DNA from: Rhizobium sp. Q54
GTDB taxonomy: Bacteria > Pseudomonadota > Alphaproteobacteria > Reyranellales > Reyranellaceae
Length of the DNA stretch: 64,000 bases
NCBI GenBank assembly: GCA_945903635.1
Contig: CAMDOT010000004.1
Location: 1 to 64,000 of the forward strand
Direction: 5' to 3'
Shown: in pieces, positions 1 to 64,000 of the stretch
Numbering within the stretch: position 1 is the first letter of the stretch
Layout: every line of letters begins with the position of its first letter
Position numbers and translations under genes: made by a program
The notes under the pieces: model-generated
Seen by the model: only the letters and a program-made list of their open reading frames with translations
Databases searched by the model: none
Told to the model about the DNA's origin: nothing

Positions 1-247
1 CAAACAGCACGCAGTCGGTTGGCGTGCCTTCCAGCGCGAACTTGGTCTCGGAGAGTTGGCGGGCCCGCACGGGATGGGTGAGCGACAACGAATGGCCGGC
101 GCCGCTCTGGTTATATTCAGGTGCCACGATCCAGACGTCCTGCGAAAGCTGGCTGGCGATGTCGATCATGGCATCGAGGCCAGGCGCGTTGATGCCGTCG
201 TCGTTGGTGACGAGGATGCGCGCCTTGGCGATGTCGGCGGGCGTCAT
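1..247 (-). CDS. surE: 5'/3'-nucleotidase SurE (N-terminal part, cut by window edge)
   Basis: This is the first ~82 residues of SurE, a metal-dependent nucleoside monophosphate phosphatase of the cytoplasm. The translation has the family's hallmark near the start ([13 protein letters not shown]), where the two Asp residues bind the metal, followed by [12 protein letters not shown] and a GTPTDC segment, all in SurE order. The ATG at 247 lies 10 nt downstream of the serS stop, so the two are almost certainly co-transcribed. The serS-surE pairing is usual in alphaproteobacteria. The C-terminal two thirds lie outside the window. Confidence 0.93.
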
Positions 248-257
248 TTGCGCGAGG

Positions 258-1538
258 TCATTTGGAGGGGCCCGCGATGGTCTCGACGCCGCGCATATAG
301 GGCCGCAGCGCCTCGGGAACGGTCACCGAGCCGTCCTCGTTCTGATAGTTCTCCAGGATCGCGACCAGGGTCCGGCCGACGGCGAGCCCTGAGCCGTTCA
401 GCGTGTGCAGGAAGCGCGTCCCCTTCCCTTCCTTCGGCCGGTAGCGCGCGGCCATGCGGCGGGCCTGGAAGTCGCCGCAGTTCGAACAGCTCGAGATCTC
501 GCGATAGGCGTTCTGGCCGGGCAGCCAGACTTCGAGGTCGTAGGTCTTGCGCGCGGAAAAGCCCATGTCGCCGCCGCACAGCGTCAAGGTGCGATAGGCG
601 AGGCCCAGCCGCTTCAGCACTTCCTCGGCGGCCGCCGTCATCCGCAGATGTTCGGCCTCGGACTGTTCCGGCGTGGTGATGCTGACCAGCTCGACCTTGG
701 GAAACTGGTGCTGGCGGATCATGCCGCGCGTGTCCTTGCCGGCCGCCCCCGCCTCCGAGCGAAAGCAGGGCGTGAACGCGGTGAAGCGCAGCGGCAGTTC
801 CTTCTCGTCCAGTACCACATCGTTCACCAGGTTGGTGAGCGAGACCTCGGCGGTCGGGATCAGCCAGAAGCCGTTGTCGGTGCGGAACATGTCCTCGGCG
901 AATTTCGGCAGCTGGCCGACACCGTAGACCGCCGCGTCCTTCACCAGCATCGGCGGATCGATCTCGGTGTAGCCGTTCACCTCGGTGTGCAGATCGAGCA
1001 TGAACTGCGTGATCGCCCGCTCGAGCCGCGCCAGGCGTCCCTTGAGGAACACGAAGCGGGAGCCGGAAATCTTGGCGGCCTGGGCGAAATCCATCTCGCC
1101 CAGCGCCTCGCCGATGGCGACGTGGTCCTTGGGCTGGAAGCTGAAGTTGCGCTGGTTGCCGAAGCGGCGGATCTCGACGTTGCCGTGCTCGTCGGTGCCC
1201 GGGGGCACGTCGTCGGCCGGCAGGTTGGGCAGTACTTCGAGCCGGTGGGTCAGCTCTTCGTCGAGGCGGGCCGCCTCGGCCTCGCCCGCCTTCAGCGACT
1301 CTTCCAGCCCCGCGACCTCGGCCATCAGCGCCTCGGCGGGCTCGCCCTTGCGCTTGGCGATGCCGACCTGCTGGCTGAGCGCCTTGCGCCGGGCCTGCAA
1401 CGTCTCGCTGCCGGAAATAGCGGCGCGGCGGCGCTTGTCGATCTCGAGCAGCTCGGCCGACAGCGGCGCCAGGTTGCGCTTCTTCAGGCCTGAATCGAAG
1501 GCCTCGGGGTTCTCGCGGATGAAACGTATGTCGTGCAT
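258..1538 (-). CDS. serS: seryl-tRNA synthetase
   Basis: Charges tRNA-Ser with serine in the cytoplasm. At 426 aa it is the normal bacterial length. The N-terminal ~110 residues form the long helical-hairpin arm that grips the tRNA ([14 protein letters not shown] start, charged heptad-like stretch). The class II catalytic core follows, with motif 2 ([21 protein letters not shown]) and a C-terminal motif 3 ([18 protein letters not shown]). The ATG start is 3 nt from the tatC stop region, so it is translated from the tat transcript. No anomalies seen. Confidence 0.98.
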
Positions 1539-1541
1539 GGC

Positions 1542-2393
1542 TCAGACGGCGGGGTCGCCGGCCTTCTTCTCTTCTTCAGCCTTCTTCTCGTCCTCGGCCT
1601 TTTTCTCCGCTTCCTCGGCCGCGAGCTCGTCGGCTTCGACCTTCTTGTCGGCGGCATCGCGCTTCCGCTCGATCACGCGGCCGATCACGATGCTGAGCTC
1701 GTAGAAGATGAGGAGCGGGATGGCGAGTGCCAGCTGGCTCACCACGTCGGGCGGCGTCAGCACGGCGGCGACAATGAAGGCCACGACGATGGCGTAGCGG
1801 CGCTTGGAGCGCAGTCCCTCGGTGGTGACAATGCCGACCTGGACCAGCAGGGTCAGCAGCACCGGCACTTCGAAGGCGAAGCCGAAGGCGAACACGAGCT
1901 GCAGGATACGTTCGAGATAGTCGGACGAGCGCAGCGTCTTCTCGATGTCGGGCGGCGCGTAGACCGTGAGCATGAAATTGATCACGTAGGGCAGCACGAT
2001 GTAATACATGACCGCGCAGCCGGCATAGAACATGAACGGCGTGGCGACCAGGAACGGCACGAAGGCACGCTTCTCGTGCCGGTAGAGGCCAGGCGCCACG
2101 AACAGCCAGATCTGGACCGCAATCAACGGAAAACCCACGATCAGCGCCACGAAGCCCGACAGCTTCACCGTGACGAAGAAGAACTCGAAGATGTCGAGGA
2201 CGATGACCTTGTAGCCATCGGACAGCGCCGGCTGGATCAGGAACGAGAAGATCGGCTTGGCGAAGTAGAAGGTGATGAAAAAGACCAGGAAGAAGCCGAC
2301 CAGGGCATAGATCAGCCGCTTGCGCAGCTCGATCAGGTGATCGAGCAGCGGCATCGGCTTGTCGTCTTCGGGTCCGTCGTGCGCTTGGGTCAA
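1542..2393 (-). CDS. tatC: Sec-independent translocase TatC
   Basis: Core receptor subunit of the twin-arginine protein export system, in the inner membrane. The 283-aa product has the conserved N-terminal cytoplasmic segment (PLLDHLIELRKRL, including the conserved Glu and Arg of the signal-peptide site) and six predicted hydrophobic segments. The C-terminal tail of ~40 residues is rich in Lys, Glu and Ala (alternating KKAEDEKKAEEE type) and is probably a flexible cytoplasmic coil. It lies downstream of tatA and tatB on the same strand and is followed 3 nt later by serS. Confidence 0.97.
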   Translation of the reverse strand: MTQAHDGPEDDKPMPLLDHLIELRKRLIYALVGFFLVFFITFYFAKPIFSFLIQPALSDGYKVIVLDIFEFFFVTVKLSGFVALIVGFPLIAVQIWLFVAPGLYRHEKRAFVPFLVATPFMFYAGCAVMYYIVLPYVINFMLTVYAPPDIEKTLRSSDYLERILQLVFAFGFAFEVPVLLTLLVQVGIVTTEGLRSKRRYAIVVAFIVAAVLTPPDVVSQLALAIPLLIFYELSIVIGRVIERKRDAADKKVEADELAAEEAEKKAEDEKKAEEEKKAGDPAV

Positions 2394-2464
2394 GGTCGGC
2401 TTCGCGGCATGGCTGGCGCGTTATGCCGCCCTTTGCCTCTCAATTCAAAGCGCTAATTGGCGCC

Positions 2465-3007
2465 CTAGCCGGCAACCGCGGCTTTGGCCGGTTTGTCCTC
2501 CACGGACGCGGCCACAACAGGCTCCACCGGGGGCGCGATTTCCGCCACGGCGGGCGCCGGGTCAACGGTCGACGCGACGGTGGGCTCGGGCACCCGCTCA
2601 GCGGGGGGCTCGGCGAGGGGCTCGACCGCGATCTGGGGGGCGGATTCAGGTTCTGCCAGGGGATTGTCGATCGGTGTGCTGATCTGGGTGTTGATCTCGG
2701 CCTTGGCGTCGCTCAGCGCCTTCTCGCCTTCGGTCACGCCCTCCTGGATCATGCTCTTGATCTGCTTGGTCGGGTCGAGCGACTGCAGATCGAGACCGGG
2801 CACGGCATCGAGCTGCTTCTTCACGTCGTCGAGATCGGACTGGCGGACCATCTCGTCGACATGGCCGCGGAACTCCGACGCCATACCGCGCATCTTGGCC
2901 ATCCACTTGCCCCAGCTGCGCAATAAATTGGGCAGCTCTTTGGGACCGATGACGACCAATGCCACGATGGCGATAACAAGAAGCTCAGGACTGTCGATAC
3001 CGAACAT
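2465..3007 (-). CDS. tatB: Sec-independent translocase TatB
   Basis: Membrane-anchored Tat component that works with TatC as substrate receptor. The N-terminus (MFGIDSPELLVIAIVALVVIGP) is the single transmembrane helix with the conserved Glu and hinge Gly-Pro. It is followed by the amphipathic helix (KELPNLLRSWGKWMAKMR). The second half (from about residue 110) is a low-complexity Pro/Glu/Val/Ala tail, longer than in E. coli but common in alphaproteobacteria. The gene is 44 nt downstream of tatA and 71 nt upstream of tatC. Confidence 0.95.
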   Translation of the reverse strand: MFGIDSPELLVIAIVALVVIGPKELPNLLRSWGKWMAKMRGMASEFRGHVDEMVRQSDLDDVKKQLDAVPGLDLQSLDPTKQIKSMIQEGVTEGEKALSDAKAEINTQISTPIDNPLAEPESAPQIAVEPLAEPPAERVPEPTVASTVDPAPAVAEIAPPVEPVVAASVEDKPAKAAVAG

Positions 3008-3051
3008 CGGCGTTCAGACCCGGACGCGAAGTGCTGCGACCGCCGGCCCCG

Positions 3052-3327
3052 TCAGACCTTGGCGGCACTGTCCTGATGGACCTGGCCGCCCGCCGGGGTT
3101 CCTGGCGGTGTGGTCGTGGTCTGCGCCGAGATCGGCTTGGCAGTATCGCCGGGCTGACCCGGTGGCGTCTGCGCCGTTTCGTCGGTCGCTGCCCCGACGC
3201 CCTTCTTGAAGGCGTTGAGGCCCTTTCCGAAGTCGCCCATAAGCTGCGAGATCTTGCCGCGACCGCCGAACAGCAGCAGCACGACGGCCAGCACGATGAG
3301 CCAGTGCCATACGCTGAAGCTACCCAT
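3052..3327 (-). CDS. tatA: Sec-independent translocase TatA
   Basis: Pore-forming Tat subunit, 91 aa. It has a short N-terminal membrane helix ([17 protein letters not shown]), then the [24 protein letters not shown] amphipathic segment that defines TatA rather than TatB. The C-terminal ~40 residues are Thr/Pro/Gln-rich and presumably disordered. It is the first of the tatA-tatB-tatC series, about 100 nt downstream of scpB. That gap could hold a separate promoter, but I see no clear consensus. Confidence 0.95.
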
Positions 3328-3431
3328 ATGAAAATGCTCCCAAAAACGATTTCGATCGGCGTATCGAATTCATGAGGGGTGATTATGGCACCCCAGTAGA
3401 AGGCCCGGCAACCTGCCGAATAAGGCCTTAT

Positions 3432-4166
3432 CTAGGCTGAGCGAACCGTCTCGTCGACAGCGAGGGGCTCGTCGGCTTCATCCTCGGCCGGTTCGAGCGG
3501 CAGATCCGGCTCATCCGGATTGAATATGGGGGGCTGGGCGCGCGCGTCCAAGAGCCCAGCGGCCTTCAATTCCTCCTGCCCCGGCAGATCGTCGAGGCTG
3601 GGCAGGCCGAAATGCTCGAGGAAGAAATCGGTCGTGCCCCAGGTCACCGGCTTGCCGGGCGCTCGTCTGCGTCCCATCGGCTTGATCCAGTTCTGCTCGA
3701 ACAGCAGGTCGAGCGTGCCCTTGCTCAGGCCAACGCCGCGCACCTGCTCGATCTCCGCGCGCGTCACGGGCTGATGATAGGCGATGATCGCCAGCGTCTC
3801 GACCGAGGCCCGCGACAGCTTGCGCGTCACCGGCCGCTCGATCTTGAGCTTCTCCGACAAGTCGGGCGCGGTGCGGAAGGCGTAGCCGCCGGCCACCTGG
3901 ATAAGATTCACGCCGCGCCCGGCATAGAGTTCCGCGAGGTCGGCCAGCAACCGCTTGACGTCGGCATCGTTGGGCAGACGCTCGGCGAGTTCCTTCTCAT
4001 CGAGCGCTTGCGTGCCGGCGAAGACCAGCGCCTCCAGAAGGCGCAGATGCTGTGCATGATCGGGAGAGACGACGTCGGTGATATTTCCGGGGGTGACGTT
4101 TTCGGGGCTGACGTTTTCAGGGCTGACGTTTTCGGGGGTCACGTTTTCGGGTGTGTTCTCTGACAT
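3432..4166 (-). CDS. scpB: segregation and condensation protein ScpB
   Basis: Kleisin-associated winged-helix subunit of the Smc-ScpAB chromosome condensin. I chose the ATG at 4166 (MSENTPENV), giving 244 aa; it lies 11 nt after the scpA stop. The conserved core starts at about residue 36 (LRLLEALVFAGTQALDEKELAERL) and includes the ETLAIIAYHQPVTRAEIE and GRRRAPGKPVTWGTTDFFLEHFGL motifs typical of the family. The N-terminal ~25 residues are a tandem ENVSP-type pentapeptide repeat encoded by a 15-bp DNA repeat (listed separately). The acidic, proline-rich C-terminus is probably disordered. Confidence 0.95.
   Translation of the reverse strand: MSENTPENVTPENVSPENVSPENVTPGNITDVVSPDHAQHLRLLEALVFAGTQALDEKELAERLPNDADVKRLLADLAELYAGRGVNLIQVAGGYAFRTAPDLSEKLKIERPVTRKLSRASVETLAIIAYHQPVTRAEIEQVRGVGLSKGTLDLLFEQNWIKPMGRRRAPGKPVTWGTTDFFLEHFGLPSLDDLPGQEELKAAGLLDARAQPPIFNPDEPDLPLEPAEDEADEPLAVDETVRSA
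4084..4158 (-). repeat. 15-bp tandem repeat encoding (ENVSP)n at the ScpB N-terminus
   Basis: Five imperfect in-frame copies of a 15-bp unit (consensus on the plus strand TTTTCGGGGCTGACG) run from 4084 to 4158. On the minus strand they encode repeated E-N-V-(T/S)-P pentapeptides just after the scpB start. Because the unit is a multiple of three, copy number can change by slippage without breaking the frame. Confidence 0.85.
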
Positions 4167-4177
4167 GATCGGGACCG

Positions 4178-5002
4178 TCACCGTTGCTCGGTACGCTTGC
4201 GAAGCTGGATGGGGCCAAACCGCTCGGCCTGGCGCAGCTCGATCTGGCCGTCCTTGGCGAGTTGCAGGCCGGCCACGAACGTCGATGCCACCGCCGAACG
4301 CCGCCGCGCCGGATCGGTGAGGCCGGCGGGCAGGAAGGCCTCCAGCGATTGCCAGTCGACGGCGATACCCAGCATGCGCGCCAGACGCTCGGCCGCTTCC
4401 TCGACCGAGAAGAATTGCATGGGCGCAATCTGATAGGTGTCGGCGTCCTTCGGCCGGACCTGCGCGCCATAGGCATGCAGCAGGTCGTAGAGCTTCACAT
4501 CCCAGATCGCGCGGCGCACGACGACCACGCCTTCCGGCTGACCTCGCACGAAAATATCCCGGCCGAGCTGCGGGCGGGCCATCAGGCGGACGCCCGCCTC
4601 CTGCATCGCCTCCAGGCGCCTGAGCTGCCATTGCAGCGCATCGGCCATCTCCTGGCCCGACGGCTCTTCGCCGGCCGGCGGTTCCGGCAGCAGCAGGCGC
4701 GATTTCAGATAGGCGAGCCAGGCCGCCATCACCAGATAGTCGGCGGCGAGTTCCAGCCGGATCCGGCGAGCCTGCGCCACATGCGCCAGGTATTGGTCGA
4801 CCAGGGCCACCATCGAGATGCGGCGCAGGTCGACTTTCTGGTCGCGTGCCAGGGTCAGCAGCAGGTCGAGCGGCCCTTCGAAGCCCTCGAGATTGACGAT
4901 CAGCTCACCCTCGCCCGGCGCAATCACGTCGGGGCCTACGGCGCTGAAGCTGTCGGCGGCCGTTTCGTCGCTGGAGGCCGGCGGAGGGGTTGGTTCGGTC
5001 AT
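4178..5002 (-). CDS. scpA: segregation and condensation protein ScpA
   Basis: Kleisin subunit that bridges Smc heads, acting on the nucleoid. Using the ATG at 5002 (MTEPTPPPAS) gives 274 aa. The family N-domain is clear (LEGFEGPLDLLLTLARDQKVDLRRISM), as is the conserved LVMAAWLAYLKSRLLLP segment at about residues 100-120. The C-terminal winged-helix part is present (FLPAG...RSAVASTFVAGLQLAKDGQIELRQ). An upstream in-frame extension exists but has no family similarity. It sits between nagZ and scpB, the standard alphaproteobacterial arrangement. Confidence 0.96.
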   Translation of the reverse strand: MTEPTPPPASSDETAADSFSAVGPDVIAPGEGELIVNLEGFEGPLDLLLTLARDQKVDLRRISMVALVDQYLAHVAQARRIRLELAADYLVMAAWLAYLKSRLLLPEPPAGEEPSGQEMADALQWQLRRLEAMQEAGVRLMARPQLGRDIFVRGQPEGVVVVRRAIWDVKLYDLLHAYGAQVRPKDADTYQIAPMQFFSVEEAAERLARMLGIAVDWQSLEAFLPAGLTDPARRRSAVASTFVAGLQLAKDGQIELRQAERFGPIQLRKRTEQR

Positions 5003-5057
5003 GCAGGTCCGGTGTAGTCCAGCGGGAGCGCCTGCCGCCACTGGATTTGACCCGGCC

Positions 5058-6089
5058 TTATCCCCATTCGGGCAGAAGTGCCGCGAGCCGGCGGCCGGCA
5101 TCGGCCAGGCCGGCCTTGCCGGCGGGGTCGCGATGACGGGCCAGAAAGGCCCGCCCGGCGTCGAAACGCCGTCCTGCCGCAGCGGTCATGGTCCCGGTTT
5201 GGCCCGCGACCTCGACCATTTCGGCCATCCGGCCATTGCAGTGAAGCGCCACGTCGCAGCCGGCCGCCAGGGCGCGTGAGGCCCGTTCGCCCAACGATCC
5301 GCCCAGCGCCTGCATGGATAGGTCGTCGGACAGCAGCAGGCCGTCGAACCCGATATGGCCACGGATGACCTCCCGCACGCCACGCTCGGAAACCGTTATG
5401 CAGGCGGCGGGATCTATCGCTTCAAACAGCAGATGGCCGGTCATGGCCCAGGGCAGATCGGCCAGGAGCTGGAACGGCACGAAGTCGGTCCGTTCCAGGA
5501 GATCGCGCGGCGCGCTCACCGTCGGCAGCTTTTCGTGGCTGTCGACCGTCGCGCGCCCATGTCCGGGAATATGCTTGATCACCGGCATCACGCCTTCGGC
5601 CAGAAGGCCCTCGGCGGCGGCGCGGCCCAGCGCGGCCACTGGCTCGGGCCGATCGGCATAAGCACGATCGCCGATCACGGCATGAGTCTCGGGAAAGGCG
5701 ATGTCGAGCACCGGCAGGCAATCGACGTCGCAGCCAACGGAAGCCACATCGGCCGCCAGAAGCCGTGAATTCAAACGGGTCGCCTCGAGCCCCTGCTCGG
5801 GATCGCGCGCATAAAGGGCGCCCAGCAGGCGGGCCGGCGGCGCCTTGCGCCAGTGCGGCGGCCTGAGACGGGCGACGCGGCCGCCTTCCTGGTCGATCAG
5901 GATCGGCGCGTCGGCCCGCGCCACCGAGGAGCGCAAATCCTCGGTCAGCCGGCGTGTGCTCTCCGGTGTGTCGACGTTGCGGGCAAACAGGATGAAGCCC
6001 AGGGGATCGGCGTCGCGAAAGAACGCGCGCTCGTCGGCCGTGAGTTCGGGCCCCGCGCAGCCCAGGATCGTCGCGCGCGGGCGGTTCAT
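5058..6089 (-). CDS. nagZ: beta-N-acetylhexosaminidase NagZ
   Basis: Cytoplasmic family-3 glycosidase that removes N-acetylglucosamine from anhydro-muropeptides during peptidoglycan recycling. The 343-aa TIM barrel shows the LIDQEGGRVARL substrate segment and the diagnostic KHIPGHGRATVDSHEKLP loop. In that loop the Asp-His pair acts as acid/base. The FDGLLLSDDLSMQAL segment carries the nucleophile Asp. It follows the SPOR-domain gene by 25 nt, so two cell-wall genes are adjacent. Confidence 0.96.
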   Translation of the reverse strand: MNRPRATILGCAGPELTADERAFFRDADPLGFILFARNVDTPESTRRLTEDLRSSVARADAPILIDQEGGRVARLRPPHWRKAPPARLLGALYARDPEQGLEATRLNSRLLAADVASVGCDVDCLPVLDIAFPETHAVIGDRAYADRPEPVAALGRAAAEGLLAEGVMPVIKHIPGHGRATVDSHEKLPTVSAPRDLLERTDFVPFQLLADLPWAMTGHLLFEAIDPAACITVSERGVREVIRGHIGFDGLLLSDDLSMQALGGSLGERASRALAAGCDVALHCNGRMAEMVEVAGQTGTMTAAAGRRFDAGRAFLARHRDPAGKAGLADAGRRLAALLPEWG

Positions 6090-6114
6090 CGAAAAAAGCT
6101 CACCGCGCCCTACT

Positions 6115-7029
6115 TCACCGAGCTGGCGGAACCGTGACGCAGTCGGCGCGGCGCCCCTTCAGGGTGCCGCAGACGCTTTGCGCCTGTTTCTCGTCGAGGG
6201 GACCCGCCTGGACGCGATACCACACGCCCTTGTCGCCGAGATCGACGCGCACCGCCTGCATGCGCAGGTTGGCCAGCACGTCGCCGTGCGCGCTTTGCAG
6301 GCGCGCCCAGGTCGATTTGGCCACGTCCTCGCTCTTCACCGCGGCGATCTGGACCCGCCAGCCGCCGGTCGGACCGGACATGTTCTCGATCAGGCTGGCG
6401 ATGCTGGGGCCGGCCTCGGTGGCCGCGGGCGTCGTGGCGACGGCAGGCTGAGCGCCTGCCGCTGGCGTCGTTGTGGTGGGCGCAGGCGTCGCACCGCCGC
6501 CCGGTCCCGTCGGCTGCATTGGTGTCGGGGTCTTGGCGGCGATGACCTCCGGCGACTTTGGCGCCGCGGGCGCCGGCAGGCCGGCCGGCGGCAGCTTGGG
6601 CGTCGCCGCCGTCGGCAGCAGCTTCTCCGGCTGGCTCGGCACCGCGCCCGGCGCGATGCGGTTGAAGACTTCCTTGTCCTGGTTGGGCGGCACGAGCCCG
6701 CCGGCGTTTTCCGGCTTCACCCGCGACGGTGTCGCCGGTGCCTGTACGACCAGCGGCTCCAGCCCACGGCCGCCCGCTTTCACGTCCTGATTATGCGCCC
6801 ACCATACGACGGAGCCGAAACTGGCGATGGCCGCGATCGAAACCATGACGGTCAGGATCTGGCCGCGGCGGCGGTTGACGCGCATCAACAGGGAATCCCG
6901 CGGCGGCGGCGGGATCGAATCAGGCTCATGAGCGACGGGCCGAGGCGGCGGATCTAGCCGTACGGCAACCGACTCGTTGGGTCGGTAAATCGTTGGACCG
7001 TCGCCGGAGGGGGACCGGCGCATATGCAT
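6115..7029 (-). CDS. SPOR-domain membrane protein
   Basis: Probable cell-division or peptidoglycan-binding protein of the inner membrane. The 304-aa product has a short basic cytoplasmic N-terminus and one transmembrane helix at about residues 57-77. A long Pro/Ala/Thr-rich periplasmic linker follows (about 80-215). The C-terminal SPOR domain spans about 222-300 (GGWRVQIAAVKSEDVAKSTWARLQ, then WYRVQAGPLDEKQAQSVC). SPOR domains bind denuded septal glycan. It lies 5 nt after argS and before nagZ; the adjacency to nagZ supports a wall-related role. A second ATG at 7023 is equally possible as start. Confidence 0.88.
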   Translation of the reverse strand: MHMRRSPSGDGPTIYRPNESVAVRLDPPPRPVAHEPDSIPPPPRDSLLMRVNRRRGQILTVMVSIAAIASFGSVVWWAHNQDVKAGGRGLEPLVVQAPATPSRVKPENAGGLVPPNQDKEVFNRIAPGAVPSQPEKLLPTAATPKLPPAGLPAPAAPKSPEVIAAKTPTPMQPTGPGGGATPAPTTTTPAAGAQPAVATTPAATEAGPSIASLIENMSGPTGGWRVQIAAVKSEDVAKSTWARLQSAHGDVLANLRMQAVRVDLGDKGVWYRVQAGPLDEKQAQSVCGTLKGRRADCVTVPPAR

Positions 7030-7034
7030 TTTTC

Positions 7035-8777
7035 TTATCTCATCTCATCGACGGGTGTGACGCCGAAGACCTTTAAACCTGATCCTATCACAAAACCGAC
7101 CGCCTGTACCAATGCCAGACGCGCCCGCGTGAGTTCGGCATCGCCTTCGATGACGAATTTCAGTTCCGGCTCCTTGGACCCGCGCGTCCAGTGGGCATGG
7201 AAGGCCGCCGCCAGGTCATAGAGAAAGAAGGCTATGCGATGCGGCTCGTGCGCCACCGCCGCCGCTTCGACCTGTCGCGGCCATTGTGCGATCAGCCGGA
7301 TCAGGGCGAGTTCGCCCTCGTCCGTCAGCCTGTCGAGTACGGCACCCGACACGGCTTCGGGAGCGATCCCAGCCGCGGCGGCCTGGCGTACCACCGAGTG
7401 GGTCCGGGCATTGGCGTATTGAACGTACCACACCGGATTGTCGCGTGACTGTTCTGTGGCCTTCACGAGATCGAAGTCGAAGGCGGCGTCGTTCTTGCGC
7501 GTCAGCATGGTGAAGCGCACGACGTCGGGCCCGACCTCGTCGAGCAGGTCGCTCAGGGTTTCGAAGGTGCCGGCGCGCTTTGACATGCGCACCAGTTCGC
7601 CGTTCTTCAGCACGCGCACGAGCTGGCAGAGTTTGACGTCGATCACGCCCTTGCCGCCGGTGATGGCGCTGACCGCCGCCTTCATGCGCTTCACATGGCC
7701 GCCATGGTCGGCGCCCCAGACGTCGATCATGTCGGCGAAGCCACGCATGAACTTGTCGTGGTGATAGGCGATGTCGTTGGCGAAGTAGGTCCAACTGCCG
7801 TCCGACTTCTTGAGCGGCCGGTCGACGTCGTCGCCGAACTGTGTCGAACGGAACAGGGTCTGTTCGCGATCCTCCCAATCGTCGGGCTTCTTGCCCTTGG
7901 GTGGCTCGAGCCGGCCCTGATAGATCAGGCCCTGCCGGCTGAGTTCCGCGAAGGCGCGATCGACGGCACCCGAATCAAGCAGCGCCCGCTCTGATGAAAA
8001 AACCTCGATATGCACGCCTAGAACGTCGAGATCGGCGCGGATCCCGGCCATCAGCGTGGAGATGGCGAAGGCCCGCATCTCGGGGAGCCAGTCGGCTTCG
8101 GGCTTGTCGATCCAGCGCGCACCGTCGCGCTTGGCAATCGCGGCACCCACGTCCTTCAGATAGCCGCCGGGATAGAGGCCTTGCGGAATCTCTCCGATGG
8201 TCTCGCCCAATGCTTCCCTGTAGCGGAGATAGGTCGACTGTCCGAGCTTGTCGACCTGCGCGCCGGCGTCGTTGATGTAATATTCCTTGGTGACGTCGTA
8301 GCCCGCCTTATGCAGCAGGTTGGCCAGCGCATCGCCCACCACCGCGCCGCGCGCATGCGCTACATGCAGCGGGCCGGTCGGGTTGGCCGAGACGTACTCG
8401 ACATTGACCTTGTGCCCCTCGCCCATCCGCGAATCGCCATAGGCGACGCCGTCCTTCAGGCAGTCGCGCAGCCGCTCGCGCCAGAAGCCATCGGCGATCT
8501 TGAGATTGATGAAACCAGGGCCCGCGACAGCGCCGTCGGTCACATCGGCCTTGGCCTTGAGCCGCCCGAGCAGGGCCTCGGCGATGTCGCGCGGCTTCTT
8601 GCCCGCCGGTTTGGCCAGCACCATGGCGGCATTGGTCGCGATATCGCCGTGCGCCGGGTCACGCGGCGGCTCGGCGGTGATGGCGGAAAAGTCGAGGTTT
8701 TCGGGCAGCTCGCCGGCGGCCTGCATGGATTTCAGGGCCGCGACGATCTCGCCGATGAAATGACGATAGGCGTTCAT
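7035..8777 (-). CDS. argS: arginyl-tRNA synthetase
   Basis: Class I aminoacyl-tRNA synthetase for arginine. With the ATG at 8777 ([12 protein letters not shown]) it is 580 aa, usual for the family. The N-terminal Add1 domain is followed by the HIGH-type motif in [17 protein letters not shown]. The catalytic domain continues to the MSKR motif ([10 protein letters not shown]), and the C-terminal DALR anticodon-binding domain begins at about residue 460 ([15 protein letters not shown]). An ATG 18 nt upstream (MGNTPRM) is an alternative start; neither has a convincing Shine-Dalgarno. It lies between dgt and the SPOR gene. Confidence 0.96.
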
Positions 8778-8818
8778 GCGCGGGGTATTGCCCATTCGGA
8801 CAATTTTGTCACCCGGCC

Positions 8819-10006
8819 CTATTCGTAGAGGTCGAACAGCCGCTTGTGCTCGTCGAGGGCGAAGCGGTCGGTCATGCCGGCGATGTAGTCCGCGACCAGG
8901 CGGGCACGGGCCTGGGTCCCGGCCTGCTCGGCGCGCTCGCGCCACGGCGAGGGCAGGCAGTTGGGCTCGGCGAACAGGAGGCCGAAGAGATCGGCCACGA
9001 CCCGGCGCGCCTTGGAGTGCGAGCGGTTGAGCCGCCAGTGCTCGTACATGCGCTTGTAGAGAAACGCCTTCACGGTGCGGTCGGTCGCGGCCATGTGCTC
9101 GGAGAAGGCCACCACCGGCCGGCCCAGCGCCCGGATATCGGCCACCGATTTTGGCGCGGCATCCTTCAGGCGGCGCCGCGTTTCCGCCAGCACATCCTCG
9201 ACCATGGCATTGATGACGCGGCGTACCGCCTCATGGATCAGCCGTCCCTGATCGAGGCCGGGATACTTCTGGGTCACGATCGAGAACATCTCGCCGACCA
9301 GCGGCAGGTCCCTGAGATCGGCGATCTCGAACAGGCCGGCCCGCAGGCCGTCGTCGATGTCGTGGTTGTTGTAGGCGATGTCGTCACTCAGCGCCGCGAC
9401 CTGCGCCTCGGGACCGGCATGGCCGTCGAGTTCGAGGTCGTGGTCCTGGCAATATTCGACGATGGCGGCCGGCAGCTGGGACAGTGTCCGGCCTTGCCTG
9501 AGCAAGGGCCCGTTATGCTTGACCACGCCTTCCAGCGTCTCCCAGGTGAGATTGAGGCCGTTGAACTCCGCGTAGCGCTCCTCGAGCTTGGTGAGGATGC
9601 GCAGCGTCTGGGCATTGTGATCGAAGCCGCCGTGGTCCTTCATGGCGGCGTGCAGCGCTTCCTCGCCAGCGTGGCCGAACGGCGTGTGGCCGAGGTCGTG
9701 CGCCAGCGCCACCGCTTCGCCCAGGTCCTCGTCGAGACGCAGCACGCGGCAGATCGTGCGCGCGATCTGCGCGACCTCGAGCGAATGGGTAAGCCGCGTG
9801 CGGTAGTGATCGCCCTCGTGATAGACGAAGACCTGCGTCTTGTGCTTCAGGCGGCGGAAAGCCGTCGAATGGATGATGCGGTCACGGTCGCGCTGGAATG
9901 GGCTACGGCTGGGCGAATTGGGTTCGGCGTGCAGCCGTCCCTGGCTTTGCCACGGCAGGGTGGCAAAGGGCGCCAGCGCCTGGTTTCGCCACATCTCCTC
10001 GCCCAC
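8819..10006 (-). CDS. dgt: dGTP triphosphohydrolase-like HD protein
   Basis: Deoxynucleoside triphosphate triphosphohydrolase of the Dgt family, which cuts dNTPs to nucleoside and tripolyphosphate. The 395-aa protein has the [20 protein letters not shown] signature. It also has an HD metal site built from [14 protein letters not shown] and [15 protein letters not shown], and a C-terminal helical region with [23 protein letters not shown] at 10006 preceded by GGAGGG is used as start; the ATG at 9994 is an alternative. It sits directly upstream of argS, as in many alphaproteobacteria. Confidence 0.93.
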
Positions 10007-10084
10007 GCTCCGCGCCCTCCGGGTTGCGGCGCGGTTTTACGCCTTCCCGACCGCGCCAACAACCGCATGGCCCTGGCGGCGCGC

Positions 10085-10516
10085 CTACTTGATCAGAGTG
10101 ACCGGGACGTTGACGTGGGCGATCACGTCCTGGGCGACCGACCCCAGCAGGACGCCGGCAAGCCCGGTATGCCCGCGGGTGCCCAGCACCACCAGGCCAG
10201 CACCCAGCTTGTTGACGAAATCGCAGACGATCTCGCCCTGCCGGCCGACGCCGATATGGACCTTGGCCGGCACCGCTGCCTTCTTGGCGAGTTCAATCGC
10301 GGAAGCCAGCGCCTTATTGCCCTCTTCGCGGTGATGGCTGTCGATTTGCTCCCGCGAGACGAACGTCGAGATCGCACCACCGAGGTTGGGCTGCACGTTC
10401 AGGAAATGCAGCTCGGCGGCGAGGCCAGCCGACAGCAGGTCGAGCGCGTGCCGTACGGCGCGGTCGGAGGTCTCTGACCCGTCGACGGCGACCAGGATTG
10501 CCTTCATCTTGGCCAT
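10085..10516 (-). CDS. universal stress protein (UspA family)
   Basis: Single-domain 143-aa Usp protein, probably a nucleotide-binding stress factor in the cytoplasm. The N-terminus (MKAILVAVDGSETSDRAVRHAL) is the first strand and Asp of the ATP pocket. The C-terminal GLVVLGTRGHTGLAGVLLGSVAQDVIAH has the G-2x-G-9x-G-(S/T) nucleotide-binding pattern. It starts 5 nt after the TerC-family gene, so the two form an operon. The physiological role is not defined by sequence. Confidence 0.92.
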   Translation of the reverse strand: MAKMKAILVAVDGSETSDRAVRHALDLLSAGLAAELHFLNVQPNLGGAISTFVSREQIDSHHREEGNKALASAIELAKKAAVPAKVHIGVGRQGEIVCDFVNKLGAGLVVLGTRGHTGLAGVLLGSVAQDVIAHVNVPVTLIK

Positions 10517-10521
10517 GGCGA

Positions 10522-11247
10522 CTAGTCCTTCCCCTTGTCCGACGCGAGATCGACCGGCTCGGCGTGTCTGCGCTGCTTGGCGCGGTATTGCAGGTAATAC
10601 CCAAGAGCCACGGTGATAGCCGCACAACCAATCTCGAAGACGAGCTGCGCGTTGGGGATCGCGGCCGCAAGTTGCTTGGCATAGGCCGGATCGGTCGCCA
10701 GCACTTCGCCCGCGATCCAGCCGAGCAGGCCGCCGCCGGCGATGACGATGATTGGGAAGCGCTGGAGCAGCGCCATGATCAGCGTGGCACCGAAGATGAT
10801 CAGCGGGATGCTGATCAGCAGGCCGAGGATGATCAGGGTGGTGTCGCCCTTGGCCGCCGCGGCGATAGCGATTGCATTGTCGAGGCTCATCACCGCGTCG
10901 GCGATGATGATGGTGCGGATGGCGCCCCACAGGGACGCTTCCGCCTTTACCCCATCGCCATGCTCTTCCTCGCCCTGGACCAGCTTGATGCCGATCCACA
11001 GAAGAAGAAGACCACCGATCAGCTTCAGATACGGAATCTGGAGCAGCACGTCGACGATCAGCACGAAAATGATGCGCAGGACGATGGCACCGGCGCTTCC
11101 GGCCAGAATAGCCGGCTTCTGATGGCGTTTTTCGAGGTTCCGGCAGGCCAGTGCGATGACCAGCGCGTTGTCCCCGGAGAGGACGATGTTCACCAGAATG
11201 ATCTGGGTGAGGCCGCTCCAGAAGGCGGGCGTAAGCTCAAATCCCAT
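10522..11247 (-). CDS. TerC-family integral membrane protein (YjbE type)
   Basis: The 241-aa polytopic membrane protein has the two TerC signatures: LVNIVLSGDNALVIALAC near residues 18-35 and IIIADAVMSLDNAIAIAAAAKG near 112-133. Both include the paired Asp-Asn residues proposed to bind metal in the membrane. About seven hydrophobic helices are visible, and the C-terminus is short and charged. Members are implicated in manganese or other metal efflux, sometimes loading secreted enzymes; which applies here cannot be told. It is divergent from gpt and co-directional with the Usp gene. Confidence 0.9.
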   Translation of the reverse strand: MGFELTPAFWSGLTQIILVNIVLSGDNALVIALACRNLEKRHQKPAILAGSAGAIVLRIIFVLIVDVLLQIPYLKLIGGLLLLWIGIKLVQGEEEHGDGVKAEASLWGAIRTIIIADAVMSLDNAIAIAAAAKGDTTLIILGLLISIPLIIFGATLIMALLQRFPIIVIAGGGLLGWIAGEVLATDPAYAKQLAAAIPNAQLVFEIGCAAITVALGYYLQYRAKQRRHAEPVDLASDKGKD

Positions 11248-11368
11248 GATTCAGCGATCTCCGTCCCGATTATCCCTGCGCCGTGATCTTCATTGCGTCG
11301 TTCGAAGCTGTTAATGCAGCCTCCGTCGGGGAGCAAGCCAAACCGGACAAGCCGGGGGAGAAGACCGC

Positions 11369-11869
11369 ATGGCGAGCAGCGCCGGTTACAACAAGATGTT
11401 TCCCGTCTCGTGGACGGAATTGCACCGCGACGCGCGCGCGTTGGCATGGCGGCTGGCCGACCTCGGGCCGTTCAAGGGCCTGGTCGCCATCACCCGGGGC
11501 GGCCTCGTCCCTGCCGCCATCATCGCCCGCGAACTCAATCTGCGGCTGATCGATACCGTCTGCTGCTCGACCTACAACCGCATGGAACGGGGCGGCGAGG
11601 TCGAGCTCCTCAAGGGCGCGATCGCCGAGCAGGAACGGGGCAAGGGCTGGCTGATCGTCGATGACCTGGTTGACACCGGCGTCACCGCCCGGGCCGTGCG
11701 GGCGATGCTGCCGGAGGCGCATTTCGCCACGGTCTATGCAAAACCCGCCGGCCGGCCGACCGTCGACAGCTATATTACCGAAGTGAGCCAGGACACCTGG
11801 ATCCTGTTCCCGTGGGACCAGGAGGCCGTGATGGCCAAGACCGTCCTCGAGTTGAAAGGCAGCCAATAA
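11369..11869 (+). CDS. gpt: xanthine phosphoribosyltransferase
   Basis: Purine salvage enzyme that joins xanthine (and guanine) to PRPP. The 166-aa product matches bacterial Gpt in length. It carries [19 protein letters not shown] at the N-terminal half and the PRPP-binding loop [14 protein letters not shown] at about residues 92-105. The ATG is preceded by a GGGGGAG ribosome site. It is divergent from terC across a 121-bp gap and is followed immediately by a palindromic repeat that may end transcription. Confidence 0.95.
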
Positions 11870-11872
11870 CGT

Positions 11873-11924
11873 TGTCATCCTGAGGCGAAGCTGAAGGATC
11901 CTTCGGCTTCGCCTCAGGATGACA
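11873..11924. repeat. 52-bp palindromic element (GTCATCCTGAG family)
   Basis: Arms 11873-11890 and 11907-11924 are perfect inverted copies of TGTCATCCTGAGGCGAAG, and the centre contains a further palindrome around GAAGGATCCTTC. The whole element can fold into one long hairpin. A related pair occurs at 35836-35928, so this is a dispersed palindromic family in this genome. It lies 3 nt after the gpt stop and could act as a transcript 3' end. Confidence 0.88.
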
Positions 11925-11947
11925 GAGAACATTGAAAGAGACCGCCG

Positions 11948-12961
11948 ATGAAGTGCTACGTCATCCCCTCGCCCAAGGGCATCGACTCGCTCACCCTAGT
12001 CGACCGGCCCGATCCGGTGCCCGGCCCGCGCCAGGTGCTGGTTCGGGTGCTTGCCACGTCGCTCAACTACCGCGACCTGCTGACCATCGAGGCGCAGTAC
12101 GCGCGCTCGGCGCCCAAGCCCGACCTGATCCCGCTGTCCGACGGCGCGGGCGAAGTCGTGGCGGTCGGACCGGGCGTCAGCCGCGTCAAGGTGGGCGACC
12201 GGATCGCGGGTTGCTTCATGCAGAAATGGGTGGGCGGTGCGATCGACGAGGCGGCGCAGGCCTCGGCGATGGGCGGTGCGATCGACGGCATGCTGACCGA
12301 ACTGGCCGTGCTGGAAGAGGACGGCGTGGTCAAGCTGCCGGCCGGCATGAGCTTCGAGGAAGGCGCCACGCTGCCCTGCGCCGGCCTCACGGCGTGGCAT
12401 GCGCTGGTCGAGATCGGCAACATCAAGGCCGGCGACATCGTGCAGATCCAGGGCTCGGGCGGCGTCTCGATCTTCGCACTGCAGTTCGCGAAAATGTTCG
12501 GTGCCCGCGTGATCGCGACGTCCAGTTCCGCCGCCAAGGCCGAGCGGCTGAAGAAAATGGGCGCCGAGGCCGTGATCGACTACAAAGCCACGCCCGACTG
12601 GGACCAGGAAACACTGAAGCTGACCGGCGGCCGCGGTGCCGACATCACCGTCGAAGTGGGCGGCGCCGGCACGCTGCCGCGCTCCTTCCTCGCCACCCGC
12701 CTCGGCGGACGCATCGCCGTCATCGGGCTTCTGTCGGGCATGGCGCAAGTCGATCCGATGCCGATCCTGCGACGAAACCTCCGGGTTCAAGGCCTCTATG
12801 TCGGCAACAAGCAGACGTTCGAGGCGATGAACCGGGCCATCGACGCCAACGGTCTAAAACCTGTCATCGACAAGGTGTTTCCTTTCGCCGAGGCGAAAGA
12901 GGCGTACCGGCACCTCAAGAGCCAGGGACACTTCGGCAAGATCGTCATCGCGCACGGCTAG
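11948..12961 (+). CDS. zinc-independent medium-chain dehydrogenase (quinone oxidoreductase-like)
   Basis: NAD(P)-dependent MDR-superfamily oxidoreductase, 337 aa. The N-terminal GroES-like domain (to about residue 130) includes LNYRDLLTIEAQY and the PLSDGAGEVVAVG stretch. The Rossmann domain begins at about 155 (GDIVQIQGSGGVSIFALQFAKMFGARVIATSSS). The catalytic-zinc Cys/His set and the structural-zinc Cys cluster are not evident, placing it with the quinone-oxidoreductase/crotonyl-CoA-like branch. The substrate is unknown. It is 10 nt upstream of the aldolase/SDR fusion, so both may serve one catabolic route. Confidence 0.88.
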   Translation: MKCYVIPSPKGIDSLTLVDRPDPVPGPRQVLVRVLATSLNYRDLLTIEAQYARSAPKPDLIPLSDGAGEVVAVGPGVSRVKVGDRIAGCFMQKWVGGAIDEAAQASAMGGAIDGMLTELAVLEEDGVVKLPAGMSFEEGATLPCAGLTAWHALVEIGNIKAGDIVQIQGSGGVSIFALQFAKMFGARVIATSSSAAKAERLKKMGAEAVIDYKATPDWDQETLKLTGGRGADITVEVGGAGTLPRSFLATRLGGRIAVIGLLSGMAQVDPMPILRRNLRVQGLYVGNKQTFEAMNRAIDANGLKPVIDKVFPFAEAKEAYRHLKSQGHFGKIVIAHG

Positions 12962-12971
12962 AGAGGCTTCG

Positions 12972-15008
12972 ATGGAAAATCTTTGGTCGAACGACGATGC
13001 GAAGGCCGCGATCGCGCGACACGCCGCCAAGGGCATCAACGAGGACCTCGCGCTACGCGTCTACACGACCCGCCTGCTGGGCGGCGAGCCGAAGCTGGTG
13101 CTCCACGGCGGCGGCAACACCTCTGTGAAGACACGCATGACCGATATCACTGGCCAGCCGCTCGATGTGTTGTGCGTGAAGGGCAGCGGCTGGGACATGG
13201 GCACGATCGAGGCACCCGGGCTGCCGGCGGTACGCCTCGCGCCCTTACAGGAACTGCACGGTCTGCAAGCGCTTTCCGACGAGGACATGGTCAACGTCCA
13301 GCGCAGCAACCTGCTCGACTCGACATCGCCCAATCCCTCTGTCGAAACGCTGCTGCACGCCTTCCTGCCGCACAAGTTCATCGACCACACGCATTCCAAC
13401 GCGGTGCTGGCGCTGACCGACCAACCCGACGGCGAGGAACTCGCGCGCGATCTCTACGGCAAGCGCGCGGCGCTGGTGCCCTACGTCATGCCGGGCTTCG
13501 CGCTGGCCAAGAAGTGCAGCGAGGTCGGCAAGGCCCATCCCGATGTCGAAGGGTTGATCCTGCTGAAGCATGGCATCTTCTCGATGGGCGCCACGGCGGA
13601 AGAAGCCTATGGCCGCATGATCGACCTGGTAACCATGGCCGAGCAGCGCCTCGCCAAGGCCACGCGCAAGATCTTCCCCGGCGCCACGCTGCCCGCCACG
13701 CCCGCCACGGCTGCCGATGTTGCGCCGATCCTGCGCGGCCTGTTCTCGATCCCGTCAACGAGCGGCGGCCGTGAAGCCGCCCAGCGCTTCGTGTTCGAAT
13801 TCCGCACCGGGCCTGAGATCCTGGCCTATGTGAACGGCAAGGAGATCGCGCGCTACAGCCAGCAGGGTCCGGTCACGCCAGATCACGCGATCCGCACCAA
13901 AAACGTCGCGTTCGTGGCACCCGCCCCCGAAGCCGGCAGGCTCGACGCGTTCAAGACCGCGACAGCGGCGGCGCTGGCGAAATTCGCCGCCGATTACCAC
14001 GCCTATTTCGCGCGTCACAACGGCAAGCTGGTGACTGCCAAGAAGGAGCTCGACCCGATCCCGCGCGTGGCGCTGGTGCCCGGTGTCGGCCTGTTCGGCA
14101 TCGGCAACACATCGAAGGACGCCAAGATCGCGGCCGACCTTGCGGAGACGACGGTGGCCGTGATCGCCGATGCCGAACGGCTCGGCACCTATCAGTCCAT
14201 CCCCGAGCCGGACATTTTCGATATCGAATACTGGTCGCTCGAACAGGCCAAGCTTGGCGCCGCGGCGGAGAAGCCCTTGGGGCGGCGCATTGTCGTCGTC
14301 ACCGGCGGCGCCTCCGGCATCGGCGCGGCGACGGCCGCGGCCTTCGCCAAGGAGGGCGCCGAGGTCGTCGTGATGGATCGCGACGTCTCCAAGGTGAAGG
14401 GCTTCGCCGTGGCGTGCGACGTCACGGACGCCGCGCAGGTGCGAGCGGCCTTCGACAAGGTCGCGGCAACCTATGGCGGCGTCGACATTGTCGTCTCCAA
14501 CGCGGGTGCGGCCTGGCAGGGCAAGATCGGGACGGTCGACGAGGCAACACTGCGCCAGAGTTTCGAACTCAACTTCTGGGCCCACCAGAGCGTGGCTCAA
14601 AACGCCGTGCGTATCATGAAGGCACAGGGTCTGGGCGGCTGCCTGCTGTTCAACACTTCCAAGCAGGCGGTGAACCCCGGCCCCGACTTCGGCCCCTACG
14701 GACTGCCCAAGGCCGCGACACTGTTCCTGATGCGCCAGTACGCGCTCGACCATGGCGCCGATGGCATTCGGTCCAATTCGGTCAACGCCGATCGCATCCG
14801 CTCGAACCTGCTGACCGACGAGATGATCGCCCAGCGCTCCAAGGCGCGCGGTCTCAGCGAAGCCGACTATATGGGCGGCAACCTGCTGGGCCTCGAGGTC
14901 ACGGTCGACGACGTGGCGCAATGCTTCGTGTCGCTTGCCAAGGCGCCCAAGACCACCGGCGCGGTGCTGACAGTCGACGGCGGAAACATCGCGGCCGCTC
15001 TGCGATAG
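12972..15008 (+). CDS. bifunctional class II aldolase / short-chain dehydrogenase
   Basis: The 678-aa fusion resembles RhaD-type bifunctional rhamnulose-1-phosphate aldolase/lactaldehyde dehydrogenase proteins. Residues ~1-250 form a class II aldolase/adducin domain with LHGGGNTSVKT and the zinc-ligand HTHSNAVL. Residues ~435-678 form an SDR domain with the TGGASGIGAA cofactor loop, NAG (VSNAGAAWQG), FNTSKQ and the YGLPK (YxxxK) catalytic pair. In known relatives it cleaves a ketose-phosphate and then oxidises the aldehyde. Nearby genes do not include a rhamnose isomerase or kinase, so the true substrate is open. Confidence 0.9.
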   Translation: MENLWSNDDAKAAIARHAAKGINEDLALRVYTTRLLGGEPKLVLHGGGNTSVKTRMTDITGQPLDVLCVKGSGWDMGTIEAPGLPAVRLAPLQELHGLQALSDEDMVNVQRSNLLDSTSPNPSVETLLHAFLPHKFIDHTHSNAVLALTDQPDGEELARDLYGKRAALVPYVMPGFALAKKCSEVGKAHPDVEGLILLKHGIFSMGATAEEAYGRMIDLVTMAEQRLAKATRKIFPGATLPATPATAADVAPILRGLFSIPSTSGGREAAQRFVFEFRTGPEILAYVNGKEIARYSQQGPVTPDHAIRTKNVAFVAPAPEAGRLDAFKTATAAALAKFAADYHAYFARHNGKLVTAKKELDPIPRVALVPGVGLFGIGNTSKDAKIAADLAETTVAVIADAERLGTYQSIPEPDIFDIEYWSLEQAKLGAAAEKPLGRRIVVVTGGASGIGAATAAAFAKEGAEVVVMDRDVSKVKGFAVACDVTDAAQVRAAFDKVAATYGGVDIVVSNAGAAWQGKIGTVDEATLRQSFELNFWAHQSVAQNAVRIMKAQGLGGCLLFNTSKQAVNPGPDFGPYGLPKAATLFLMRQYALDHGADGIRSNSVNADRIRSNLLTDEMIAQRSKARGLSEADYMGGNLLGLEVTVDDVAQCFVSLAKAPKTTGAVLTVDGGNIAAALR

Positions 15009-15064
15009 GGCCCTTATTGAGCGGGTCCGCCTCCTGGCGCATCATGTGTGCACAGGAGGAAACA

Positions 15065-15949
15065 ATGGCCATCGAGGTCACGCCGCTCACGCCCCATATC
15101 GGCGGCCGGATGACCGGTATCGACGCGCGCAAGCCGCTCACGCCGGAAGAAGTCGTCGCCGTCGATGCGGGCATGGACAGGCACGCCGTGCTGGTACTGC
15201 CCAGCCAGGACATCACCGACGAACAGCAGATCGAGTTCACCAAAAATTTCGGCCCGCTGCAGAACGGCGCCAACGCGACGCTGCGCCGAGCCGACCTTCG
15301 CCTCGACCCTGCCTTTGCCGACGTCTCCAATATCGACAAGGACGGTGAAAAGCTCGCACGCGACGACCGCCGCCGCATGGCGTCGCTGGGCAACCGGCTC
15401 TGGCATTCCGACGCCAGCTTCCGCGTCATTCCCGCGCGCCATTCGATCCTGAGCGGCCGCATCGTGGTGACCGAGGGTGGCAACACCGAATTCGCCGACA
15501 TGCGCGCGGCCTACGACGCCCTCGACGCCAGGACCAAGGCCGAGATCGAGGACCTGATCTGCGAGCACTCGCAGATCTTCTCGCGTGAGCAGTTGGGTTT
15601 TACCAACTTCCTGCCCGACGAGCGCGCCATGATGAAGCCGGTACGCCATCGGCTCGTGCGCACGCATCCCGGCTCGGGCCGCAAGTCTCTCTTCCTGTCC
15701 GCCCATATCGGCGGGATCGTCGGCTGGCCGACGCCCGAGGCGCGCGCCTTTATTCGCGATCTGATGGAACACGCCACGCAGGAGCAGTTCGTCTATTCGC
15801 ACAAGTGGACCCAGCATGACCTCGTCATCTGGGACAACCGCGCCACCATGCACCGCGTGCGGCGCTACGACGATCTCAACACCGTGCGCGACCTGCGCCG
15901 CACCACCACCAAGAGCGACGGTCCGACGGCGGCACAGGTAGCGGCTTGA
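15065..15949 (+). CDS. TauD/TfdA-family alpha-ketoglutarate-dependent dioxygenase
   Basis: Non-heme Fe(II) oxygenase of 294 aa that couples 2-oxoglutarate decarboxylation to substrate hydroxylation. The N-terminal IGGRMTGIDARKPLTPEE is typical of the family. The facial triad is visible as LWHSDASFR (His, Asp) and the distal His in WDNRATMHRVR, with a following Arg for 2-oxoglutarate. The ATG at 15065 has a strong AGGAGGA site at 15054. Known members act on taurine, 2,4-D and similar compounds; nothing here fixes the substrate. A hairpin at 15955-16012 follows. Confidence 0.92.
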   Translation: MAIEVTPLTPHIGGRMTGIDARKPLTPEEVVAVDAGMDRHAVLVLPSQDITDEQQIEFTKNFGPLQNGANATLRRADLRLDPAFADVSNIDKDGEKLARDDRRRMASLGNRLWHSDASFRVIPARHSILSGRIVVTEGGNTEFADMRAAYDALDARTKAEIEDLICEHSQIFSREQLGFTNFLPDERAMMKPVRHRLVRTHPGSGRKSLFLSAHIGGIVGWPTPEARAFIRDLMEHATQEQFVYSHKWTQHDLVIWDNRATMHRVRRYDDLNTVRDLRRTTTKSDGPTAAQVAA

Positions 15950-15954
15950 GCATC

Positions 15955-16012
15955 GGACCGCGGGCCTCCAGGCCCGCTCGGACTCATGAGCGGGCCTGGA
16001 GGCCCGCGGTCC
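15955..16012. terminator. large inverted repeat between convergent genes
   Basis: Perfect 25-bp arms (15955-15979 and 15988-16012, starting GGACCGCGGGCCTCCAGG) are separated by 8 nt. The element sits exactly between the stop of the TauD gene and the stop of the GST gene on the other strand. It is well placed as a bidirectional terminator, but it lacks a T-run. It may instead be a member of a dispersed palindrome family that happens to lie there. Confidence 0.6.
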
Positions 16013-16023
16013 AATGATGTGAG

Positions 16024-16665
16024 CTAACGTCCCGCGAACTCGGCGTCCTTCTTGGGAATAAGATCGTAGGGCAGCGCAAAGCCCGGCATCGCCTTCAGGC
16101 GGTCGCGCCAGGCCGCCAGGTTCGGCCGCGTATCGATCGACAGGCCGCCTTCATGGGCGAATACCATGCGGCCCCAGCAGCCGATGTCGGCGATAGAACA
16201 AGCATCGCCCACCAGCCACTCGCGTCCGGCCAGCGACTTGTCGGCGAAATCGAGCGCAGCCTCGGCAGACGGGCGAAAGAAATTCACGATGTCCTGCGAT
16301 ACGTCGGGGCGAAAGCGCGCGAAATGGCGGACGCGGGCCACGTTGGTGATGGCGTCGTTTTCCCACGACAGCCACTCGCGTGCCTGCCAGCGATGTTGCT
16401 CGGTCTTCGGCTCGAAATGGCCTGTCGTGCGCGCGAGATAATCGAGCACGACGTTCGACATCACGAGGGTGAGGCCGCGATGGCGCAGCACAGGGACCTG
16501 GCCGTAGCGGTTGATGGCGAGGTGGGCCGCCTCCTTCTGTACGCCATTCTTCAAGTTGACGGTGCGAAAGGAGAACGGCAGGCCGCTCAGCGCCAGGAAG
16601 AGCATCGGCTTGTAGCTCGAGCTCGAGGTGAAACTGCCGTGCAGAACGAGGCGCTCGTCGCTCAT
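16024..16665 (-). CDS. glutathione S-transferase family protein
   Basis: The 213-aa protein from the ATG at 16665 (MSDERLVLHG) has an N-terminal thioredoxin-like domain. It includes SFTSSSSYKPMLFLALSGLPF, the cis-proline GQVPVL and the glutathione gamma-Glu contact region TLVMSNVVLDYLA. The all-helical C-terminal domain follows, with SIADIGCWGRMVF. The Ser residues near position 11-15 could supply the catalytic hydroxyl. It is divergent from the aldo/keto reductase. Function beyond glutathione binding is unknown. Confidence 0.88.
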   Translation of the reverse strand: MSDERLVLHGSFTSSSSYKPMLFLALSGLPFSFRTVNLKNGVQKEAAHLAINRYGQVPVLRHRGLTLVMSNVVLDYLARTTGHFEPKTEQHRWQAREWLSWENDAITNVARVRHFARFRPDVSQDIVNFFRPSAEAALDFADKSLAGREWLVGDACSIADIGCWGRMVFAHEGGLSIDTRPNLAAWRDRLKAMPGFALPYDLIPKKDAEFAGR

Positions 16666-16729
16666 GGTGTCTCCTATGGCCTTGGCCGGAGCCAATTCGT
16701 ACTCTCTCGCATCTGCGGAGGAAACGAAC

Positions 16730-17758
16730 ATGACAGCGCTCAAGCGCCGCAAGGTCGGCAAAACGAAACTCGAAGTCACCGAACTCGGTCTCGGCGGCGC
16801 GCCGATGGGTGGCTTTCGTGCCACCATTTCCGATGCAGAGGCGGTGCAGTTGACCGACGACGGCTACGACGCCGGCATCCGCTACTTCGACACGTCGCCC
16901 TACTACGGCTACGGCCGCAGCGAACTGCGCATGGGCGCCGCGCTTCGCGAAAAGCCCAGGGACAGCTATGTGCTGTCGACCAAGATCGGCCGCATCCTGC
17001 ATGCGATGAAGCCCGGCGAGAAGCCGCCAGCCGACTTCCGCGAGAACGGCCTGCCCGGCTTCGCGCCGGTCTACGACTACACCTATGACGGCGTCATGCG
17101 CTCGCTGGAGCATTCCCACATGAGGCTGGGCCTGCAGAAGATCGACATCGCGCTGATCCACGACGTCGATTTCTGGACCACCAAGGATCGCGCCGTACTC
17201 GAGGAGCGCTTCAAGACGGTGATGGATTCGGGCTATCGCGCGCTCGACGAGTTGCGCAAGGCCGGCATCATCGGCGCCATCGGCGTCGGCATCAACGAGA
17301 GCGACACCAGCACGCGCTTCATCAAGGCCGGCGACTTCGACTGCATGCTGTTGGCCGGGCGCTACACGCTGTTGGAACAGGGCGCGCTCGAGGAATTCCT
17401 GCCGGAATGCACCAAGCGCCACGTCTCGGTGATCCTGGGCGGGCCCTACAATTCCGGCATCCTGACCGGCAACGTGAAGGCGGGCGCCACCCACGACTAT
17501 GTGGCGGCCCCCGCGGCCCTGATCGAAAAGGCGCAGAAGATCGAGGCGGTGTGCCAACGCCACGGCGTGCCGCTCGGCGCCGCCGCGATGCAGTTCCCGC
17601 TGTTCCACCCGGCCTTCTGCGCCGTGATCCCGGGCGCGCTCAGCGTCGCCGAGGTGAAGGAGAACGTGGCGTACATGGGCGTCAGGATTCCGGTCGAGAT
17701 GTGGAGTGAACTGAAGCGCGAGAAGCTGCTCGATCCCGCGGCGCCGACGCCCAACTGA
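16730..17758 (+). CDS. aldo/keto reductase
   Basis: NADP(H)-dependent TIM-barrel oxidoreductase, 342 aa from the ATG at 16730, which has a GGAGGAA site 7 nt upstream. The family core is seen in TELGLGGAPMGG and GIRYFDTSPYYGYGRSE (catalytic Asp and Tyr), with the catalytic Lys in LSTKIGR. The Asp/His of IALIHDVDF come further on. The layout is closest to the D-threo-aldose/fucose dehydrogenase-like group. The next gene, an amidohydrolase starting 10 nt later, suggests a sugar-acid or lactone pathway, which is inference. Confidence 0.9.
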   Translation: MTALKRRKVGKTKLEVTELGLGGAPMGGFRATISDAEAVQLTDDGYDAGIRYFDTSPYYGYGRSELRMGAALREKPRDSYVLSTKIGRILHAMKPGEKPPADFRENGLPGFAPVYDYTYDGVMRSLEHSHMRLGLQKIDIALIHDVDFWTTKDRAVLEERFKTVMDSGYRALDELRKAGIIGAIGVGINESDTSTRFIKAGDFDCMLLAGRYTLLEQGALEEFLPECTKRHVSVILGGPYNSGILTGNVKAGATHDYVAAPAALIEKAQKIEAVCQRHGVPLGAAAMQFPLFHPAFCAVIPGALSVAEVKENVAYMGVRIPVEMWSELKREKLLDPAAPTPN

Positions 17759-17768
17759 GGAGATCGCC

Positions 17769-18596
17769 ATGAAGATCGTCGACGCACAGATCCATATCTG
17801 GTCGCAGACCGTGACGCCGCCCTCGGGACTGCACCGCAAGGTCGATAAATTCACCGCGGAAGAAGCACTGAAGGAGATGGATGAGGCCGGCGTTTCCGCC
17901 GCGCTGATCCATCCGCCTTACAGCTGGGACCCGACCTCCAATCAGCTCGCTCTCGACGCGGCCAAGAAATATCCCGACCGCTTCGCCGTGATGGGCCAGT
18001 TCCCGCTGCAAGATCCCGAGAGCCGCAAGCGCATCGTGGGCTGGCGCAACCAGCCCGGCATGATGGGCCTGCGCTGGGCGCTGCTGCAGCCGGCCGAGCA
18101 GAAGTGGCTGGATGACGGGTTGCTGGATTGGGTCTGGCCCGCCGCCGAGAAGGAAGGCATCCCGGTCGCGACCATGGGCGGCCTCTTCCTCGACAAGTTC
18201 CGCGCCATCGCCGAGAAGCACCCCAACCTGAAATTGATCGTCGACCATTGCGGCCTGAACCGTCACGGCCAGGACGAAGAGGCCTTCATCCATCTCGATG
18301 GGCTGGTGGCGCTCGGCAAATTGCCCAACGTCGCGGTGAAGGCGACCGGCGCGCCGCATTACTCGACCAAGGGCTATCCGTTCCGCAACATCCAGGACGG
18401 GCTGCACCGCATCTTCGATGCCTTTGGACCCAAGCGCTTCTTCTGGGGCACCGACATCACCCGCATGCAGTGCAGCTACCGCCAGTGCGTGACTTTCTTC
18501 ACCGAGGAACTGCCGTGGCTGAAGGGCCGCGACCTCGAGGACGTGATGGGCCGCGGGCTGTGCGAGTGGATCGGCTGGAAGCTAAAGTTCGACTGA
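17769..18596 (+). CDS. amidohydrolase family protein (lactonase-like TIM barrel)
   Basis: The 275-aa metal-dependent hydrolase belongs to the amidohydrolase-2 group (PF04909 type). The N-terminal VDAQIHIWSQ carries the His-x-His equivalent, IVDHCGLNRHGQ a mid-barrel His, and FFWGTDITRMQCSYRQC the C-terminal metal Asp. Members hydrolyse lactones or decarboxylate aromatic acids. Its position 10 nt after an aldo/keto reductase fits an oxidise-then-open-the-lactone sequence, but no substrate can be named. Confidence 0.88.
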   Translation: MKIVDAQIHIWSQTVTPPSGLHRKVDKFTAEEALKEMDEAGVSAALIHPPYSWDPTSNQLALDAAKKYPDRFAVMGQFPLQDPESRKRIVGWRNQPGMMGLRWALLQPAEQKWLDDGLLDWVWPAAEKEGIPVATMGGLFLDKFRAIAEKHPNLKLIVDHCGLNRHGQDEEAFIHLDGLVALGKLPNVAVKATGAPHYSTKGYPFRNIQDGLHRIFDAFGPKRFFWGTDITRMQCSYRQCVTFFTEELPWLKGRDLEDVMGRGLCEWIGWKLKFD

Positions 18597-18603
18597 ACCT
18601 GCC

Positions 18604-18822
18604 ATGCGCGAGAAATTCACCATCAGGGTCGACGCCAAGACGCTCGCGGCCGTGCGGCGCCTTGCAAAAGGGGAACGCCGACAGCTCCAGGAGTTGGTCG
18701 ATGAAGCGCTGACGGACCTTGTTGAGAAGCGTCGGCTTGATGGTCCACGCGCGCGCGCCATGGACGCCTATCAGCGCAGCCACGCTCGGTATGGCGAACT
18801 CTACAAGAAGCTTGCGCAATGA
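18604..18822 (+). CDS. small ribbon-helix-helix-like protein
   Basis: The 72-aa basic protein begins 7 nt after the amidohydrolase stop. The first 45 residues (KFTIRVDAKTLAAVRRLAKGERRQLQELVDEALTDLVEK) fit a ribbon-helix-helix DNA-binding fold as found in CopG/ParD-type antitoxins. A charged helical tail follows. No toxin-like partner gene is visible on either side, so it may be an orphan regulator. There is no strong ribosome site, and it may be translationally coupled to the upstream gene. Confidence 0.6.
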   Translation: MREKFTIRVDAKTLAAVRRLAKGERRQLQELVDEALTDLVEKRRLDGPRARAMDAYQRSHARYGELYKKLAQ

Positions 18823-18883
18823 GGGATTGCCTCGCGAACTCTCCGACGTCTTTGCTGGGGGCGCGCCACTCCAGCGCTGATCG

Positions 18884-19339
18884 CTACTTCTTCAGCGGCA
18901 GGATCTGTCCGCGAATTTCGCCGTCGGGATATTTCTCGGTCATCACGTTGACGTACCAGCGGCCGGCGAGGACTTCGGCAGCCTGGCCTTCGGTCAGCGT
19001 GACGCCGTCGTCGATTGTCGAGCGGTCGGCATAGAACGGCACGTTGATGGGCGCCACCTGCTGGGCGTTCTCGCCCGCCGGTGCCGGACCGTGCAGGTAG
19101 GCCATGGTTACCGGGCCGCTCAGCCCGACCACGTTCAGCCGATACTCCAGCACCTTGGTCGAGGGCCGGTAGACTGCCGCAAAATAGCCGGTGCCTTTGG
19201 TGTCCGCCGGCGGCACCTCGCTGGCGCCGTTCAGGGTTGCGCGGAAGTCGGTCTTGGGGAGCCTGGGCTCGCCCGGATAGAACGAGCAGCCACCTGCCGT
19301 GAACAAGAGGCCAAGAAAGAGGGCGCGGCGAAACATCAT
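18884..19339 (-). CDS. CHRD-domain lipoprotein
   Basis: The 151-aa exported protein has a signal peptide ending in a lipobox (LFTAGGC, Cys at about residue 18). The rest is a CHRD domain, recognisable from FRATLNGASEVPPADTKGTGYFAAVYRPST, the AYLHGPAPAGENA loop, and the C-terminal GRWYVNVMTEKYPDGEIRGQI. CHRD domains are found in chordin and many bacterial secreted proteins; their function in bacteria is not established. It is monocistronic between a small plus-strand gene and the monooxygenase. Confidence 0.88.
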   Translation of the reverse strand: MMFRRALFLGLLFTAGGCSFYPGEPRLPKTDFRATLNGASEVPPADTKGTGYFAAVYRPSTKVLEYRLNVVGLSGPVTMAYLHGPAPAGENAQQVAPINVPFYADRSTIDDGVTLTEGQAAEVLAGRWYVNVMTEKYPDGEIRGQILPLKK

Positions 19340-19382
19340 CCCTAGTCTACGCTGCCACGACGACGGTCGTCCCCAGCGTAAA

Positions 19383-21149
19383 TCATGCCCGGTGATGGAC
19401 CGGCGCCTGGCCGTAGACCTCGACCGGCAAGCCCTCCAGCCGCGCCTTCAGCTGCAAGGCCAGGAACCGCGAATAGAGGCGCGACTGCATGAGGTTGCCG
19501 CCGTGGAACCACAGGTTCTCCTGCGCGGTGGGCTTCCACATGTTGCGCAACTCCCCCTCCCACGGGCCGGGGTCCTTCGCCGTGCCGGAACCCAGGCCCC
19601 AGCACCTGCCGACCTTGCGGGCGACCTCGGGCGAGATCAGTTCGCCCGCCCACTGGTTCATCGAACCGTAGCCGGTGGCATAGACGACGAGATCGGCCTT
19701 CAGCACGCTGCCGTCGACCAGTACGACGGCATCCTCGGTGAGGTGGGAAACTTCTACGCCCGACTTGAGCTTGATGCTCCCGTCGGCGATCAGGTCGGAA
19801 GCGCCGACGTCGATGTAGTAGCCCGAGCCGCGGCGCAGATACATCGGACCGATGCCGGTCTCGTCCTCACCAAAGGTGAGCTTGAAGCCGGCGGCGCGCA
19901 GGCGATCGTAGAACTCCGCATCCTCGCGCTTGATCCGCTCGACCGTCGGCCGGGAGGCGACCGGCAGCGCGCCATAGGGCATCGATGCCACGGTGAGGTC
20001 GGCGATGTCGGTGGTGATGCCCGACGCGAGCGCTTCCTCGGAGTAGAGCGGGCGGTTCCGCGCCAGCGTCTCGGCGCGCATCACCAGCGTCGGCGAGCGC
20101 TGCAGCATCGTGACATCAGCGCCGTGCTCCCACAGGTCAGCTGCGATGTCGTGCGCCGAGTTGTTCGAGCCCACGACGACGCAGCGCTTGCCGGCCCAGC
20201 CCTCGCCGCCGGGATGGGCGCTGGAGTGATGCTGATTGCCGCGGAATTTTTCCGCGCCCGGGAGGCTGGGGATTTCAGGAAAGCCCGACATGCCGGTGGC
20301 CAGCACGATGTGCTTGGGCTTGAGCGTCACCGACTCGCCTTCACGCTCGACTGTCACGGTCCATTCCTGGCGGCCTGCATCCCACGACGCGCCGCGGCAC
20401 GCCGTCGAGCTCCAGTAGTCGAGCTCCATGACCTTCACGTAGGATTCCAGCCAGTCGCCCATCTTGTCCTTGGGCGTGTAGACGGGCCAGTGATCGGGAA
20501 ACGGCAGGTATGGCAGATGGTCGTACCAGACCGGATCGTGCAGGCAGAGCGACTTGTAGCGATTGCGCCAGGCATCGCCCGGCCGCGGGTTGCGGTCGAC
20601 GATCAGCGCGGGCACGCCCAGGCGCCTGAGCCGCGCGCCGAGGCCGATCCCTCCCTGCCCGCCGCCGATCACCAGCACGAAAGGCTGGCGAGTGTAGCCG
20701 AATTCGGCCGCGTCGGCCTGGCGCCGGTCGGTCCAGGTGACGCGGTTCCGGATGGCGCCGTGCTGGACGCCCGACTCGCGCGAGGGGCCACTCTTCTCCT
20801 CGAAGCCCTTCAGCTCCATCAGCGCCGTGAACAGCGTAAACGCCTTGCCGTTCTTCAGGCGGACGTGGCCGGTGCCGCGGCCCAGCGCTGTGTCGAAGGT
20901 GAACCAGCCGTCGCGCTCGCCGACGCTAAAGGAGTTGGGCTGCACCTCGCCCAGTCGCGCGGCCAGCATGTCGGCGATCGCCCCGCGCCCTTCCAGCGTC
21001 ACGATGTTCCAGGTGAAGGACACGAGATCGCGCCAGTAGCCGTCGTCGGTGAACAGGGCAGCCGTGCCGACGGCATCGCCCCGTTGCAGCACCGCTGCGA
21101 AGCGGGCGAGCCAATCGGATATCGAGGATGAGGGGGTGGTTTCTTTCAT
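19383..21149 (-). CDS. flavin-containing monooxygenase with N-terminal NTF2-like domain
   Basis: The 588-aa protein starts at the ATG at 21149. Residues ~1-130 form an SnoaL/NTF2-like domain (ISDWLARFAAVLQRGDAVGTAALF). Then comes an FMO-type oxygenase with the FAD loop VLVIGGGQGGIGLGARL at about 160, the FMO motif FRGNQHHSSAHPGG, and an NADPH loop CVVVGSNNSAHDIA. It is YUC/indole-pyruvate monooxygenase-like in motif spacing, but the substrate is unknown. The NTF2 fusion is a known architecture in soil bacteria. It is divergent from the amidohydrolase at 21268. Confidence 0.87.
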   Translation of the reverse strand: MKETTPSSSISDWLARFAAVLQRGDAVGTAALFTDDGYWRDLVSFTWNIVTLEGRGAIADMLAARLGEVQPNSFSVGERDGWFTFDTALGRGTGHVRLKNGKAFTLFTALMELKGFEEKSGPSRESGVQHGAIRNRVTWTDRRQADAAEFGYTRQPFVLVIGGGQGGIGLGARLRRLGVPALIVDRNPRPGDAWRNRYKSLCLHDPVWYDHLPYLPFPDHWPVYTPKDKMGDWLESYVKVMELDYWSSTACRGASWDAGRQEWTVTVEREGESVTLKPKHIVLATGMSGFPEIPSLPGAEKFRGNQHHSSAHPGGEGWAGKRCVVVGSNNSAHDIAADLWEHGADVTMLQRSPTLVMRAETLARNRPLYSEEALASGITTDIADLTVASMPYGALPVASRPTVERIKREDAEFYDRLRAAGFKLTFGEDETGIGPMYLRRGSGYYIDVGASDLIADGSIKLKSGVEVSHLTEDAVVLVDGSVLKADLVVYATGYGSMNQWAGELISPEVARKVGRCWGLGSGTAKDPGPWEGELRNMWKPTAQENLWFHGGNLMQSRLYSRFLALQLKARLEGLPVEVYGQAPVHHRA

Positions 21150-21267
21150 GGGCCGCACTCTAGCCAAAGAATCCCCCGGCAGGGTCCGGCCGTTTTCGCG
21201 GAACGATACGAAGGGGCTGGCCCGGCGCGCGGAGCAGGAGGATGATTTGCCCCGGAGGACCACACCC

Positions 21268-22407
21268 ATGAAATACGAAGTCATCTCCGCCGACGGACAT
21301 GTCGACCTGATCTGGCTGCCGACCGATCTGTTCACCAAGAACGCGTCGGGCCAGATGAAGGAGCGCATGCCCTACGTCATCGACGGCCCCAAGGGCCCCG
21401 AGTGGACCAGCCGCAACGGCGCCAAGTTCGGCCTGGTGAACGGCATGGGCTCGGCCGGACGCGAATACGTACCAGGCATCATCCACCGCTCCGACCGCAT
21501 GGCCTCGACCGGCCTCTATGCCGACGGCAAGAAGGGCGTCCGCCGCCTCACCGAGGTCGACCTGCGCCTCCAGGACCAGGACCGCGACGGCGTCCAGGCC
21601 GAGGTGCTGTACGGTGTGCTGGGCTCGAGCGGCCGGCTGAACGATCCCGAGGCCGCGCTGGAGATGCTGCGCATCTACAACGACTGGCTCCATGACTTCT
21701 GCACGCAGGCGCCCGACCGGCTGGTCGGCCTGGCCAACATCCCGAACTACAACATGGAGGAGTCGGTTACCGAGGCGATGCGTTGCGCCAAGCGCGGCGT
21801 GCGCGGCCTCGACATCGCCAACCGGCCCGACATGACACCGCTCTGGGACGAGCATTGGGAGCCGCTCTGGAAGTTCGGCCACGAGACCGGCATTCCGCTC
21901 CACTTCCACACGATCGGCGGCCGCTCGCCGGACTACACCAAATTCCCGCAGCACGTCGTGCGGCGCATCCAGGCCGTGCACATCACCGGCTTCCAGATGC
22001 ACATGAGCACCATGCTGATGGGACTGATCTACTCGGGCGCCCCGGAACGCTATCCGAACCTGAAGATCGTGATCGGCGAAGCCGGGCTCGGCTGGATCCC
22101 CTATGTCCTGCAGCACATGGATCTCGAGTGGGAGGACCAGTTCAAGGACCTCGACCTCAAGATGAAGCCCAGCGAATACTGGCATCGCCAATTCTACGCC
22201 ACCTATCAGACCGATCCGGTGGGCATCGAACTGCTGAAGCACCTGGGCGAGGACAACGTCATGTGGGGATCGGACTTTCCCCATCCCGACGGCATCTGGC
22301 CCGACAGCCAGGAGTTCCTGAAGAAGGAACTCGACGACATCACGCCCGCCGCCCGTACCAAGATCACGCGCGACAACGCGATCAAGCTCTACGGGCTCGG
22401 CGCCTAG
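21268..22407 (+). CDS. amidohydrolase family protein (decarboxylase-like)
   Basis: The 379-aa protein, ATG at 21268 with a GGAGGA site, is a large member of the amidohydrolase-2 family. Metal ligands are suggested by VISADGHVD at the N-terminus, PLHFHTIGG at about residue 210, and the Asp of MWGSDFPHPDGIWP near the C-terminus. Family members include 2-amino-3-carboxymuconate-semialdehyde and other ring-acid decarboxylases. It is followed 12 nt later by an Ldh-type dehydrogenase, and the divergent neighbour is a monooxygenase, consistent with an aromatic or heterocycle breakdown cluster (inference). Confidence 0.88.
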   Translation: MKYEVISADGHVDLIWLPTDLFTKNASGQMKERMPYVIDGPKGPEWTSRNGAKFGLVNGMGSAGREYVPGIIHRSDRMASTGLYADGKKGVRRLTEVDLRLQDQDRDGVQAEVLYGVLGSSGRLNDPEAALEMLRIYNDWLHDFCTQAPDRLVGLANIPNYNMEESVTEAMRCAKRGVRGLDIANRPDMTPLWDEHWEPLWKFGHETGIPLHFHTIGGRSPDYTKFPQHVVRRIQAVHITGFQMHMSTMLMGLIYSGAPERYPNLKIVIGEAGLGWIPYVLQHMDLEWEDQFKDLDLKMKPSEYWHRQFYATYQTDPVGIELLKHLGEDNVMWGSDFPHPDGIWPDSQEFLKKELDDITPAARTKITRDNAIKLYGLGA

Positions 22408-22419
22408 CGCGCCGACCCG

Positions 22420-23484
22420 ATGGCTGCCGAACACCGTCTCTCGCCGGGCCATCTCTCGCCGAATAGGCTGCTCGATTTCGCGACCGCCGTTTACGCATCA
22501 GCCGGCATGCCCGAGGCCGATGCACGCATCGTCGCCGACACGCTGGTGATGGCCGACCTGTGGGGCCATCAATCGCATGGCGTCATGCGGCTCTCGTGGT
22601 ACCTCGCCCGCCTCAAGACGGGTGTGTGCAGTGCAGTCGCCGCGCCAAAGTTCGTCGTCGATGCGCCGGCCGTGGCCGTGATCGACGGCGGCGATGCGAT
22701 GGGCCAGGTGCTGAACGTATTCGCCATGCGCGAGGCCATCCGCCGCGCCAAGGTGCATGGCATCGCGGCCATCGGGCTGCGCAACTCCAACCATTTCGGC
22801 ACGGCGCTCTACTACACGCTGATCGCGGCGCGCGAAGGATGCATCGCCTTCCTGTCGACCAATGCAAGCCCGGCGATGGCGCCCTGGGGCGGCCGCAAGA
22901 AGACCGTCGGCACCAATCCGTGGTCGTGGGCGGCACCGGCCGGCTCCCATCCGCCGATGGTACTCGACATCGCCAACACAGGCGTCGCACGCGGCAAGGT
23001 CTATCTCGCGAAGCAAAAGGGCCAGTCGATCCCGGAGGGCTGGGCACTGGACGCCGACGGCGCACCGACGACCGACCCGGCTGCCGCGATCGACGGCATC
23101 ATCCTGCCGATGGCCGGCCACAAGGGTTATGCGATCGCTGCCATGATGGACATGCTGTCGGGCGTGCTGACGGGCAGTGCTTTCGGCAGCGGCGTGTTCG
23201 GCCCCTACCAGACCGACCACAAGAGCGGTGCCGGTCAGTTGATGATCGTACTCGACATCAAGGTCTTCCAGCCGCTGGCCGACTTCAACGCGCGCATGGA
23301 AAAGATGATCGTCGAACTCAAGGCCGTGCCACTCGCCCAGGGTCACGCGGAAGTGTTCTATCCCGGCGAGATCGAGGCTCGAAACGAAGCCAGAAATCGC
23401 CGCGACGGATTGCTGTTGCCTGCAGACACCATCGAGGATCTTGTGAAAGTCGGTCGCCAAGCCGGAATCGCGACGCCTTTCTGA
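22420..23484 (+). CDS. Ldh-family (malate/L-lactate type 2) oxidoreductase
   Basis: The 354-aa NAD(P)-dependent dehydrogenase belongs to the family that includes malate dehydrogenase YlbC/AllD, sulfolactate and delta-1-piperidine-2-carboxylate reductases. Typical motifs are LWGHQSHGVMRL (catalytic His), IGLRNSNHFGTALYY (second His and substrate loop) and GRKKTVGTNPWSWAAP. A C-terminal GHKGYAIAAMMDMLSGVLTGS helix is present. The substrate is not predictable. It lies in a run with an EamA transporter and an aminotransferase, so amino/oxo acid metabolism is plausible. Confidence 0.9.
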   Translation: MAAEHRLSPGHLSPNRLLDFATAVYASAGMPEADARIVADTLVMADLWGHQSHGVMRLSWYLARLKTGVCSAVAAPKFVVDAPAVAVIDGGDAMGQVLNVFAMREAIRRAKVHGIAAIGLRNSNHFGTALYYTLIAAREGCIAFLSTNASPAMAPWGGRKKTVGTNPWSWAAPAGSHPPMVLDIANTGVARGKVYLAKQKGQSIPEGWALDADGAPTTDPAAAIDGIILPMAGHKGYAIAAMMDMLSGVLTGSAFGSGVFGPYQTDHKSGAGQLMIVLDIKVFQPLADFNARMEKMIVELKAVPLAQGHAEVFYPGEIEARNEARNRRDGLLLPADTIEDLVKVGRQAGIATPF

Positions 23485-23489
23485 CCGAC

Positions 23490-24329
23490 ATGAATCCTGC
23501 GTTGCGCATTCCGCTCCTGACCACGCTGGCGATGCTGGCCTTCGCCGGCAATTCGCTGCTCTGCCGGCTGGCGTTGCGCGACACAGGGATCGACGCCGCG
23601 AGCTTCACCGCGATCCGCCTGGGCTCCGGCGCGCTGATTCTGGCCGCGATCCTCATGTCGCGCGGCAAGCGTCCCACCGCGGGCGGAAGCTGGCCGATGG
23701 CGGCCATGCTGTTTGCCTATGCGGTGTGCTTCTCCTTCGCCTACCGCTACCTGACGGCCGCGACCGGTGCGCTGCTGCTGTTCGGTGCCGTGCAGCTGAC
23801 CATGATGGGCTACGGCCTGTGGACCGGCGAACGGATCGGCGGCGTAAGGCTGGCCGGCCTGGTGCTGGCGCTGGGCGGGCTGGTCTGGCTGCTGCTGCCC
23901 GGCCTCGCGGCGCCTCCCATTCTGGCAGCGGCGCTGATGCTGGCGGCAGGTGCTGCCTGGGGTGTCTATTCGCTGCTCGGCAAGGGGGCCGGCGACCCGA
24001 CGGCGGCGACGGGCGGCAATTTCCTGCGCACCCTACCCTTTGCCGCGGCCCTCATGCTGGCCACGGCCACGGCCGGCACCGTCGACCACGCCGGCGCGCT
24101 CTATGCGGTCCTTTCAGGCGCCGTGACCTCGGGATTGGGCTATGTCCTCTGGTATGCTGCGCTGCCGATGTTGCGGGCCACGACGGCGGCGACAGTGCAG
24201 CTCTGCGTGCCGGCCATTGCGGCCCTGGGCGGGGCAATGCTACTCGCCGAGCCGGTCACGGCGCGACTGCTGGTGGCGTCTGTCGCGGTTCTGGGCGGTA
24301 TCGCCCTCACGATCTATCGGAAGAATTGA
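23490..24329 (+). CDS. EamA/DMT-family transporter
   Basis: The 279-aa integral membrane protein has ten hydrophobic helices in two five-helix halves, the EamA (drug/metabolite transporter) pattern. Each half begins with a small-residue-rich helix (ALLTTLAMLAFAGNSLLCRLAL-like; PPILAAALMLAAGAAWGVYSLLGK). Its ATG is 5 nt after the upstream dehydrogenase stop and it ends 11 nt before the aminotransferase, so the three are one transcription unit. It probably exports or imports a small metabolite of that pathway. Confidence 0.88.
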   Translation: MNPALRIPLLTTLAMLAFAGNSLLCRLALRDTGIDAASFTAIRLGSGALILAAILMSRGKRPTAGGSWPMAAMLFAYAVCFSFAYRYLTAATGALLLFGAVQLTMMGYGLWTGERIGGVRLAGLVLALGGLVWLLLPGLAAPPILAAALMLAAGAAWGVYSLLGKGAGDPTAATGGNFLRTLPFAAALMLATATAGTVDHAGALYAVLSGAVTSGLGYVLWYAALPMLRATTAATVQLCVPAIAALGGAMLLAEPVTARLLVASVAVLGGIALTIYRKN

Positions 24330-24340
24330 AAGAAGGCTCC

Positions 24341-25543
24341 ATGTTCCAGGTTTCCGACCGTCTCAAGAATGTAAAAGTGTCGGCGTCCGCCGCCATGACC
24401 CGCAAGGTGCGCGAGCTGCGCGCCGAGGGCGTGAAGATCGTGGGCCTGTCGTCGGGCGAGCCCGACTTCCCGACGCCGCTGCACGCCATCGAGGCGGCGC
24501 ACAAGGCAGCCCTCGCCGGCGACACCAAGTATCCGCCGCAGGACGGCGTGAAGCCTCTCAAGGAGGCGATCCGCGCCAAGTTCAAGCGCGACAACAATCT
24601 CGACTATGCGCTGGACGAGATCATGGTCTCCAACGGCAGCAAGCAGATCATGTACGACGCGCTGATGGCGAGCGTTAACCCGGGCGACGAGGTGATCATT
24701 CCGGTGCCGGGCTGGATCTCCTACGCCGACCAGGCGACGGTCGCCGGCGCCACGCCGGTGTTCGTGTCGTGCCCCGAGAACAACCAGTTCAAGCTGCGCG
24801 CCGCCGACCTCGACGCCGCGATCACCCCCAACACCAAGTGGGTGGTGATGAACTTTCCCAACAACCCGACGGGCGCCGTCTGTTCGCGCGCCGAGATGCG
24901 CGCCATCGCCGACGTGCTGCTGCGCCATCCGCACGTGATGATCATGGCCGACGACGTCTACGAGCACCTGATCTATGACGACTTCGGCTTTTGCACCATC
25001 GCCGAGGTCGAGCCGAAGCTGAAGGAGCGGACGCTCACGGTGAACGGCGCGTCGAAGGCCTATGCCATGACGGGCTGGCGCGTCGGCTTTGCCGGCGGGC
25101 CGCGGTCGCTGATCGCGGCCATGACCAACATGCAGGGCCAGATCGGCTCCGGCATCTCGACCATCAGCCAGGCAGCGGCAACCGCGGCGCTGAACGGGCC
25201 GCAGGAACTCCTGAAGGAACGCGCGGCCGACTACCAGAAGCGGCGTGACGAGGTGGTGGCGATGATGCGCGCCGCACCCGGCATCACCTGCCACAAGCCC
25301 GAAGGCGCGTTCTACGTGTTTCCCAACATCGCGGGCTGCATCGGCAAGACCAGCAAGGGCGGCCGCAAGATCGATACCGACACCGCATTCGTGACAGCGC
25401 TGCTGGAGGAGAAGCATGTCGCCACCGTGCAGGGTGCGGCCTACGGCATGAGCCCCTACTTCCGCATCTCCTACGCCACCGATCTGGCCAGCATCCGTGA
25501 AGGCTGTGGGCGGATCCAGGAATTCTGCCGCGACCTTCGCTGA
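24341..25543 (+). CDS. PLP-dependent aminotransferase (class I, aspartate aminotransferase-like)
   Basis: The 400-aa fold-type I aminotransferase shows SSGEPDFPTP and KYPPQDGVKPLKEAI near the N-terminus. The PLP-contact Asn is in NFPNNPTGAV, the Asp/Tyr pair in ADDVYEHLIY, and the Schiff-base Lys in NGASKAYAMTGWRVGF. It ends with the Arg that binds the substrate carboxylate (YFRISYA). Alpha-group members use aspartate, aromatic amino acids or alanine. It is the last gene of the dehydrogenase-transporter-aminotransferase unit. Confidence 0.93.
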   Translation: MFQVSDRLKNVKVSASAAMTRKVRELRAEGVKIVGLSSGEPDFPTPLHAIEAAHKAALAGDTKYPPQDGVKPLKEAIRAKFKRDNNLDYALDEIMVSNGSKQIMYDALMASVNPGDEVIIPVPGWISYADQATVAGATPVFVSCPENNQFKLRAADLDAAITPNTKWVVMNFPNNPTGAVCSRAEMRAIADVLLRHPHVMIMADDVYEHLIYDDFGFCTIAEVEPKLKERTLTVNGASKAYAMTGWRVGFAGGPRSLIAAMTNMQGQIGSGISTISQAAATAALNGPQELLKERAADYQKRRDEVVAMMRAAPGITCHKPEGAFYVFPNIAGCIGKTSKGGRKIDTDTAFVTALLEEKHVATVQGAAYGMSPYFRISYATDLASIREGCGRIQEFCRDLR

Positions 25544-25566
25544 GTCCCGGCGAGAGAAGCGGCGCG

Positions 25567-26361
25567 ATGGCCCTGCAGTACATCCTCGACGCCGGCGCGA
25601 TCGGCCAGTATCCGCAGATCCTCGCCCATGGCGCCGCGGCAAGCCTGATCATCCCGCAGGCCGCGGTCGACGAGATCCGCGGACGCCAGGCGCGCGGCCT
25701 GCGCGCCGATATCCAGGACCTCCTCGACCGCGCGATCGATTCGGGCGCGGTCGTCGTGCCGCCCCTGGGCGGTACGGTTGAGACACTCGCCCTCGAATGC
25801 GCAGAAGAAAGCGGGCCCGGGAATGTTCGCGTCGTCACCTCGGATCGCCGCCTCATCCAATCACTGACTTCGAAGGGGATAGCATCGATTAGCGGCAGCA
25901 AGCTCCTATCGGAGCTTTCGTCGACCGGATCGGATGCAAGCCTCGAGCTGGCCGCCGAGCGGATCGTCGCGGCACAGCGCCGGCATCTGGCGGTCGGTCT
26001 GATCGTCGCGATCGTGATAACTGCGATGGCAATCGCCATCGTCCTCAACCATCAGCTCATCTTTCACAGGACGCCGGCGTGGCTGATGCCGATCCTGCTG
26101 CTGCTTGTGGCTGCTCTCTTCTTCTGGTGGCGCGGCCGACACAGGTTTTCCTACGGCCTGTTCGAGGTCACGATCGGCCTGCTCATCGCCTCGCAGTCCA
26201 TCGTCGTGCTGCCCTCGAGCTACGAACTGTCGACCGCCAAGTCGATCCAGTTCATCGGTGGGCTCTACATCATGGTGCGCGGCTTCGAAAGTATCGACCT
26301 CAGCATCGAAGACACGCGTCTCGGCGGCTGGTGGCGCCGGCTGTTCCACGGTGGACGCTAG
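25567..26361 (+). CDS. PIN-like domain protein with C-terminal membrane helices
   Basis: I recognise no named family for the whole 264-aa protein. Residues 1-110 look like a PIN-type nuclease fold: LDAGAIGQY (Asp8), VDEIRGRQ (Glu36) and VVTSDRRLIQ (Asp93) are in the right order and spacing for its acidic site. From about 140, four hydrophobic stretches follow (around 141-162, 171-188, 197-215 and 225-240), so the PIN domain would be tethered on the cytoplasmic face of the membrane. No antitoxin-like gene precedes it. It starts 23 nt after the aminotransferase stop. Confidence 0.7.
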   Translation: MALQYILDAGAIGQYPQILAHGAAASLIIPQAAVDEIRGRQARGLRADIQDLLDRAIDSGAVVVPPLGGTVETLALECAEESGPGNVRVVTSDRRLIQSLTSKGIASISGSKLLSELSSTGSDASLELAAERIVAAQRRHLAVGLIVAIVITAMAIAIVLNHQLIFHRTPAWLMPILLLLVAALFFWWRGRHRFSYGLFEVTIGLLIASQSIVVLPSSYELSTAKSIQFIGGLYIMVRGFESIDLSIEDTRLGGWWRRLFHGGR

Positions 26362-26378
26362 CGAGGCCGGCGCTCCGT

Positions 26379-26828
26379 CTAGAGCTGCTTGATCTGCCTC
26401 ACTTGCGCTGGGATACCGAGCTTGCGCGAGCACAACGGCCAGTGCCACGGCTCCTCCAGATCGTAGATCATGTACCAGGCGAGGCTGGCAGCCTTGTCGT
26501 AGGTCTGCGCGTAGTCGATCGCTTCCTTCACCGTAAGCTCGGTGCCGTCGCGCTTGCGTGTGTAGGTGATGAAGGTCCGCGGCGTGAACTGGAAGCGACC
26601 ATGATAGGCACCGCGACCACCATAGATCGGTGACGCCTGAGGTCCCCAGCTGCCGCTCTCGCACGTGGCGAGCTGCTGCAGCAGATGCTCCTTGCGGTCG
26701 TCAATCTCCTGCTGGCGAGGATCGGCCGGCGCAACCGCCGCAACTTGCGGCGGCTTAGGCGCGCAGCCACCCACACCCAACGCTGCGGCGAGGAGAAACG
26801 AGGCGGCGGCGGATTGCAGGCGGGTCAC
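26379..26828 (-). CDS. lipoprotein with Rpf/lysozyme-like domain
   Basis: The 149-aa exported lipoprotein has a signal peptide with lipobox (LGVGGC, Cys22), then a short Pro/Ala linker. A domain starting at about residue 50 has CESGSWGPQ followed by YHGRFQFTPRTFITY. The Cys-Glu-Ser and G-x-F-Q-F arrangement is like resuscitation-promoting-factor/transglycosylase folds, where this Glu (Glu57) is catalytic. It would act on peptidoglycan in the periplasm. It is convergent with the PIN-like gene. The assignment rests on motif resemblance only. Confidence 0.65.
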   Translation of the reverse strand: MTRLQSAAASFLLAAALGVGGCAPKPPQVAAVAPADPRQQEIDDRKEHLLQQLATCESGSWGPQASPIYGGRGAYHGRFQFTPRTFITYTRKRDGTELTVKEAIDYAQTYDKAASLAWYMIYDLEEPWHWPLCSRKLGIPAQVRQIKQL

Positions 26829-26958
26829 AACCGCATATTGTTCACACGAATTAACACGCGCCGTAAACCCTGCCCCTCAATCCCATGCCACAAGATGAGG
26901 TATGCTCCAAGGCAGGATACGCCAAGGACATGATGTAAGAAATTGCGAGAAAATATAC

Positions 26959-26988
26959 TTGACGATTCAGCAGGTTTTGGCGTAAAAA
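26959..26988 (+). promoter_or_regulatory. possible promoter of the nuclease/immunity-like pair
   Basis: A TTGACG hexamer at 26959 is followed 18 nt later by TAAAAA (26983), within the most A+T-rich stretch of the neighbourhood. This resembles a sigma-70 promoter and points toward the downstream plus-strand genes. The -10 match is weak, so this is tentative. Confidence 0.3.
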
Positions 26989-27022
26989 AAATATATGCTG
27001 ACGGGTAATCCGCCGGCCCTCC

Positions 27023-27057
27023 AAAGCCCGCCCGGTTCGCCCCGCGCGGGCTTTTTT
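27023..27057 (+). terminator. rho-independent terminator 1
   Basis: A G+C-rich stem (AAAGCCCGC at 27023-27031 with GCGGGCTTT at 27046-27054, 14-nt loop) is followed by six T residues. It points toward the nuclease gene but lies upstream of it, 66 nt before its start codon, so it interrupts any transcript initiated at the candidate promoter. Confidence 0.8.
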
Positions 27058-27079
27058 ATTGTCCGTTCCACCGTCCTCC

Positions 27080-27105
27080 AAGCCGCCCTCCCGGGCGGCT
27101 TTTTT
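27080..27105 (+). terminator. rho-independent terminator 2
   Basis: A 9-bp stem (AAGCCGCCC at 27080-27088, GGGCGGCTT at 27093-27101) with a 4-nt loop and six T residues ends only 7 nt before the GGAG ribosome site of the next gene. Its loop side can also face the start region, so it may function as an attenuator or as the 5' end boundary of the mRNA. Confidence 0.8.
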
Positions 27106-27122
27106 CATTTCCGGAGACAATC

Positions 27123-28151
27123 ATGTGCCAGATGCACAGCCCCGTGCCGCCGACGTCCTTTGGCGAGCCGACGCCACCGCCATTCAATAGCGCTCTCGCG
27201 CTCTATCCGACCCTTAACAGCGACAGTCAGCAGACGTCGCCCTCGCAATCCGACCCAAACCTTCATCTCGCAGGCCTTCTCGTGCCGGGCGCGGCCGAAG
27301 CATTCGGAAGAGTGTGGACTTCCAAGGTGCCGAAGGAATTCATGGCGCCGGAGCTACCGCCGATCCTTCTCCCGCCTGGGTCGAGATTTGCGCCGATCCT
27401 AACGCGCCCCATCGGACCGGCTCCCGCCCGGCCCGCGCCCATCGGCGGCCCGCTCTTCAAGCCGGTCAATCCGAACGCCAACCAGGCCAGCCCACCACCT
27501 TTTCCAGCACCGCCGCAGGCCGGCCCGACACTTTCACCGCCTTCCAAGCCACCCCTACCTCTCGAGCCCGAAAAGATCTTGCCCGACAACATCGCGAAAC
27601 CCGGCGGCCAGATCGTCGGTGGCGGCTTTTCGATCCCGAAGGACCCGCATGCGCCGCTACCCGGATTCTCGCCCCCTGACGACGACGATCCGGCCCGCGC
27701 GCTCGTGCTGGAAATGGAGGTCAGCAGAGCCCGCCCCCTAGAGAATGGCAAATATAAGCTGGTTCCGAAGACCCTCGAACAGCTCGTCGAGTATGATGCC
27801 CGCTTCGGAAAGATGGACGAGATTTATCAAGAGGCCGGACGATTGGTGACCAAGAGTGGTGGGGCAGCTTTGGGCACCGAATGGCACCATCTCGCCAAGG
27901 AGATCGCAGAGAAATACGGGGCTGAAGGGATTCGAGCGGAGGTCAGCTACGCCAAAGGCGACGAAGAAACTTATGGCAAGAAGGACACCGCACGAGTTGA
28001 TCTGGTCTGGACGCACAAGGATGGCACGATCGTAATTGTCGATCTTAAGACCGGCGGCGCGAGACTTAGTGCTGCCCAGATCAAGAAAATCGTGGAAAAT
28101 GTCGGCGGTGAAAAGGACGCAAGAGTGCTCGTGTATCAATACAAACCATGA
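27123..28151 (+). CDS. proline-rich protein with C-terminal PD-(D/E)XK nuclease-like domain (candidate toxin)
   Basis: I do not recognise the full 342-aa protein. Residues 1-190 are low-complexity and very proline-rich with no signal peptide or membrane helix. Residues ~205-342 form a compact domain: a helix with Glu253 (TEWHHLAKEIAEKYG), then ARVDLVW (Asp293) and IVIVDLKTGGARLS (Asp307, Lys309). That is the PD-(D/E)XK restriction-nuclease motif as seen in polymorphic toxins. Its stop overlaps the next gene by 4 nt (ATGA). It has a GGAG ribosome site. The layout (variable linker, C-terminal nuclease, small coupled partner) is that of an effector with immunity. Confidence 0.7.
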   Translation: MCQMHSPVPPTSFGEPTPPPFNSALALYPTLNSDSQQTSPSQSDPNLHLAGLLVPGAAEAFGRVWTSKVPKEFMAPELPPILLPPGSRFAPILTRPIGPAPARPAPIGGPLFKPVNPNANQASPPPFPAPPQAGPTLSPPSKPPLPLEPEKILPDNIAKPGGQIVGGGFSIPKDPHAPLPGFSPPDDDDPARALVLEMEVSRARPLENGKYKLVPKTLEQLVEYDARFGKMDEIYQEAGRLVTKSGGAALGTEWHHLAKEIAEKYGAEGIRAEVSYAKGDEETYGKKDTARVDLVWTHKDGTIVIVDLKTGGARLSAAQIKKIVENVGGEKDARVLVYQYKP

Positions 28152-28780
28152 CGACTGCTGCTGACATCAAACGGATCACCCGGCTCGTGCGAGAGCGCGA
28201 GCCGCGGTTGATCCTTTTCAAGCGCATGCTGATCCTTCCGCCAGTCGGGCACTACGTGCGCGGCTTCTACCTCGATCAGACAAGTGGGAAAGACATGTTC
28301 CGGCCTTCGTATCTGGTACAGCCGCTCTACAGGCCCAGGACAAACTGGGCCCTTGGATATGGCGACAGATTCACGGCTGCCCCTCAATATGGCCTCTTCT
28401 CGATCGAGGATCCTGGGACCGAGCATCAACTCGTTGAACTTCTCCTTGGCGAAGGGATGCGGCGGATCGAACATGTCGATAGCCCAGAAGCTTTTCTTGA
28501 ATATTCGAAGACTCTGGAGCCTCGGCGAACGGGCGGAGACTGGCATGTTTTCCATACGCTCGCCCTTCTGGGACGCCTCGACGAAGCCCGTGTCGCAGGC
28601 GAACGCTCTATGGAAAAGTACTACCGCGCCGAGTGGGACCATTGCCGCCAATCGCGTAGTCTCCTGCACACACTGGACGTCGGCCAGGAACGTGTAGATC
28701 GCGTCCTGAGAAAATGGGAACAGCAGGTGGTAACGGAACTTAAACTCGAACCCTACTGGCAATCGCCCTGGCCGTCTTAG
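28148..28780 (+). CDS. candidate immunity protein for the upstream nuclease
   Basis: The 210-aa soluble protein has no domain I can name. Its ATG overlaps the stop of the nuclease gene by 4 nt, so the two are translationally coupled, as in toxin-immunity pairs. It has no signal peptide, consistent with neutralising a nuclease in the cytoplasm. The fold looks mixed alpha/beta with an aromatic- and Arg-rich N-terminal half and a helical C-terminus (RSLLHTLDVGQERVDRVLRKWEQQV). Its stop abuts the stop of the converging acyl-CoA synthetase. The immunity role is inferred from position only. Confidence 0.55.
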   Translation: MTTAADIKRITRLVREREPRLILFKRMLILPPVGHYVRGFYLDQTSGKDMFRPSYLVQPLYRPRTNWALGYGDRFTAAPQYGLFSIEDPGTEHQLVELLLGEGMRRIEHVDSPEAFLEYSKTLEPRRTGGDWHVFHTLALLGRLDEARVAGERSMEKYYRAEWDHCRQSRSLLHTLDVGQERVDRVLRKWEQQVVTELKLEPYWQSPWPS

Positions 28781-30346
28781 CTACCCGACCTGACGCGCCT
28801 GCCCGGCCCAGTACTTCGCCCGCAGCATCTTCTTGTCGACCTTGCCGACGGCAGTGAGCGGCAGGCTGTCGACGATCTCGATCTGCTTGGGCGCATGCGG
28901 CGAGCCCTTGCGGTCCTTCACGAGTTGCATCAGCGCTTCGGGTGACGGCGTGCAGCCGACCCTGGCGACGATCAGAGCGGCGACGGCCTCGCCCCACTTC
29001 TCATGCGGCACACCGAACACGGCGGCCATCGCAACGTCGGGATGCGAGGACAGCACATCCTCCACTTCGCGCGGAAAGATGTTGAAGCCGCCCGAGACGA
29101 TCATGTCCTTCTTGCGATCGACGATATAGAGGTAGCCGCGCTCGTCGGCTCGGGCGATGTCGCCGGTGTGCAGCCAGCCACCTTTGAGAGTCTCGGCCGT
29201 CTGCTCCGGTCGCTTCCAGTACTGTTCCATGGCATGCGGCGCGCGCACGCAGATCTCACCCGCCTCGCCCGGCTCCACTTCATTGTTGTCTTCGTCGCGC
29301 AGGGTCACGCTGCACGAGGCGATGGGAAAGCCGCAGGAGGCGAACAGCTCGGGCCGCCTCGTATCATGGTCGGCTTTCCTGAGGACGCTCACCGGATAGC
29401 ACTCGGTCTGGCCGTAGAGCTGGCTAAAAACCGGGCCAATGCGCTCCAGTCCCTCGACCAGCCGCGTTGGCGACATCGGCGAGGCGCCGTAGAGGATCAG
29501 CTCCAGCGAGGAGAGATCGGTCTTGTCCAGTTTGGGATGATCGAGCAGCACATAGACCATCGTGGGCACGAGCAGGGTGAAGTTGATCTTCTCGCGCTCC
29601 AGGGTGTCTAGGAACCGCTCGGGATCAAACCCCTTCATGAGATGGACCGTGCCGCCCTTGAGCAGCGCCGGAACGACCTTCGTACCGGCAACATGGGTGA
29701 TCGGCGCGGCGGCAAGGTAGCGCGGCGTCTCGGGAAATTCGAAATCGGCCGCCACCGCGGTCGTCATGGCGGCTGTCGAACGGTGGCGGCGGATCGCGCC
29801 CTTGGACTTGCCCGTGGTGCCGCCGGTGTAGTTGATGACGGCATAATCGTTCGGCGTCGCGAGATTGACCGCACTCGCCTCGCCGATCCGTTCGGCCGCC
29901 GCTATCAGGTCTCGACCAAAGTCCGCCTTGCCCATGGTCAGCACGACTTTTAGCCGATCCGCCGCCTTGGCGGCGATTTCACCACCGCGCTGGGCGTGTG
30001 TCCGGGCATCGACGATCAGCCCACTCACTTCGGCATCCTCGATGACGTCGAGATGATCATCGAGAGCGCCCAGCGGATGCAGCCAGGTGGTAACCAAGCC
30101 CAGTCCGCTGGCCGCAACACCAGCGCACCAGGTCTCGGCATTGTTGGCGCTCAGGAACGCCACCGTCTGGCCCTTCTTCAAGCCGGCCGCCGCCATCGCC
30201 GCCTGCAGGCGGCCGATCAGCGCCAGCGCGCCGAGGTAGGTGAGGCTGCCGCCGTCCCACACGAAGGCCCGGCGCTCGGGAAAGCGCGCCAGGGCACGCA
30301 GGATCATGTCGGTGCCGGTCGGGGCCTCGGTGATGGCGTCATGCAT
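28781..30346 (-). CDS. AMP-dependent acyl-CoA synthetase
   Basis: The 521-aa adenylate-forming enzyme activates a carboxylic acid to its CoA thioester. The P-loop-like motif is YTGGTTGKSKG at about residue 175. The A5 segment LYGQTECYPVS, the hinge TGDIARADERGYLYIVDRKKDMI and the C-terminal catalytic Lys motif (LPLTAVGKVDKKML) are all present. The start is 4 nt after puuE, so it is in the same transcript. The acid could be a product of the neighbouring catabolic pathway; sequence does not specify chain length. Confidence 0.92.
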   Translation of the reverse strand: MHDAITEAPTGTDMILRALARFPERRAFVWDGGSLTYLGALALIGRLQAAMAAAGLKKGQTVAFLSANNAETWCAGVAASGLGLVTTWLHPLGALDDHLDVIEDAEVSGLIVDARTHAQRGGEIAAKAADRLKVVLTMGKADFGRDLIAAAERIGEASAVNLATPNDYAVINYTGGTTGKSKGAIRRHRSTAAMTTAVAADFEFPETPRYLAAAPITHVAGTKVVPALLKGGTVHLMKGFDPERFLDTLEREKINFTLLVPTMVYVLLDHPKLDKTDLSSLELILYGASPMSPTRLVEGLERIGPVFSQLYGQTECYPVSVLRKADHDTRRPELFASCGFPIASCSVTLRDEDNNEVEPGEAGEICVRAPHAMEQYWKRPEQTAETLKGGWLHTGDIARADERGYLYIVDRKKDMIVSGGFNIFPREVEDVLSSHPDVAMAAVFGVPHEKWGEAVAALIVARVGCTPSPEALMQLVKDRKGSPHAPKQIEIVDSLPLTAVGKVDKKMLRAKYWAGQARQVG

Positions 30347-30350
30347 CGGA

Positions 30351-31262
30351 TCAACCCCGCGCCGGATGCACTTTCATCCAGTGCCGTGCGATCTCCTCGC
30401 GCGTGGCCACCCAGACCTTGGGCTTGGACGCGACATAGTCGAGGAAGCGCGCCAGCGTCGCGGCGCGGCTCGGCCGGCCGGCGAGACGGCAGTGCAGCCC
30501 GATCGACATCATCTTCGGCGCGCGCGATCCCTCGTCGTAAAGGACATCGAAACTGTCCTTCATCGCCTGCAGCCAGCCGTCGCCCGCGGTGTAGCCCGGC
30601 GCCACGGCGAATTTCATGTCGTTCACTTCCAGCGTGTAGGGAATGATGAGGTGCGGCGTTTCGTCGACGCTGACCCAGTAGGGCAGGTCGTCGGCATAGG
30701 AATCGCTCGAGTAGAGGAAGCCACCATGCTTGATTACGGCCGACAGCGTGTTCATGCCGAAACGGCCGGTGTACCAGCCGACCGGCGGCTTGCCCGCGGT
30801 GTCGGCGATGGCTTTCACCGCACGCTGGATGTGCAGCAGTTCCTGCTCGAGGGTGAAATCCTTGTAATTGATCCAGCGCCAGCCGTGGCTCGCCACTTCG
30901 TGGCCGGCGGCGGCCATCGCCTTGCCGACAATCGGATTGAGCTCCAAGGCTCGGCCGACCGACCATGACGTGAAGCGCATATTGCGCTCGGCAAACAGCC
31001 GCAGGATACGCCAGAAGCCGGCACGACTGCCGTATTCGTACATCGACTCGATGCTGAGATCGCGCCCGCCCTGGATCGGGACGCCACCCGGCGTCTCCGA
31101 CAGGAACGTCTCGGAAGCGGCGTCGCCGTTCAGGATATTGTTCTCGCCGCCCTCCTCGTAGTTCAGCACGAAGCTGACGGCGATCCGCGCCTCGCCGGGC
31201 CACTGCGGGTCGGGGGGATTGGGACCATAGCCGAACAGATCGCGATCGAGATGATTGTGCAT
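30351..31262 (-). CDS. puuE: allantoinase PuuE (polysaccharide-deacetylase-like)
   Basis: Metal-independent-type allantoinase that opens allantoin to allantoate in purine breakdown; fold of the polysaccharide deacetylase family. Diagnostic text includes FGYGPNPPDPQWPGEARIAVSFVLNYEEGGEN, SIESMYEYGSRAGFWRILRLF, and ASHGWRWINY. I use the ATG at 31262 (MHNHLDRDLFGYG) because GGGAG lies 8 nt upstream, giving 303 aa; an ATG at 31301 would add 13 residues. It is divergent from the allantoate-amidohydrolase-like gene, which catalyses the next step. Confidence 0.9.
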   Translation of the reverse strand: MHNHLDRDLFGYGPNPPDPQWPGEARIAVSFVLNYEEGGENNILNGDAASETFLSETPGGVPIQGGRDLSIESMYEYGSRAGFWRILRLFAERNMRFTSWSVGRALELNPIVGKAMAAAGHEVASHGWRWINYKDFTLEQELLHIQRAVKAIADTAGKPPVGWYTGRFGMNTLSAVIKHGGFLYSSDSYADDLPYWVSVDETPHLIIPYTLEVNDMKFAVAPGYTAGDGWLQAMKDSFDVLYDEGSRAPKMMSIGLHCRLAGRPSRAATLARFLDYVASKPKVWVATREEIARHWMKVHPARG

Positions 31263-31360
31263 GACGCGGGCTCCCGGAAACGCCAACGATTGAAACGCCA
31301 ACGATTGAAGATCGACTATGCCGCCGCTATAGCTCGCGCGACAAGCTTCGAGGAGGCGAT

Positions 31361-32602
31361 ATGAGTGTGGCCGGCGCGGTGCGCGAGGACCGTCTGTGGC
31401 AGCGGCACGCCGACATGGCGAAGCTGGGCGGCACGCCCAAGGGTGGCGTCAACCGCCAGGCCCTGTCGGCTGAAGACGCCGCGGCAAGAAACCTGCTGGG
31501 CGCCTGGGCCAAGGCCCGCGGCTTCGCCACCTTCACCGACACCATCGGCAATCTTTTCGTGCGCCGCGAGGGTACGGATACCAAGGCGCTGCCGGTGCTG
31601 AGCGGCTCGCACATGGACAGCCAGCCGACAGGCGGTCGCTTCGACGGCATGTACGGCGTGCTGGCGGCCTTCGAGGCGCTGGAAGCGCTGGAGGATGCCG
31701 GCGTGAAGACCCGGCGGCCGGTCATGGCCGTCGCCTGGACCAACGAGGAGGGCTCGCGCTTCCAGCCCGGCGCCATGGGCTCGGCGGTGTTCGCGGGCCA
31801 CAACAAGCTCGATGAAATGCTTCAGGTGAAGGATTGGAAAGGCGTCGTGCTGAAGGACGCGCTGGCCGAGACCTTGAAGGCGGCACCGGCGCCGCTGCAC
31901 GACGGCCCACCCGGCTTCCCGCTCGATTTCTACGTCGAGGCGCATATCGAGCAGGGCCCGCGGCTGGAGAACGAGAAGAAGACCATCGGCGTCGTGACCG
32001 CCATCCAGGGCAGCCGCCGCTACATCGTCGAGACAATCGGCGAGGAGGCACATGCCGGCACGACGCCGCGCGCCGCCCGCAAGGATGCCTTCAAGGCGGC
32101 GCTGCGCATCGCGCAGGCGATGTACGAGGCCACGACCGACAAGGACGACACGCTGCGCTTCACCATCGGCCGCGTCGACGTCCTGCCCGGCTCGCCCAAC
32201 ACGGTGCCGGGCCAGGCGGTCTTCACCATCGACATGCGCCATCCTGACGACTCGGTGCTGGAAGCGCACGAAGCCAAGCTGGCGGCGATCGTCGCCACTC
32301 ATGCCGCGCCCTGCTTGGCCGGGATCAAGCGCGTGACGGCTGTGCCGCCGACAATCTTCGATTCCCAGGTGATCGACCTTGTGCGCGCGAAGGCAAATGC
32401 CTTGAAGCTCGCCAACATGGACATGCCTTCGGGCGCCGGCCACGACGCCATGCACATCGCCAAGCTCTGCCCCGCCGGCATGATCTTCGTGCCCTGCGAG
32501 CGCGGCATCAGCCACAATGAGGCCGAGAATGCCACGCCCCAGGACCTCGCCGCCGGTGCGCGCGTGCTGGCCGAAGTGCTGGCTGACCTCGCGAACCGTT
32601 AA
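31361..32602 (+). CDS. allantoate amidohydrolase / N-carbamoyl-L-amino-acid hydrolase family
   Basis: The 413-aa M20-fold zinc hydrolase belongs to the AllC/HyuC/beta-ureidopropionase group. Metal and substrate motifs are GSHMDSQPTGGRFDGMYGVL, WTNEEGSRFQPGAMGS, and HIEQGPRLENEKKTIGVV. A C-terminal SGAGHDAMHIAKLCPAGMIFVPCERGISHNEAE holds the last His. The ATG has a GAGGAGG site. Divergent to puuE, it most likely hydrolyses allantoate to ureidoglycine and ammonia, though carbamoyl-amino acid hydrolysis cannot be excluded. Confidence 0.9.
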   Translation: MSVAGAVREDRLWQRHADMAKLGGTPKGGVNRQALSAEDAAARNLLGAWAKARGFATFTDTIGNLFVRREGTDTKALPVLSGSHMDSQPTGGRFDGMYGVLAAFEALEALEDAGVKTRRPVMAVAWTNEEGSRFQPGAMGSAVFAGHNKLDEMLQVKDWKGVVLKDALAETLKAAPAPLHDGPPGFPLDFYVEAHIEQGPRLENEKKTIGVVTAIQGSRRYIVETIGEEAHAGTTPRAARKDAFKAALRIAQAMYEATTDKDDTLRFTIGRVDVLPGSPNTVPGQAVFTIDMRHPDDSVLEAHEAKLAAIVATHAAPCLAGIKRVTAVPPTIFDSQVIDLVRAKANALKLANMDMPSGAGHDAMHIAKLCPAGMIFVPCERGISHNEAENATPQDLAAGARVLAEVLADLANR

Positions 32603-32615
32603 GGAACAAGAAAAC

Positions 32616-33770
32616 ATGTCGAAGAAGATGCAGACCGAACTCGTCGCGATCCTCACCGACCTGATCGCGCTCCCGAGCCCTTATCCACCCGGCACTTCCG
32701 TGGAAATTTGCGCCTATGCGGCCAAGCGCCTGAAGAAGGCAGGCTACAAGGTCGAGACCGCGACCAAGACCAAGGGCGTCGACAATGTCGTGGCGCGGAT
32801 GAAGGGCAAGACCAAAGGCCCGGTCATCGCCTTCAACGCCCATGTCGACACGGTGGGCGTAGGCGAGCGCGCCAACTGGAAGAGTGATCCCTACAAGGCC
32901 TTGGTCAAGGGCGGCCTCGTCTACGGGCTCGGCGCCGGCAACTGCAAGGGCAGCATGGCGGTGCAGATCTGGCTCGCCGAGGAGATCGCCCGCCGCGGCG
33001 GCCCGGCCAAGGGCGAGCTGATCTTCACCTTCGTGGCGGATGAAGAGAATCTCGGGCCCGACGGCATGGAATTCCTGCGCAAGTCCGGCCGCGTGCGGCC
33101 CGACGCGCTGATCCTGGGTGCGCAGACCGAGAACAACCTGATCGTGGCTGAACGTGGCGTGATGTGGGCGCGCCTCACCACCAAGGGCCGCGCCGCCCAT
33201 GCCGGCAATCCTGCCGCCGGCGACAACGCCATCCTGCGCATGGTGCGCCTCGTGGGGGCGCTCAGTTCCTACTACGACAAGGCGCTGGCGCGGCGCGTGT
33301 CGGGCGCCATGAAGTCGACCGTGAACGTCGGCATGTTCCACGGCGGCCACAACACCAACGTCGTGCCGTCGGCCTGCACCGTCGAGATCGACCGCCGCCT
33401 GCTGCCGAACGAGAAGGTGAAGGACGCCTTCAAGGAGCTGAAGAGCGTGATCGACGGCGTGCGCGAGCCAAAGGGCACCTATTCCGTCGAATTCCTGACC
33501 GGCACCAACGGCTTCTTCGCGCCCGAGAACGGCGCCGCCGTCGGCGCCTTCGAGGCGGCCGTGAAGGCGCAGACCGGCCGCAAGGTGAAGTTCCTCAACG
33601 CGACAGGCGTGAGCGACGGCCGCTACTACGCCGACGACGCCATAGAAATCATCAACTTCGGCCCGGGCTCTGGCGCCCAGGGCCACGCCGCCAACGAGAG
33701 CGTACCCATCGCCTCGATGGTGGAGTCGGCGCACATCCAGATGGATGTGGTGAAGCGGCTGCTGGGCTGA
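32616..33770 (+). CDS. M20-family metallopeptidase (ArgE/DapE-like)
   Basis: The 384-aa di-zinc amidohydrolase has FNAHVDTVGVG (first His/Asp), GLGAGNCKGSMAVQ (bridging Asp replaced by Asn-Cys), FTFVADEENLGPDG (catalytic Glu pair) and the C-terminal GPGSGAQGHAANESV (His). ArgE, DapE and carboxypeptidase-like relatives share the fold. The dinuclear site in family members usually has an Asp in GxxDxKG; here that loop reads AGNCKG, which is unusual. It follows the allantoate hydrolase gene by 13 nt. Confidence 0.85.
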   Translation: MSKKMQTELVAILTDLIALPSPYPPGTSVEICAYAAKRLKKAGYKVETATKTKGVDNVVARMKGKTKGPVIAFNAHVDTVGVGERANWKSDPYKALVKGGLVYGLGAGNCKGSMAVQIWLAEEIARRGGPAKGELIFTFVADEENLGPDGMEFLRKSGRVRPDALILGAQTENNLIVAERGVMWARLTTKGRAAHAGNPAAGDNAILRMVRLVGALSSYYDKALARRVSGAMKSTVNVGMFHGGHNTNVVPSACTVEIDRRLLPNEKVKDAFKELKSVIDGVREPKGTYSVEFLTGTNGFFAPENGAAVGAFEAAVKAQTGRKVKFLNATGVSDGRYYADDAIEIINFGPGSGAQGHAANESVPIASMVESAHIQMDVVKRLLG

Positions 33771-33797
33771 TTGCCTGAAGGAAAAAGTACACCGCGA

Positions 33798-34316
33798 CTA
33801 GAGATACCCGCTTGTCTTCAACTTCTCGACGACTTGGCTCACAAAATCCTGCGGATTCTTCGATCTCAAGCGATAGTGAAATTTGGCGAGAGGCACCCTG
33901 CCAGTGCCACGATAGAGTGTGCCTCTCAAGACGACCGACATCACGCTGACGCTTCCGCGAGACCCCGACTGGCCTTCGACCACATCGATCTCGAGCCTGT
34001 ATGTCGGATTGAAATTTTCGATCGCCGCTTTCTGATCGTCGCTACGCGCGAGTTCCAGCCGACTGGCGCGGCCCGCCTCCACCACGACCTTATAAGGCCC
34101 TAGCGCTGTGGTGAATGCGGTCGAAACGCTTTGCCCGTCGAGGACGTTGTCATCGGGAGGGAGCCACAGCAATAAGCGCTGCATTCTCGCCGGTGGCGCC
34201 GTCGCCGGTGATGGCTCGTAAATAAACGTGGGATCCGAAGTAACACACGCCGCCAGAACGACACCGCTCGATGCCAGGAGAAACAGGCGCCTCGACACGG
34301 AAGGTTGCCACGACAT
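33798..34316 (-). CDS. hypothetical lipoprotein, second of a paralogous pair
   Basis: The 172-aa exported lipoprotein has a signal peptide with Arg-Arg at the start and lipobox LAAC (Cys about residue 24). The mature part is beta-rich and ends KLKTSGYL. The upstream gene's product ends KLREDGLL and has the same overall plan (lipobox, then an oligomer-like beta sheet, then a C-terminal helix), so they look like diverged duplicates. The ATG overlaps the upstream stop as TGATG, giving tight translational coupling. I do not know the family; it resembles DUF-type envelope lipoproteins. Confidence 0.75.
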   Translation of the reverse strand: MSWQPSVSRRLFLLASSGVVLAACVTSDPTFIYEPSPATAPPARMQRLLLWLPPDDNVLDGQSVSTAFTTALGPYKVVVEAGRASRLELARSDDQKAAIENFNPTYRLEIDVVEGQSGSRGSVSVMSVVLRGTLYRGTGRVPLAKFHYRLRSKNPQDFVSQVVEKLKTSGYL

Positions 34317-34885
34317 CAAAGAAGTCCGTCCTCTCTCAGTTTTGCGGTCAGGCTATCGACATAGCGATCAGCAGCAGCCGGGCGCTGGTCCTCCATGAAA
34401 GGATATTTGGTGGCGCTTTTCCAAAAATCCGGCAGCTGGGTTGAAGCGCGCCAAATGCGTTTGCGCGCGGCGGCATCATAAAGGGTTGCCTCGATTTCGT
34501 ACTCATTGACGAAGTCATTCCGGAACTTGACCCTACTCGTCTGCAGGTAGAGGAACTGGCCAGCTCGAAAACGGGCGTTGGCGGCCGTGATCAGCTGACC
34601 TCCATTGTCCGCCGCTCCATCCACATCGACGATCTCGATCGCGATCCCGATCGGCGGCCACTTCGCCTCGAAGCTTCGCTTCAGTTCCTCTACCTGGAGG
34701 AGCGACATACTCTGGCCTTCCGTCATCTTGACTCTGCGGACTGATATCGCGATCAATACGCGCCGCAATTTCTGCTGAGATCCGGCAGCGACATTCGACT
34801 CAGTGATGGCCTTCTGCTCAGGCGTGCATCCGGCAAGCATCGCACCCATCCCGAGCGAAGCCTCACGCCGTCCCAGACTTTTCAT
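34316..34885 (-). CDS. hypothetical lipoprotein, first of a paralogous pair
   Basis: The 189-aa exported lipoprotein starts at the ATG at 34885 (GGGAGAG upstream); a GTG at 34903 is the alternative. The lipobox is LAGC (GAMLAGC). The mature domain has alternating beta and charged segments (RRVLIAISVRRVKMTEGQ, LYLQTSRVKFRNDFVNEYEIEATLYDAAARKRIWRAS) and ends with a helix (ADRYVDSLTAKLREDGLL). It is translationally coupled to the paralog downstream. Likely an outer-membrane-associated component of unknown role. Confidence 0.75.
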   Translation of the reverse strand: MKSLGRREASLGMGAMLAGCTPEQKAITESNVAAGSQQKLRRVLIAISVRRVKMTEGQSMSLLQVEELKRSFEAKWPPIGIAIEIVDVDGAADNGGQLITAANARFRAGQFLYLQTSRVKFRNDFVNEYEIEATLYDAAARKRIWRASTQLPDFWKSATKYPFMEDQRPAAADRYVDSLTAKLREDGLL

Positions 34886-35041
34886 TCCGCTTTCTCTCCC
34901 CACTCACGCCAGCGTAGCAGAAACGATTCAGGGTATGCGACCGACGATTGCGCATGGCAGCGATGGGAACCGGTTACGTCGTCTTCCCGCCTTTGCGCCT
35001 CGGCACGGCGCGTGGCACGCTGCGGGCAGGGAGAAAACAGC

Positions 35042-35788
35042 ATGCCGTTCTACGAAAAAGGTGACGTTCGCATCCACTACGAGGAAGCCGGATCAGGCTT
35101 GCCGCTGCTGATCATTCCGGGCGGTGGACTGAACTCGACGATCGGCGGCCTCGACAAGACGCACCCGTTCAGCGCGATGAAGGAATTCAGCGACTCGTTC
35201 CGCTGCGTCGTCGCCGACCTGCGCAACGCCAATGGCGGCCAGTCGACGGGCCCACTCGAGATCGAGCAGACATGGGATGCCTTCACCGACGACCACGTCG
35301 GCCTGATGGACCATCTCGGCGCCAAGAAGTTCATGGTATTGGGCTACTGCATCGGCCAACCGCTCATCTGGAACCTGATCAAGCGCGTGGGCGACCGTGT
35401 GATCGCCGCCGTGCTGACGCAGCCCTCGGGCTTCCGCCCCGAGCTGCCAACGCAATTCTACGACAACAACATGAAGGGCTGGGGGCCCGAGTTCGCGAAG
35501 AAGCGGCCCGTGTACACGATGGAACAGGTGAGCCAGTTCCTCACCAACATGTATACGAAGAAGGGCGACTTCGTGTTCACCGTGCCGCGCGACTTTGTGA
35601 AGGACTGCAAGACGCCGATCCTGGTCGCCCCCGACGACAGCCCACCCCACCCCTACAAGGTCGCGATGGAAGTGGCGATGCTGTCACCCAACGCGCAAGT
35701 CACGCTCTATCCGTGGAAGGACACGCCGGACAAGGTCCCGCTGGCGGTGCGCCACATCCGGATGTTCCTGAACGCGCACGGGGCGTAG
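35042..35788 (+). CDS. alpha/beta hydrolase with cysteine at the nucleophile elbow
   Basis: The 248-aa cytoplasmic alpha/beta hydrolase starts at the ATG at 35042 with GGGAG upstream. The oxyanion-hole region LLIIPGGGLNST and the nucleophile elbow MVLGYCIGQP are clear. The elbow reads Gly-Tyr-Cys-Ile-Gly, a GxCxG rather than GxSxG, so a Cys nucleophile is implied, as in dienelactone hydrolase. The acid residue probably lies in LVAPDDSPPHPYK and the His in the C-terminal VRHIRMFLNAHG. The substrate is unknown. It is monocistronic. Confidence 0.82.
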   Translation: MPFYEKGDVRIHYEEAGSGLPLLIIPGGGLNSTIGGLDKTHPFSAMKEFSDSFRCVVADLRNANGGQSTGPLEIEQTWDAFTDDHVGLMDHLGAKKFMVLGYCIGQPLIWNLIKRVGDRVIAAVLTQPSGFRPELPTQFYDNNMKGWGPEFAKKRPVYTMEQVSQFLTNMYTKKGDFVFTVPRDFVKDCKTPILVAPDDSPPHPYKVAMEVAMLSPNAQVTLYPWKDTPDKVPLAVRHIRMFLNAHGA

Positions 35789-35835
35789 CGGGACCACGCC
35801 CCCAGAATAGATAGAGTTATCGCATAAGACTTAAG

Positions 35836-35928
35836 GATCCTTCGCTTCGCTCAGGATGACACCGGCTGTTGCATCGGCGCACGGCGTTGACCCCAGCAAT
35901 AGTGTCATCCTGAGCGAAGCGAAGGATC
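35836..35928. repeat. inverted pair of GTGTCATCCTGAGCGAAGCGAAGGATC elements
   Basis: Two exact 27-bp inverted copies lie at 35836-35862 and 35902-35928, separated by 39 nt. The sequence is closely related to the palindrome at 11873-11924. The pair sits between the hydrolase stop and the converging acyl-CoA synthetase stop, where it may fold as a long hairpin in either transcript. Confidence 0.88.
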
Positions 35929-35961
35929 TTTCCCCTGCCCTTGAAACTAGGGGCGCTTCGG

Positions 35962-37635
35962 TTACGCCGTCTTCTGCGCCTTAAGCCCCAGCTTGCTGAT
36001 GGTCTGCTCGCGCATCACGAACTTCTGGATCTTGCCGGTGATGGTCATCGGGAATTCGGGCACGAACTCGATGTAGCGCGGGATCTTGTAGTGGGCGATC
36101 TGGCCCTTGCAGAACTCGCGGATCTCCTCGGCGGTGGCGGACTGGCCGTCGTGCAGCTTGATCCAGGCGCAGATCTCCTCGCCGTATTTGGGATCGGGCA
36201 CGCCGATCACCTGCACGTCCTGGATCTTCGGATGGCGGTAAAGAAACTCCTCGATCTCGCGCGGATAGACGTTCTCGCCGCCGCGGATCACCATGTCCTT
36301 CAGCCGGCCCACGATATTGACGTAACCCTCGCCATCCATGGTCGCGAGATCGCCGGTGCGCATCCAGCCCGCCTCGTCGATCGCCTCGGCGGTCTTCTCC
36401 GGATCGTTCCAGTAGCCCTTCATCACCGAATAGCCGCGGGTGCAGAACTCGCCGGTCTCGCCGCGCGGCACCGCCATGCCCTCGGGGTCGACGATCTTTA
36501 TTTCTATGTGCGGCAGGACCTGGCCCACGGTGGAGACGCGCCTCTCCAGCGGATCGTCGGTGGCGCACTGCGTCGACACCGGCGAGGTCTCCGTCATGCC
36601 GTAGGCGATGGTGACCTGGTGCATGTGCATGTGGCTCTGCACCTTCTTCATCACCTCGATCGGACAGGGCGAGCCCGCCATGATGCCGGTGCGCAGGCTT
36701 TTTAGGTCAAACTTGGCAAACTCGGGATGGTCGAGCTGGGCGATGAACATGGTGGGCACGCCAAAAAGCGCCGTGCAGCGTTCCTCGGCGACGGTCTGCA
36801 GTGTCGCCAGTGGATCGAACGCCTCGGCCGGATAGACCATGGTGGCACCATGGGTGAGGCACCCCAGGTTGCCCATCACCATGCCGAAACAGTGATAGAG
36901 CGGCACCGGAATACAGAGCCGGTCCTCCGGTGTGAGTTTCAGGCCCAGCCCGACGAAGTAGCCGTTGTTCAGGATGTTGTGGTGGCTGAGCGTGGCGCCC
37001 TTGGGATGGCCGGTCGTGCCCGAGGTGAACTGGATGTTGATGGCATCGTCGAACTGCAGCTTGGGGCCTGTTTCGGCGAGCTTTGCCTTCTCGGCATTGC
37101 CACCGGCCGTGGCGACATCGTCGAAATTGAGCATGCCGGGAGTCTTCTCGCGGCCGAGCCGGATGATGTGCTTGAGCAGCGGCAGCTTCTTCGCTTTCAC
37201 CAGATCGTCGACGATCTCGAGATAGTTCGAGCTCTTTAGCGCCGGCGCCAGGATCAGCGCCTTGCACTCGACCTTGTTCATCGCGTAGTCGAGCTCGGCA
37301 CGCCGGTAGGCCGGATTGACGTTGACCAGCACCAAGCCCGCCTTGGCCGTGGCGAACTGGGCCAGCGTCCATTCCGAGGTGTTGGGCGACCAGATGCCGA
37401 CCCGGTCGCCGCGCTCCAGCCCCAGCGTCATGAGGCCGGCCGCCAGCTCGTCCACCCGCCGGGCGAGTTCGCCCCAGCTCCAGCGCACGCTCTGGTGCCG
37501 CACGACCAGTGCCTCGCGGTCACGGAAGGTTTCGACCTGGCGGTCGAAGAAGGCGCCGATGGTCTCGCCGATCAGCTTCCGATCGGAGACGCCATGGTCA
37601 TAAGAGATTTGGGGGGTGCCGTGAGCATTGGTCAT
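35962..37635 (-). CDS. AMP-dependent fatty-acyl-CoA synthetase
   Basis: The 557-aa enzyme activates a fatty or similar acid to acyl-CoA. The motifs in order are [18 protein letters not shown] (residue ~190), [60 protein letters not shown] and the C-terminal catalytic Lys motif [16 protein letters not shown]. It is monocistronic and divergent from the PhzF gene. It is clearly distinct from the shorter synthetase at 28781. Substrate range unknown; medium- to long-chain acids are usual for this branch. Confidence 0.93.
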
Positions 37636-37671
37636 GCGGCAAGCTTAGCGCGGTGTGGCAGATTTGAAATC

Positions 37672-38580
37672 ATGAAACTCCAGTTCACCACCGTCGATGT
37701 CTTCACCGACCGCCAGTTCGGCGGCAATCCGCTGGCGGTCGTCACCAACGCCCAGGGCCTCTCGACCGAGCGCATGCAGTCGATCGCGGCCGAATTCAAC
37801 CTGGCCGAAACGACCTTCGTGCTGCCGCCCAAGGACCCCGCCCACACTGCCGAGGTGCGCATCTTCACGCCCAAGGCCGAGATGCCCTTCGCCGGCCATC
37901 CCAATGTCGGGACGGCCTTCGTCCTGGCCCGCGCCGGCGAAAGCTACGGCCGGCCGGTTTCAGGCGACCGGCTGGTGTTCGAGGAGAAGGCGGGCCTCGT
38001 CCGCATGGAGTTGACGCGCGAAGGCGGCGTTGTCGTGGCGACTCGCCTTGCCGCGCCGCAGCCGCTGAAAATCGGCGAGCAAGTGTCGCCGGAAATTGTG
38101 GCCGCCGCCTGCGGCCTCGCGGTCGGCCAGATCGAGAGCGGCGCCCATCGTCCGGTCATCGCGTCCTGCGGCGTGGGCTTCGTGTTCGCAGAGGTAAAGT
38201 CGCGCGCTGTGCTCGCGGCCGCGACACATCACGGTGACGTCTTCGCCAAGCACCTTCCCATGGAGCGCGCCGTCGGCATTCATCTCTATGTTCCGGTCCA
38301 CGAGAACGGCATCGACATTCAGACGCGCATGTTCGCACCGCTGTTCGGTGTGCCCGAGGATCCCGCCACCGGCGGCGCCAACGTGGCCCTGATCGGCCTG
38401 CTGGCGCATTTGAGATCCGAGTCGGACGTCACACTCGACAAGGCCATCGGCCAGGGCTTCGACATGGGCCGCCCCAGCATCCTGCAAGCATCGGCGGAGA
38501 AGAAGGCTGGCAAGGTCGTCGCCACCTACATTGGCGGCCGCTGCATGCCGATGATGAGCGGCATCATCGATCTCGACTAA
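37672..38580 (+). CDS. PhzF-family isomerase/epimerase-like protein
   Basis: The 302-aa protein has the PhzF (diaminopimelate-epimerase-like) fold. The N-terminal domain contains VDVFTDRQFGGNPLAVV and the catalytic Glu in EFNLAETTFVLP. The conserved FTPKAEMPFAGHPNVGTAFVL lies at about residue 65-85, and EDPATGGANVALIGLL is in the C-terminal half. PhzF isomerises dihydro-hydroxyanthranilate in phenazine synthesis, but no phenazine genes are nearby and most PhzF homologues have unknown functions. Its 3' end overlaps that of the converging Lrp gene by 17 bp. Confidence 0.9.
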   Translation: MKLQFTTVDVFTDRQFGGNPLAVVTNAQGLSTERMQSIAAEFNLAETTFVLPPKDPAHTAEVRIFTPKAEMPFAGHPNVGTAFVLARAGESYGRPVSGDRLVFEEKAGLVRMELTREGGVVVATRLAAPQPLKIGEQVSPEIVAAACGLAVGQIESGAHRPVIASCGVGFVFAEVKSRAVLAAATHHGDVFAKHLPMERAVGIHLYVPVHENGIDIQTRMFAPLFGVPEDPATGGANVALIGLLAHLRSESDVTLDKAIGQGFDMGRPSILQASAEKKAGKVVATYIGGRCMPMMSGIIDLD

Positions 38581-39040
38581 CAGCGAGCGGTAGCGCCGTC
38601 CCCTGCTTCACCGGTCGCAGCGCGAATGAACTTCTGATCTGGGCGATACCCGCGATCTTGGTGAAATCCATCACGAAGCGTTCGTAGGCTTCGAGGTCGG
38701 GCACGACGATGCGCAACAGGTAGTCGCTGTCGCCGGTCATCAGGTAGCACTCCATCACTTCGGGCCGCTCGGCCGCCGCGCGCTCGAAATCTTTCAGCGC
38801 CTTCTCGACCTGAGTCGAGAGCGACACGCTCATGAAGACGTTGACCGAAAGGCCGATCGACTTGGCGTCGAGCTGGGCGGCATAGCCCTTGATGACTCCT
38901 GCCTCCTCCAGCGCCTTGACCCGTCGCCAGCAGGGCGAGGACGAGAGGCCGACTTGCTCGGCGAGGTCGGCGTTGCTGAGACGGCCGTCGTGCTGCAGCC
39001 GCTCGAGAATGCGCCGATCGATGGCATCTAGGGAGATCAT
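38564..39040 (-). CDS. Lrp/AsnC-family transcriptional regulator
   Basis: The 158-aa protein (ATG at 39040) has an N-terminal winged helix-turn-helix (MISLDAIDRRILERLQHDGRLSNADLAEQVGLSSSPCWRRVKALEEAGVI) and a C-terminal RAM ligand-binding domain (FERAAAERPEVMECYLMTGDSDYLLRIVVPDLEAYERF). It is divergent from the E1-type dehydrogenase, 94 bp between starts, so it probably controls that gene in response to an amino acid. Pseudomonas MdeR, an Lrp-type activator divergent from mdeAB, is a parallel known from the literature. Confidence 0.92.
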   Translation of the reverse strand: MISLDAIDRRILERLQHDGRLSNADLAEQVGLSSSPCWRRVKALEEAGVIKGYAAQLDAKSIGLSVNVFMSVSLSTQVEKALKDFERAAAERPEVMECYLMTGDSDYLLRIVVPDLEAYERFVMDFTKIAGIAQIRSSFALRPVKQGTALPLAVSRDR

Positions 39041-39134
39041 TGCTTGAAATTCCACATACAAGGAAGAATCTACCCTATACAGCCAATTTGGAGCGCCAAA
39101 CGCAAGGACCTTCCAAGCGGGTGGAGGTATGTCG

Positions 39135-41480
39135 ATGGCCATGACCACCCTCGCCCCCGTCCAACGCCTGAGGCTGCTCCGTGAGTTGGAACGCAAGGTC
39201 CTGTGGCTTTCCGCCTGGACCATCCATCACGCCAATCACCTGCGCCCGAATCGCGACGGGCTGAAGGTCGGTGGGCATCAGGCCTCGTGCGCGTCGCTCG
39301 CCACGGTGATGACGGCGCTCTACTTTTCGGTGCTCCGTCCCGAGGACAGGGTCGCGGTGAAACCACACGCCTCGCCGGTGTTCCACGCCATTCAATATCT
39401 GTTCGGTCACCAGACGCAGGACAAGCTCGAGCGCTTCCGCAGCCTGGGCGGGGCGCAGTCCTATCCCTCGCGCACCAAGGACGTCGACGACGTCGATTTT
39501 TCGACCGGCTCGGTGGGACTGGGCGTCGCCATGACGCTCTTCTCCTCGATCGTGCAGGACTATGTGCGGCTGAAGAACCTCGGCGACGGCACACGCCCCA
39601 CCGGCCGCATGGTGGCGCTGGTGGGCGATGCCGAACTCGACGAGGGCAATATCTTCGAGGCGCTGCTCGAAGGCTGGAAACACGATGTGCGGAACCTGTG
39701 GTGGGTGATCGATTATAACCGCCAAAGCCTCGACGGCGTGGTGAACGACCGGCTGTTCGGCCGCGTCGCCGAGATGTTCGAACTGGTCGGCTGGCGCGTG
39801 ATCACGCTGAAGTACGGCAAGCTCCTGGAAACGGCGTTCGCGCTGCCCGATGGCGAGCAGCTGCGGCAATGGATCGACGCCTGCCCCAACTCGCTCTATT
39901 CGGCGCTGGTGTTCAAGGGCGGCGCCGGCTGGCGCGAGGCGCTGACGCGCGATCTCAACCAGTATCCCGGCGTCAGGCGCATCCTCGACCAGCACGACGA
40001 TGCCGCGCTCCATCGTCTCATGACCAACCTCGCCGGCAACGACATGCAGGCCGTGCTCGACGCCTTCGAGGGCGTGACCGACGACCGGCCGACCTGCTTT
40101 ATCGCCTACACCATCAAGGGCCAGGGCCTGCCGTTCGCCGGCCACAAGGACAACCATTCCGGCCTGATGACGCTCGACCAGATGGCGAGTTTTAAGAAAG
40201 GCATGGGCGTCGCTGACGGTCAGGAATGGGACAAGTTCGCCGGCCTCGACGCGAAGGCGCCCGAGCTGCAGGCCTTCCTTGATGCCGCACCGTTCAATGC
40301 CGAAGGCCGCCGCCGCACGGAGGCGCCCGTCGTGGCGATCCCGGCGGCGCTGCCAAAACCCAACGACAAGAAGTCGAGCACGCAGGAAGGCTTCGGCAAG
40401 ATCCTGAACGCGATCGCGGCCGAAGACAGTGAACTCAGCCGGCGCATCGTCACCACCTCGCCCGACGTCACGGTCTCGACCAATCTGGGCGCCTGGGTGA
40501 ACCGGCGCGGACTGTGGGCGCATTCGGAAGCCGAGGATGTCTTCCGCGAGCTAAAAGTCGTGTCGGCGCAGCTCTGGCGGAAGACGCCGCGCGGGCAGCA
40601 CATCGAACTGGGCATCGCGGAAAACAATCTCTTCATCCAGCTCGCCGCCATGGGGCTCAGCCACGAGATCTTCGGGGCGCGGCTGCTGCCGATCGGCACG
40701 CTCTACGATCCGTTCATCGCCCGTGGTCTCGATGCGCTGAACTATGCCTGCTACCAGGATGCGCGATTCATGGTGGTGGCGACGCCGTCGGGCGTGACGC
40801 TGGCGCCGGAGGGTGGCGCGCACCAGAGCATCCACAGTCCGCTGATCGGCATCGGCCAGCCCGGGCTGCTGAGCTACGAGCCGGCGCATGTCGACGAGCT
40901 GGCCGTGCTGATGCGGCACGGGTTCGAGTACATGCAGAAGCCGAAAGGCGGGTCGATTTACCTGCGACTGAGCACGCGGAGCCTGCCGCAACCCGAACGG
41001 ATTCTGACACTCGAACAGGAAAGCGACATTGTGTCCGGCGGCTACTGGTATGCCCCGCCGGAACAGAGTGCTGATGTGGCCATCGTCGCCATGGGGGCAG
41101 TGACGCCGGAAGCAATCCAAGCACACCGGAGCGTGGTGCAGGATTTCGCAGGCGCCGGCCTGCTGGTGCTGACCTCACCCGACCGGCTGCACATGGATTG
41201 GCTGGCCCAGCAGCGGAACCGCGGCCGTACCGTCGGCCAAGTTGATCGCTCCGCGAGCCCGGTCGAGCGGCTGCTGGCGCCATTGTCGCGCGATGCCCGG
41301 CTCGTGACCGTGCTCGACGGCCATCCGCTGGCGCTCAGCTGGCTGGGGTCGGTGCGCGGGCAGCGGGTCGTGCCGCTCGGCATCGAGAATTTCGGCCAGT
41401 CCGGCGACATCCCCGACCTCTACCGGACCTATAAGCTCGATGCGGCTGCGATCATCGACGCGGTGGCGCGCGCCATCTAA
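39135..41480 (+). CDS. homodimeric E1-type 2-oxoacid dehydrogenase (AceE/MdeB-like)
   Basis: The 781-aa TPP-dependent enzyme is of the single-chain AceE type. The ATG at 39135 has GGAGGT at a 6-nt spacing; an ATG at 39129 abuts that site and is less likely. The TPP motif is GDAELDEGN to NRQSLDGVV (residues ~164-202). The transketolase-like pyrimidine domain and C-terminal domain follow (HIELGIAENNLFIQLAAMGLSHE; LAPEGGAHQSIHSPLIG). MdeB-type members act on 2-oxobutyrate from methionine catabolism. The Lrp neighbour and downstream mtnA support a sulfur-amino-acid role. No E2/E3 gene is adjacent. Confidence 0.88.
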   Translation: MAMTTLAPVQRLRLLRELERKVLWLSAWTIHHANHLRPNRDGLKVGGHQASCASLATVMTALYFSVLRPEDRVAVKPHASPVFHAIQYLFGHQTQDKLERFRSLGGAQSYPSRTKDVDDVDFSTGSVGLGVAMTLFSSIVQDYVRLKNLGDGTRPTGRMVALVGDAELDEGNIFEALLEGWKHDVRNLWWVIDYNRQSLDGVVNDRLFGRVAEMFELVGWRVITLKYGKLLETAFALPDGEQLRQWIDACPNSLYSALVFKGGAGWREALTRDLNQYPGVRRILDQHDDAALHRLMTNLAGNDMQAVLDAFEGVTDDRPTCFIAYTIKGQGLPFAGHKDNHSGLMTLDQMASFKKGMGVADGQEWDKFAGLDAKAPELQAFLDAAPFNAEGRRRTEAPVVAIPAALPKPNDKKSSTQEGFGKILNAIAAEDSELSRRIVTTSPDVTVSTNLGAWVNRRGLWAHSEAEDVFRELKVVSAQLWRKTPRGQHIELGIAENNLFIQLAAMGLSHEIFGARLLPIGTLYDPFIARGLDALNYACYQDARFMVVATPSGVTLAPEGGAHQSIHSPLIGIGQPGLLSYEPAHVDELAVLMRHGFEYMQKPKGGSIYLRLSTRSLPQPERILTLEQESDIVSGGYWYAPPEQSADVAIVAMGAVTPEAIQAHRSVVQDFAGAGLLVLTSPDRLHMDWLAQQRNRGRTVGQVDRSASPVERLLAPLSRDARLVTVLDGHPLALSWLGSVRGQRVVPLGIENFGQSGDIPDLYRTYKLDAAAIIDAVARAI

Positions 41481-41489
41481 AGTGGCGGC

Positions 41490-42584
41490 GTGAAAGTAGA
41501 CGGCACACCCTATCGCACCATTTGGCTCGCCCAGGACGGCACGACCGTCCAGGTGATCGACCAGACCCTGCTGCCCCACGACTTCGTGGTGCGCGACTTG
41601 AAGAACGTGGTGAACGCCACGAACGCCATCAGCAACATGGTCGTTCGCGGCGCTCCGCTGATCGGCGCGGCGGCGGCCTACGGCATGGCGCTGGCCATGG
41701 CCGAGGACCCGTCGGATGCCATGCTGGCCCGCGCCTACACGCTCCTGCTGGAATCGCGCCCCACCGCCGTCAACCTGCGCTGGGCGCTCGACGACCTGCG
41801 CACGCTGCTGAGCCCGCTTCCCCAGGCGAAGCGCCGCGACGTCGCTTACAAGCGCGCAGCCGAGATCTGCGACGAGGATGTCGAGATTTGTCGGCGAATC
41901 GGCGAAAACGGGCTCGCATTGATCCGCAAGCTGAAACCCCGGGGCGACCGCATCAACGCGCTCACCCACTGCAACGCCGGCTGGCTCGCCACGGTCGACT
42001 GGGGAACCGCCCTTTCCCCCATCTACCAGGCGCACAATGCCGGCATTCCCATCCACGTCTGGGTCGACGAAACCCGCCCCCGCAATCAGGGTGCCAGCCT
42101 GACCGCGTGGGAACTGGGCAAGCACGGCGTCCCGCACACCGTGATCGCCGACAATGCCGGCGGCCACCTGATGCAGCACGGCCGCGTCGATTTCTGCGTC
42201 GTGGGCTCGGACCGCACGACGCGGCGCGGCGACGTCTGCAACAAGATCGGCACCTATCTCAAGGCACTGGCCGCGCACGACAACGGCGTGCCGTTCTATG
42301 TGGGCCTGCCCTATCCCACCATCGACTGGACGATCGAGGACGGACATCGCGACATCCCGATCGAGGAGCGGAGCGCCCGCGAGCTCTCGCACATGACGGG
42401 CCGCACCGAGACGGGCGAGCTGGCCACGGTCGCCGTGCTGCCCCACGGCAGCGCCGCCGCCAATCCCGCCTTTGACGTGACGCCCGCACGTCTCGTCACC
42501 GGCCTCATCACCGAACGCGGCGTCTGCCCCGCCAGCGAAGCGGGACTTCTGTCGCTCTACCCCGAACAATCCAGAGCGGCGTGA
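41490..42584 (+). CDS. mtnA: S-methyl-5-thioribose-1-phosphate isomerase
   Basis: Methionine salvage isomerase (aldose to ketose) of the eIF2B-like fold, 364 aa with a GTG start. The catalytic Cys161 is in [10 protein letters not shown] and the Asp241 in [20 protein letters not shown]. Further family marks are [15 protein letters not shown] and [18 protein letters not shown]. It starts 9 nt after the E1 gene and overlaps the MFS gene by 4 nt (GTGA). Other members of the family act on related sugar phosphates, so the exact substrate is likely but not certain. No mtnK or other mtn genes are in the window. Confidence 0.9.
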
Positions 42585-43765
42585 TCTTAACGCCGGCCGT
42601 TCGCGCCACGACAGGCCTGTGCGTCACGCAGATCATCGGCTGGGGCACCACCTTCCTGATGCCCTCGGTGCTGGGCCGGCACATGGAACGCGACCTCGCC
42701 CTCCCCAGCGAGGTGATCTACGGCGGCATCACCGTGATGTTCGGCATCGGCGCGCTGATCTCGCCCACCGTCGGCAAATCGATGGACCGCCTGGGCGCGC
42801 GCAACCTGATGGCCAGCGGCTCGCTCATCTATGCCGTGGCGCTGGCAGCACTCGCCTTCTCCCAGGGCATCGTGAGCTACCTGCTGTGCTGGGCCGTGCT
42901 GGGCGTGGCCTCCACCCTGGCGCTGAACACGCCCGCCAGCATCGCGCTCGCCCAGGTCACCGGCGCCCGGGCGCGCCAGGCGATCGCGGTGCTGGCCATC
43001 GTCGGCGGCTTCGCCTCCACCGTCTTCTGGCCCATCTGCGGCGTGCTCGAACCCATCATCGGCTGGCGCGGCACGCTGCTGGTCTTCGCCGGACTTCATC
43101 TGCTGGTGTGCCTGCCCGTCCACCTGCTGATGCTGCCCGGCCGCACCATCATCACCGGGGCCGCCACGGCCGCCGCCGCGACGGCCACCCTGACGGCGGC
43201 CGAGAGCCGGCGCGCCTTCTGGCTGCTCACCGTCGCCTTCTCCTGCGGCGCCTTCATCTTCACCGGCTTCATCGTGCATGCGATCGGCGTGCTGCGCGGC
43301 CTGGGCTACGACGCCGCGACCGCGCTGCTGCTGGGCTCGCTGATCGGCCCGGCCCAGGTCGCCGTGCGCGCGGTCGAGCTCACCTTCGGCCACCGCTATT
43401 CGATCATGACCTCGGCCATGTTTGCCGCCGCCGTCCTGCCGCTCGGCCTCGGCCTCGCCTGGCTGGCCGGCGGCAACTTCGCCGTGGCCCTCGTCTGCAT
43501 CATGGCCTACGGCGTCGCCAACGGCCTGAAGGCGGTGCTGCGCGCCACCCTGCCGTTGGCCCTGTTCGGCCGTGCCCAGTTCGGCACCGTGATGGGCCGC
43601 CTCGCCCTGCCGCAGGGCATCGTCTCGGCCGCCGCGCCGCCGGTGCTGGCCGCCGTCATGGCCAACTTCGGCGCCGAGGGCGTGCTCGCCACCTGCTGCG
43701 CCATCGCCGCCGTCGCCTTCGCCGCGACAGTGGTGTTAGCGAGGACAAGCCCCGCAATCAGGTAG
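42581..43765 (+). CDS. MFS transporter
   Basis: The 394-aa major facilitator has twelve hydrophobic segments and a GTG start that overlaps the mtnA stop. The loop between helices 2 and 3 ([18 protein letters not shown]) is the MFS motif A. It lies in the same transcript as mtnA and the E1 dehydrogenase, so a role in moving a methionine-derived oxo or thio compound is plausible. The substrate is unknown. A hairpin cluster follows. Confidence 0.86.
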
Positions 43766-44275
43766 GCCGGGCGGAGCAGCCTTCAACGCTTTCGGACATT
43801 GCTGCGCAATGTCCTGTCGCTCATCGGCCGTGCTGCGCACGGCCTGTGTCTCACCAAGTTGAGACAAATGTTGTGACACAGGCTGAGCGCCCACCTGTGA
43901 CATCGCGAGAATCTGACCCTGCGGCCCCACCTCGGGCGGCCGCAGATGACCGTCAAAACAGCTCTCGGATGCGTTGATCGCACCTCGGTTCGCCCCACTG
44001 CCGGACGGATCGTCGGCGGGGATGGCCTTTGCTTGCTACTCACGGCTCAGCACTCGGGTACGGACTACCCGGTACAGGTCGCGGGACCTCCCCTCATCCT
44101 CCAGGGATACATACCGGCGGGCGCGCCGGGCGGGGCTTGGCCAAAGGTTCAGATCGGCGCACGACAAGGAGCCGTGCCGTTCGAGTGAGCGGGCGGCTCG
44201 GCCTTTCTAGACAGGCCTCGTGCGACGATATCAGAAATATAGGACGAAATCGGCAAAACCTGCAACTATCCTATT
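43766..44275. other. 510-bp non-coding stretch with hairpin cluster
   Basis: No convincing gene is visible in either strand. The first 120 bp contain three nested or adjacent hairpins: 43795-43813 (GACATTGC-TGC-GCAATGTC), 43826-43844 (GGCCGTGC-TGC-GCACGGCC) and 43842-43883 (GCCTGTGTC...GACACAGGC with an inner GTCTCA/TGAGAC). The first two share the same TGC loop. The rest (43890-44275) is plain sequence with lower codon regularity. It separates the MFS gene from the truncated ABC ATPase and may be the scar of a rearrangement. Confidence 0.7.
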
Positions 44276-44797
44276 TCAATCCTGCCATGCATTTCTTGCC
44301 GGGGTGCATGCACTGCTGTCAATTTGGCCACGACGGTAGGCGTCCAGGCGCTCTTCCGGCGAGGGGATTCCCACGTCGCGAAGAGCGGCCGCGGCGATGG
44401 CGCGGGCTTGCCGCCGCGAGAGGCGACGATGGGCTCGCAGGATATCGGTGAGGACGGTGCCGATGCGGTGGGTCGGCGACAAAGTCGTCATCGGGTCCTG
44501 GAAGACCATGGCGATACGGCTGCCTCGCAAGCGGCGCAGGCCACGTTCGCCCAAGGTGAGCAGGTTCGCCCCTTCCAGAAACACCTCGCCCTCGAAGATC
44601 GAGACGGGCGGATCGAGCAGTCCCATCACCGAGATTCCCAACATCGACTTTCCGGCGCCCGACTCGCCCACGATGCCGAGCACCTCGCCACGCGCCACGG
44701 ACAGCGAGACGTCCTTCAGAATGGGGATGCGGCCAGCCGCAGTGCTCACCCCTGCAATCAGATTGCGCACCTCCAGCAGCGGCGAAGGGGGCGCCAT
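44276..44797 (-). pseudogene. truncated Dpp/Opp-type ABC ATPase (N-terminal half)
   Basis: The first ~154 codons are a normal peptide-transporter ATPase: LLEVRNLIAGV, Walker A GESGAGKS (44-51), Q-loop MVFQDPMTTLSP (Gln100), and the helical domain. Normal relatives then read on into the LSGGMxQR signature. Here homology stops at about 44336 (after RLDAY) and 19 unrelated residues lead to a stop. Signature, Walker B and H-loop are absent, so the product cannot hydrolyse ATP as an ABC pair. The second ATPase gene is also missing. Its start overlaps the permease stop as TGATG. Confidence 0.85.
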
Positions 44798-45669
44798 CAG
44801 CCTTCTTCCCGGGGGTTCGACATTTCACGCAACCGGTCACCGACGATGTTGATGGCGCCGATGAGAGCGATGAGACAAAGGCCGGGATAGACGCTCAGCC
44901 AGTACTTGTTGCTCAGCATGAACTGATAGCCATTGGCGATGAGCAACCCGAGCGACGGCTCGGTGATGGGCAGCCCCACGCCGAGGAACGAAAGAGTGGC
45001 CTCGATCGCTATGGCGCCGGCCATCTGCACCGTGGCGATGACGCTGAGCGGCGCCAGGCAATTCGGCAGGATGTGACCAAGCATGATCCGTGGCGCGGAG
45101 TAGTTGAGGCAGCGGGCGGCCTCGACGTACTCGCGCTCCCGCTCCACCAGCGCCGCCGCGCGCACCGTGCGGGCGTAATATGCCCACTGCACGAGGACGA
45201 TCGCGATGATGACCTTGTCGAGCCCATTGCCCAGAAAGGCCACCAGCATGAGAGCGATCAGCACCGCCGGGAACGACAGCTGCACATCGACGATGCGCAT
45301 CAGCACGGCGTCGACACGACCGCCGCGGTAGGCGGCCCACAGCCCGACGATGCCGCCGAACACCGCGGCGACAAGGGTCGAGACGACACCGACCACGAGC
45401 GAAACCCGCAGGCCGTAGAAGATTGCGCTCAGCACATCGCGTCCCTGGTCGTCGGTTCCCAGGATGTGCAGGATGCCGTCACCCGAGCGGCTTCCCGGCG
45501 GCAGGCGTCCACTGCCGATATCCAGCTGCGAGAGGTCGTAGGGGTTCTGCGGCGAAATGACGGAGGCAAGCAGCGCCGCCGCGCACGCCAGAAGAAGCAA
45601 GATCCCGGCCGCCAGGGCCACGCGCGAGTCCGCGAACTCGCGTATCCGGGCGAAGAGAGACTGCTTCAC
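44797..45669 (-). CDS. ABC transporter permease (DppC-like)
   Basis: The 290-aa inner-membrane permease has a GTG start at 45669 overlapping the upstream permease stop by GTGA. Residues 1-110 carry an N-terminal helix and the SP-Q-NPYDLSQLD periplasmic segment of the OppC/DppC N-domain. The permease domain follows with the EAA loop (EYVEAARCLNYSAPRIMLGHILPN) for ATPase docking. It works with the DppB-like permease and the solute-binding protein upstream. The ATPase gene after it is truncated, so the transporter is probably non-functional or borrows an ATPase. Confidence 0.93.
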   Translation of the reverse strand: MKQSLFARIREFADSRVALAAGILLLLACAAALLASVISPQNPYDLSQLDIGSGRLPPGSRSGDGILHILGTDDQGRDVLSAIFYGLRVSLVVGVVSTLVAAVFGGIVGLWAAYRGGRVDAVLMRIVDVQLSFPAVLIALMLVAFLGNGLDKVIIAIVLVQWAYYARTVRAAALVEREREYVEAARCLNYSAPRIMLGHILPNCLAPLSVIATVQMAGAIAIEATLSFLGVGLPITEPSLGLLIANGYQFMLSNKYWLSVYPGLCLIALIGAINIVGDRLREMSNPREEG

Positions 45670-46631
45670 TGTAGCCTCACCCGCGGATCGACCAAGGCCG
45701 TGAGCAGGTCGACGACCGTGTTGATGACCATGAACATCACCACCACGAACAGCAGATAGGCGATGACCACGGGGCGATCGGATTGCTTGATCGAGTCGAT
45801 GATCAGCTTGCCGCTGCCCGGCCAGGCAAAAACGGTTTCCGTGACCACCGCGAAGGCCACGAGCGTGCCGAACAGAAGGCCCATGACGGTGACCACCGGC
45901 ACCATCACGTTCCGCAGGATGTAGCGGCCGAGCAGCAGCCCCGGCGAAAGGCCCATGGCGCGTCCGAAGCGCACGTAGTCGGCCCTGCGCTGCTCGCGTA
46001 CGCCCGTCCTGACCAGCCGCACGATCACGGCCAGCGGCAAGGTCGCGAGGGTGAAACCGGGAAGCACGAGATGGCGCAGACCGTCGAGGGTAAAGAGAGA
46101 TGTCTCGATCCCCGCCACCTGCACCGTCGCGCCGCGTCCGCCGGTCGGCAAGAGACGCCATTCCAGCGAGAAGAAGATGATGAGCATCAGCCCGACCCAG
46201 AACGCGGGCACGCTGATTCCCAGCACGGACAGCGAGGATATCGCCTGCGAGCTCCAATGGCGCGGCCAGTAGCCCGCCACCAACCCAAGCGGCAGCCCGA
46301 CGACCACCGCGACGATCATGGCAAACACCACCAGTTCCAGGGTGGCCGGCAGCCGCCCGAAGATCAGCGCCAGCGACGGCTGCGCGTGCACGAACGAGAC
46401 ACCCAGGTCGCCGTGAAGCGCGTTGACCACGAAGCGCCAGTATTGCTCGTGCCAGGGCCGGTCCAGCCCGAGGGACGCCGTCACTCTCTGAATGACTTCC
46501 GGCGGCGAGTCGGGACTGGCCAGGACCTGAATGGGATTACCGAGCATGTAGATGGCCAGGAACACCACGAAGGAGGTTGCGGCGACGACCACAACCCCTT
46601 CGATGGCGCGCCGGACCAGCAAGCGCAGCAA
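45666..46631 (-). CDS. ABC transporter permease (DppB-like)
   Basis: The 321-aa permease of the OppB/DppB family has about six hydrophobic helices. The conserved N-terminus is LLVRRAIEGVVVVAATSFVVFLAIYMLGNP, the periplasmic LGLDRPWHEQYWRFV follows, and the EAA-type loop is RRADYVRFGRAMGLSPGLLLGRYILRN. It starts 6 nt after the binding protein stop and pairs with the DppC-like subunit. Confidence 0.93.
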   Translation of the reverse strand: MLRLLVRRAIEGVVVVAATSFVVFLAIYMLGNPIQVLASPDSPPEVIQRVTASLGLDRPWHEQYWRFVVNALHGDLGVSFVHAQPSLALIFGRLPATLELVVFAMIVAVVVGLPLGLVAGYWPRHWSSQAISSLSVLGISVPAFWVGLMLIIFFSLEWRLLPTGGRGATVQVAGIETSLFTLDGLRHLVLPGFTLATLPLAVIVRLVRTGVREQRRADYVRFGRAMGLSPGLLLGRYILRNVMVPVVTVMGLLFGTLVAFAVVTETVFAWPGSGKLIIDSIKQSDRPVVIAYLLFVVVMFMVINTVVDLLTALVDPRVRLQ

Positions 46632-46637
46632 TGGACG

Positions 46638-48296
46638 CTACTTCTTCGGCGTGGCAGCCGAAGCATCCGCGGGTCGTGCCGCGGTCGCGGGCGTCGCTTC
46701 GTCGGCAAACGGCGTGAAGGCCACCTCCCGCTTGCTGGCATTGATGACGCGCAAGATGATCAAGGGGATCTGCGCGTAGTCCTCCATCGCGGCTTTCAAT
46801 GCCGCTCCCTGGAAGCCGCCCTTTTTGTCCCGGTCGATCGCGACGTTGGCCTCCTGCACCATCTTGTCGATCTCGGCATTGCTGTAGTGGCCGAGGTTCC
46901 AGGTGCCCATGCCCTTGGCCTTGTCGTAGCTGTGCAGTGTCTGGTTCAGGATGCCCGACGCATCGCCTGTCCAGGCACTCCCCCATGCCAGCAGCAGCAG
47001 GCTGCCGCGATCGCCCGAGTGATTGGTCATTTGCGTGAAGAAGACCGACTTGGGCTGCGTGACCACGTTCATCTTCAGACCGAGGCGGGACAGCATCTGG
47101 CCCACGGCCTGACACATGCGCGCGTCGTTCACATAGCGATCGTTCGTGCAGTGGATGGTGAGCTGGAATCCCTTCGGGTAACCCGCGCTCGCCAGCAACT
47201 GCTTGGCTTCGTTGAGATCGAATTTCGACGCCGGCAGAGTATCGAAATAGCCGATGAAACCCGGCGGCACCGTCTGGTTGGCGGGCTGCGCCGCGCCATC
47301 CATGACGCTGCGCACCAACGCGTCACGGTCCAGGGCAAGCGACAGAGCCTTTCTCACGCGCACGTCCTTGAGCGGGTTCTTGTCCAGAGGCTTGCCGTCG
47401 AGGTCGGCGACAAAGGGCGACTTGTCGCTCGACGTGTCCGGGATAAGATACATGACGCGGTCCGAGGCGCGGGTATGGATCGCCAGGCGCTTGTCGTCTT
47501 GCAGGCGCGCCAGATCGGCGGGTGGCACGTAGTCGATCAGGTCGACATCGCCGCCGAGCAGAGCCGCGACCCGCGCCGCGTCGTCGGCAATGAAGCGATA
47601 GGTGACGGTCGCCCAATGCGGCTTCGGACCCGCGAAGTCGTCGAACCGGGCAAGCTCGAGGCGGTCGCCCGGCCGATAGCGGACGACCTTGTAGGGGCCG
47701 GCGCCGATCGCAGCCTTTGCCGACGTGAAATCGTCGCGCGTCGCGCTGTCCGCGATCTCCTTGGGAATGATGGCGATCTGCGTGAGTTGCTGGGGAATAT
47801 TACCGTTTGGGCGTTCCGTCGTGATCACGACGGTCTGCGGGTCGACCGCTTTGATGCCGGAGACGGTCTGCAGGGCGCCAGCGTAACTGGCGGCGGCGTT
47901 GGCAAGGGTCTTGGCGCGATTGAGCGAGGCAACCACGTCGTCCGCCGTCACCGGCTTGCCGTTCTGGAACTTCACGCCCGGCTTGAGCTTGAACTCCCAA
48001 TTGAGGTCGTCGACCTTGCGGAAATCGGCCAGCATGGGCTCGGCCTGCGCATTGGGACCGAGAACCGTCAGCGACCCGTAGATCTGGCGGTAGTAGGAGA
48101 TGTTCGAGGCCAGCCACTGATAGTGCGGGTCCATCGTGATCTCGGCGCGCGAGCCGATGGTGAGATGCTGAGCGAAGGCGGGCGCGCCCGCCAGCAACAG
48201 TGCCGCGCCGGCGAGGCCCGCGATCAGCTTGTTTGTCTTCACGACCGATGGCCCCTGGCGGATGCCCAGTGGTGAACCTGTGAGTGCGGAAGTCAT
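46638..48296 (-). CDS. peptide/nickel-type ABC substrate-binding protein
   Basis: The 552-aa periplasmic protein of the family 5 binding proteins starts at the ATG at 48296, with GGGAGAA about 7 nt upstream. A signal peptide runs to about residue 43 (LLAGAPAFAQ). The mature form has the DDLNWEFKLKPGVKFQNGKPVTADDVVASL and PNGNIPQQ motifs typical of DppA/OppA. Ligands could be peptides, opines or glycosylated compounds; nothing here decides. It is the first gene of the ABC operon, divergent in function from the TetR gene upstream on the same strand. Confidence 0.9.
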   Translation of the reverse strand: MTSALTGSPLGIRQGPSVVKTNKLIAGLAGAALLLAGAPAFAQHLTIGSRAEITMDPHYQWLASNISYYRQIYGSLTVLGPNAQAEPMLADFRKVDDLNWEFKLKPGVKFQNGKPVTADDVVASLNRAKTLANAAASYAGALQTVSGIKAVDPQTVVITTERPNGNIPQQLTQIAIIPKEIADSATRDDFTSAKAAIGAGPYKVVRYRPGDRLELARFDDFAGPKPHWATVTYRFIADDAARVAALLGGDVDLIDYVPPADLARLQDDKRLAIHTRASDRVMYLIPDTSSDKSPFVADLDGKPLDKNPLKDVRVRKALSLALDRDALVRSVMDGAAQPANQTVPPGFIGYFDTLPASKFDLNEAKQLLASAGYPKGFQLTIHCTNDRYVNDARMCQAVGQMLSRLGLKMNVVTQPKSVFFTQMTNHSGDRGSLLLLAWGSAWTGDASGILNQTLHSYDKAKGMGTWNLGHYSNAEIDKMVQEANVAIDRDKKGGFQGAALKAAMEDYAQIPLIILRVINASKREVAFTPFADEATPATAARPADASAATPKK

Positions 48297-48392
48297 CCTA
48301 GTTCTCCCTAACGTGCGGTGATGGCGATGCGCCGGTTCTCGCCGCCGGCGTTGGGCACGAAGCCTTGAGGTTTCTTCGGTCAAATACGGCCG

Positions 48393-49088
48393 TCAGCGGC
48401 GGCCTCCTTTTCTTGCGCTCGCTGACGCCGAGATCCGGTCCACCAGGGTCGCACGAAGGATCTCGCGCTGGGCGGCGGTTGCACCGGGGTCGGTTCCAAG
48501 CGTGTGATCGAGGCCAAGGCTGCGCAGAAAGGTCAGCGCGAAACGCAGCAGCGCCACCAGGTCCGCTCTCGTCGTCTCGACATCGGCGAATATCTGCAGC
48601 CAGACCGATTCCAGCTTGGAGACGACGCGCTTGCGATTCTTCACGCACAGCTCGTTGAGCGACCGCTCGCACCGCGTTCCGACGTAGAGCTCCCAGACGG
48701 CGACGTAACGCGGGCCGATGTAGTAGTCCGCCAGCATCTCGACCACTTTCTCGCAGCGGCGGGACAGGGGCAGATCGGCTAGCAGCTTGAACGCCAGATA
48801 GAGCGCCTCGAACTCGAGCGACAGCCGCGTCAGCACCGCCAGCATCAACTCTTCCTTCGAGCCGAAATGATGATGCATCGCGCCGGTCGTGCAGCCGGCC
48901 CGACGAGCGACCGCCGCCGTCGTCACGCCCGCGTAGCCGACCTCGCGGAGCATTTCGATGGCGGCCTCGACCAGCGCCGACTGCGTCTCAGCCGAGCGCT
49001 GCTCATGACTGCGGCGGGACCGCTTGTCCGGCGTGGGCGTCGCGGCCTGCTCGCGTCGGCGGCGCTCGATGGCGTTGGGCGTATTCAT
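48393..49088 (-). CDS. TetR-family transcriptional regulator
   Basis: The 231-aa repressor has a long basic N-terminal tail (~30 residues). The TetR HTH follows (ALVEAAIEMLREVGYAGVTTAAVARRAGCTTGAMHHHFGSKEELMLAVL). The C-terminal ligand domain is helical. It is co-directional with and just upstream of the ABC operon (97 bp to its first gene), so it may control that transporter and itself. A strong inverted repeat lies in front of its start. Confidence 0.9.
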   Translation of the reverse strand: MNTPNAIERRRREQAATPTPDKRSRRSHEQRSAETQSALVEAAIEMLREVGYAGVTTAAVARRAGCTTGAMHHHFGSKEELMLAVLTRLSLEFEALYLAFKLLADLPLSRRCEKVVEMLADYYIGPRYVAVWELYVGTRCERSLNELCVKNRKRVVSKLESVWLQIFADVETTRADLVALLRFALTFLRSLGLDHTLGTDPGATAAQREILRATLVDRISASASARKGGRR

Positions 49089-49090
49089 CC

Positions 49091-49114
49091 TTTACATATT
49101 ACATAGTATGTAAA
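49091..49114. promoter_or_regulatory. TetR-type operator palindrome
   Basis: Arms TTTACATA (49091-49098) and TATGTAAA (49107-49114) are perfect inverted repeats separated by 8 nt. The site begins 3 nt upstream of the tetR start. It is A+T-rich in an otherwise G+C-rich area, as expected for an autoregulatory TetR operator overlapping the promoter. Confidence 0.75.
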
Positions 49115-49379
49115 ATGTTATTCAACTCTTTTCTGCCGGATGTCCGCGTGCGCCTTGATAACGGACATGCCTTCGCTCCTGCCGATCCTGCTACTGCCCC
49201 CCGGCGGGTGCTGGCGGCGCGAGAAGACCGCGCGGGCGGGGCTGATCGTCGACGCCGATGCTTAAGTCGACTTCGAGCCTGTCCGGAAAATCGGCGCCGC
49301 CGATCCGCCGTCAAATAGCCGGCAAGGCGACACCGGGGCCGCGCTTTATCTCTCCTCACACCGCCCGAGGAGGTTCTTT

Positions 49380-49834
49380 GTGACCCAATGCCTGGCCCGA
49401 CCGTCCCTGCTGGCGCTGGCGAGCATTCTTCTCCTCGCCGGCTGCGCCACTGTTCCGCTCGAGTCGGCACAGGAGGACGCCAGGGGCAAGCAGTCACCCC
49501 GCCGCCCGCCGACAAGGGCTCGCTCTATGTCTATCGCCAGGGCCCGATGGGTGCCCCCGTGGCGATTGCCGTCACCGTCGGCGGCGGATCCGAGACGAAG
49601 CTCGCCCAGGATACCTGGGTGTGGCTCGAGCCCGCGCCCGGCGCGATCGACATCAGGTGCACGGGCAGCGACGGCGGCGCGGCGCTCACCACGAATGTCG
49701 GTCCGGGCGAGATGCGCTTCGTCGAGGTGGCGTTCCGCCCCGGCCTGATGGGCAGCCGCTGCGCGGTGACGGAAGTGGCGGAGGCGCAAGGCCGCGCGGC
49801 GGTGCTGGCGGGCAAGCGGGCGGTCGGACCGTAG
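49380..49834 (+). pseudogene. frameshifted copy of the lipoprotein at 57741
   Basis: A GTG at 49380 with GAGGAGG upstream opens a lipoprotein (lipobox LLLAGC) that reads VPLESAQEDARGKQ and then shifts frame. The downstream part (TPPPADKGSLYVYRQGPMGAPVAI to AAVLAGKRAVGP) continues in the next frame to 49834. The intact paralog at 57741 reads through the same point, where one base is missing here at about 49493 (AGCAGTCACC versus AGCAGTTCACG). Upstream 60 bp are also conserved. So this is a duplicated gene broken by a single-base deletion. Confidence 0.85.
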
Positions 49835-49853
49835 CCATTTCTCGACAGCGCTC

Positions 49854-50033
49854 TCAGGTGTGTCTGAACACACCAAATCCCCAAGGCGAGGCAATCACGT
49901 CGTCGAGCATGGAATTGGTCGAGCGGTTCAACGCATTGCCGGCGTCACAGACCTTCGCCACCTTGTCCTCGAAGAATTTGAGACGCTGCGCCGCGTCCTC
50001 GATCGCCGCGAGCTAGGCGCGATAGCCCAGCAT
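49854..50033 (-). pseudogene. small gene remnant with an internal stop
   Basis: Reading from an ATG at 50033, 1 nt after the stop of the ATPase gene, the frame gives MLGYRA, a TAG, then 52 residues without a break (LAAIEDAAQRLKFFEDKV, then AKVCDAGNALNRSTNSML) to a TGA at 49854. The downstream codons look like real coding sequence (helical, charged), and a single GAG to TAG change would restore the frame. The family is unknown. It may also be chance, so confidence is low. Confidence 0.35.
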
Positions 50034-50034
50034 C

Positions 50035-51201
50035 CTACTTCGCCGACCGCAGTTCCGTGGCGAGCGCCACCAGCCCAATCGCCTCGATCCTGTTGCCCAG
50101 GGAAAAACGCTCCGTCCCGGGATAGACCACGAACCGCTTCTTCGGCCCGAGGTCGTCGCAGGCGAAGTGGAAGCCTTTCTCGACCTTCGGCGCGGAACTG
50201 CGCTTCACTTCGATGGCCCACAGCCGGTCGCCGGGAAGCCTCAGCACCAGGTCGATCTCCGCGCCCGCGGTCGTGCGATAGAAGCTGGCCTCCGTCCCGT
50301 CCGGTGCGGCGGCGATCAGCGTTTCGATGGCCAGCGTCTCCCATGTCTGGCCGGCCACGGGGTGGCCGAGGATGTCGTCCTTGGTGCCGAGCCCCAGCAG
50401 GGCGTGGGCGATGCCGGTATCGCGGACATAGACCTTGGGCGACTTCACGAGCCGCTTGCCGTCGTTGCGGTGCCACGCGGGCAGGCGACGCACCAGCAAC
50501 AAGTCGACCAGGAGGTCGAGATAGCTGGCGACCGTGACGCCGCTCACGCCCAGCGCGCGCGCCAGGTTGGCCGCGTTCAGGAGCTGCCCCTGAGTGTGCG
50601 CCAGCATCGTCCAGAAGCGGCGCAGCGTTTCGGCCGGGATGCGGGGGCCGAGCTGCGGGATGTCGCGCTCGAGATAGGTGCGCACGAAGTCCCGGCGCCA
50701 TTGAAGGCTCGACGCATCGTCGCGGGCGAGGAAACTTTCCGGAAAGCCGCCGCGCGCCCAGAGCCTGTCGAGATCCCTGGCCGGCACCTCCAGCGCGTCG
50801 AACGGCGCCAGCTCGAGGTAGGAGATGCGGCCGGCCAGCGACTCGCCGGACTGCTTCAGAAGATCGATGGCGGCGGAGCCCAGCAGCAGGAAGCGGCCCG
50901 TCCTGCGGCCGCTCCGTCGCCCGCGGTCGATGACGCCACGCAAGGTCTGGAAGAGTTCGGGGACGCGATGCACCTCGTCGAGAACGACCAGCTCGGCCTC
51001 GTGGTCGGCGAAGTAGCGGTCCGGGTCGGAAAGCCGGGCGCGGTCGGGCGCGGATTCGAGGTCGAGATAGACGGCGGGCCGGCCCTCTGCGATCTCAAGC
51101 GCGAGGGTCGTCTTGCCGGCCTGGCGCGGGCCCAGCAGGCCGACGGCGGGGGTGCGATCCAGCAGATGGACGAGGCGCTCCTTCAGGCGACGCTCTATCA
51201 T
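50035..51201 (-). CDS. AAA+ ATPase with DUF4143 C-terminus
   Basis: The 388-aa protein has an N-terminal AAA domain (Walker A GPRQAGKT at 24-31, Walker B LVVLDEVHRVPEL at ~71-83, and an LLLGSAAIDLL sensor). It then has the C-terminal DUF4143 region (TYLERDIPQLGP; LARALGVSGVTVASYLDLLVDLLLVRRLPAW; DTGIAHALLG). The final part contains a PD-(D/E)XK-like EIDLVLRLPGDRLWAIEVKRS. The function of these widespread ATPases is unknown; some are linked to toxin-antitoxin or mobile DNA. An A+T-rich palindrome lies in front of its start. Confidence 0.9.
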   Translation of the reverse strand: MIERRLKERLVHLLDRTPAVGLLGPRQAGKTTLALEIAEGRPAVYLDLESAPDRARLSDPDRYFADHEAELVVLDEVHRVPELFQTLRGVIDRGRRSGRRTGRFLLLGSAAIDLLKQSGESLAGRISYLELAPFDALEVPARDLDRLWARGGFPESFLARDDASSLQWRRDFVRTYLERDIPQLGPRIPAETLRRFWTMLAHTQGQLLNAANLARALGVSGVTVASYLDLLVDLLLVRRLPAWHRNDGKRLVKSPKVYVRDTGIAHALLGLGTKDDILGHPVAGQTWETLAIETLIAAAPDGTEASFYRTTAGAEIDLVLRLPGDRLWAIEVKRSSAPKVEKGFHFACDDLGPKKRFVVYPGTERFSLGNRIEAIGLVALATELRSAK

Positions 51202-51208
51202 CCTCGTA

Positions 51209-51237
51209 ATTGTAAACTGAAATTTTACATTTACAAT
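51209..51237. promoter_or_regulatory. palindromic operator upstream of the DUF4143 ATPase
   Basis: ATTGTAAA (51209-51216) and TTTACAAT (51230-51237) are exact inverted repeats with a 13-nt A+T-rich spacer, 8 nt upstream of the ATPase ATG. The placement over the promoter suggests a repressor site; the repressor is not identified, although TGTAAA/TTTACA half sites also occur in the TetR operator at 49091. Confidence 0.55.
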
Positions 51238-51307
51238 GTAATAGAAGGGGACTTTTCACGTGGGCGGCAACGCCTCGTCCCGGCTGGGCGATCGCCGCGT
51301 GCCATCA

Positions 51308-51901
51308 TCATCGCAACAGCCCCGCGAGGCTTTCCGGCAGCTTGCCTTGTCGCAGGCGTGCGTCGATGGCCAACAAGAGTGCCGCGCCGATCAGGTGGCT
51401 GATCTCACCCCGAAGAGCCATTTCCACAGCCTCGCCAAACGGCAGTCGTCGAAGCGCAAGCTCTTCCTCCGGATCCGGATTGGACCGGCCTTGGCCGATG
51501 TCCCAGGCGACGTAGCCCTGCACAATCTCGTCGGACATGCCGATGGAAGTAGCGCCATCTATCATCTTGAGCCACTGATCGGCGATCAGCCCGGTTTCCT
51601 CGCTCAGTTCCGCCTGTGCTGCGTCCAATGGATTCGATCCGACGCGCATTGCGCCGCCGGGAAGTTCCCATGTGTAGCGATCGAGCACGTATCGGTACTG
51701 CCCTACAAGCGTCACGCAGCCATCCCCGCCAACAGGTGCCACGCACACGCCATACGAGTTCATGCGCACACTGCTGTAGGAGCGCCCCGCCGCCCCACGA
51801 AAGCTGACGACATCTTCCCGCACTCTGAAGTGCTGCGATTCAAATTTCACCTCACTGCGCAGCACGGTCCAAGGATTGGACTTTCGATCTCTACTCGACA
51901 T
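51308..51901 (-). CDS. Nudix hydrolase-like protein with degenerate Nudix box
   Basis: The 197-aa protein (ATG at 51901) resembles ADP-ribose pyrophosphatases: YTWELPGGAMRVGSNPLD at ~76-93 and AELSEETGLIADQW at ~97-111. In the Nudix box the expected Glu of GX5E is Ser89 and the Arg before the catalytic Glu cluster is Ala97. Glu98, Glu101 and Glu102 remain. The loss of two conserved residues makes normal catalysis doubtful. It is monocistronic, and its ATG overlaps a short TGTAAA motif. Confidence 0.75.
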   Translation of the reverse strand: MSSRDRKSNPWTVLRSEVKFESQHFRVREDVVSFRGAAGRSYSSVRMNSYGVCVAPVGGDGCVTLVGQYRYVLDRYTWELPGGAMRVGSNPLDAAQAELSEETGLIADQWLKMIDGATSIGMSDEIVQGYVAWDIGQGRSNPDPEEELALRRLPFGEAVEMALRGEISHLIGAALLLAIDARLRQGKLPESLAGLLR

Positions 51902-52017
51902 GTAAACTCCGGTGCGGCAACGGCTCTTGGCCCAGGGCAGTGTTCCCGCAGATGGCCCACATCGGCAACCGTTTCCATCGCCCAATGAATTTCAGCTGGA
52001 GCCGGCGAAGGCCTTCT

Positions 52018-52521
52018 TCATCGCGTGCGCTGTTGCTCATTCCCGCGGATCGTGAAGGTCTTGGCAACTTCCCGGCTTGCCGGGACGCTTGCATCCGCCT
52101 TGCCCGAAAAAACCTGGACATAGAGTTCGTAGTCGCCCGCCGGCAATATGCAACCCTGGCCCAAAAGGGATTTGGCATTGTCGCCGCTCCACACTTTCGA
52201 TGGTGTGGAGAAATTCGAGGCGGGGGCAGAGGCACCGGTGTAGGTCCCGCAGATCTTCCTGTTTCCCTGTCTGATGCCCACCAGCACCCTGGAACCCGCG
52301 ACCGCCGGATCTGTTCGCCCGGCGACCGGACCACTGGCCGCTGTCGCCGAGATGGTCAGGAGAGACGCACCTGCGCCCCAGTTGGCCGTGTTGGCGTCGG
52401 GGTTGGCGGGCAGTGAGATGGTAATGCCCGTGACTGGATAGGATTGCCCGAATACCGGGCCCAGCATGGCGATTTGTATCGTCGTCGCGACAGACAGTGT
52501 TGCCACGCTTCGCAGTATCAT
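52018..52521 (-). CDS. hypothetical exported protein
   Basis: The 167-aa protein starts at the ATG at 52521 with GAGGGG upstream. A signal peptide of about 25-30 residues (MILRSVATLSVATTIQIAMLGPVFGQ) precedes a Ser/Ala/Gly-rich, probably beta-rich mature domain with one possible disulfide (KICGTY ... LGQGCILP). It has no recognisable family. It would be periplasmic or secreted. Neighbours give no hint. Confidence 0.6.
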   Translation of the reverse strand: MILRSVATLSVATTIQIAMLGPVFGQSYPVTGITISLPANPDANTANWGAGASLLTISATAASGPVAGRTDPAVAGSRVLVGIRQGNRKICGTYTGASAPASNFSTPSKVWSGDNAKSLLGQGCILPAGDYELYVQVFSGKADASVPASREVAKTFTIRGNEQQRTR

Positions 52522-52819
52522 GATGTTCCCCTCGCGCACTTGCCCGACCTCGCGTCGAGCAGGTGCGGACATTATCGACTATTCAAACCTCGCGCGCGCC
52601 GCCCCAGGTGCCTACGACCGAGCCCATCTGGCGGACGACGAACGACGCGCCCGGCAGTGTCGCGATGTTGTGCGGCGTGCGGGATGGTTGGAACGGGATT
52701 GTCTGCCATGGCACGTGCAGTCACACTAGGGTTGCGTGCTTGCGTACCGCTTCAGACGGAAGGCCGCGCCGCCAGTCTTCTCGACATCTGCCCGACGGCG
52801 GACAAACTGAAGGCCAGGC

Positions 52820-53620
52820 ATGGATAGCGGTAGCGGAATGAAAACAGCGGCCGATGAACATTACACCGATGACTTCTACGAAGGCATGATCCCAGGCGCA
52901 CTCAGGAGTGCCGCCAGGTATGTCGACTTTTTCTCCACCCTTTATCGGCCGATGAGCGTGGTGGATCTTGGTTGCGGAAGAGGAATCTGGCTAAAGGCGT
53001 TCAGAGATGGAGGGGCAGAAAAAGTTGTTGGATTTGACGGCCCCTGGAACACCCAGACCAACATGGTCGATCAGGCGATAGAATTTCACGCCGTCGATCT
53101 GAACAAGCCGATCAGTACCGACCGCTTGGAGCGGTTCGATCTGGCGATGTCTCTCGAGGTGGCCGAACACCTGGAGGCATCTTCCGCCTCGAACTTCATC
53201 GATTCCCTGACGCGTCTATCGGATGTCATCCTGTTTGGGGCAGCGTTCACACTTCAGGGCGGCACCGGCCACATAAACGAGCAGCCCCATACGTATTGGG
53301 CACAGAAATTCGCTCTGCATGGCTATGAGCCATATGACTTATTCCGCCCCCTGTTCTGGGGCGATGAGGACGTTGAATACTGGTATCAACAGAATATCTT
53401 CCTGTACGTCAGGAAGAATTCTCCGATTGCAGGCCTTCTCTCCAGCGCCGGACATCCGCCCATGAAGAACCTGAAGTTCATGGATTGCGTTCATCCGACC
53501 CTTTACCTCGAGAGAACTAAAGAAGTGAGCATCGGGGCTCTTATCAAGAGATTGGCGATCGGCGTCATCCCGCGGCCGCTTCGGCCTCTGGCCCAGAGAA
53601 TCAAGAGAGCCGTGAGCTGA
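52820..53620 (+). CDS. class I SAM-dependent methyltransferase
   Basis: The 266-aa protein has the AdoMet-binding motif I (SVVDLGCGRGIWLKAFRDGG at about residue 46-65), an acidic motif II loop (VVGFDGP), and a motif IV stretch (FDLAMSLEVAEHLEAS). The core fits glycan- or small-molecule-type methyltransferases of the Methyltransf_23 kind. Codons are less G+C-rich than neighbours, suggesting recent acquisition (e.g. many AT-ending codons). An ATG at 52838 is a possible later start. The substrate is unknown. Confidence 0.8.
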   Translation: MDSGSGMKTAADEHYTDDFYEGMIPGALRSAARYVDFFSTLYRPMSVVDLGCGRGIWLKAFRDGGAEKVVGFDGPWNTQTNMVDQAIEFHAVDLNKPISTDRLERFDLAMSLEVAEHLEASSASNFIDSLTRLSDVILFGAAFTLQGGTGHINEQPHTYWAQKFALHGYEPYDLFRPLFWGDEDVEYWYQQNIFLYVRKNSPIAGLLSSAGHPPMKNLKFMDCVHPTLYLERTKEVSIGALIKRLAIGVIPRPLRPLAQRIKRAVS

Positions 53621-53669
53621 CAGCGTCGCCGTACGCACCCTGCCCCAGATCGCGGCGGCTTGTCCGCTC

Positions 53670-54377
53670 CTACGTCTGCCCACCGGTGGTCGCGCGTTCT
53701 CCCAGCAGCATCCTGCGGATGCCAAAGCGTTCGTTCGCCATCGTTCGGGCGTAGGCGGCCGAAGACATCATGCGCTCGTATTCTCCGGGTCGCGGCACAT
53801 AGTGTTCGGCGGGGCAAAACACCGTCGACGCCAGCGCCCCCTCGAGGGCGGGCTGCTCGATGACGAGCTTCTGGGCGATCGCCTCGGCGCGCGCAATCCG
53901 GAATGTCATCATGACGACAAAGGCACGATCGGGCCTGGTTTCGTGGACGTCCTTGAGGACCGCGCCGATGTCGTCTTCGGTCGTACGGGTGAGGCGAAAC
54001 GTGCCGATGGAAGCACCCTCGAGCGATCTCAGCGCCATCTCCTTCATGACGACGGCTTCGTCGATGGCGCCCGTCCCGGATGCAGCCGCCTCGAGGTAGT
54101 CCGCGCGGCCTCCGAGCATGTGGAGCGCAACCGCGGTGGCCGGTTGGGCCAGTTGCCGGTAGAGGGCAACCGAAGCTTCGACCACGACTTCGCCACCACC
54201 CAGGTAGGCCGTCGAGGCGTCCGGGTCAGGCTCCGGATTCCAGATACCGGTTCTCCGAAAGGGGAACGACTTGCCGGGAGTCGGATACATGATGTCCTGA
54301 TACAACCCGGAAGGCTGGAAGGAGCCATCGGGCATTCGGACGACGCTATGGCCGGGAACGAAGATGGAGAGGTTCAT
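53670..54377 (-). CDS. hypothetical protein, DUF218/YdcF-like
   Basis: The 235-aa protein (ATG at 54377, MNLSIFVPGHSVVRMPDG) is a probable soluble alpha/beta protein. It has LHMLGGRADYLEAA, DEAVVMKEMAL, then RTTEDDIGAVLKDVHE and FVVMMTFRIARAEAIAQKL, in the same order as motifs in the DUF218 (YdcF/SanA/ElyC) fold, but the usual VTS-H residues are replaced. The match is weak, so only a family-like fold is proposed. It has no signal peptide, unlike envelope DUF218 proteins. Confidence 0.5.
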   Translation of the reverse strand: MNLSIFVPGHSVVRMPDGSFQPSGLYQDIMYPTPGKSFPFRRTGIWNPEPDPDASTAYLGGGEVVVEASVALYRQLAQPATAVALHMLGGRADYLEAAASGTGAIDEAVVMKEMALRSLEGASIGTFRLTRTTEDDIGAVLKDVHETRPDRAFVVMMTFRIARAEAIAQKLVIEQPALEGALASTVFCPAEHYVPRPGEYERMMSSAAYARTMANERFGIRRMLLGERATTGGQT

Positions 54378-54486
54378 ATTCAGGCTTTCGTGAAGTGGCG
54401 ACGACCCAAGGCCCCCGGGGTTCAAGCGAGGCGGGAATGCCTGCATCGGGGTCAAGAGACGCGCGGGACTCCTATTCCGACGCACG

Positions 54487-54939
54487 CTATTCCGACGCCT
54501 GGGCGAGGATCGACTGCAGTGTCTTGGCGCCATGCGCACCGGGCGGCGGCGCCTGGCCGGTCTCCGCGATCCGGCGGCTTTGCGCATCCTCCCAGTGGCG
54601 GCCGTCGAAGAACCGCGTGGGCTTCAGGCTCGCGACATCGATGTCGTCCAGGCAGCGGGCATTGACGGTGACGCGGTGCGGCTGCGAGCGCGGGATGTAG
54701 AAGGCGTGCATGCCGCAATGGGAGCAGAAGGTGTGCTGTGCCACGCCGGTGCCGAAGGTGTAGGCCTTGAGAGCGCTCCTGCCCCGCAGCAGCTCGAAAT
54801 TCTCCAGGTCCGTGCTGAGCAGCAGGATCCCCTTCTTGGTGCAGATCGTGCAGCTGCAATGGGACAGGCGTTCGAGGTCGACACCGGCACGAAACCGCAC
54901 ACGGCCGCAATGGCATCCGCCTTCCCGCGTTTCCATCAT
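54487..54939 (-). CDS. GFA-family (glutathione-dependent formaldehyde-activating-like) protein
   Basis: The 150-aa zinc-binding protein of the GFA/CENP-V family has CHCGRVRF, CSCTICTKKG and TFCSHCGMHAFYI, giving the full set of Cys ligands for two zinc ions. The ATG has an AGGAGG site. The family name comes from an enzyme that joins formaldehyde to glutathione, but most members are of unknown role. It lies upstream of the DUF218-like gene on the same strand, separated by about 110 bp. Confidence 0.9.
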   Translation of the reverse strand: MMETREGGCHCGRVRFRAGVDLERLSHCSCTICTKKGILLLSTDLENFELLRGRSALKAYTFGTGVAQHTFCSHCGMHAFYIPRSQPHRVTVNARCLDDIDVASLKPTRFFDGRHWEDAQSRRIAETGQAPPPGAHGAKTLQSILAQASE

Positions 54940-54973
54940 GTCCGCCTCCTCCTGCCGAGCTTCGCTCGGCCCC

Positions 54974-56134
54974 TCACCGATCTCGCTTGGACTCCGACGT
55001 CACGCAGCCGAGCACCTTGCCGCGCAGCTTCTGGATGTCCTCGACACTGACGTCGGTGCTGGCGTTTCGAGCAAGGCCCTTTGCGTCGTTCCCGCCGCTG
55101 CCGCTCACCAAAGACAAGGACAGGCTGAGGTATTTCTGGGCGACCTCGCAATTCCGGGCAACGCCGTCGCCGGTGTAGTACATCTCGCCGAGTTCAAATT
55201 GAGCCCGGCCGTCGCCTTGCGTCGCCGCAAGCTGATACCACTTGAGCGCTTCCTTCGAATTTCGCGTACCGCCGCAGCCATAACGATGCACCTGACCCAT
55301 CCTGGTCTGCGCTTTCGCCAATCCCTGATCGGCAGAACGACGGTACCACTTGATCGCTTCACTGCAGTCCTTGGCGATTGCGTTGCCTGCTTCATACAAC
55401 AGGCCAAGACGATATTGGGCGGATGCCATCCCCTGCTCGGCGGCCGCCCGGTACCAGCGCGCGGCCTCCTTGTAGTCCGTCGCGACGCCGTCACCCTCTT
55501 CGTAGAGCAAGCCAAGATTGTATTGGGCGGCGGCAAGCCCCTTGTCGGCGGCCCGGCGATACCAGTCGCGGGATTCCTTCGGGTTGCGAGCGACGCCCCG
55601 GCCGGAGTGATACATGACGCCCAGATTGTTCTGCGCGTCGGCACTGCCTTGGTCGGCTGCCAGGCGGTACCACTTGATCGCCTCGCGCTCGTCCTTGCCG
55701 ACGCCGCCATAGGCGTTCGCGTAGATCAGTCCCAGCTGCAACTGGGCGTCACTGTTTCCCTGACTTGCCGCCAAGCGATACCATTTCACTTCTTCTTCGT
55801 GATCCTGCGCCACGCCCTGCCCGCCGCGGTACATGACGCCAAGACCAAACTGCGCTCCCGGATATCCCTGGTCGGCCGCCAGCTGATACCACTTCACGGC
55901 TTCCATATCGTCTCGAGCCGTGCCGCTGCCGGTGCTGTACAGATAGCCGAGAAGCGTTTGGGCGCGACCGTTCCCCTCCTTCGCGAGCGGGATGAACAGG
56001 CTTACGGCCGTTCCATAGTCGCCCCGATCGAACGCCGCCCTTGCATCCTCATACGGCCCGGCAGTCGCTGGCGTCGTGAGACCGAGAGTGCAGGCGACGA
56101 GCGCTATGAAGTAGAGCAGATGCAAGGGGTTCAT
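54974..56134 (-). CDS. Sel1-repeat protein (periplasmic)
   Basis: The 386-aa protein has an N-terminal signal peptide (LYFIALVACTLGLTTPATAG). It is followed by about eight Sel1-like repeats of 36 residues, each with an A-x2-WY-x2-AA-x-G pattern (e.g. EAVKWYQLAADQGYPGAQFGLGVMY) starting at residue ~60. They run to about 340, then a Ser-rich tail. Sel1 repeats form alpha-solenoid scaffolds for protein contact in the envelope. Its stop is 34 nt upstream of the GFA start, so it may precede it in an operon. Confidence 0.93.
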   Translation of the reverse strand: MNPLHLLYFIALVACTLGLTTPATAGPYEDARAAFDRGDYGTAVSLFIPLAKEGNGRAQTLLGYLYSTGSGTARDDMEAVKWYQLAADQGYPGAQFGLGVMYRGGQGVAQDHEEEVKWYRLAASQGNSDAQLQLGLIYANAYGGVGKDEREAIKWYRLAADQGSADAQNNLGVMYHSGRGVARNPKESRDWYRRAADKGLAAAQYNLGLLYEEGDGVATDYKEAARWYRAAAEQGMASAQYRLGLLYEAGNAIAKDCSEAIKWYRRSADQGLAKAQTRMGQVHRYGCGGTRNSKEALKWYQLAATQGDGRAQFELGEMYYTGDGVARNCEVAQKYLSLSLSLVSGSGGNDAKGLARNASTDVSVEDIQKLRGKVLGCVTSESKRDR

Positions 56135-56180
56135 GGCCGTTTATGTTCAAAGCGGACAAGACCAGCGGCCTCCACCGTCG

Positions 56181-56825
56181 TCAACAACCGCGTGTGGATT
56201 GATGGCCTTTCGACGGCACCACGTAGTCTGCGGGCCAGGTTGCCCGAAACGCCTGATGCGCCTCGCACCGCTGCGACAAAACCTCGAGAGACGGATACCG
56301 GCCGGACGGCAGCAGGGCCGGATCGGCCTGGCCGATGTAGCGGATCATGCAGGTGGTGGTGATGCTGGCCTGGTCGAGCGGGGCATCGGCCGGCCAGGAC
56401 TGGGCCGCCAGCGCCGCAATGCCCCCTTCCGCCTGGGTCCGGCAGCGCGCAATCCAGTCGGGCCAGCGATAGGGCTCCGGCCGGACCAGCCGCTCGTAGG
56501 CGGACGCCATGACCTTGTCGATCACGCCTGATGCGAGGGCGATGAGCTGCAGCGCCCGTTGCCGTCCGGCCCCGCCCGACGGCAGCAGCGCGCGCTCCGG
56601 GCCGACCTCCTGATCGAGCCAATCGAGGATCGCCGCCGAGTCGATCAGCGTCGTGCCATCGGCCAAGATCAGCGAGGGAATGCGGCCGAGCGGATTGACC
56701 GTCCGCATCGAATCGAAATCCCCGAACACCGAACGCGTGTCGTGGTCGAAGGCGAAGCCCAGGACGCCGAGCGACACCGCGACCCGGCGGACATTGGGCG
56801 AATCGTATTGGCCAACCAGAATCAT
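56181..56825 (-). CDS. glutathione S-transferase family protein
   Basis: The 214-aa protein (ATG at 56825, with GGGAGGT upstream) has an N-terminal thioredoxin fold (MILVGQYDSPNVRRVAVSLGVLG, cis-Pro in LGRIPSLIL, and TTLIDSAAILDWLD for the gamma-Glu of glutathione). An all-helical C-terminal domain follows. The Ser9 near the N-terminus may be the catalytic hydroxyl. Its 5' end faces cbiZ on the other strand. Function otherwise unknown. Confidence 0.88.
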   Translation of the reverse strand: MILVGQYDSPNVRRVAVSLGVLGFAFDHDTRSVFGDFDSMRTVNPLGRIPSLILADGTTLIDSAAILDWLDQEVGPERALLPSGGAGRQRALQLIALASGVIDKVMASAYERLVRPEPYRWPDWIARCRTQAEGGIAALAAQSWPADAPLDQASITTTCMIRYIGQADPALLPSGRYPSLEVLSQRCEAHQAFRATWPADYVVPSKGHQSTRGC

Positions 56826-56938
56826 CGCCCGAGACCTCCCTGGGAGATCGAATGGAAATACGGCGCGCGGCCAATTGCCCTTCGGCCGTTCCTGCTTGTA
56901 GGACTGCGTTCCCGGCTGTCCAACCTGAAAAGAGACAA

Positions 56939-57655
56939 ATGCGACCGGACGCTGCTCTCGAGGCACGGAGTGATCCTCCCGATGTGCCCTTCGCCGTGGA
57001 GTGTACGCCGCCGTTTCTGACGGCGCGCTTTGCCGTGCCTCAACGCACACTGGGCTGGTCGCTGCTCCACCCCGGCTTTGCCGTCGCCACCGATGTCGTC
57101 TGGGTCGAAGTTCGCAACAGCGATCTCGGTCCCTCGACCGATCCACGTGCTTTTCTGAAAGCGCGGCTGGCCCAGTCTGGGCTTCCGCAGGCGCTGGCCT
57201 TCATGACCTCTCGCGACATCCGCCGGCATCATTATTGCGAGCGCCGCGTCGATTCAATCTCGGCCGCCTGCCTGACCACGGTCGGTCTCTCGAATGGCGA
57301 GCGGGTCGGGTCTCGCAAGGCCTACGGGCCGTCCCGCGCCGGCACGATCAACACGCTGGTGCATGTTTCGGTGCCGCTGACCGACGGCGCCATGGTCGAA
57401 GCGCTGTCCATCGTGGCCGAAGCAAGGACCGCCGCCATTGTCGACTCGTGGCGCGCGGCGCGCGGGGCGACTGTCACCGGTACCGGGACGGACTGCATCG
57501 TGGTGGCCTCTCCATACCGCGGCGAGCCTCTCGCCTTCGCCGGCCTTCATACGGCCGTTGGCGAGGCGATCGGCGGCGCCGTCTACGACGCCACGCGGGC
57601 CGGCGCCGAGCAATGGGACCGGGATTTTCCGCAACCGCCGTCATTGCCTAGTTAA
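56939..57655 (+). CDS. cbiZ: adenosylcobinamide amidohydrolase CbiZ
   Basis: CbiZ cleaves the aminopropanol-type side chain of adenosylcobinamide (or of pseudo-cobamides) to adenosylcobyric acid, so cells can rebuild the corrinoid they need. The 238-aa product from the ATG at 56939 shows RTLGWSLLHPGF (36-47), AGTINTLVHVSVPL (134-147), EARTAAIVDSWR (161-172), TGTGTDCIVVASP (180-192) and AGLHTAVGEAIGGAVYDA (201-218), all family marks. An upstream ATG at 56852 is less likely. No riboswitch is evident in front. The B12 uptake operon lies 2.6 kb downstream. Confidence 0.88.
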   Translation: MRPDAALEARSDPPDVPFAVECTPPFLTARFAVPQRTLGWSLLHPGFAVATDVVWVEVRNSDLGPSTDPRAFLKARLAQSGLPQALAFMTSRDIRRHHYCERRVDSISAACLTTVGLSNGERVGSRKAYGPSRAGTINTLVHVSVPLTDGAMVEALSIVAEARTAAIVDSWRAARGATVTGTGTDCIVVASPYRGEPLAFAGLHTAVGEAIGGAVYDATRAGAEQWDRDFPQPPSLPS

Positions 57656-57740
57656 GTGCCGCCGATCCGCCGTCAAATAACCGGCAAGACGACACCCCGG
57701 CCGCGCCCAATGCCGCCCCAAACCACCGAGGAGGCTGCCC

Positions 57741-58238
57741 GTGACTCCGTTTCGGACCCGACTGCCGTCCAGTTCTCCACGAGCCAATTCCCCGGGAGAT
57801 TGGCGCACGCTACTGGCGCTGGCACCCCTTCTCATCCTCGCCGCCTGCGCCAGCGTGCCGCTGGAGACGGCGCAGGAGGACGCCAAGGGCAAGCAGTTCA
57901 CGCCGCCGCCGTCCGACAAGGGATCGCTCTATGTCTATCGCCGCGGCCTGATGGGCGCGCCCGTCGCGATCCCCGTCACCATCGCCGGCACACTCCAGAC
58001 TGAGCTCGCGCCGGATACCTGGGTGTGGCTCGAGGGCGCGCCCGCCTCGATCGACGTCAAGTGCACGGGCACCGACGGCGGCGCCGACATGGCTGTGAAC
58101 GTCGGGCCGGGCGAAACGCACTTCGTCGAGGTGGCGTTCCGCCCTGGCCTGATGGGCAGCCGCTGCGCGGTGCTGGAAGTGCCGGCGGCGCAGGGCCAGG
58201 CGGCGGTGCTGGCGGGGCGCCGCGCGGTGGGGCCGTAG
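57741..58238 (+). CDS. lipoprotein, intact copy of a duplicated locus
   Basis: The 165-aa lipoprotein has a GTG start with GAGGAGG upstream and a long N-terminal signal with lipobox LLILAAC (Cys about residue 36). The mature part includes GSLYVYRRGLMGAPVAIPVTIAG and FVEVAFRPGLMGSRCAVLEV. It is the intact twin of the frameshifted gene at 49380, sharing ~60 bp of 5' flank. Its fold is unknown, perhaps a beta-sandwich. It starts 86 nt after cbiZ. Confidence 0.8.
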   Translation: MTPFRTRLPSSSPRANSPGDWRTLLALAPLLILAACASVPLETAQEDAKGKQFTPPPSDKGSLYVYRRGLMGAPVAIPVTIAGTLQTELAPDTWVWLEGAPASIDVKCTGTDGGADMAVNVGPGETHFVEVAFRPGLMGSRCAVLEVPAAQGQAAVLAGRRAVGP

Positions 58239-58283
58239 CCCGTCAAACCCGCGACAGTTCTTTCAGCAACGTGATCCCGGACG

Positions 58284-58592
58284 ATGCGTTCCTCTCTCAT
58301 GTCCATGGAATCACGACGCGTATCGCCGCACGAACTGCAGATCCTGCAAGCCCTGGCCAGCGGCCGGCAGCCACCCCTCACATCAAGTCATCGCACCCGG
58401 TTCGAATTGCTGGGTCTGGTCCGCGATGGCCCATCCGGGGTGCAACTCACCGACGAGGGCCATCGGTGCGCACGGCAAAAAGCATCCAGCGCGACGGAGC
58501 ATGAAAAGTTCGCGCATTCCAGGGAGTCTCCCGCCACCCCGCGCGACAAGAGGGGCCGGCGCAAACGCGGCCGGCATATGCTTCCAATCTGA
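58284..58592 (+). CDS. small winged-helix-like hypothetical protein
   Basis: The 102-aa basic protein has a plausible helical DNA-binding core at residues 13-60 (SPHELQILQALASGRQPPLTSSHRTRFELLGLVRDGPSGVQLTDEG), which reads like a short MarR-type winged helix, followed by a basic tail. Several in-frame ATGs exist (58284, 58299, 58305). It overlaps no other gene. Without a strong ribosome site the call is tentative. Confidence 0.5.
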   Translation: MRSSLMSMESRRVSPHELQILQALASGRQPPLTSSHRTRFELLGLVRDGPSGVQLTDEGHRCARQKASSATEHEKFAHSRESPATPRDKRGRRKRGRHMLPI

Positions 58593-58707
58593 CGGCCGAT
58601 CCGAAGCCGCCGCCACTAGTTCGCCGAAATCCTTGCCAAGACCGCGGCCCAGCAACGAGGGCGCCAATGGAGTGGTGCGCTCCCCCGATCAGCGCTCCCC
58701 GGCCGAT

Positions 58708-59793
58708 TCAACCGAGTTTCATCACGTTCTGGTCCCTGACGCGATTGGTGAAGCGGGCGTTGCCGAGACCCGTTCCGATCGTCAGCACACCCCAGCGGCT
58801 GACGTCCGTCATGGCTGGAACCTCGCTCAGCCCCTGGACGACCGCGTCGTTGTGCAGGATCACCGCCGGCTCATGATCCCGTATGCGTGGCAGACGGCTC
58901 GCCAGTTCGGCGGCAAGGTTGAAGCCGTCCCCCTCCCAGTTGCCGGGCAGATTCTGGCCGCCGCTCACGATGACACCGTGCTCGTCGATCAGGCCGGGGC
59001 AACCGATGCCGACGAAGGGCGCCAGCTTCAGCTTCTGCGCGGCAGCCTCCTCCATCAGCTCCTCCGCCATGGCCGCGATGCGGGCCAGCGCTTCATCGCG
59101 CGTCGGCGCATCGTCGCGATGCCGCCAGTGGAGATACTTCAGGACGGCTGCCTTCGACAGATCGCCCTTCTTCATGTTGAGTTCGACGACGCCCACGCGG
59201 AGGTTGGTGCCGCCTATGTCGGCCGCGAGGATCGCGTCGTGGCCGGCCAACACCCAACTGGGCGCAAGCTGCACGGCGCCGATCAGCCCCGCCTCGTCGG
59301 GATGATTGCCGATCGCCTGGAGGTCGATGGGAACGCCCTCACCCTTCAGCAGCACGGCGGCGCGTCCCATCGCAAGTTCACCGATGTGACTGGCACTAAG
59401 GCCGCCACCGACGACGATGCGTTCCGTGCCCATCCAGCCTTCCAGCTGCAGGAAGCGGCGCACCACGGTCGCGAGTTCCTGCGCGAACTCCTCGACGACG
59501 GTGTGAACAAGCCCGGCGGCCAACGGAGCCCCCGCGGCCAGCAGATTGTCGAGCTTCGACTTGGAGATCTCGTGCGTCGGCGTGTCGCCGAACGGATCGT
59601 CGCCATGCTCCCTGAGGCGCGCCCGCCAATCCTCGAGGATGGCGCGGAAGGCGCGACCGCTGGCGCGATCGCCGACGAAGCCTCCCTCGTCGCGCAGTTC
59701 CTCGTTGTAGGTATCGACGGTGACCGCAGGAAGAACGCGACCGCCATGACGAAGGACCGGCGGTGGCGGAGCGTTGTCCACGGTGATGGTCAT
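58708..59793 (-). CDS. ROK-like sugar kinase with circularly permuted motif order
   Basis: The 361-aa protein (ATG at 59793) carries ROK/glucokinase-type motifs, but in an unusual order. Residues 125-133 (RIVVGGGLS) and 161-173 (IGNHPDEAGLIGA) match the C-terminal adenosine motif of ROK kinases. After them come DIGGTNLRVG (192-201), GIGCPG (262-267), HNDA (314-317) and TIGTGLG (338-344), which in normal ROK proteins are N-terminal. The ROK zinc motif CXCGXXGC is absent. The fold would be the same actin-like sugar kinase joined at a different point. Substrate and activity are unknown. Confidence 0.65.
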   Translation of the reverse strand: MTITVDNAPPPPVLRHGGRVLPAVTVDTYNEELRDEGGFVGDRASGRAFRAILEDWRARLREHGDDPFGDTPTHEISKSKLDNLLAAGAPLAAGLVHTVVEEFAQELATVVRRFLQLEGWMGTERIVVGGGLSASHIGELAMGRAAVLLKGEGVPIDLQAIGNHPDEAGLIGAVQLAPSWVLAGHDAILAADIGGTNLRVGVVELNMKKGDLSKAAVLKYLHWRHRDDAPTRDEALARIAAMAEELMEEAAAQKLKLAPFVGIGCPGLIDEHGVIVSGGQNLPGNWEGDGFNLAAELASRLPRIRDHEPAVILHNDAVVQGLSEVPAMTDVSRWGVLTIGTGLGNARFTNRVRDQNVMKLG

Positions 59794-59950
59794 GCTTTCC
59801 AAGATCGGCTCCCCTCTGGCCCGCGCCCTCTGGTTCTGCGACCGGCAACATTCAACGACCGGCGCCGCCAAAAGTTGCCGAGGCCCGCTATCGCCCGGGA
59901 TTGCACAGCCGCAATCTTGACGTCGATCATTTGAGCGCGTAGCGATGAGG

Positions 59951-60141
59951 CATCGACGGTCCTCCTTAATCGGAGGTTAAAAGGGAATGCCGTGACACCC
60001 CCAAGCTCGCTTGCCAGGGGGTCAATCGGCAGCTGTACCCGCAGCTGTAAGCGGCGAGCGAGTGCCCAACGTGCCACTGGACTTCGGTCCGGGAAGGCGG
60101 GCGCAAGCTACGACCCGTGAGCCAGAAGACCTGCCGACGAT
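59951..60141 (+). ncRNA. cobalamin (B12) riboswitch
   Basis: Adenosylcobalamin-type leader of the btuB operon. The B12 box GCCAGAAGACCTGCC is at 60121-60135. Conserved core segments occur in order: GGTTAAAAGGGAATGCCGTG (from 59975), GCAGCTGTACCCGCAGCTGTAAGC (60029 on), and CCACTGG with GGTCCGGGAAGGCGG (60074-60100). The outer stem is suggested by ATCGACGG (59952) with CCGACGAT (60133). It lies 95 nt upstream of btuB, so the operon should be turned down when B12 is plentiful. Confidence 0.92.
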
Positions 60142-60235
60142 AGCGTCGCTCTTCCGATGGACGGGACAATCCAACGGGACGGTCAACCGAGCGGTGACGC
60201 GCCTTGTGCGTGGTGCTGTTTGAGGAGGCCGTCCG

Positions 60236-62137
60236 ATGACGCCGATCCGTCGATTCTTGCTATCCATTTTACTGCTTGTTCCTGTTCCCGCGCTCGCCCA
60301 GACCGAGCCCGTGGGCATGTCGCCCGAGGTCGTCGTCACCGCCGACCGCGTGCCGACGCCCATAGACAAGGTGACTGGCAGCATCACCGTGGTCACCAAC
60401 GCGGAGATGCAGCGCAACCAGTGGCGCACGGTGCAGGAAGTGCTGCGCTACGTGCCCGGCGTCTCGGTCCAGCAGTCCGGCGGTCCCGGCACGCAGACCT
60501 CGGTGTTCGTGCGCGGCGCCAATTCCAACCAGACGCTGGTGCTGATCGACGGCATCAACGTGAGCGATCCCGCGTCCGGCAACGGCGCGGTGGACTTCGC
60601 CCATTTCATGACCGAGAACCTCGATCGCGTCGAGATCGTGCGCGGGCCGATGAGCACGCTCTATGGCTCGCAGGCGATCGGCGGCGTCATCAACATGGTG
60701 ACCAAAGCCGGCAGCGGCAAGATGAACGGCGGCGCCTTCACCGAACTTGGCTCGCGGCTGCAGACCAACAGCGGCGGCTACCTGCGCGGCAGCGAGGGCC
60801 GCTTCAACTACAACTTCACGCTGGCCGGAACCTATGCGCCGGGTGAGACCATCGTGCCGGGGCGCTACACGCCGCCCGGCGGCTACGTCGACCTCGACGG
60901 CTACCGCAACATCACCGCCGCATCGCGTATGGGTATCGCGATCGATGACAACACCAACCTCACCTGGTTCAGCCGCTACATCGACACCCAGGTCAAGTTC
61001 GACCAGGTCGGCATGGAAGATCCCAATGCGACGGAATTCAGCCAGCAGTTCTACAATCGCCTCGAACTCGACGGCAATTACTTCGACGGGCGCTGGAAGC
61101 CGACGTTCGGCATCTCCTACACCAGCATCTATCGCCACGATCAGGATTTCCCGAGCCTGCAGAACCCGTTCCCGTTCGTGAAGGATGCCTACTACAACGG
61201 CCGCCGCCTGCAGGCCGACTGGAAGAACCAGGTCGCCGTCACCGAGATGTTCGACGTGGTGGCCGGCATCGACTACGACCGGTCGTGGGCCTACAGCAAC
61301 TCGGACGGTGCGCAGGGCTGGGGCACGATGGGCCAGACCGGCTTCTACGGCCAGGTCCGCGGCAATTTCATCAAGAACCTCACCGTCACGCTGGGCGGAC
61401 GTGTCGATGTGAACGATGTCTACGGCACGGTGTCGACCTGGCGCGCGGGTGCGACTTACCTGTTCGCCGACACCGACACGCGGTTCAAGGGATCGTACGG
61501 CACGGCCTTCAAGGCGCCGTCGCTGTTCGAGCTCTACGGCACCGGCCTGTTCTGCGGCGGCAACGTCAACCTGCGGCCGGAATACAACAAGGGCTACGAA
61601 TTCGGCGTCGAGCAGGGGCTGTACAACAAGAAGGTCTCGGTCGGGCTCACGTACTTCTTCAATAACTTCAGCAACCTGGTGCAATGCCCGCCGCCCTTCA
61701 CGACGCTGATGAACGTGGCCAAGGCGCAGAGCGAGGGCGTCGAGGCCTTCGTCAAGATGCAGCCGGTGAACTGGCTCGATATCAATGCCGACTTCACCTA
61801 CATGAACGCCCACGACCAGTACTACACGCCGCTGGTCCGCCGCCCGCAGAACACTTTCAGCCTGCGGGCCGAGGTACGGCCCTGGGACGGCGTGCGGCTC
61901 GGCATGGGCGTGTCGCAGGTGAGCGGCCGCTACGACTTCAGCGTCGCCCCGTTCAACCCGACCATCATCCAGCCTTCGCCCTACACGCTTCTGCGCTTCA
62001 CCGCGGCCTACGACGTGCGCCCGAACATCGAGCTGTTCGCCCGGGTCGAGAACGTGCTCAACCAGTCGTACGAGGAGCCGGAAGGATTCCAGGCGCCCTA
62101 CATCCAGGCCTTCGTCGGCATCAAGGGCAGGTTTTGA
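60236..62137 (+). CDS. btuB: TonB-dependent vitamin B12 receptor BtuB
   Basis: Outer-membrane receptor for cobalamin/cobinamide, 633 aa, with a GAGGAGG site. A signal peptide ends at about residue 21 (LVPVPALAQ). A TonB box (PEVVVTADR, about 30-38) and plug domain follow (DKVTGSITVVTNAEMQRNQWRTVQEVLRYVPGVSV, VRGANSNQTLVLIDGINVSD, EIVRGPMSTLYGSQAIGGVINM). A 22-strand barrel ends with a Phe-terminated strand (FVGIKGRF). The stop overlaps the start of the next gene (TTGA). Regulation is by the upstream riboswitch. Confidence 0.95.
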   Translation: MTPIRRFLLSILLLVPVPALAQTEPVGMSPEVVVTADRVPTPIDKVTGSITVVTNAEMQRNQWRTVQEVLRYVPGVSVQQSGGPGTQTSVFVRGANSNQTLVLIDGINVSDPASGNGAVDFAHFMTENLDRVEIVRGPMSTLYGSQAIGGVINMVTKAGSGKMNGGAFTELGSRLQTNSGGYLRGSEGRFNYNFTLAGTYAPGETIVPGRYTPPGGYVDLDGYRNITAASRMGIAIDDNTNLTWFSRYIDTQVKFDQVGMEDPNATEFSQQFYNRLELDGNYFDGRWKPTFGISYTSIYRHDQDFPSLQNPFPFVKDAYYNGRRLQADWKNQVAVTEMFDVVAGIDYDRSWAYSNSDGAQGWGTMGQTGFYGQVRGNFIKNLTVTLGGRVDVNDVYGTVSTWRAGATYLFADTDTRFKGSYGTAFKAPSLFELYGTGLFCGGNVNLRPEYNKGYEFGVEQGLYNKKVSVGLTYFFNNFSNLVQCPPPFTTLMNVAKAQSEGVEAFVKMQPVNWLDINADFTYMNAHDQYYTPLVRRPQNTFSLRAEVRPWDGVRLGMGVSQVSGRYDFSVAPFNPTIIQPSPYTLLRFTAAYDVRPNIELFARVENVLNQSYEEPEGFQAPYIQAFVGIKGRF

Positions 62138-62916
62138 GCACCGCCCCGGTCACGATCGCCCTTCTTCATCTGGCGCCACGCGCGGGAGATGTCGACGGGA
62201 ACAGACAAAGCATCGAGGCCGCCGTGCTTCAGGCCTCGGCGCTCGGCGCCGCCCTGGTCGTCAGTCCGGAACTGGCGACCAGCGGCTACGGCTTCCGCGA
62301 CCTCATCGGCACCGGCTGGATCGCCCGCGGCCAGCCGGCGCTTTTCGGCTGGGCCGGCGATCTCGCGCGCCGCGCCTCGACATCCTTGCTGCTCGGTACA
62401 CCCGAAGCGGCACCGGGCAGCGCGGAGCTGTTCAACAGCCTGATCCTGTTCGCGGCAGACGGGACGCGGGCGGGTCACCATCGCAAGATCAATGTGCTCA
62501 GAGTCGGCTCGGAATCATGGTCGGTGCCGGGCGATCGTCCGACCGTCCTCGCCATCGACGGCGTGGGCCGCGTTGGGCTTTTCGTCTGCGCCGACATGCA
62601 TTCGCAGCGGCTGATACAGGAGACCATGGCCCTCGGCGTCGATCTCCTGCTGTCGTCTGCCGCCTGGGCGCCGGGTGACCATGGGCCAAACGGCGAATGG
62701 AAGTGGGCATCGCGGACGACGGGGCGGCCGGTGCTGGTCTGCAACCGCACCGGGCCCGACGTGCTCGATTTCAGCAGCGCGCGGTCGGTCGCAGCCGTCG
62801 ACGGCGCCATCGTCCACGCCCATCAATCCGCCGGACCGGCGATTGTGCTGGTCGACTGGAGTGCGCAGGCTGGCGAATTAAAGAATTGGCGTGTCGTCGC
62901 TGTCGAGGAACAATAG
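62134..62916 (+). CDS. nitrilase-superfamily carbon-nitrogen hydrolase in the B12 operon
   Basis: The 260-aa protein has a TTG start at 62134 that overlaps the btuB stop. It carries the nitrilase catalytic triad in order: Glu46 (VSPELATSGYGF), Lys118 (HHRKINVLRVG) and Cys152 (VGLFVCADMHS). Such enzymes hydrolyse amides or C-N bonds with a Cys nucleophile. It lies between btuB and btuF with no gap, so it is co-expressed with B12 uptake. The natural substrate could be a corrinoid amide or an unrelated metabolite; sequence alone cannot say. It ends 0 nt before btuF. Confidence 0.85.
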   Translation: MSTAPVTIALLHLAPRAGDVDGNRQSIEAAVLQASALGAALVVSPELATSGYGFRDLIGTGWIARGQPALFGWAGDLARRASTSLLLGTPEAAPGSAELFNSLILFAADGTRAGHHRKINVLRVGSESWSVPGDRPTVLAIDGVGRVGLFVCADMHSQRLIQETMALGVDLLLSSAAWAPGDHGPNGEWKWASRTTGRPVLVCNRTGPDVLDFSSARSVAAVDGAIVHAHQSAGPAIVLVDWSAQAGELKNWRVVAVEEQ

Positions 62917-63729
62917 TTGATCCGCTGGCTCGTTCTCGTGTTGCTGCTGATCGGAGTTGGCCCTCTGCAGGCGCAATCTCCGAAGCGCGTCGTCACGGTC
63001 AATCTCTGCCTCGACCAGCTCGCGCTTCGGCTGGCGGCGCCGGGCCAGCTCGTGGGCGTCAGCTACCTCTCGCTCGATCCCCGGATTTCCGTGCAGGTCG
63101 ACAAGGCGCGCGCGATTGCCCCGGTCCGCGCCACCGTCGAGTCGATCCTCGAGCTGCGGCCCGACCTCGTGATCTTCGACAGTGTCGCCCACGCCAACCA
63201 GAAGCGCCTGCTGCGCGGCGCCGGCGTGCCGCTGCTGGAACTGCCGTGGGCGGCCTCGCTCGAGGCCACTGAAGAGCTGATCTCCCGGATGGCAGCGGCG
63301 CTGGGCCGCGAGGAGGTCGGCCGAGCGCTGATCGCCGACATGCAGGCCGACCGCCGCCGGCTCACCTGGCAAGGGCCGCTCACTGCCACGGCCGCCGTGC
63401 TGCAGCCCAACCGCGGCACCGCCGGCAAACGCAGCCTGATGGATGAATTGCTGAGGCTCGCGGGCCTGCGCAATCTTGCGGCCGAACTCGGCATCCCGGC
63501 CTACGGCCGCCTGTCGCTCGAGTCGGTGCTCGCCGGCAAGCCGGACATGCTGGTGTTCGATGGCGTCGCCAATGCAAGTCCGGCACGGGCCACCGAATTC
63601 GTCGATCATCATGCCCTGTCGAGCCTGGCCGGCCGGGCGCGTATCGTGTCGCTGCCGATGAAGTACGCCGTCTGCGCCGGCCCGGAGAATTTTGAAGTAG
63701 TACGGTTGCTCGCCGAGGCCCGCCGATGA
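62917..63729 (+). CDS. btuF: cobalamin ABC-transporter binding protein BtuF
   Basis: The 270-aa periplasmic binding protein has a TTG start directly after the stop of the hydrolase gene. A signal peptide (LVLVLLLIGVGPLQAQ) precedes the two-lobe fold of the Peripla_BP_2 family, with VTVNLCLDQLALRLAAPGQLVGVS and the ELRPDLVIFDSVAHANQKRLLRGAGVPLLELP segment. It delivers corrinoid to BtuC. Its stop overlaps the permease ATG by 4 nt. Confidence 0.85.
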   Translation: MIRWLVLVLLLIGVGPLQAQSPKRVVTVNLCLDQLALRLAAPGQLVGVSYLSLDPRISVQVDKARAIAPVRATVESILELRPDLVIFDSVAHANQKRLLRGAGVPLLELPWAASLEATEELISRMAAALGREEVGRALIADMQADRRRLTWQGPLTATAAVLQPNRGTAGKRSLMDELLRLAGLRNLAAELGIPAYGRLSLESVLAGKPDMLVFDGVANASPARATEFVDHHALSSLAGRARIVSLPMKYAVCAGPENFEVVRLLAEARR

Positions 63730-64000
63730 GTAGTGCTGCGATGAGGGGCGCGGCGCTGAACCGATGGCTTTGCCTTCTGGTGCTGGTCCTCTTCGCCGGC
63801 TCGCTGGCCACGGGTCCCGTGCTGTGGCCGTGGCGCCTGGGCAACGAGGTCGGCTGGGCGATCGTGTGGGAGTTGCGTGTGCCGCGCGCCACGCTCGGCC
63901 TGCTGATCGGCGGGGCGCTCGGCCTCAGCGGCGCGGCGCTGCAGGGCTGGCTGCGCAATCCGCTGGTGGAACCGGGCGTCATCGGCGTCTCGGCCTGCGC
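63726..64000 (+). CDS. btuC: FecCD/BtuC-type permease (N-terminal part, cut by window edge)
   Basis: The 91 residues visible include a first membrane helix (WLCLLVLVLFAGSLATGPV), then the family-typical WELRVPRATLGLLIGGALGLSGAALQGWLRNPLVEPGVIGVS. The last is the LRxPR...QG..RNPLA.P..LG signature of FecCD permeases. ATG at 63726 overlaps the btuF stop. The context makes it the cobalamin permease; the ATPase is presumably beyond the window. Confidence 0.9.
   Translation, partial: MSSAAMRGAALNRWLCLLVLVLFAGSLATGPVLWPWRLGNEVGWAIVWELRVPRATLGLLIGGALGLSGAALQGWLRNPLVEPGVIGVSAC

Follow-up and report, generated by a model that had tools for sequence, protein, structure and literature searches.

A nitrilase-family gene linked to riboswitch-controlled B12 uptake operons in Reyranellaceae: a candidate accessory amidase of corrinoid uptake

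The nit gene and the operon that contains it

The stretch of DNA analyzed here, hereafter the window, comprises 64,000 nucleotides and corresponds to positions 1 to 64,000 of contig CAMDOT010000004.1 of Rhizobium sp. Q54 (Reyranellaceae). Towards its end, a full-length cobalamin riboswitch aptamer (RF00174, 128.7 bits; 59940..60152, + strand) is followed on the same strand by a btuB-like gene encoding a TonB-dependent receptor of 633 amino acids (60236..62137; TIGR01779, E 9e-89, a score below the cut-off), by a gene of the nitrilase superfamily that we call nit (62134-62916), by a btuF-like gene encoding a periplasmic corrinoid-binding protein with a signal peptide (62917..63729; Peripla_BP_2) and by the btuC permease gene (63726..64000, running on to contig position 64712 beyond the window; FecCD). 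Past the window edge the contig carries btuD (about 64726-65505) and a gene for a DUF6925 protein (65502-66167), which gives the order riboswitch-btuB-nit-btuF-btuC-btuD-DUF6925. The co-directional nit and btu genes behind the riboswitch are predicted from sequence to form an operon. The adenosylcobinamide amidohydrolase gene cbiZ (56936..57655, + strand; PF01955, E 4.1e-48; start codon uncertain) ends 2.6 kb before btuB. An earlier, sequence-only reading of this DNA had brought cbiZ into play at this very distance; its presence and distance were confirmed, but it does not belong to the operon, since other genes intervene, one of them on the opposite strand.

The nit open reading frame encodes 260 amino acids with no signal peptide. 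Its TTG start codon (62134-62136) overlaps the TGA stop codon of btuB (62135-62137), so that the two genes share 4 bases, and btuF starts at 62917, directly after the nit stop codon. A possible ribosome-binding site (AAGGG) lies about 6 nt 5' of the TTG, and no alternative in-frame start codon was found within 70 codons upstream. These coordinates bear out the earlier description of a gene that overlaps btuB, abuts btuF and sits behind a B12 riboswitch.

The only Pfam match of Nit is CN_hydrolase (PF00795; E 6.5e-19, 68.7 bits as compared to a cut-off of 23.2), and the CbiZ domain (PF01955) is not present. The predicted catalytic triad Glu46-Lys118-Cys152 is intact. Read at first from one sequence, it proved to be invariant in all 25 aligned orthologs (described below), as are a second glutamate (E127), W129 and the motifs HGPxGEW and NRTG. 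The dN/dS ratio between the window copy and its nearest relative (87% identity) is 0.23, which indicates purifying selection. A scan of genome contigs with Nit as a single-protein query returned only one close relative and one distant nitrilase; within the genome of the window, the nearest paralog of Nit is a NadE-like protein of 542 amino acids. A structure prediction made with two sequences reached a mean pLDDT of 36 and was set aside. Taken with the recurrence described below, these data support nit as a genuine nitrilase-family gene tied to corrinoid uptake.

Recurrence of nit beside corrinoid uptake genes

The family was sampled with 75 genomes, 65 of which belong to the genus of the window. 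Orthologs of nit (at least 63% identity) were found in 25 of the 75, all in this genus. The BtuC ortholog of the window is likewise present in 25 of the 65 genus genomes: 24 have both genes, 39 have neither, and there is one exception of each kind (Fisher p 1.5e-15, a value that ignores relatedness and is therefore descriptive). In the first exception (G047), nit lies on a contig that ends in btuF; in the second (G012), the absence of nit is clean, btuB and btuF being adjacent without an intervening nit. The gene is directly 5' of btuF in 23 of the 25 loci, usually after btuB or straight behind the riboswitch; at some of these no adjacent btuB was found, and nit is preceded directly by the riboswitch or by the contig end. 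In one genome (G065), btuB lies about 2.5 kb downstream of nit. In another (G050), nit lies outside the btu operon, in an operon of the order AMP-binding ligase-nit-TctC behind a cobalamin riboswitch, and the btu genes are on another contig with a riboswitch of their own. The sequence-only reading had staked its proposal on a recurrent linkage with btu genes in other genomes; such linkage does recur, both across this genus and in another lineage described below.

Eight genomes of sister genera carry btuBFCD without nit. Together with G012, they indicate that nit is not required for B12 import. Genomes that make B12 and have no btu genes also have no nit, so that nit tracks the presence of BtuFCD and not B12 in general.

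Three other observations concern the neighborhood of these loci. In four genomes of the genus, the gene for an AMP-binding (acyl-adenylating) enzyme is immediately preceded by a cobalamin riboswitch of its own (L091 2217-3986, L053 13391-15160, L048 13356-15050 and L052 7608-9434); the four enzymes are 64-66% identical, and three are encoded close to the btu operon. The DUF6925 protein recurs at L038, L044, L045, L046, L048, L049, L050, L051, L053, L092 and L096, where it adjoins btu genes or a riboswitch and sometimes cbiZ, and is a candidate corrinoid gene. A TctC-type binding protein is encoded directly after nit at L050 (10869-11846) and L052 (10369-11388), in the two genomes where nit is not beside btuF.

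In a sample of the class (385 genomes), no Nit matches were obtained outside the genus of the window at E 1e-40. A sample of the phylum (398 genomes) added a single genome with strong matches, and the family of that genome (397 genomes) contained four genomes of one genus with five nit loci; no further members were found in a 337-genome sample of the corresponding order. These sequences, all from a single additional genus of alphaproteobacteria, make up a second clade (44% identity). Beside nit, they have a cassette made of a riboswitch-led TonB receptor, a DUF7676 protein and a membrane protein of 184 residues, with CbiZ in the cassette at four of the five loci. In four loci nit is upstream of the riboswitch, and at L114 it occupies the far end of the cassette on the opposite strand; owing to this position and orientation, nit of the second clade is linked to the uptake genes but not obviously riboswitch-controlled.

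The same arrangement of riboswitch, TonB receptor, DUF7676 or hypothetical protein and 184-residue membrane protein was observed amid integrases and transposases at L109, L110, L115, L116 and L123 (Methylocella tundrae plasmid p2). It occurs with or without nit and cbiZ and resembles a mobile unit for corrinoid uptake that includes a candidate inner-membrane protein. The identification of the 184-residue protein as BtuM was considered and not adopted, because a comparison of the second-lineage protein with solved structures gave no match.

The second-clade nit loci also sit among transposases, and in the genus of the window the btu-nit operon is patchy. Both features would suit a passenger gene with no B12 link, carried along in a mobile btu cassette. 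We hold this to be very improbable, given that nit is kept in 24 of 25 btu genomes over a deep divergence (63-87% identity), is under purifying selection and is linked to uptake genes again in the second lineage. The number of independent origins of the nit-B12 linkage is nevertheless small.

A more distant relative (38-40% identity), encoded on a Peribacillus plasmid, shares the motifs WS, HGPxGEW and VCNRxG with Nit and adjoins germination genes, not B12 genes. This relative bears on the main rival to a role of Nit on the corrinoid itself. In that alternative, Nit would hydrolyse an amide unrelated to corrinoids, for instance a primary amide resembling glutamine or the amide of an exported peptide, the supply of which is important under B12 shortage; Nit would share the riboswitch and not the cargo. 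The operon of G050, with a ligase and TctC in place of btu genes, would fit such a role, as would the closest described relatives of Nit, which are NAD synthetase glutaminase domains and small-amide hydrolases. We nonetheless consider it rather unlikely, because nit follows BtuFCD, is missing from B12-making genomes without btu, and in the second lineage is again beside uptake genes and cbiZ.

Cell compartment of Nit and cobamide genes of its hosts

Signal sequences were called by the RR motif and hydropathy alone. A twin-arginine type N-terminus, in which the RR motif is followed by a hydrophobic stretch, was found in 17 of the 25 orthologs (for example RRNLLQVFAGGVAFATVTPATA), and is absent from the remaining eight, that is, the window copy, its sister and six others. 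Most orthologs are thus probably periplasmic, as judged from their N-termini. The sequence-only reading had seen no signal peptide and had placed the enzyme in the cytoplasm: the former holds for the window copy but not for most orthologs, and the cytoplasmic site is not general. An enzyme confined to the cytoplasm was therefore rejected for the family as a whole. On the nit tree, the compartment changed at least four times. The junction TTTTGAG is common to nit of the window and to the signal-bearing nit of G013 and G030, so that genes with a signal and genes lacking one probably begin at the same TTG. No signal was seen in the second-clade sequences that were read, and inspection of the labelled tree by eye showed no evident association between the signal peptide and either CbiZ or CbiB.

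A linkage to uptake genes that is kept while the compartment changes fits a substrate that the enzyme can encounter in the periplasm as well as in the cytoplasm, such as the cargo of a transport system, and this is the strongest indirect argument for an action of Nit on the cargo. The position of the gene between btuB and btuF, together with the export signal of most relatives, might also suggest a protein that binds the corrinoid and hands it over from BtuB to BtuF, its cysteine coordinating the cobalt and its catalytic activity being of secondary importance. This seems improbable, however, because all catalytic residues are invariant and because a carrier located in the cytoplasm, as several of the orthologs are, would be of no use to BtuF.

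Rebuilding a cobamide from cobyric acid needs CbiB. CobN is absent, or weakly matched below the cut-off, in 12 of the 25 nit hosts, and these 12 include all nine hosts in which CbiB is absent; the other 16 have CbiB. Missing-gene calls in draft genomes carry a risk, but three of the nine CbiB-less hosts (G026, G053 and G066) are 98-99% complete. Seven of the nine have CobS and eight a CobT match (two of them partial). Such hosts are probably able to complete a cobamide if they start from cobinamide, but not if they start from cobyric acid, and a cleavage of the CbiZ type, which yields the latter, would lead them nowhere. CbiZ was found in 10 of the 25 nit hosts and is absent from 15. It tracks CbiB (9 of the 10 CbiZ hosts have CbiB; p 0.04), whereas nit does not. 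The host with CbiZ in which no CbiB was found is G030 (L102 7244-7909); this genome has 8% contamination, and the finding is possibly an artefact.

The bond cleaved by CbiZ is the amide adjacent to the aminopropanol linker, after which several gene products must complete the cobamide again (PMC7733943). An amidase-family protein in a corrinoid operon might do this job by another fold: imported cobinamide or cobamides would be cleaved at the aminopropanol amide, and the resulting cobyric acid would enter remodelling. CbiB is at hand in 16 of the 25 hosts. Yet nine hosts have no CbiB and have mostly kept CobS and CobT, nit does not follow CbiB as CbiZ does, and nit and CbiZ co-occur with no sign of replacement, which makes this role very improbable. 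The suggestion of the sequence-only reading that an amide of the nucleotide loop is processed in conjunction with CbiZ does not agree with the 15 hosts that lack CbiZ and the nine that lack CbiB. The formation of cobyric acid as a general function of Nit was set aside on the distribution of CbiB and CobN, and Nit as a replacement of CbiZ was rejected on their co-occurrence. Removal of cyanide from cyanocobalamin was also considered as an activity of Nit; the present observations weigh neither towards it nor away from it.

Proposed role and comparison with known systems

The reading that we prefer, to which we assign a probability of just under one half, is that Nit is an accessory amidase of riboswitch-controlled corrinoid uptake, with either the imported corrinoid or an amide-linked form of that corrinoid as its target. 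We infer here that the substrate is a corrinoid, that the bond is an amide and that Nit is exported. When B12 is scarce, the riboswitch would permit the expression of btuB-nit-btuFCD; BtuB would carry the corrinoid into the periplasm and BtuFCD would move it on to the cytoplasm. As a cysteine-dependent amidase, in which Cys152 would attack with the help of Glu46 and Lys118, Nit would hydrolyse an amide bond, either in the corrinoid being transported or in its amide-linked form, leaving the nucleotide loop on. In most relatives this would take place in the periplasm following twin-arginine export; in the lineage of the window, where the signal was lost or never present, it would take place in the cytoplasm after import. 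Since many hosts are unable to regenerate a cobamide once it has been cut down to cobyric acid, the product would remain a cobinamide or a cobamide.

An action on the cargo is favored by the near one-to-one co-occurrence of nit and BtuC, by the cobalamin riboswitch that still precedes nit in G050, by the second clade beside a riboswitch and a TonB receptor at only 44% identity, and by the retention of nit in the 12 CobN-poor hosts. Against it stand the btuBFCD sets without nit of G012 and the eight sister-genus genomes, the Peribacillus relative away from B12 genes, and the fact that the nearest characterised relatives are not enzymes of bulky corrinoids. Tentatively, we further suggest that Nit could catalyse a previously undescribed step of corrinoid salvage, in which the corrinoid is trimmed or released either in the periplasm or immediately after its import. 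Such a step would be chemically unlike the remodelling based on CbiZ, CbiR and CobS, and B12 auxotrophs lacking CbiB could use it.

The uptake of B12 is usually seen as pure transport, with remodelling carried out inside the cell by CbiZ or CbiR. The near-universal presence of nit in the B12 import operons of this genus points to an extra step in uptake, and a conserved, often exported candidate amidase in hosts unable to make or rebuild B12 implies extra chemistry during entry. Corrinoid forms in nature perhaps need unmasking before use. In the open literature searched, we found no account of a nitrilase in B12 uptake; the sole paper sharing our search terms deals with MtnU of methionine salvage.

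Among described families, the best match of Nit is the glutaminase domain of NadE (NF010588, PDB 5kha), which aligns with Nit residues 6-250 (E 4.9e-16) and has the triad in the same order. The NadE equivalog test failed (58.2 bits as compared to a cut-off of 479, over profile positions 5-252 of 546 only). In contrast to NadE, Nit stands alone, without a synthetase domain, carries conserved HGPxGEW and VCNRTG motifs in place of the NadE loops, and is often predicted to be exported. The NCBIfam models for aguB, archaeal nitrilase and deaminated glutathione amidase gave 20-31 bits with the window protein as compared to cut-offs of 355-500, and the formamidase model gave weak matches in six orthologs only, with the cut-off not reached. 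Nit is therefore a new branch of a known enzyme superfamily.

The operon, in turn, is a variant of the btu system. It has the gene set, order and control of BtuBFCD behind a cobalamin riboswitch, but standard btu operons, those of the sister genera included, have no nitrilase. With CbiZ, Nit shares an amide hydrolysis tied to corrinoid uptake, inferred in the case of Nit, and the two genes are co-located in the second lineage; the proteins, however, belong to unrelated families (PF01955 and PF00795), and it is CbiZ and not nit that follows CbiB. In the biotinidase/vanin branch of the nitrilases, which is eukaryotic and concerns a different vitamin, an exported amidase frees a vitamin from an amide, and this may serve as a working analogy for Nit.
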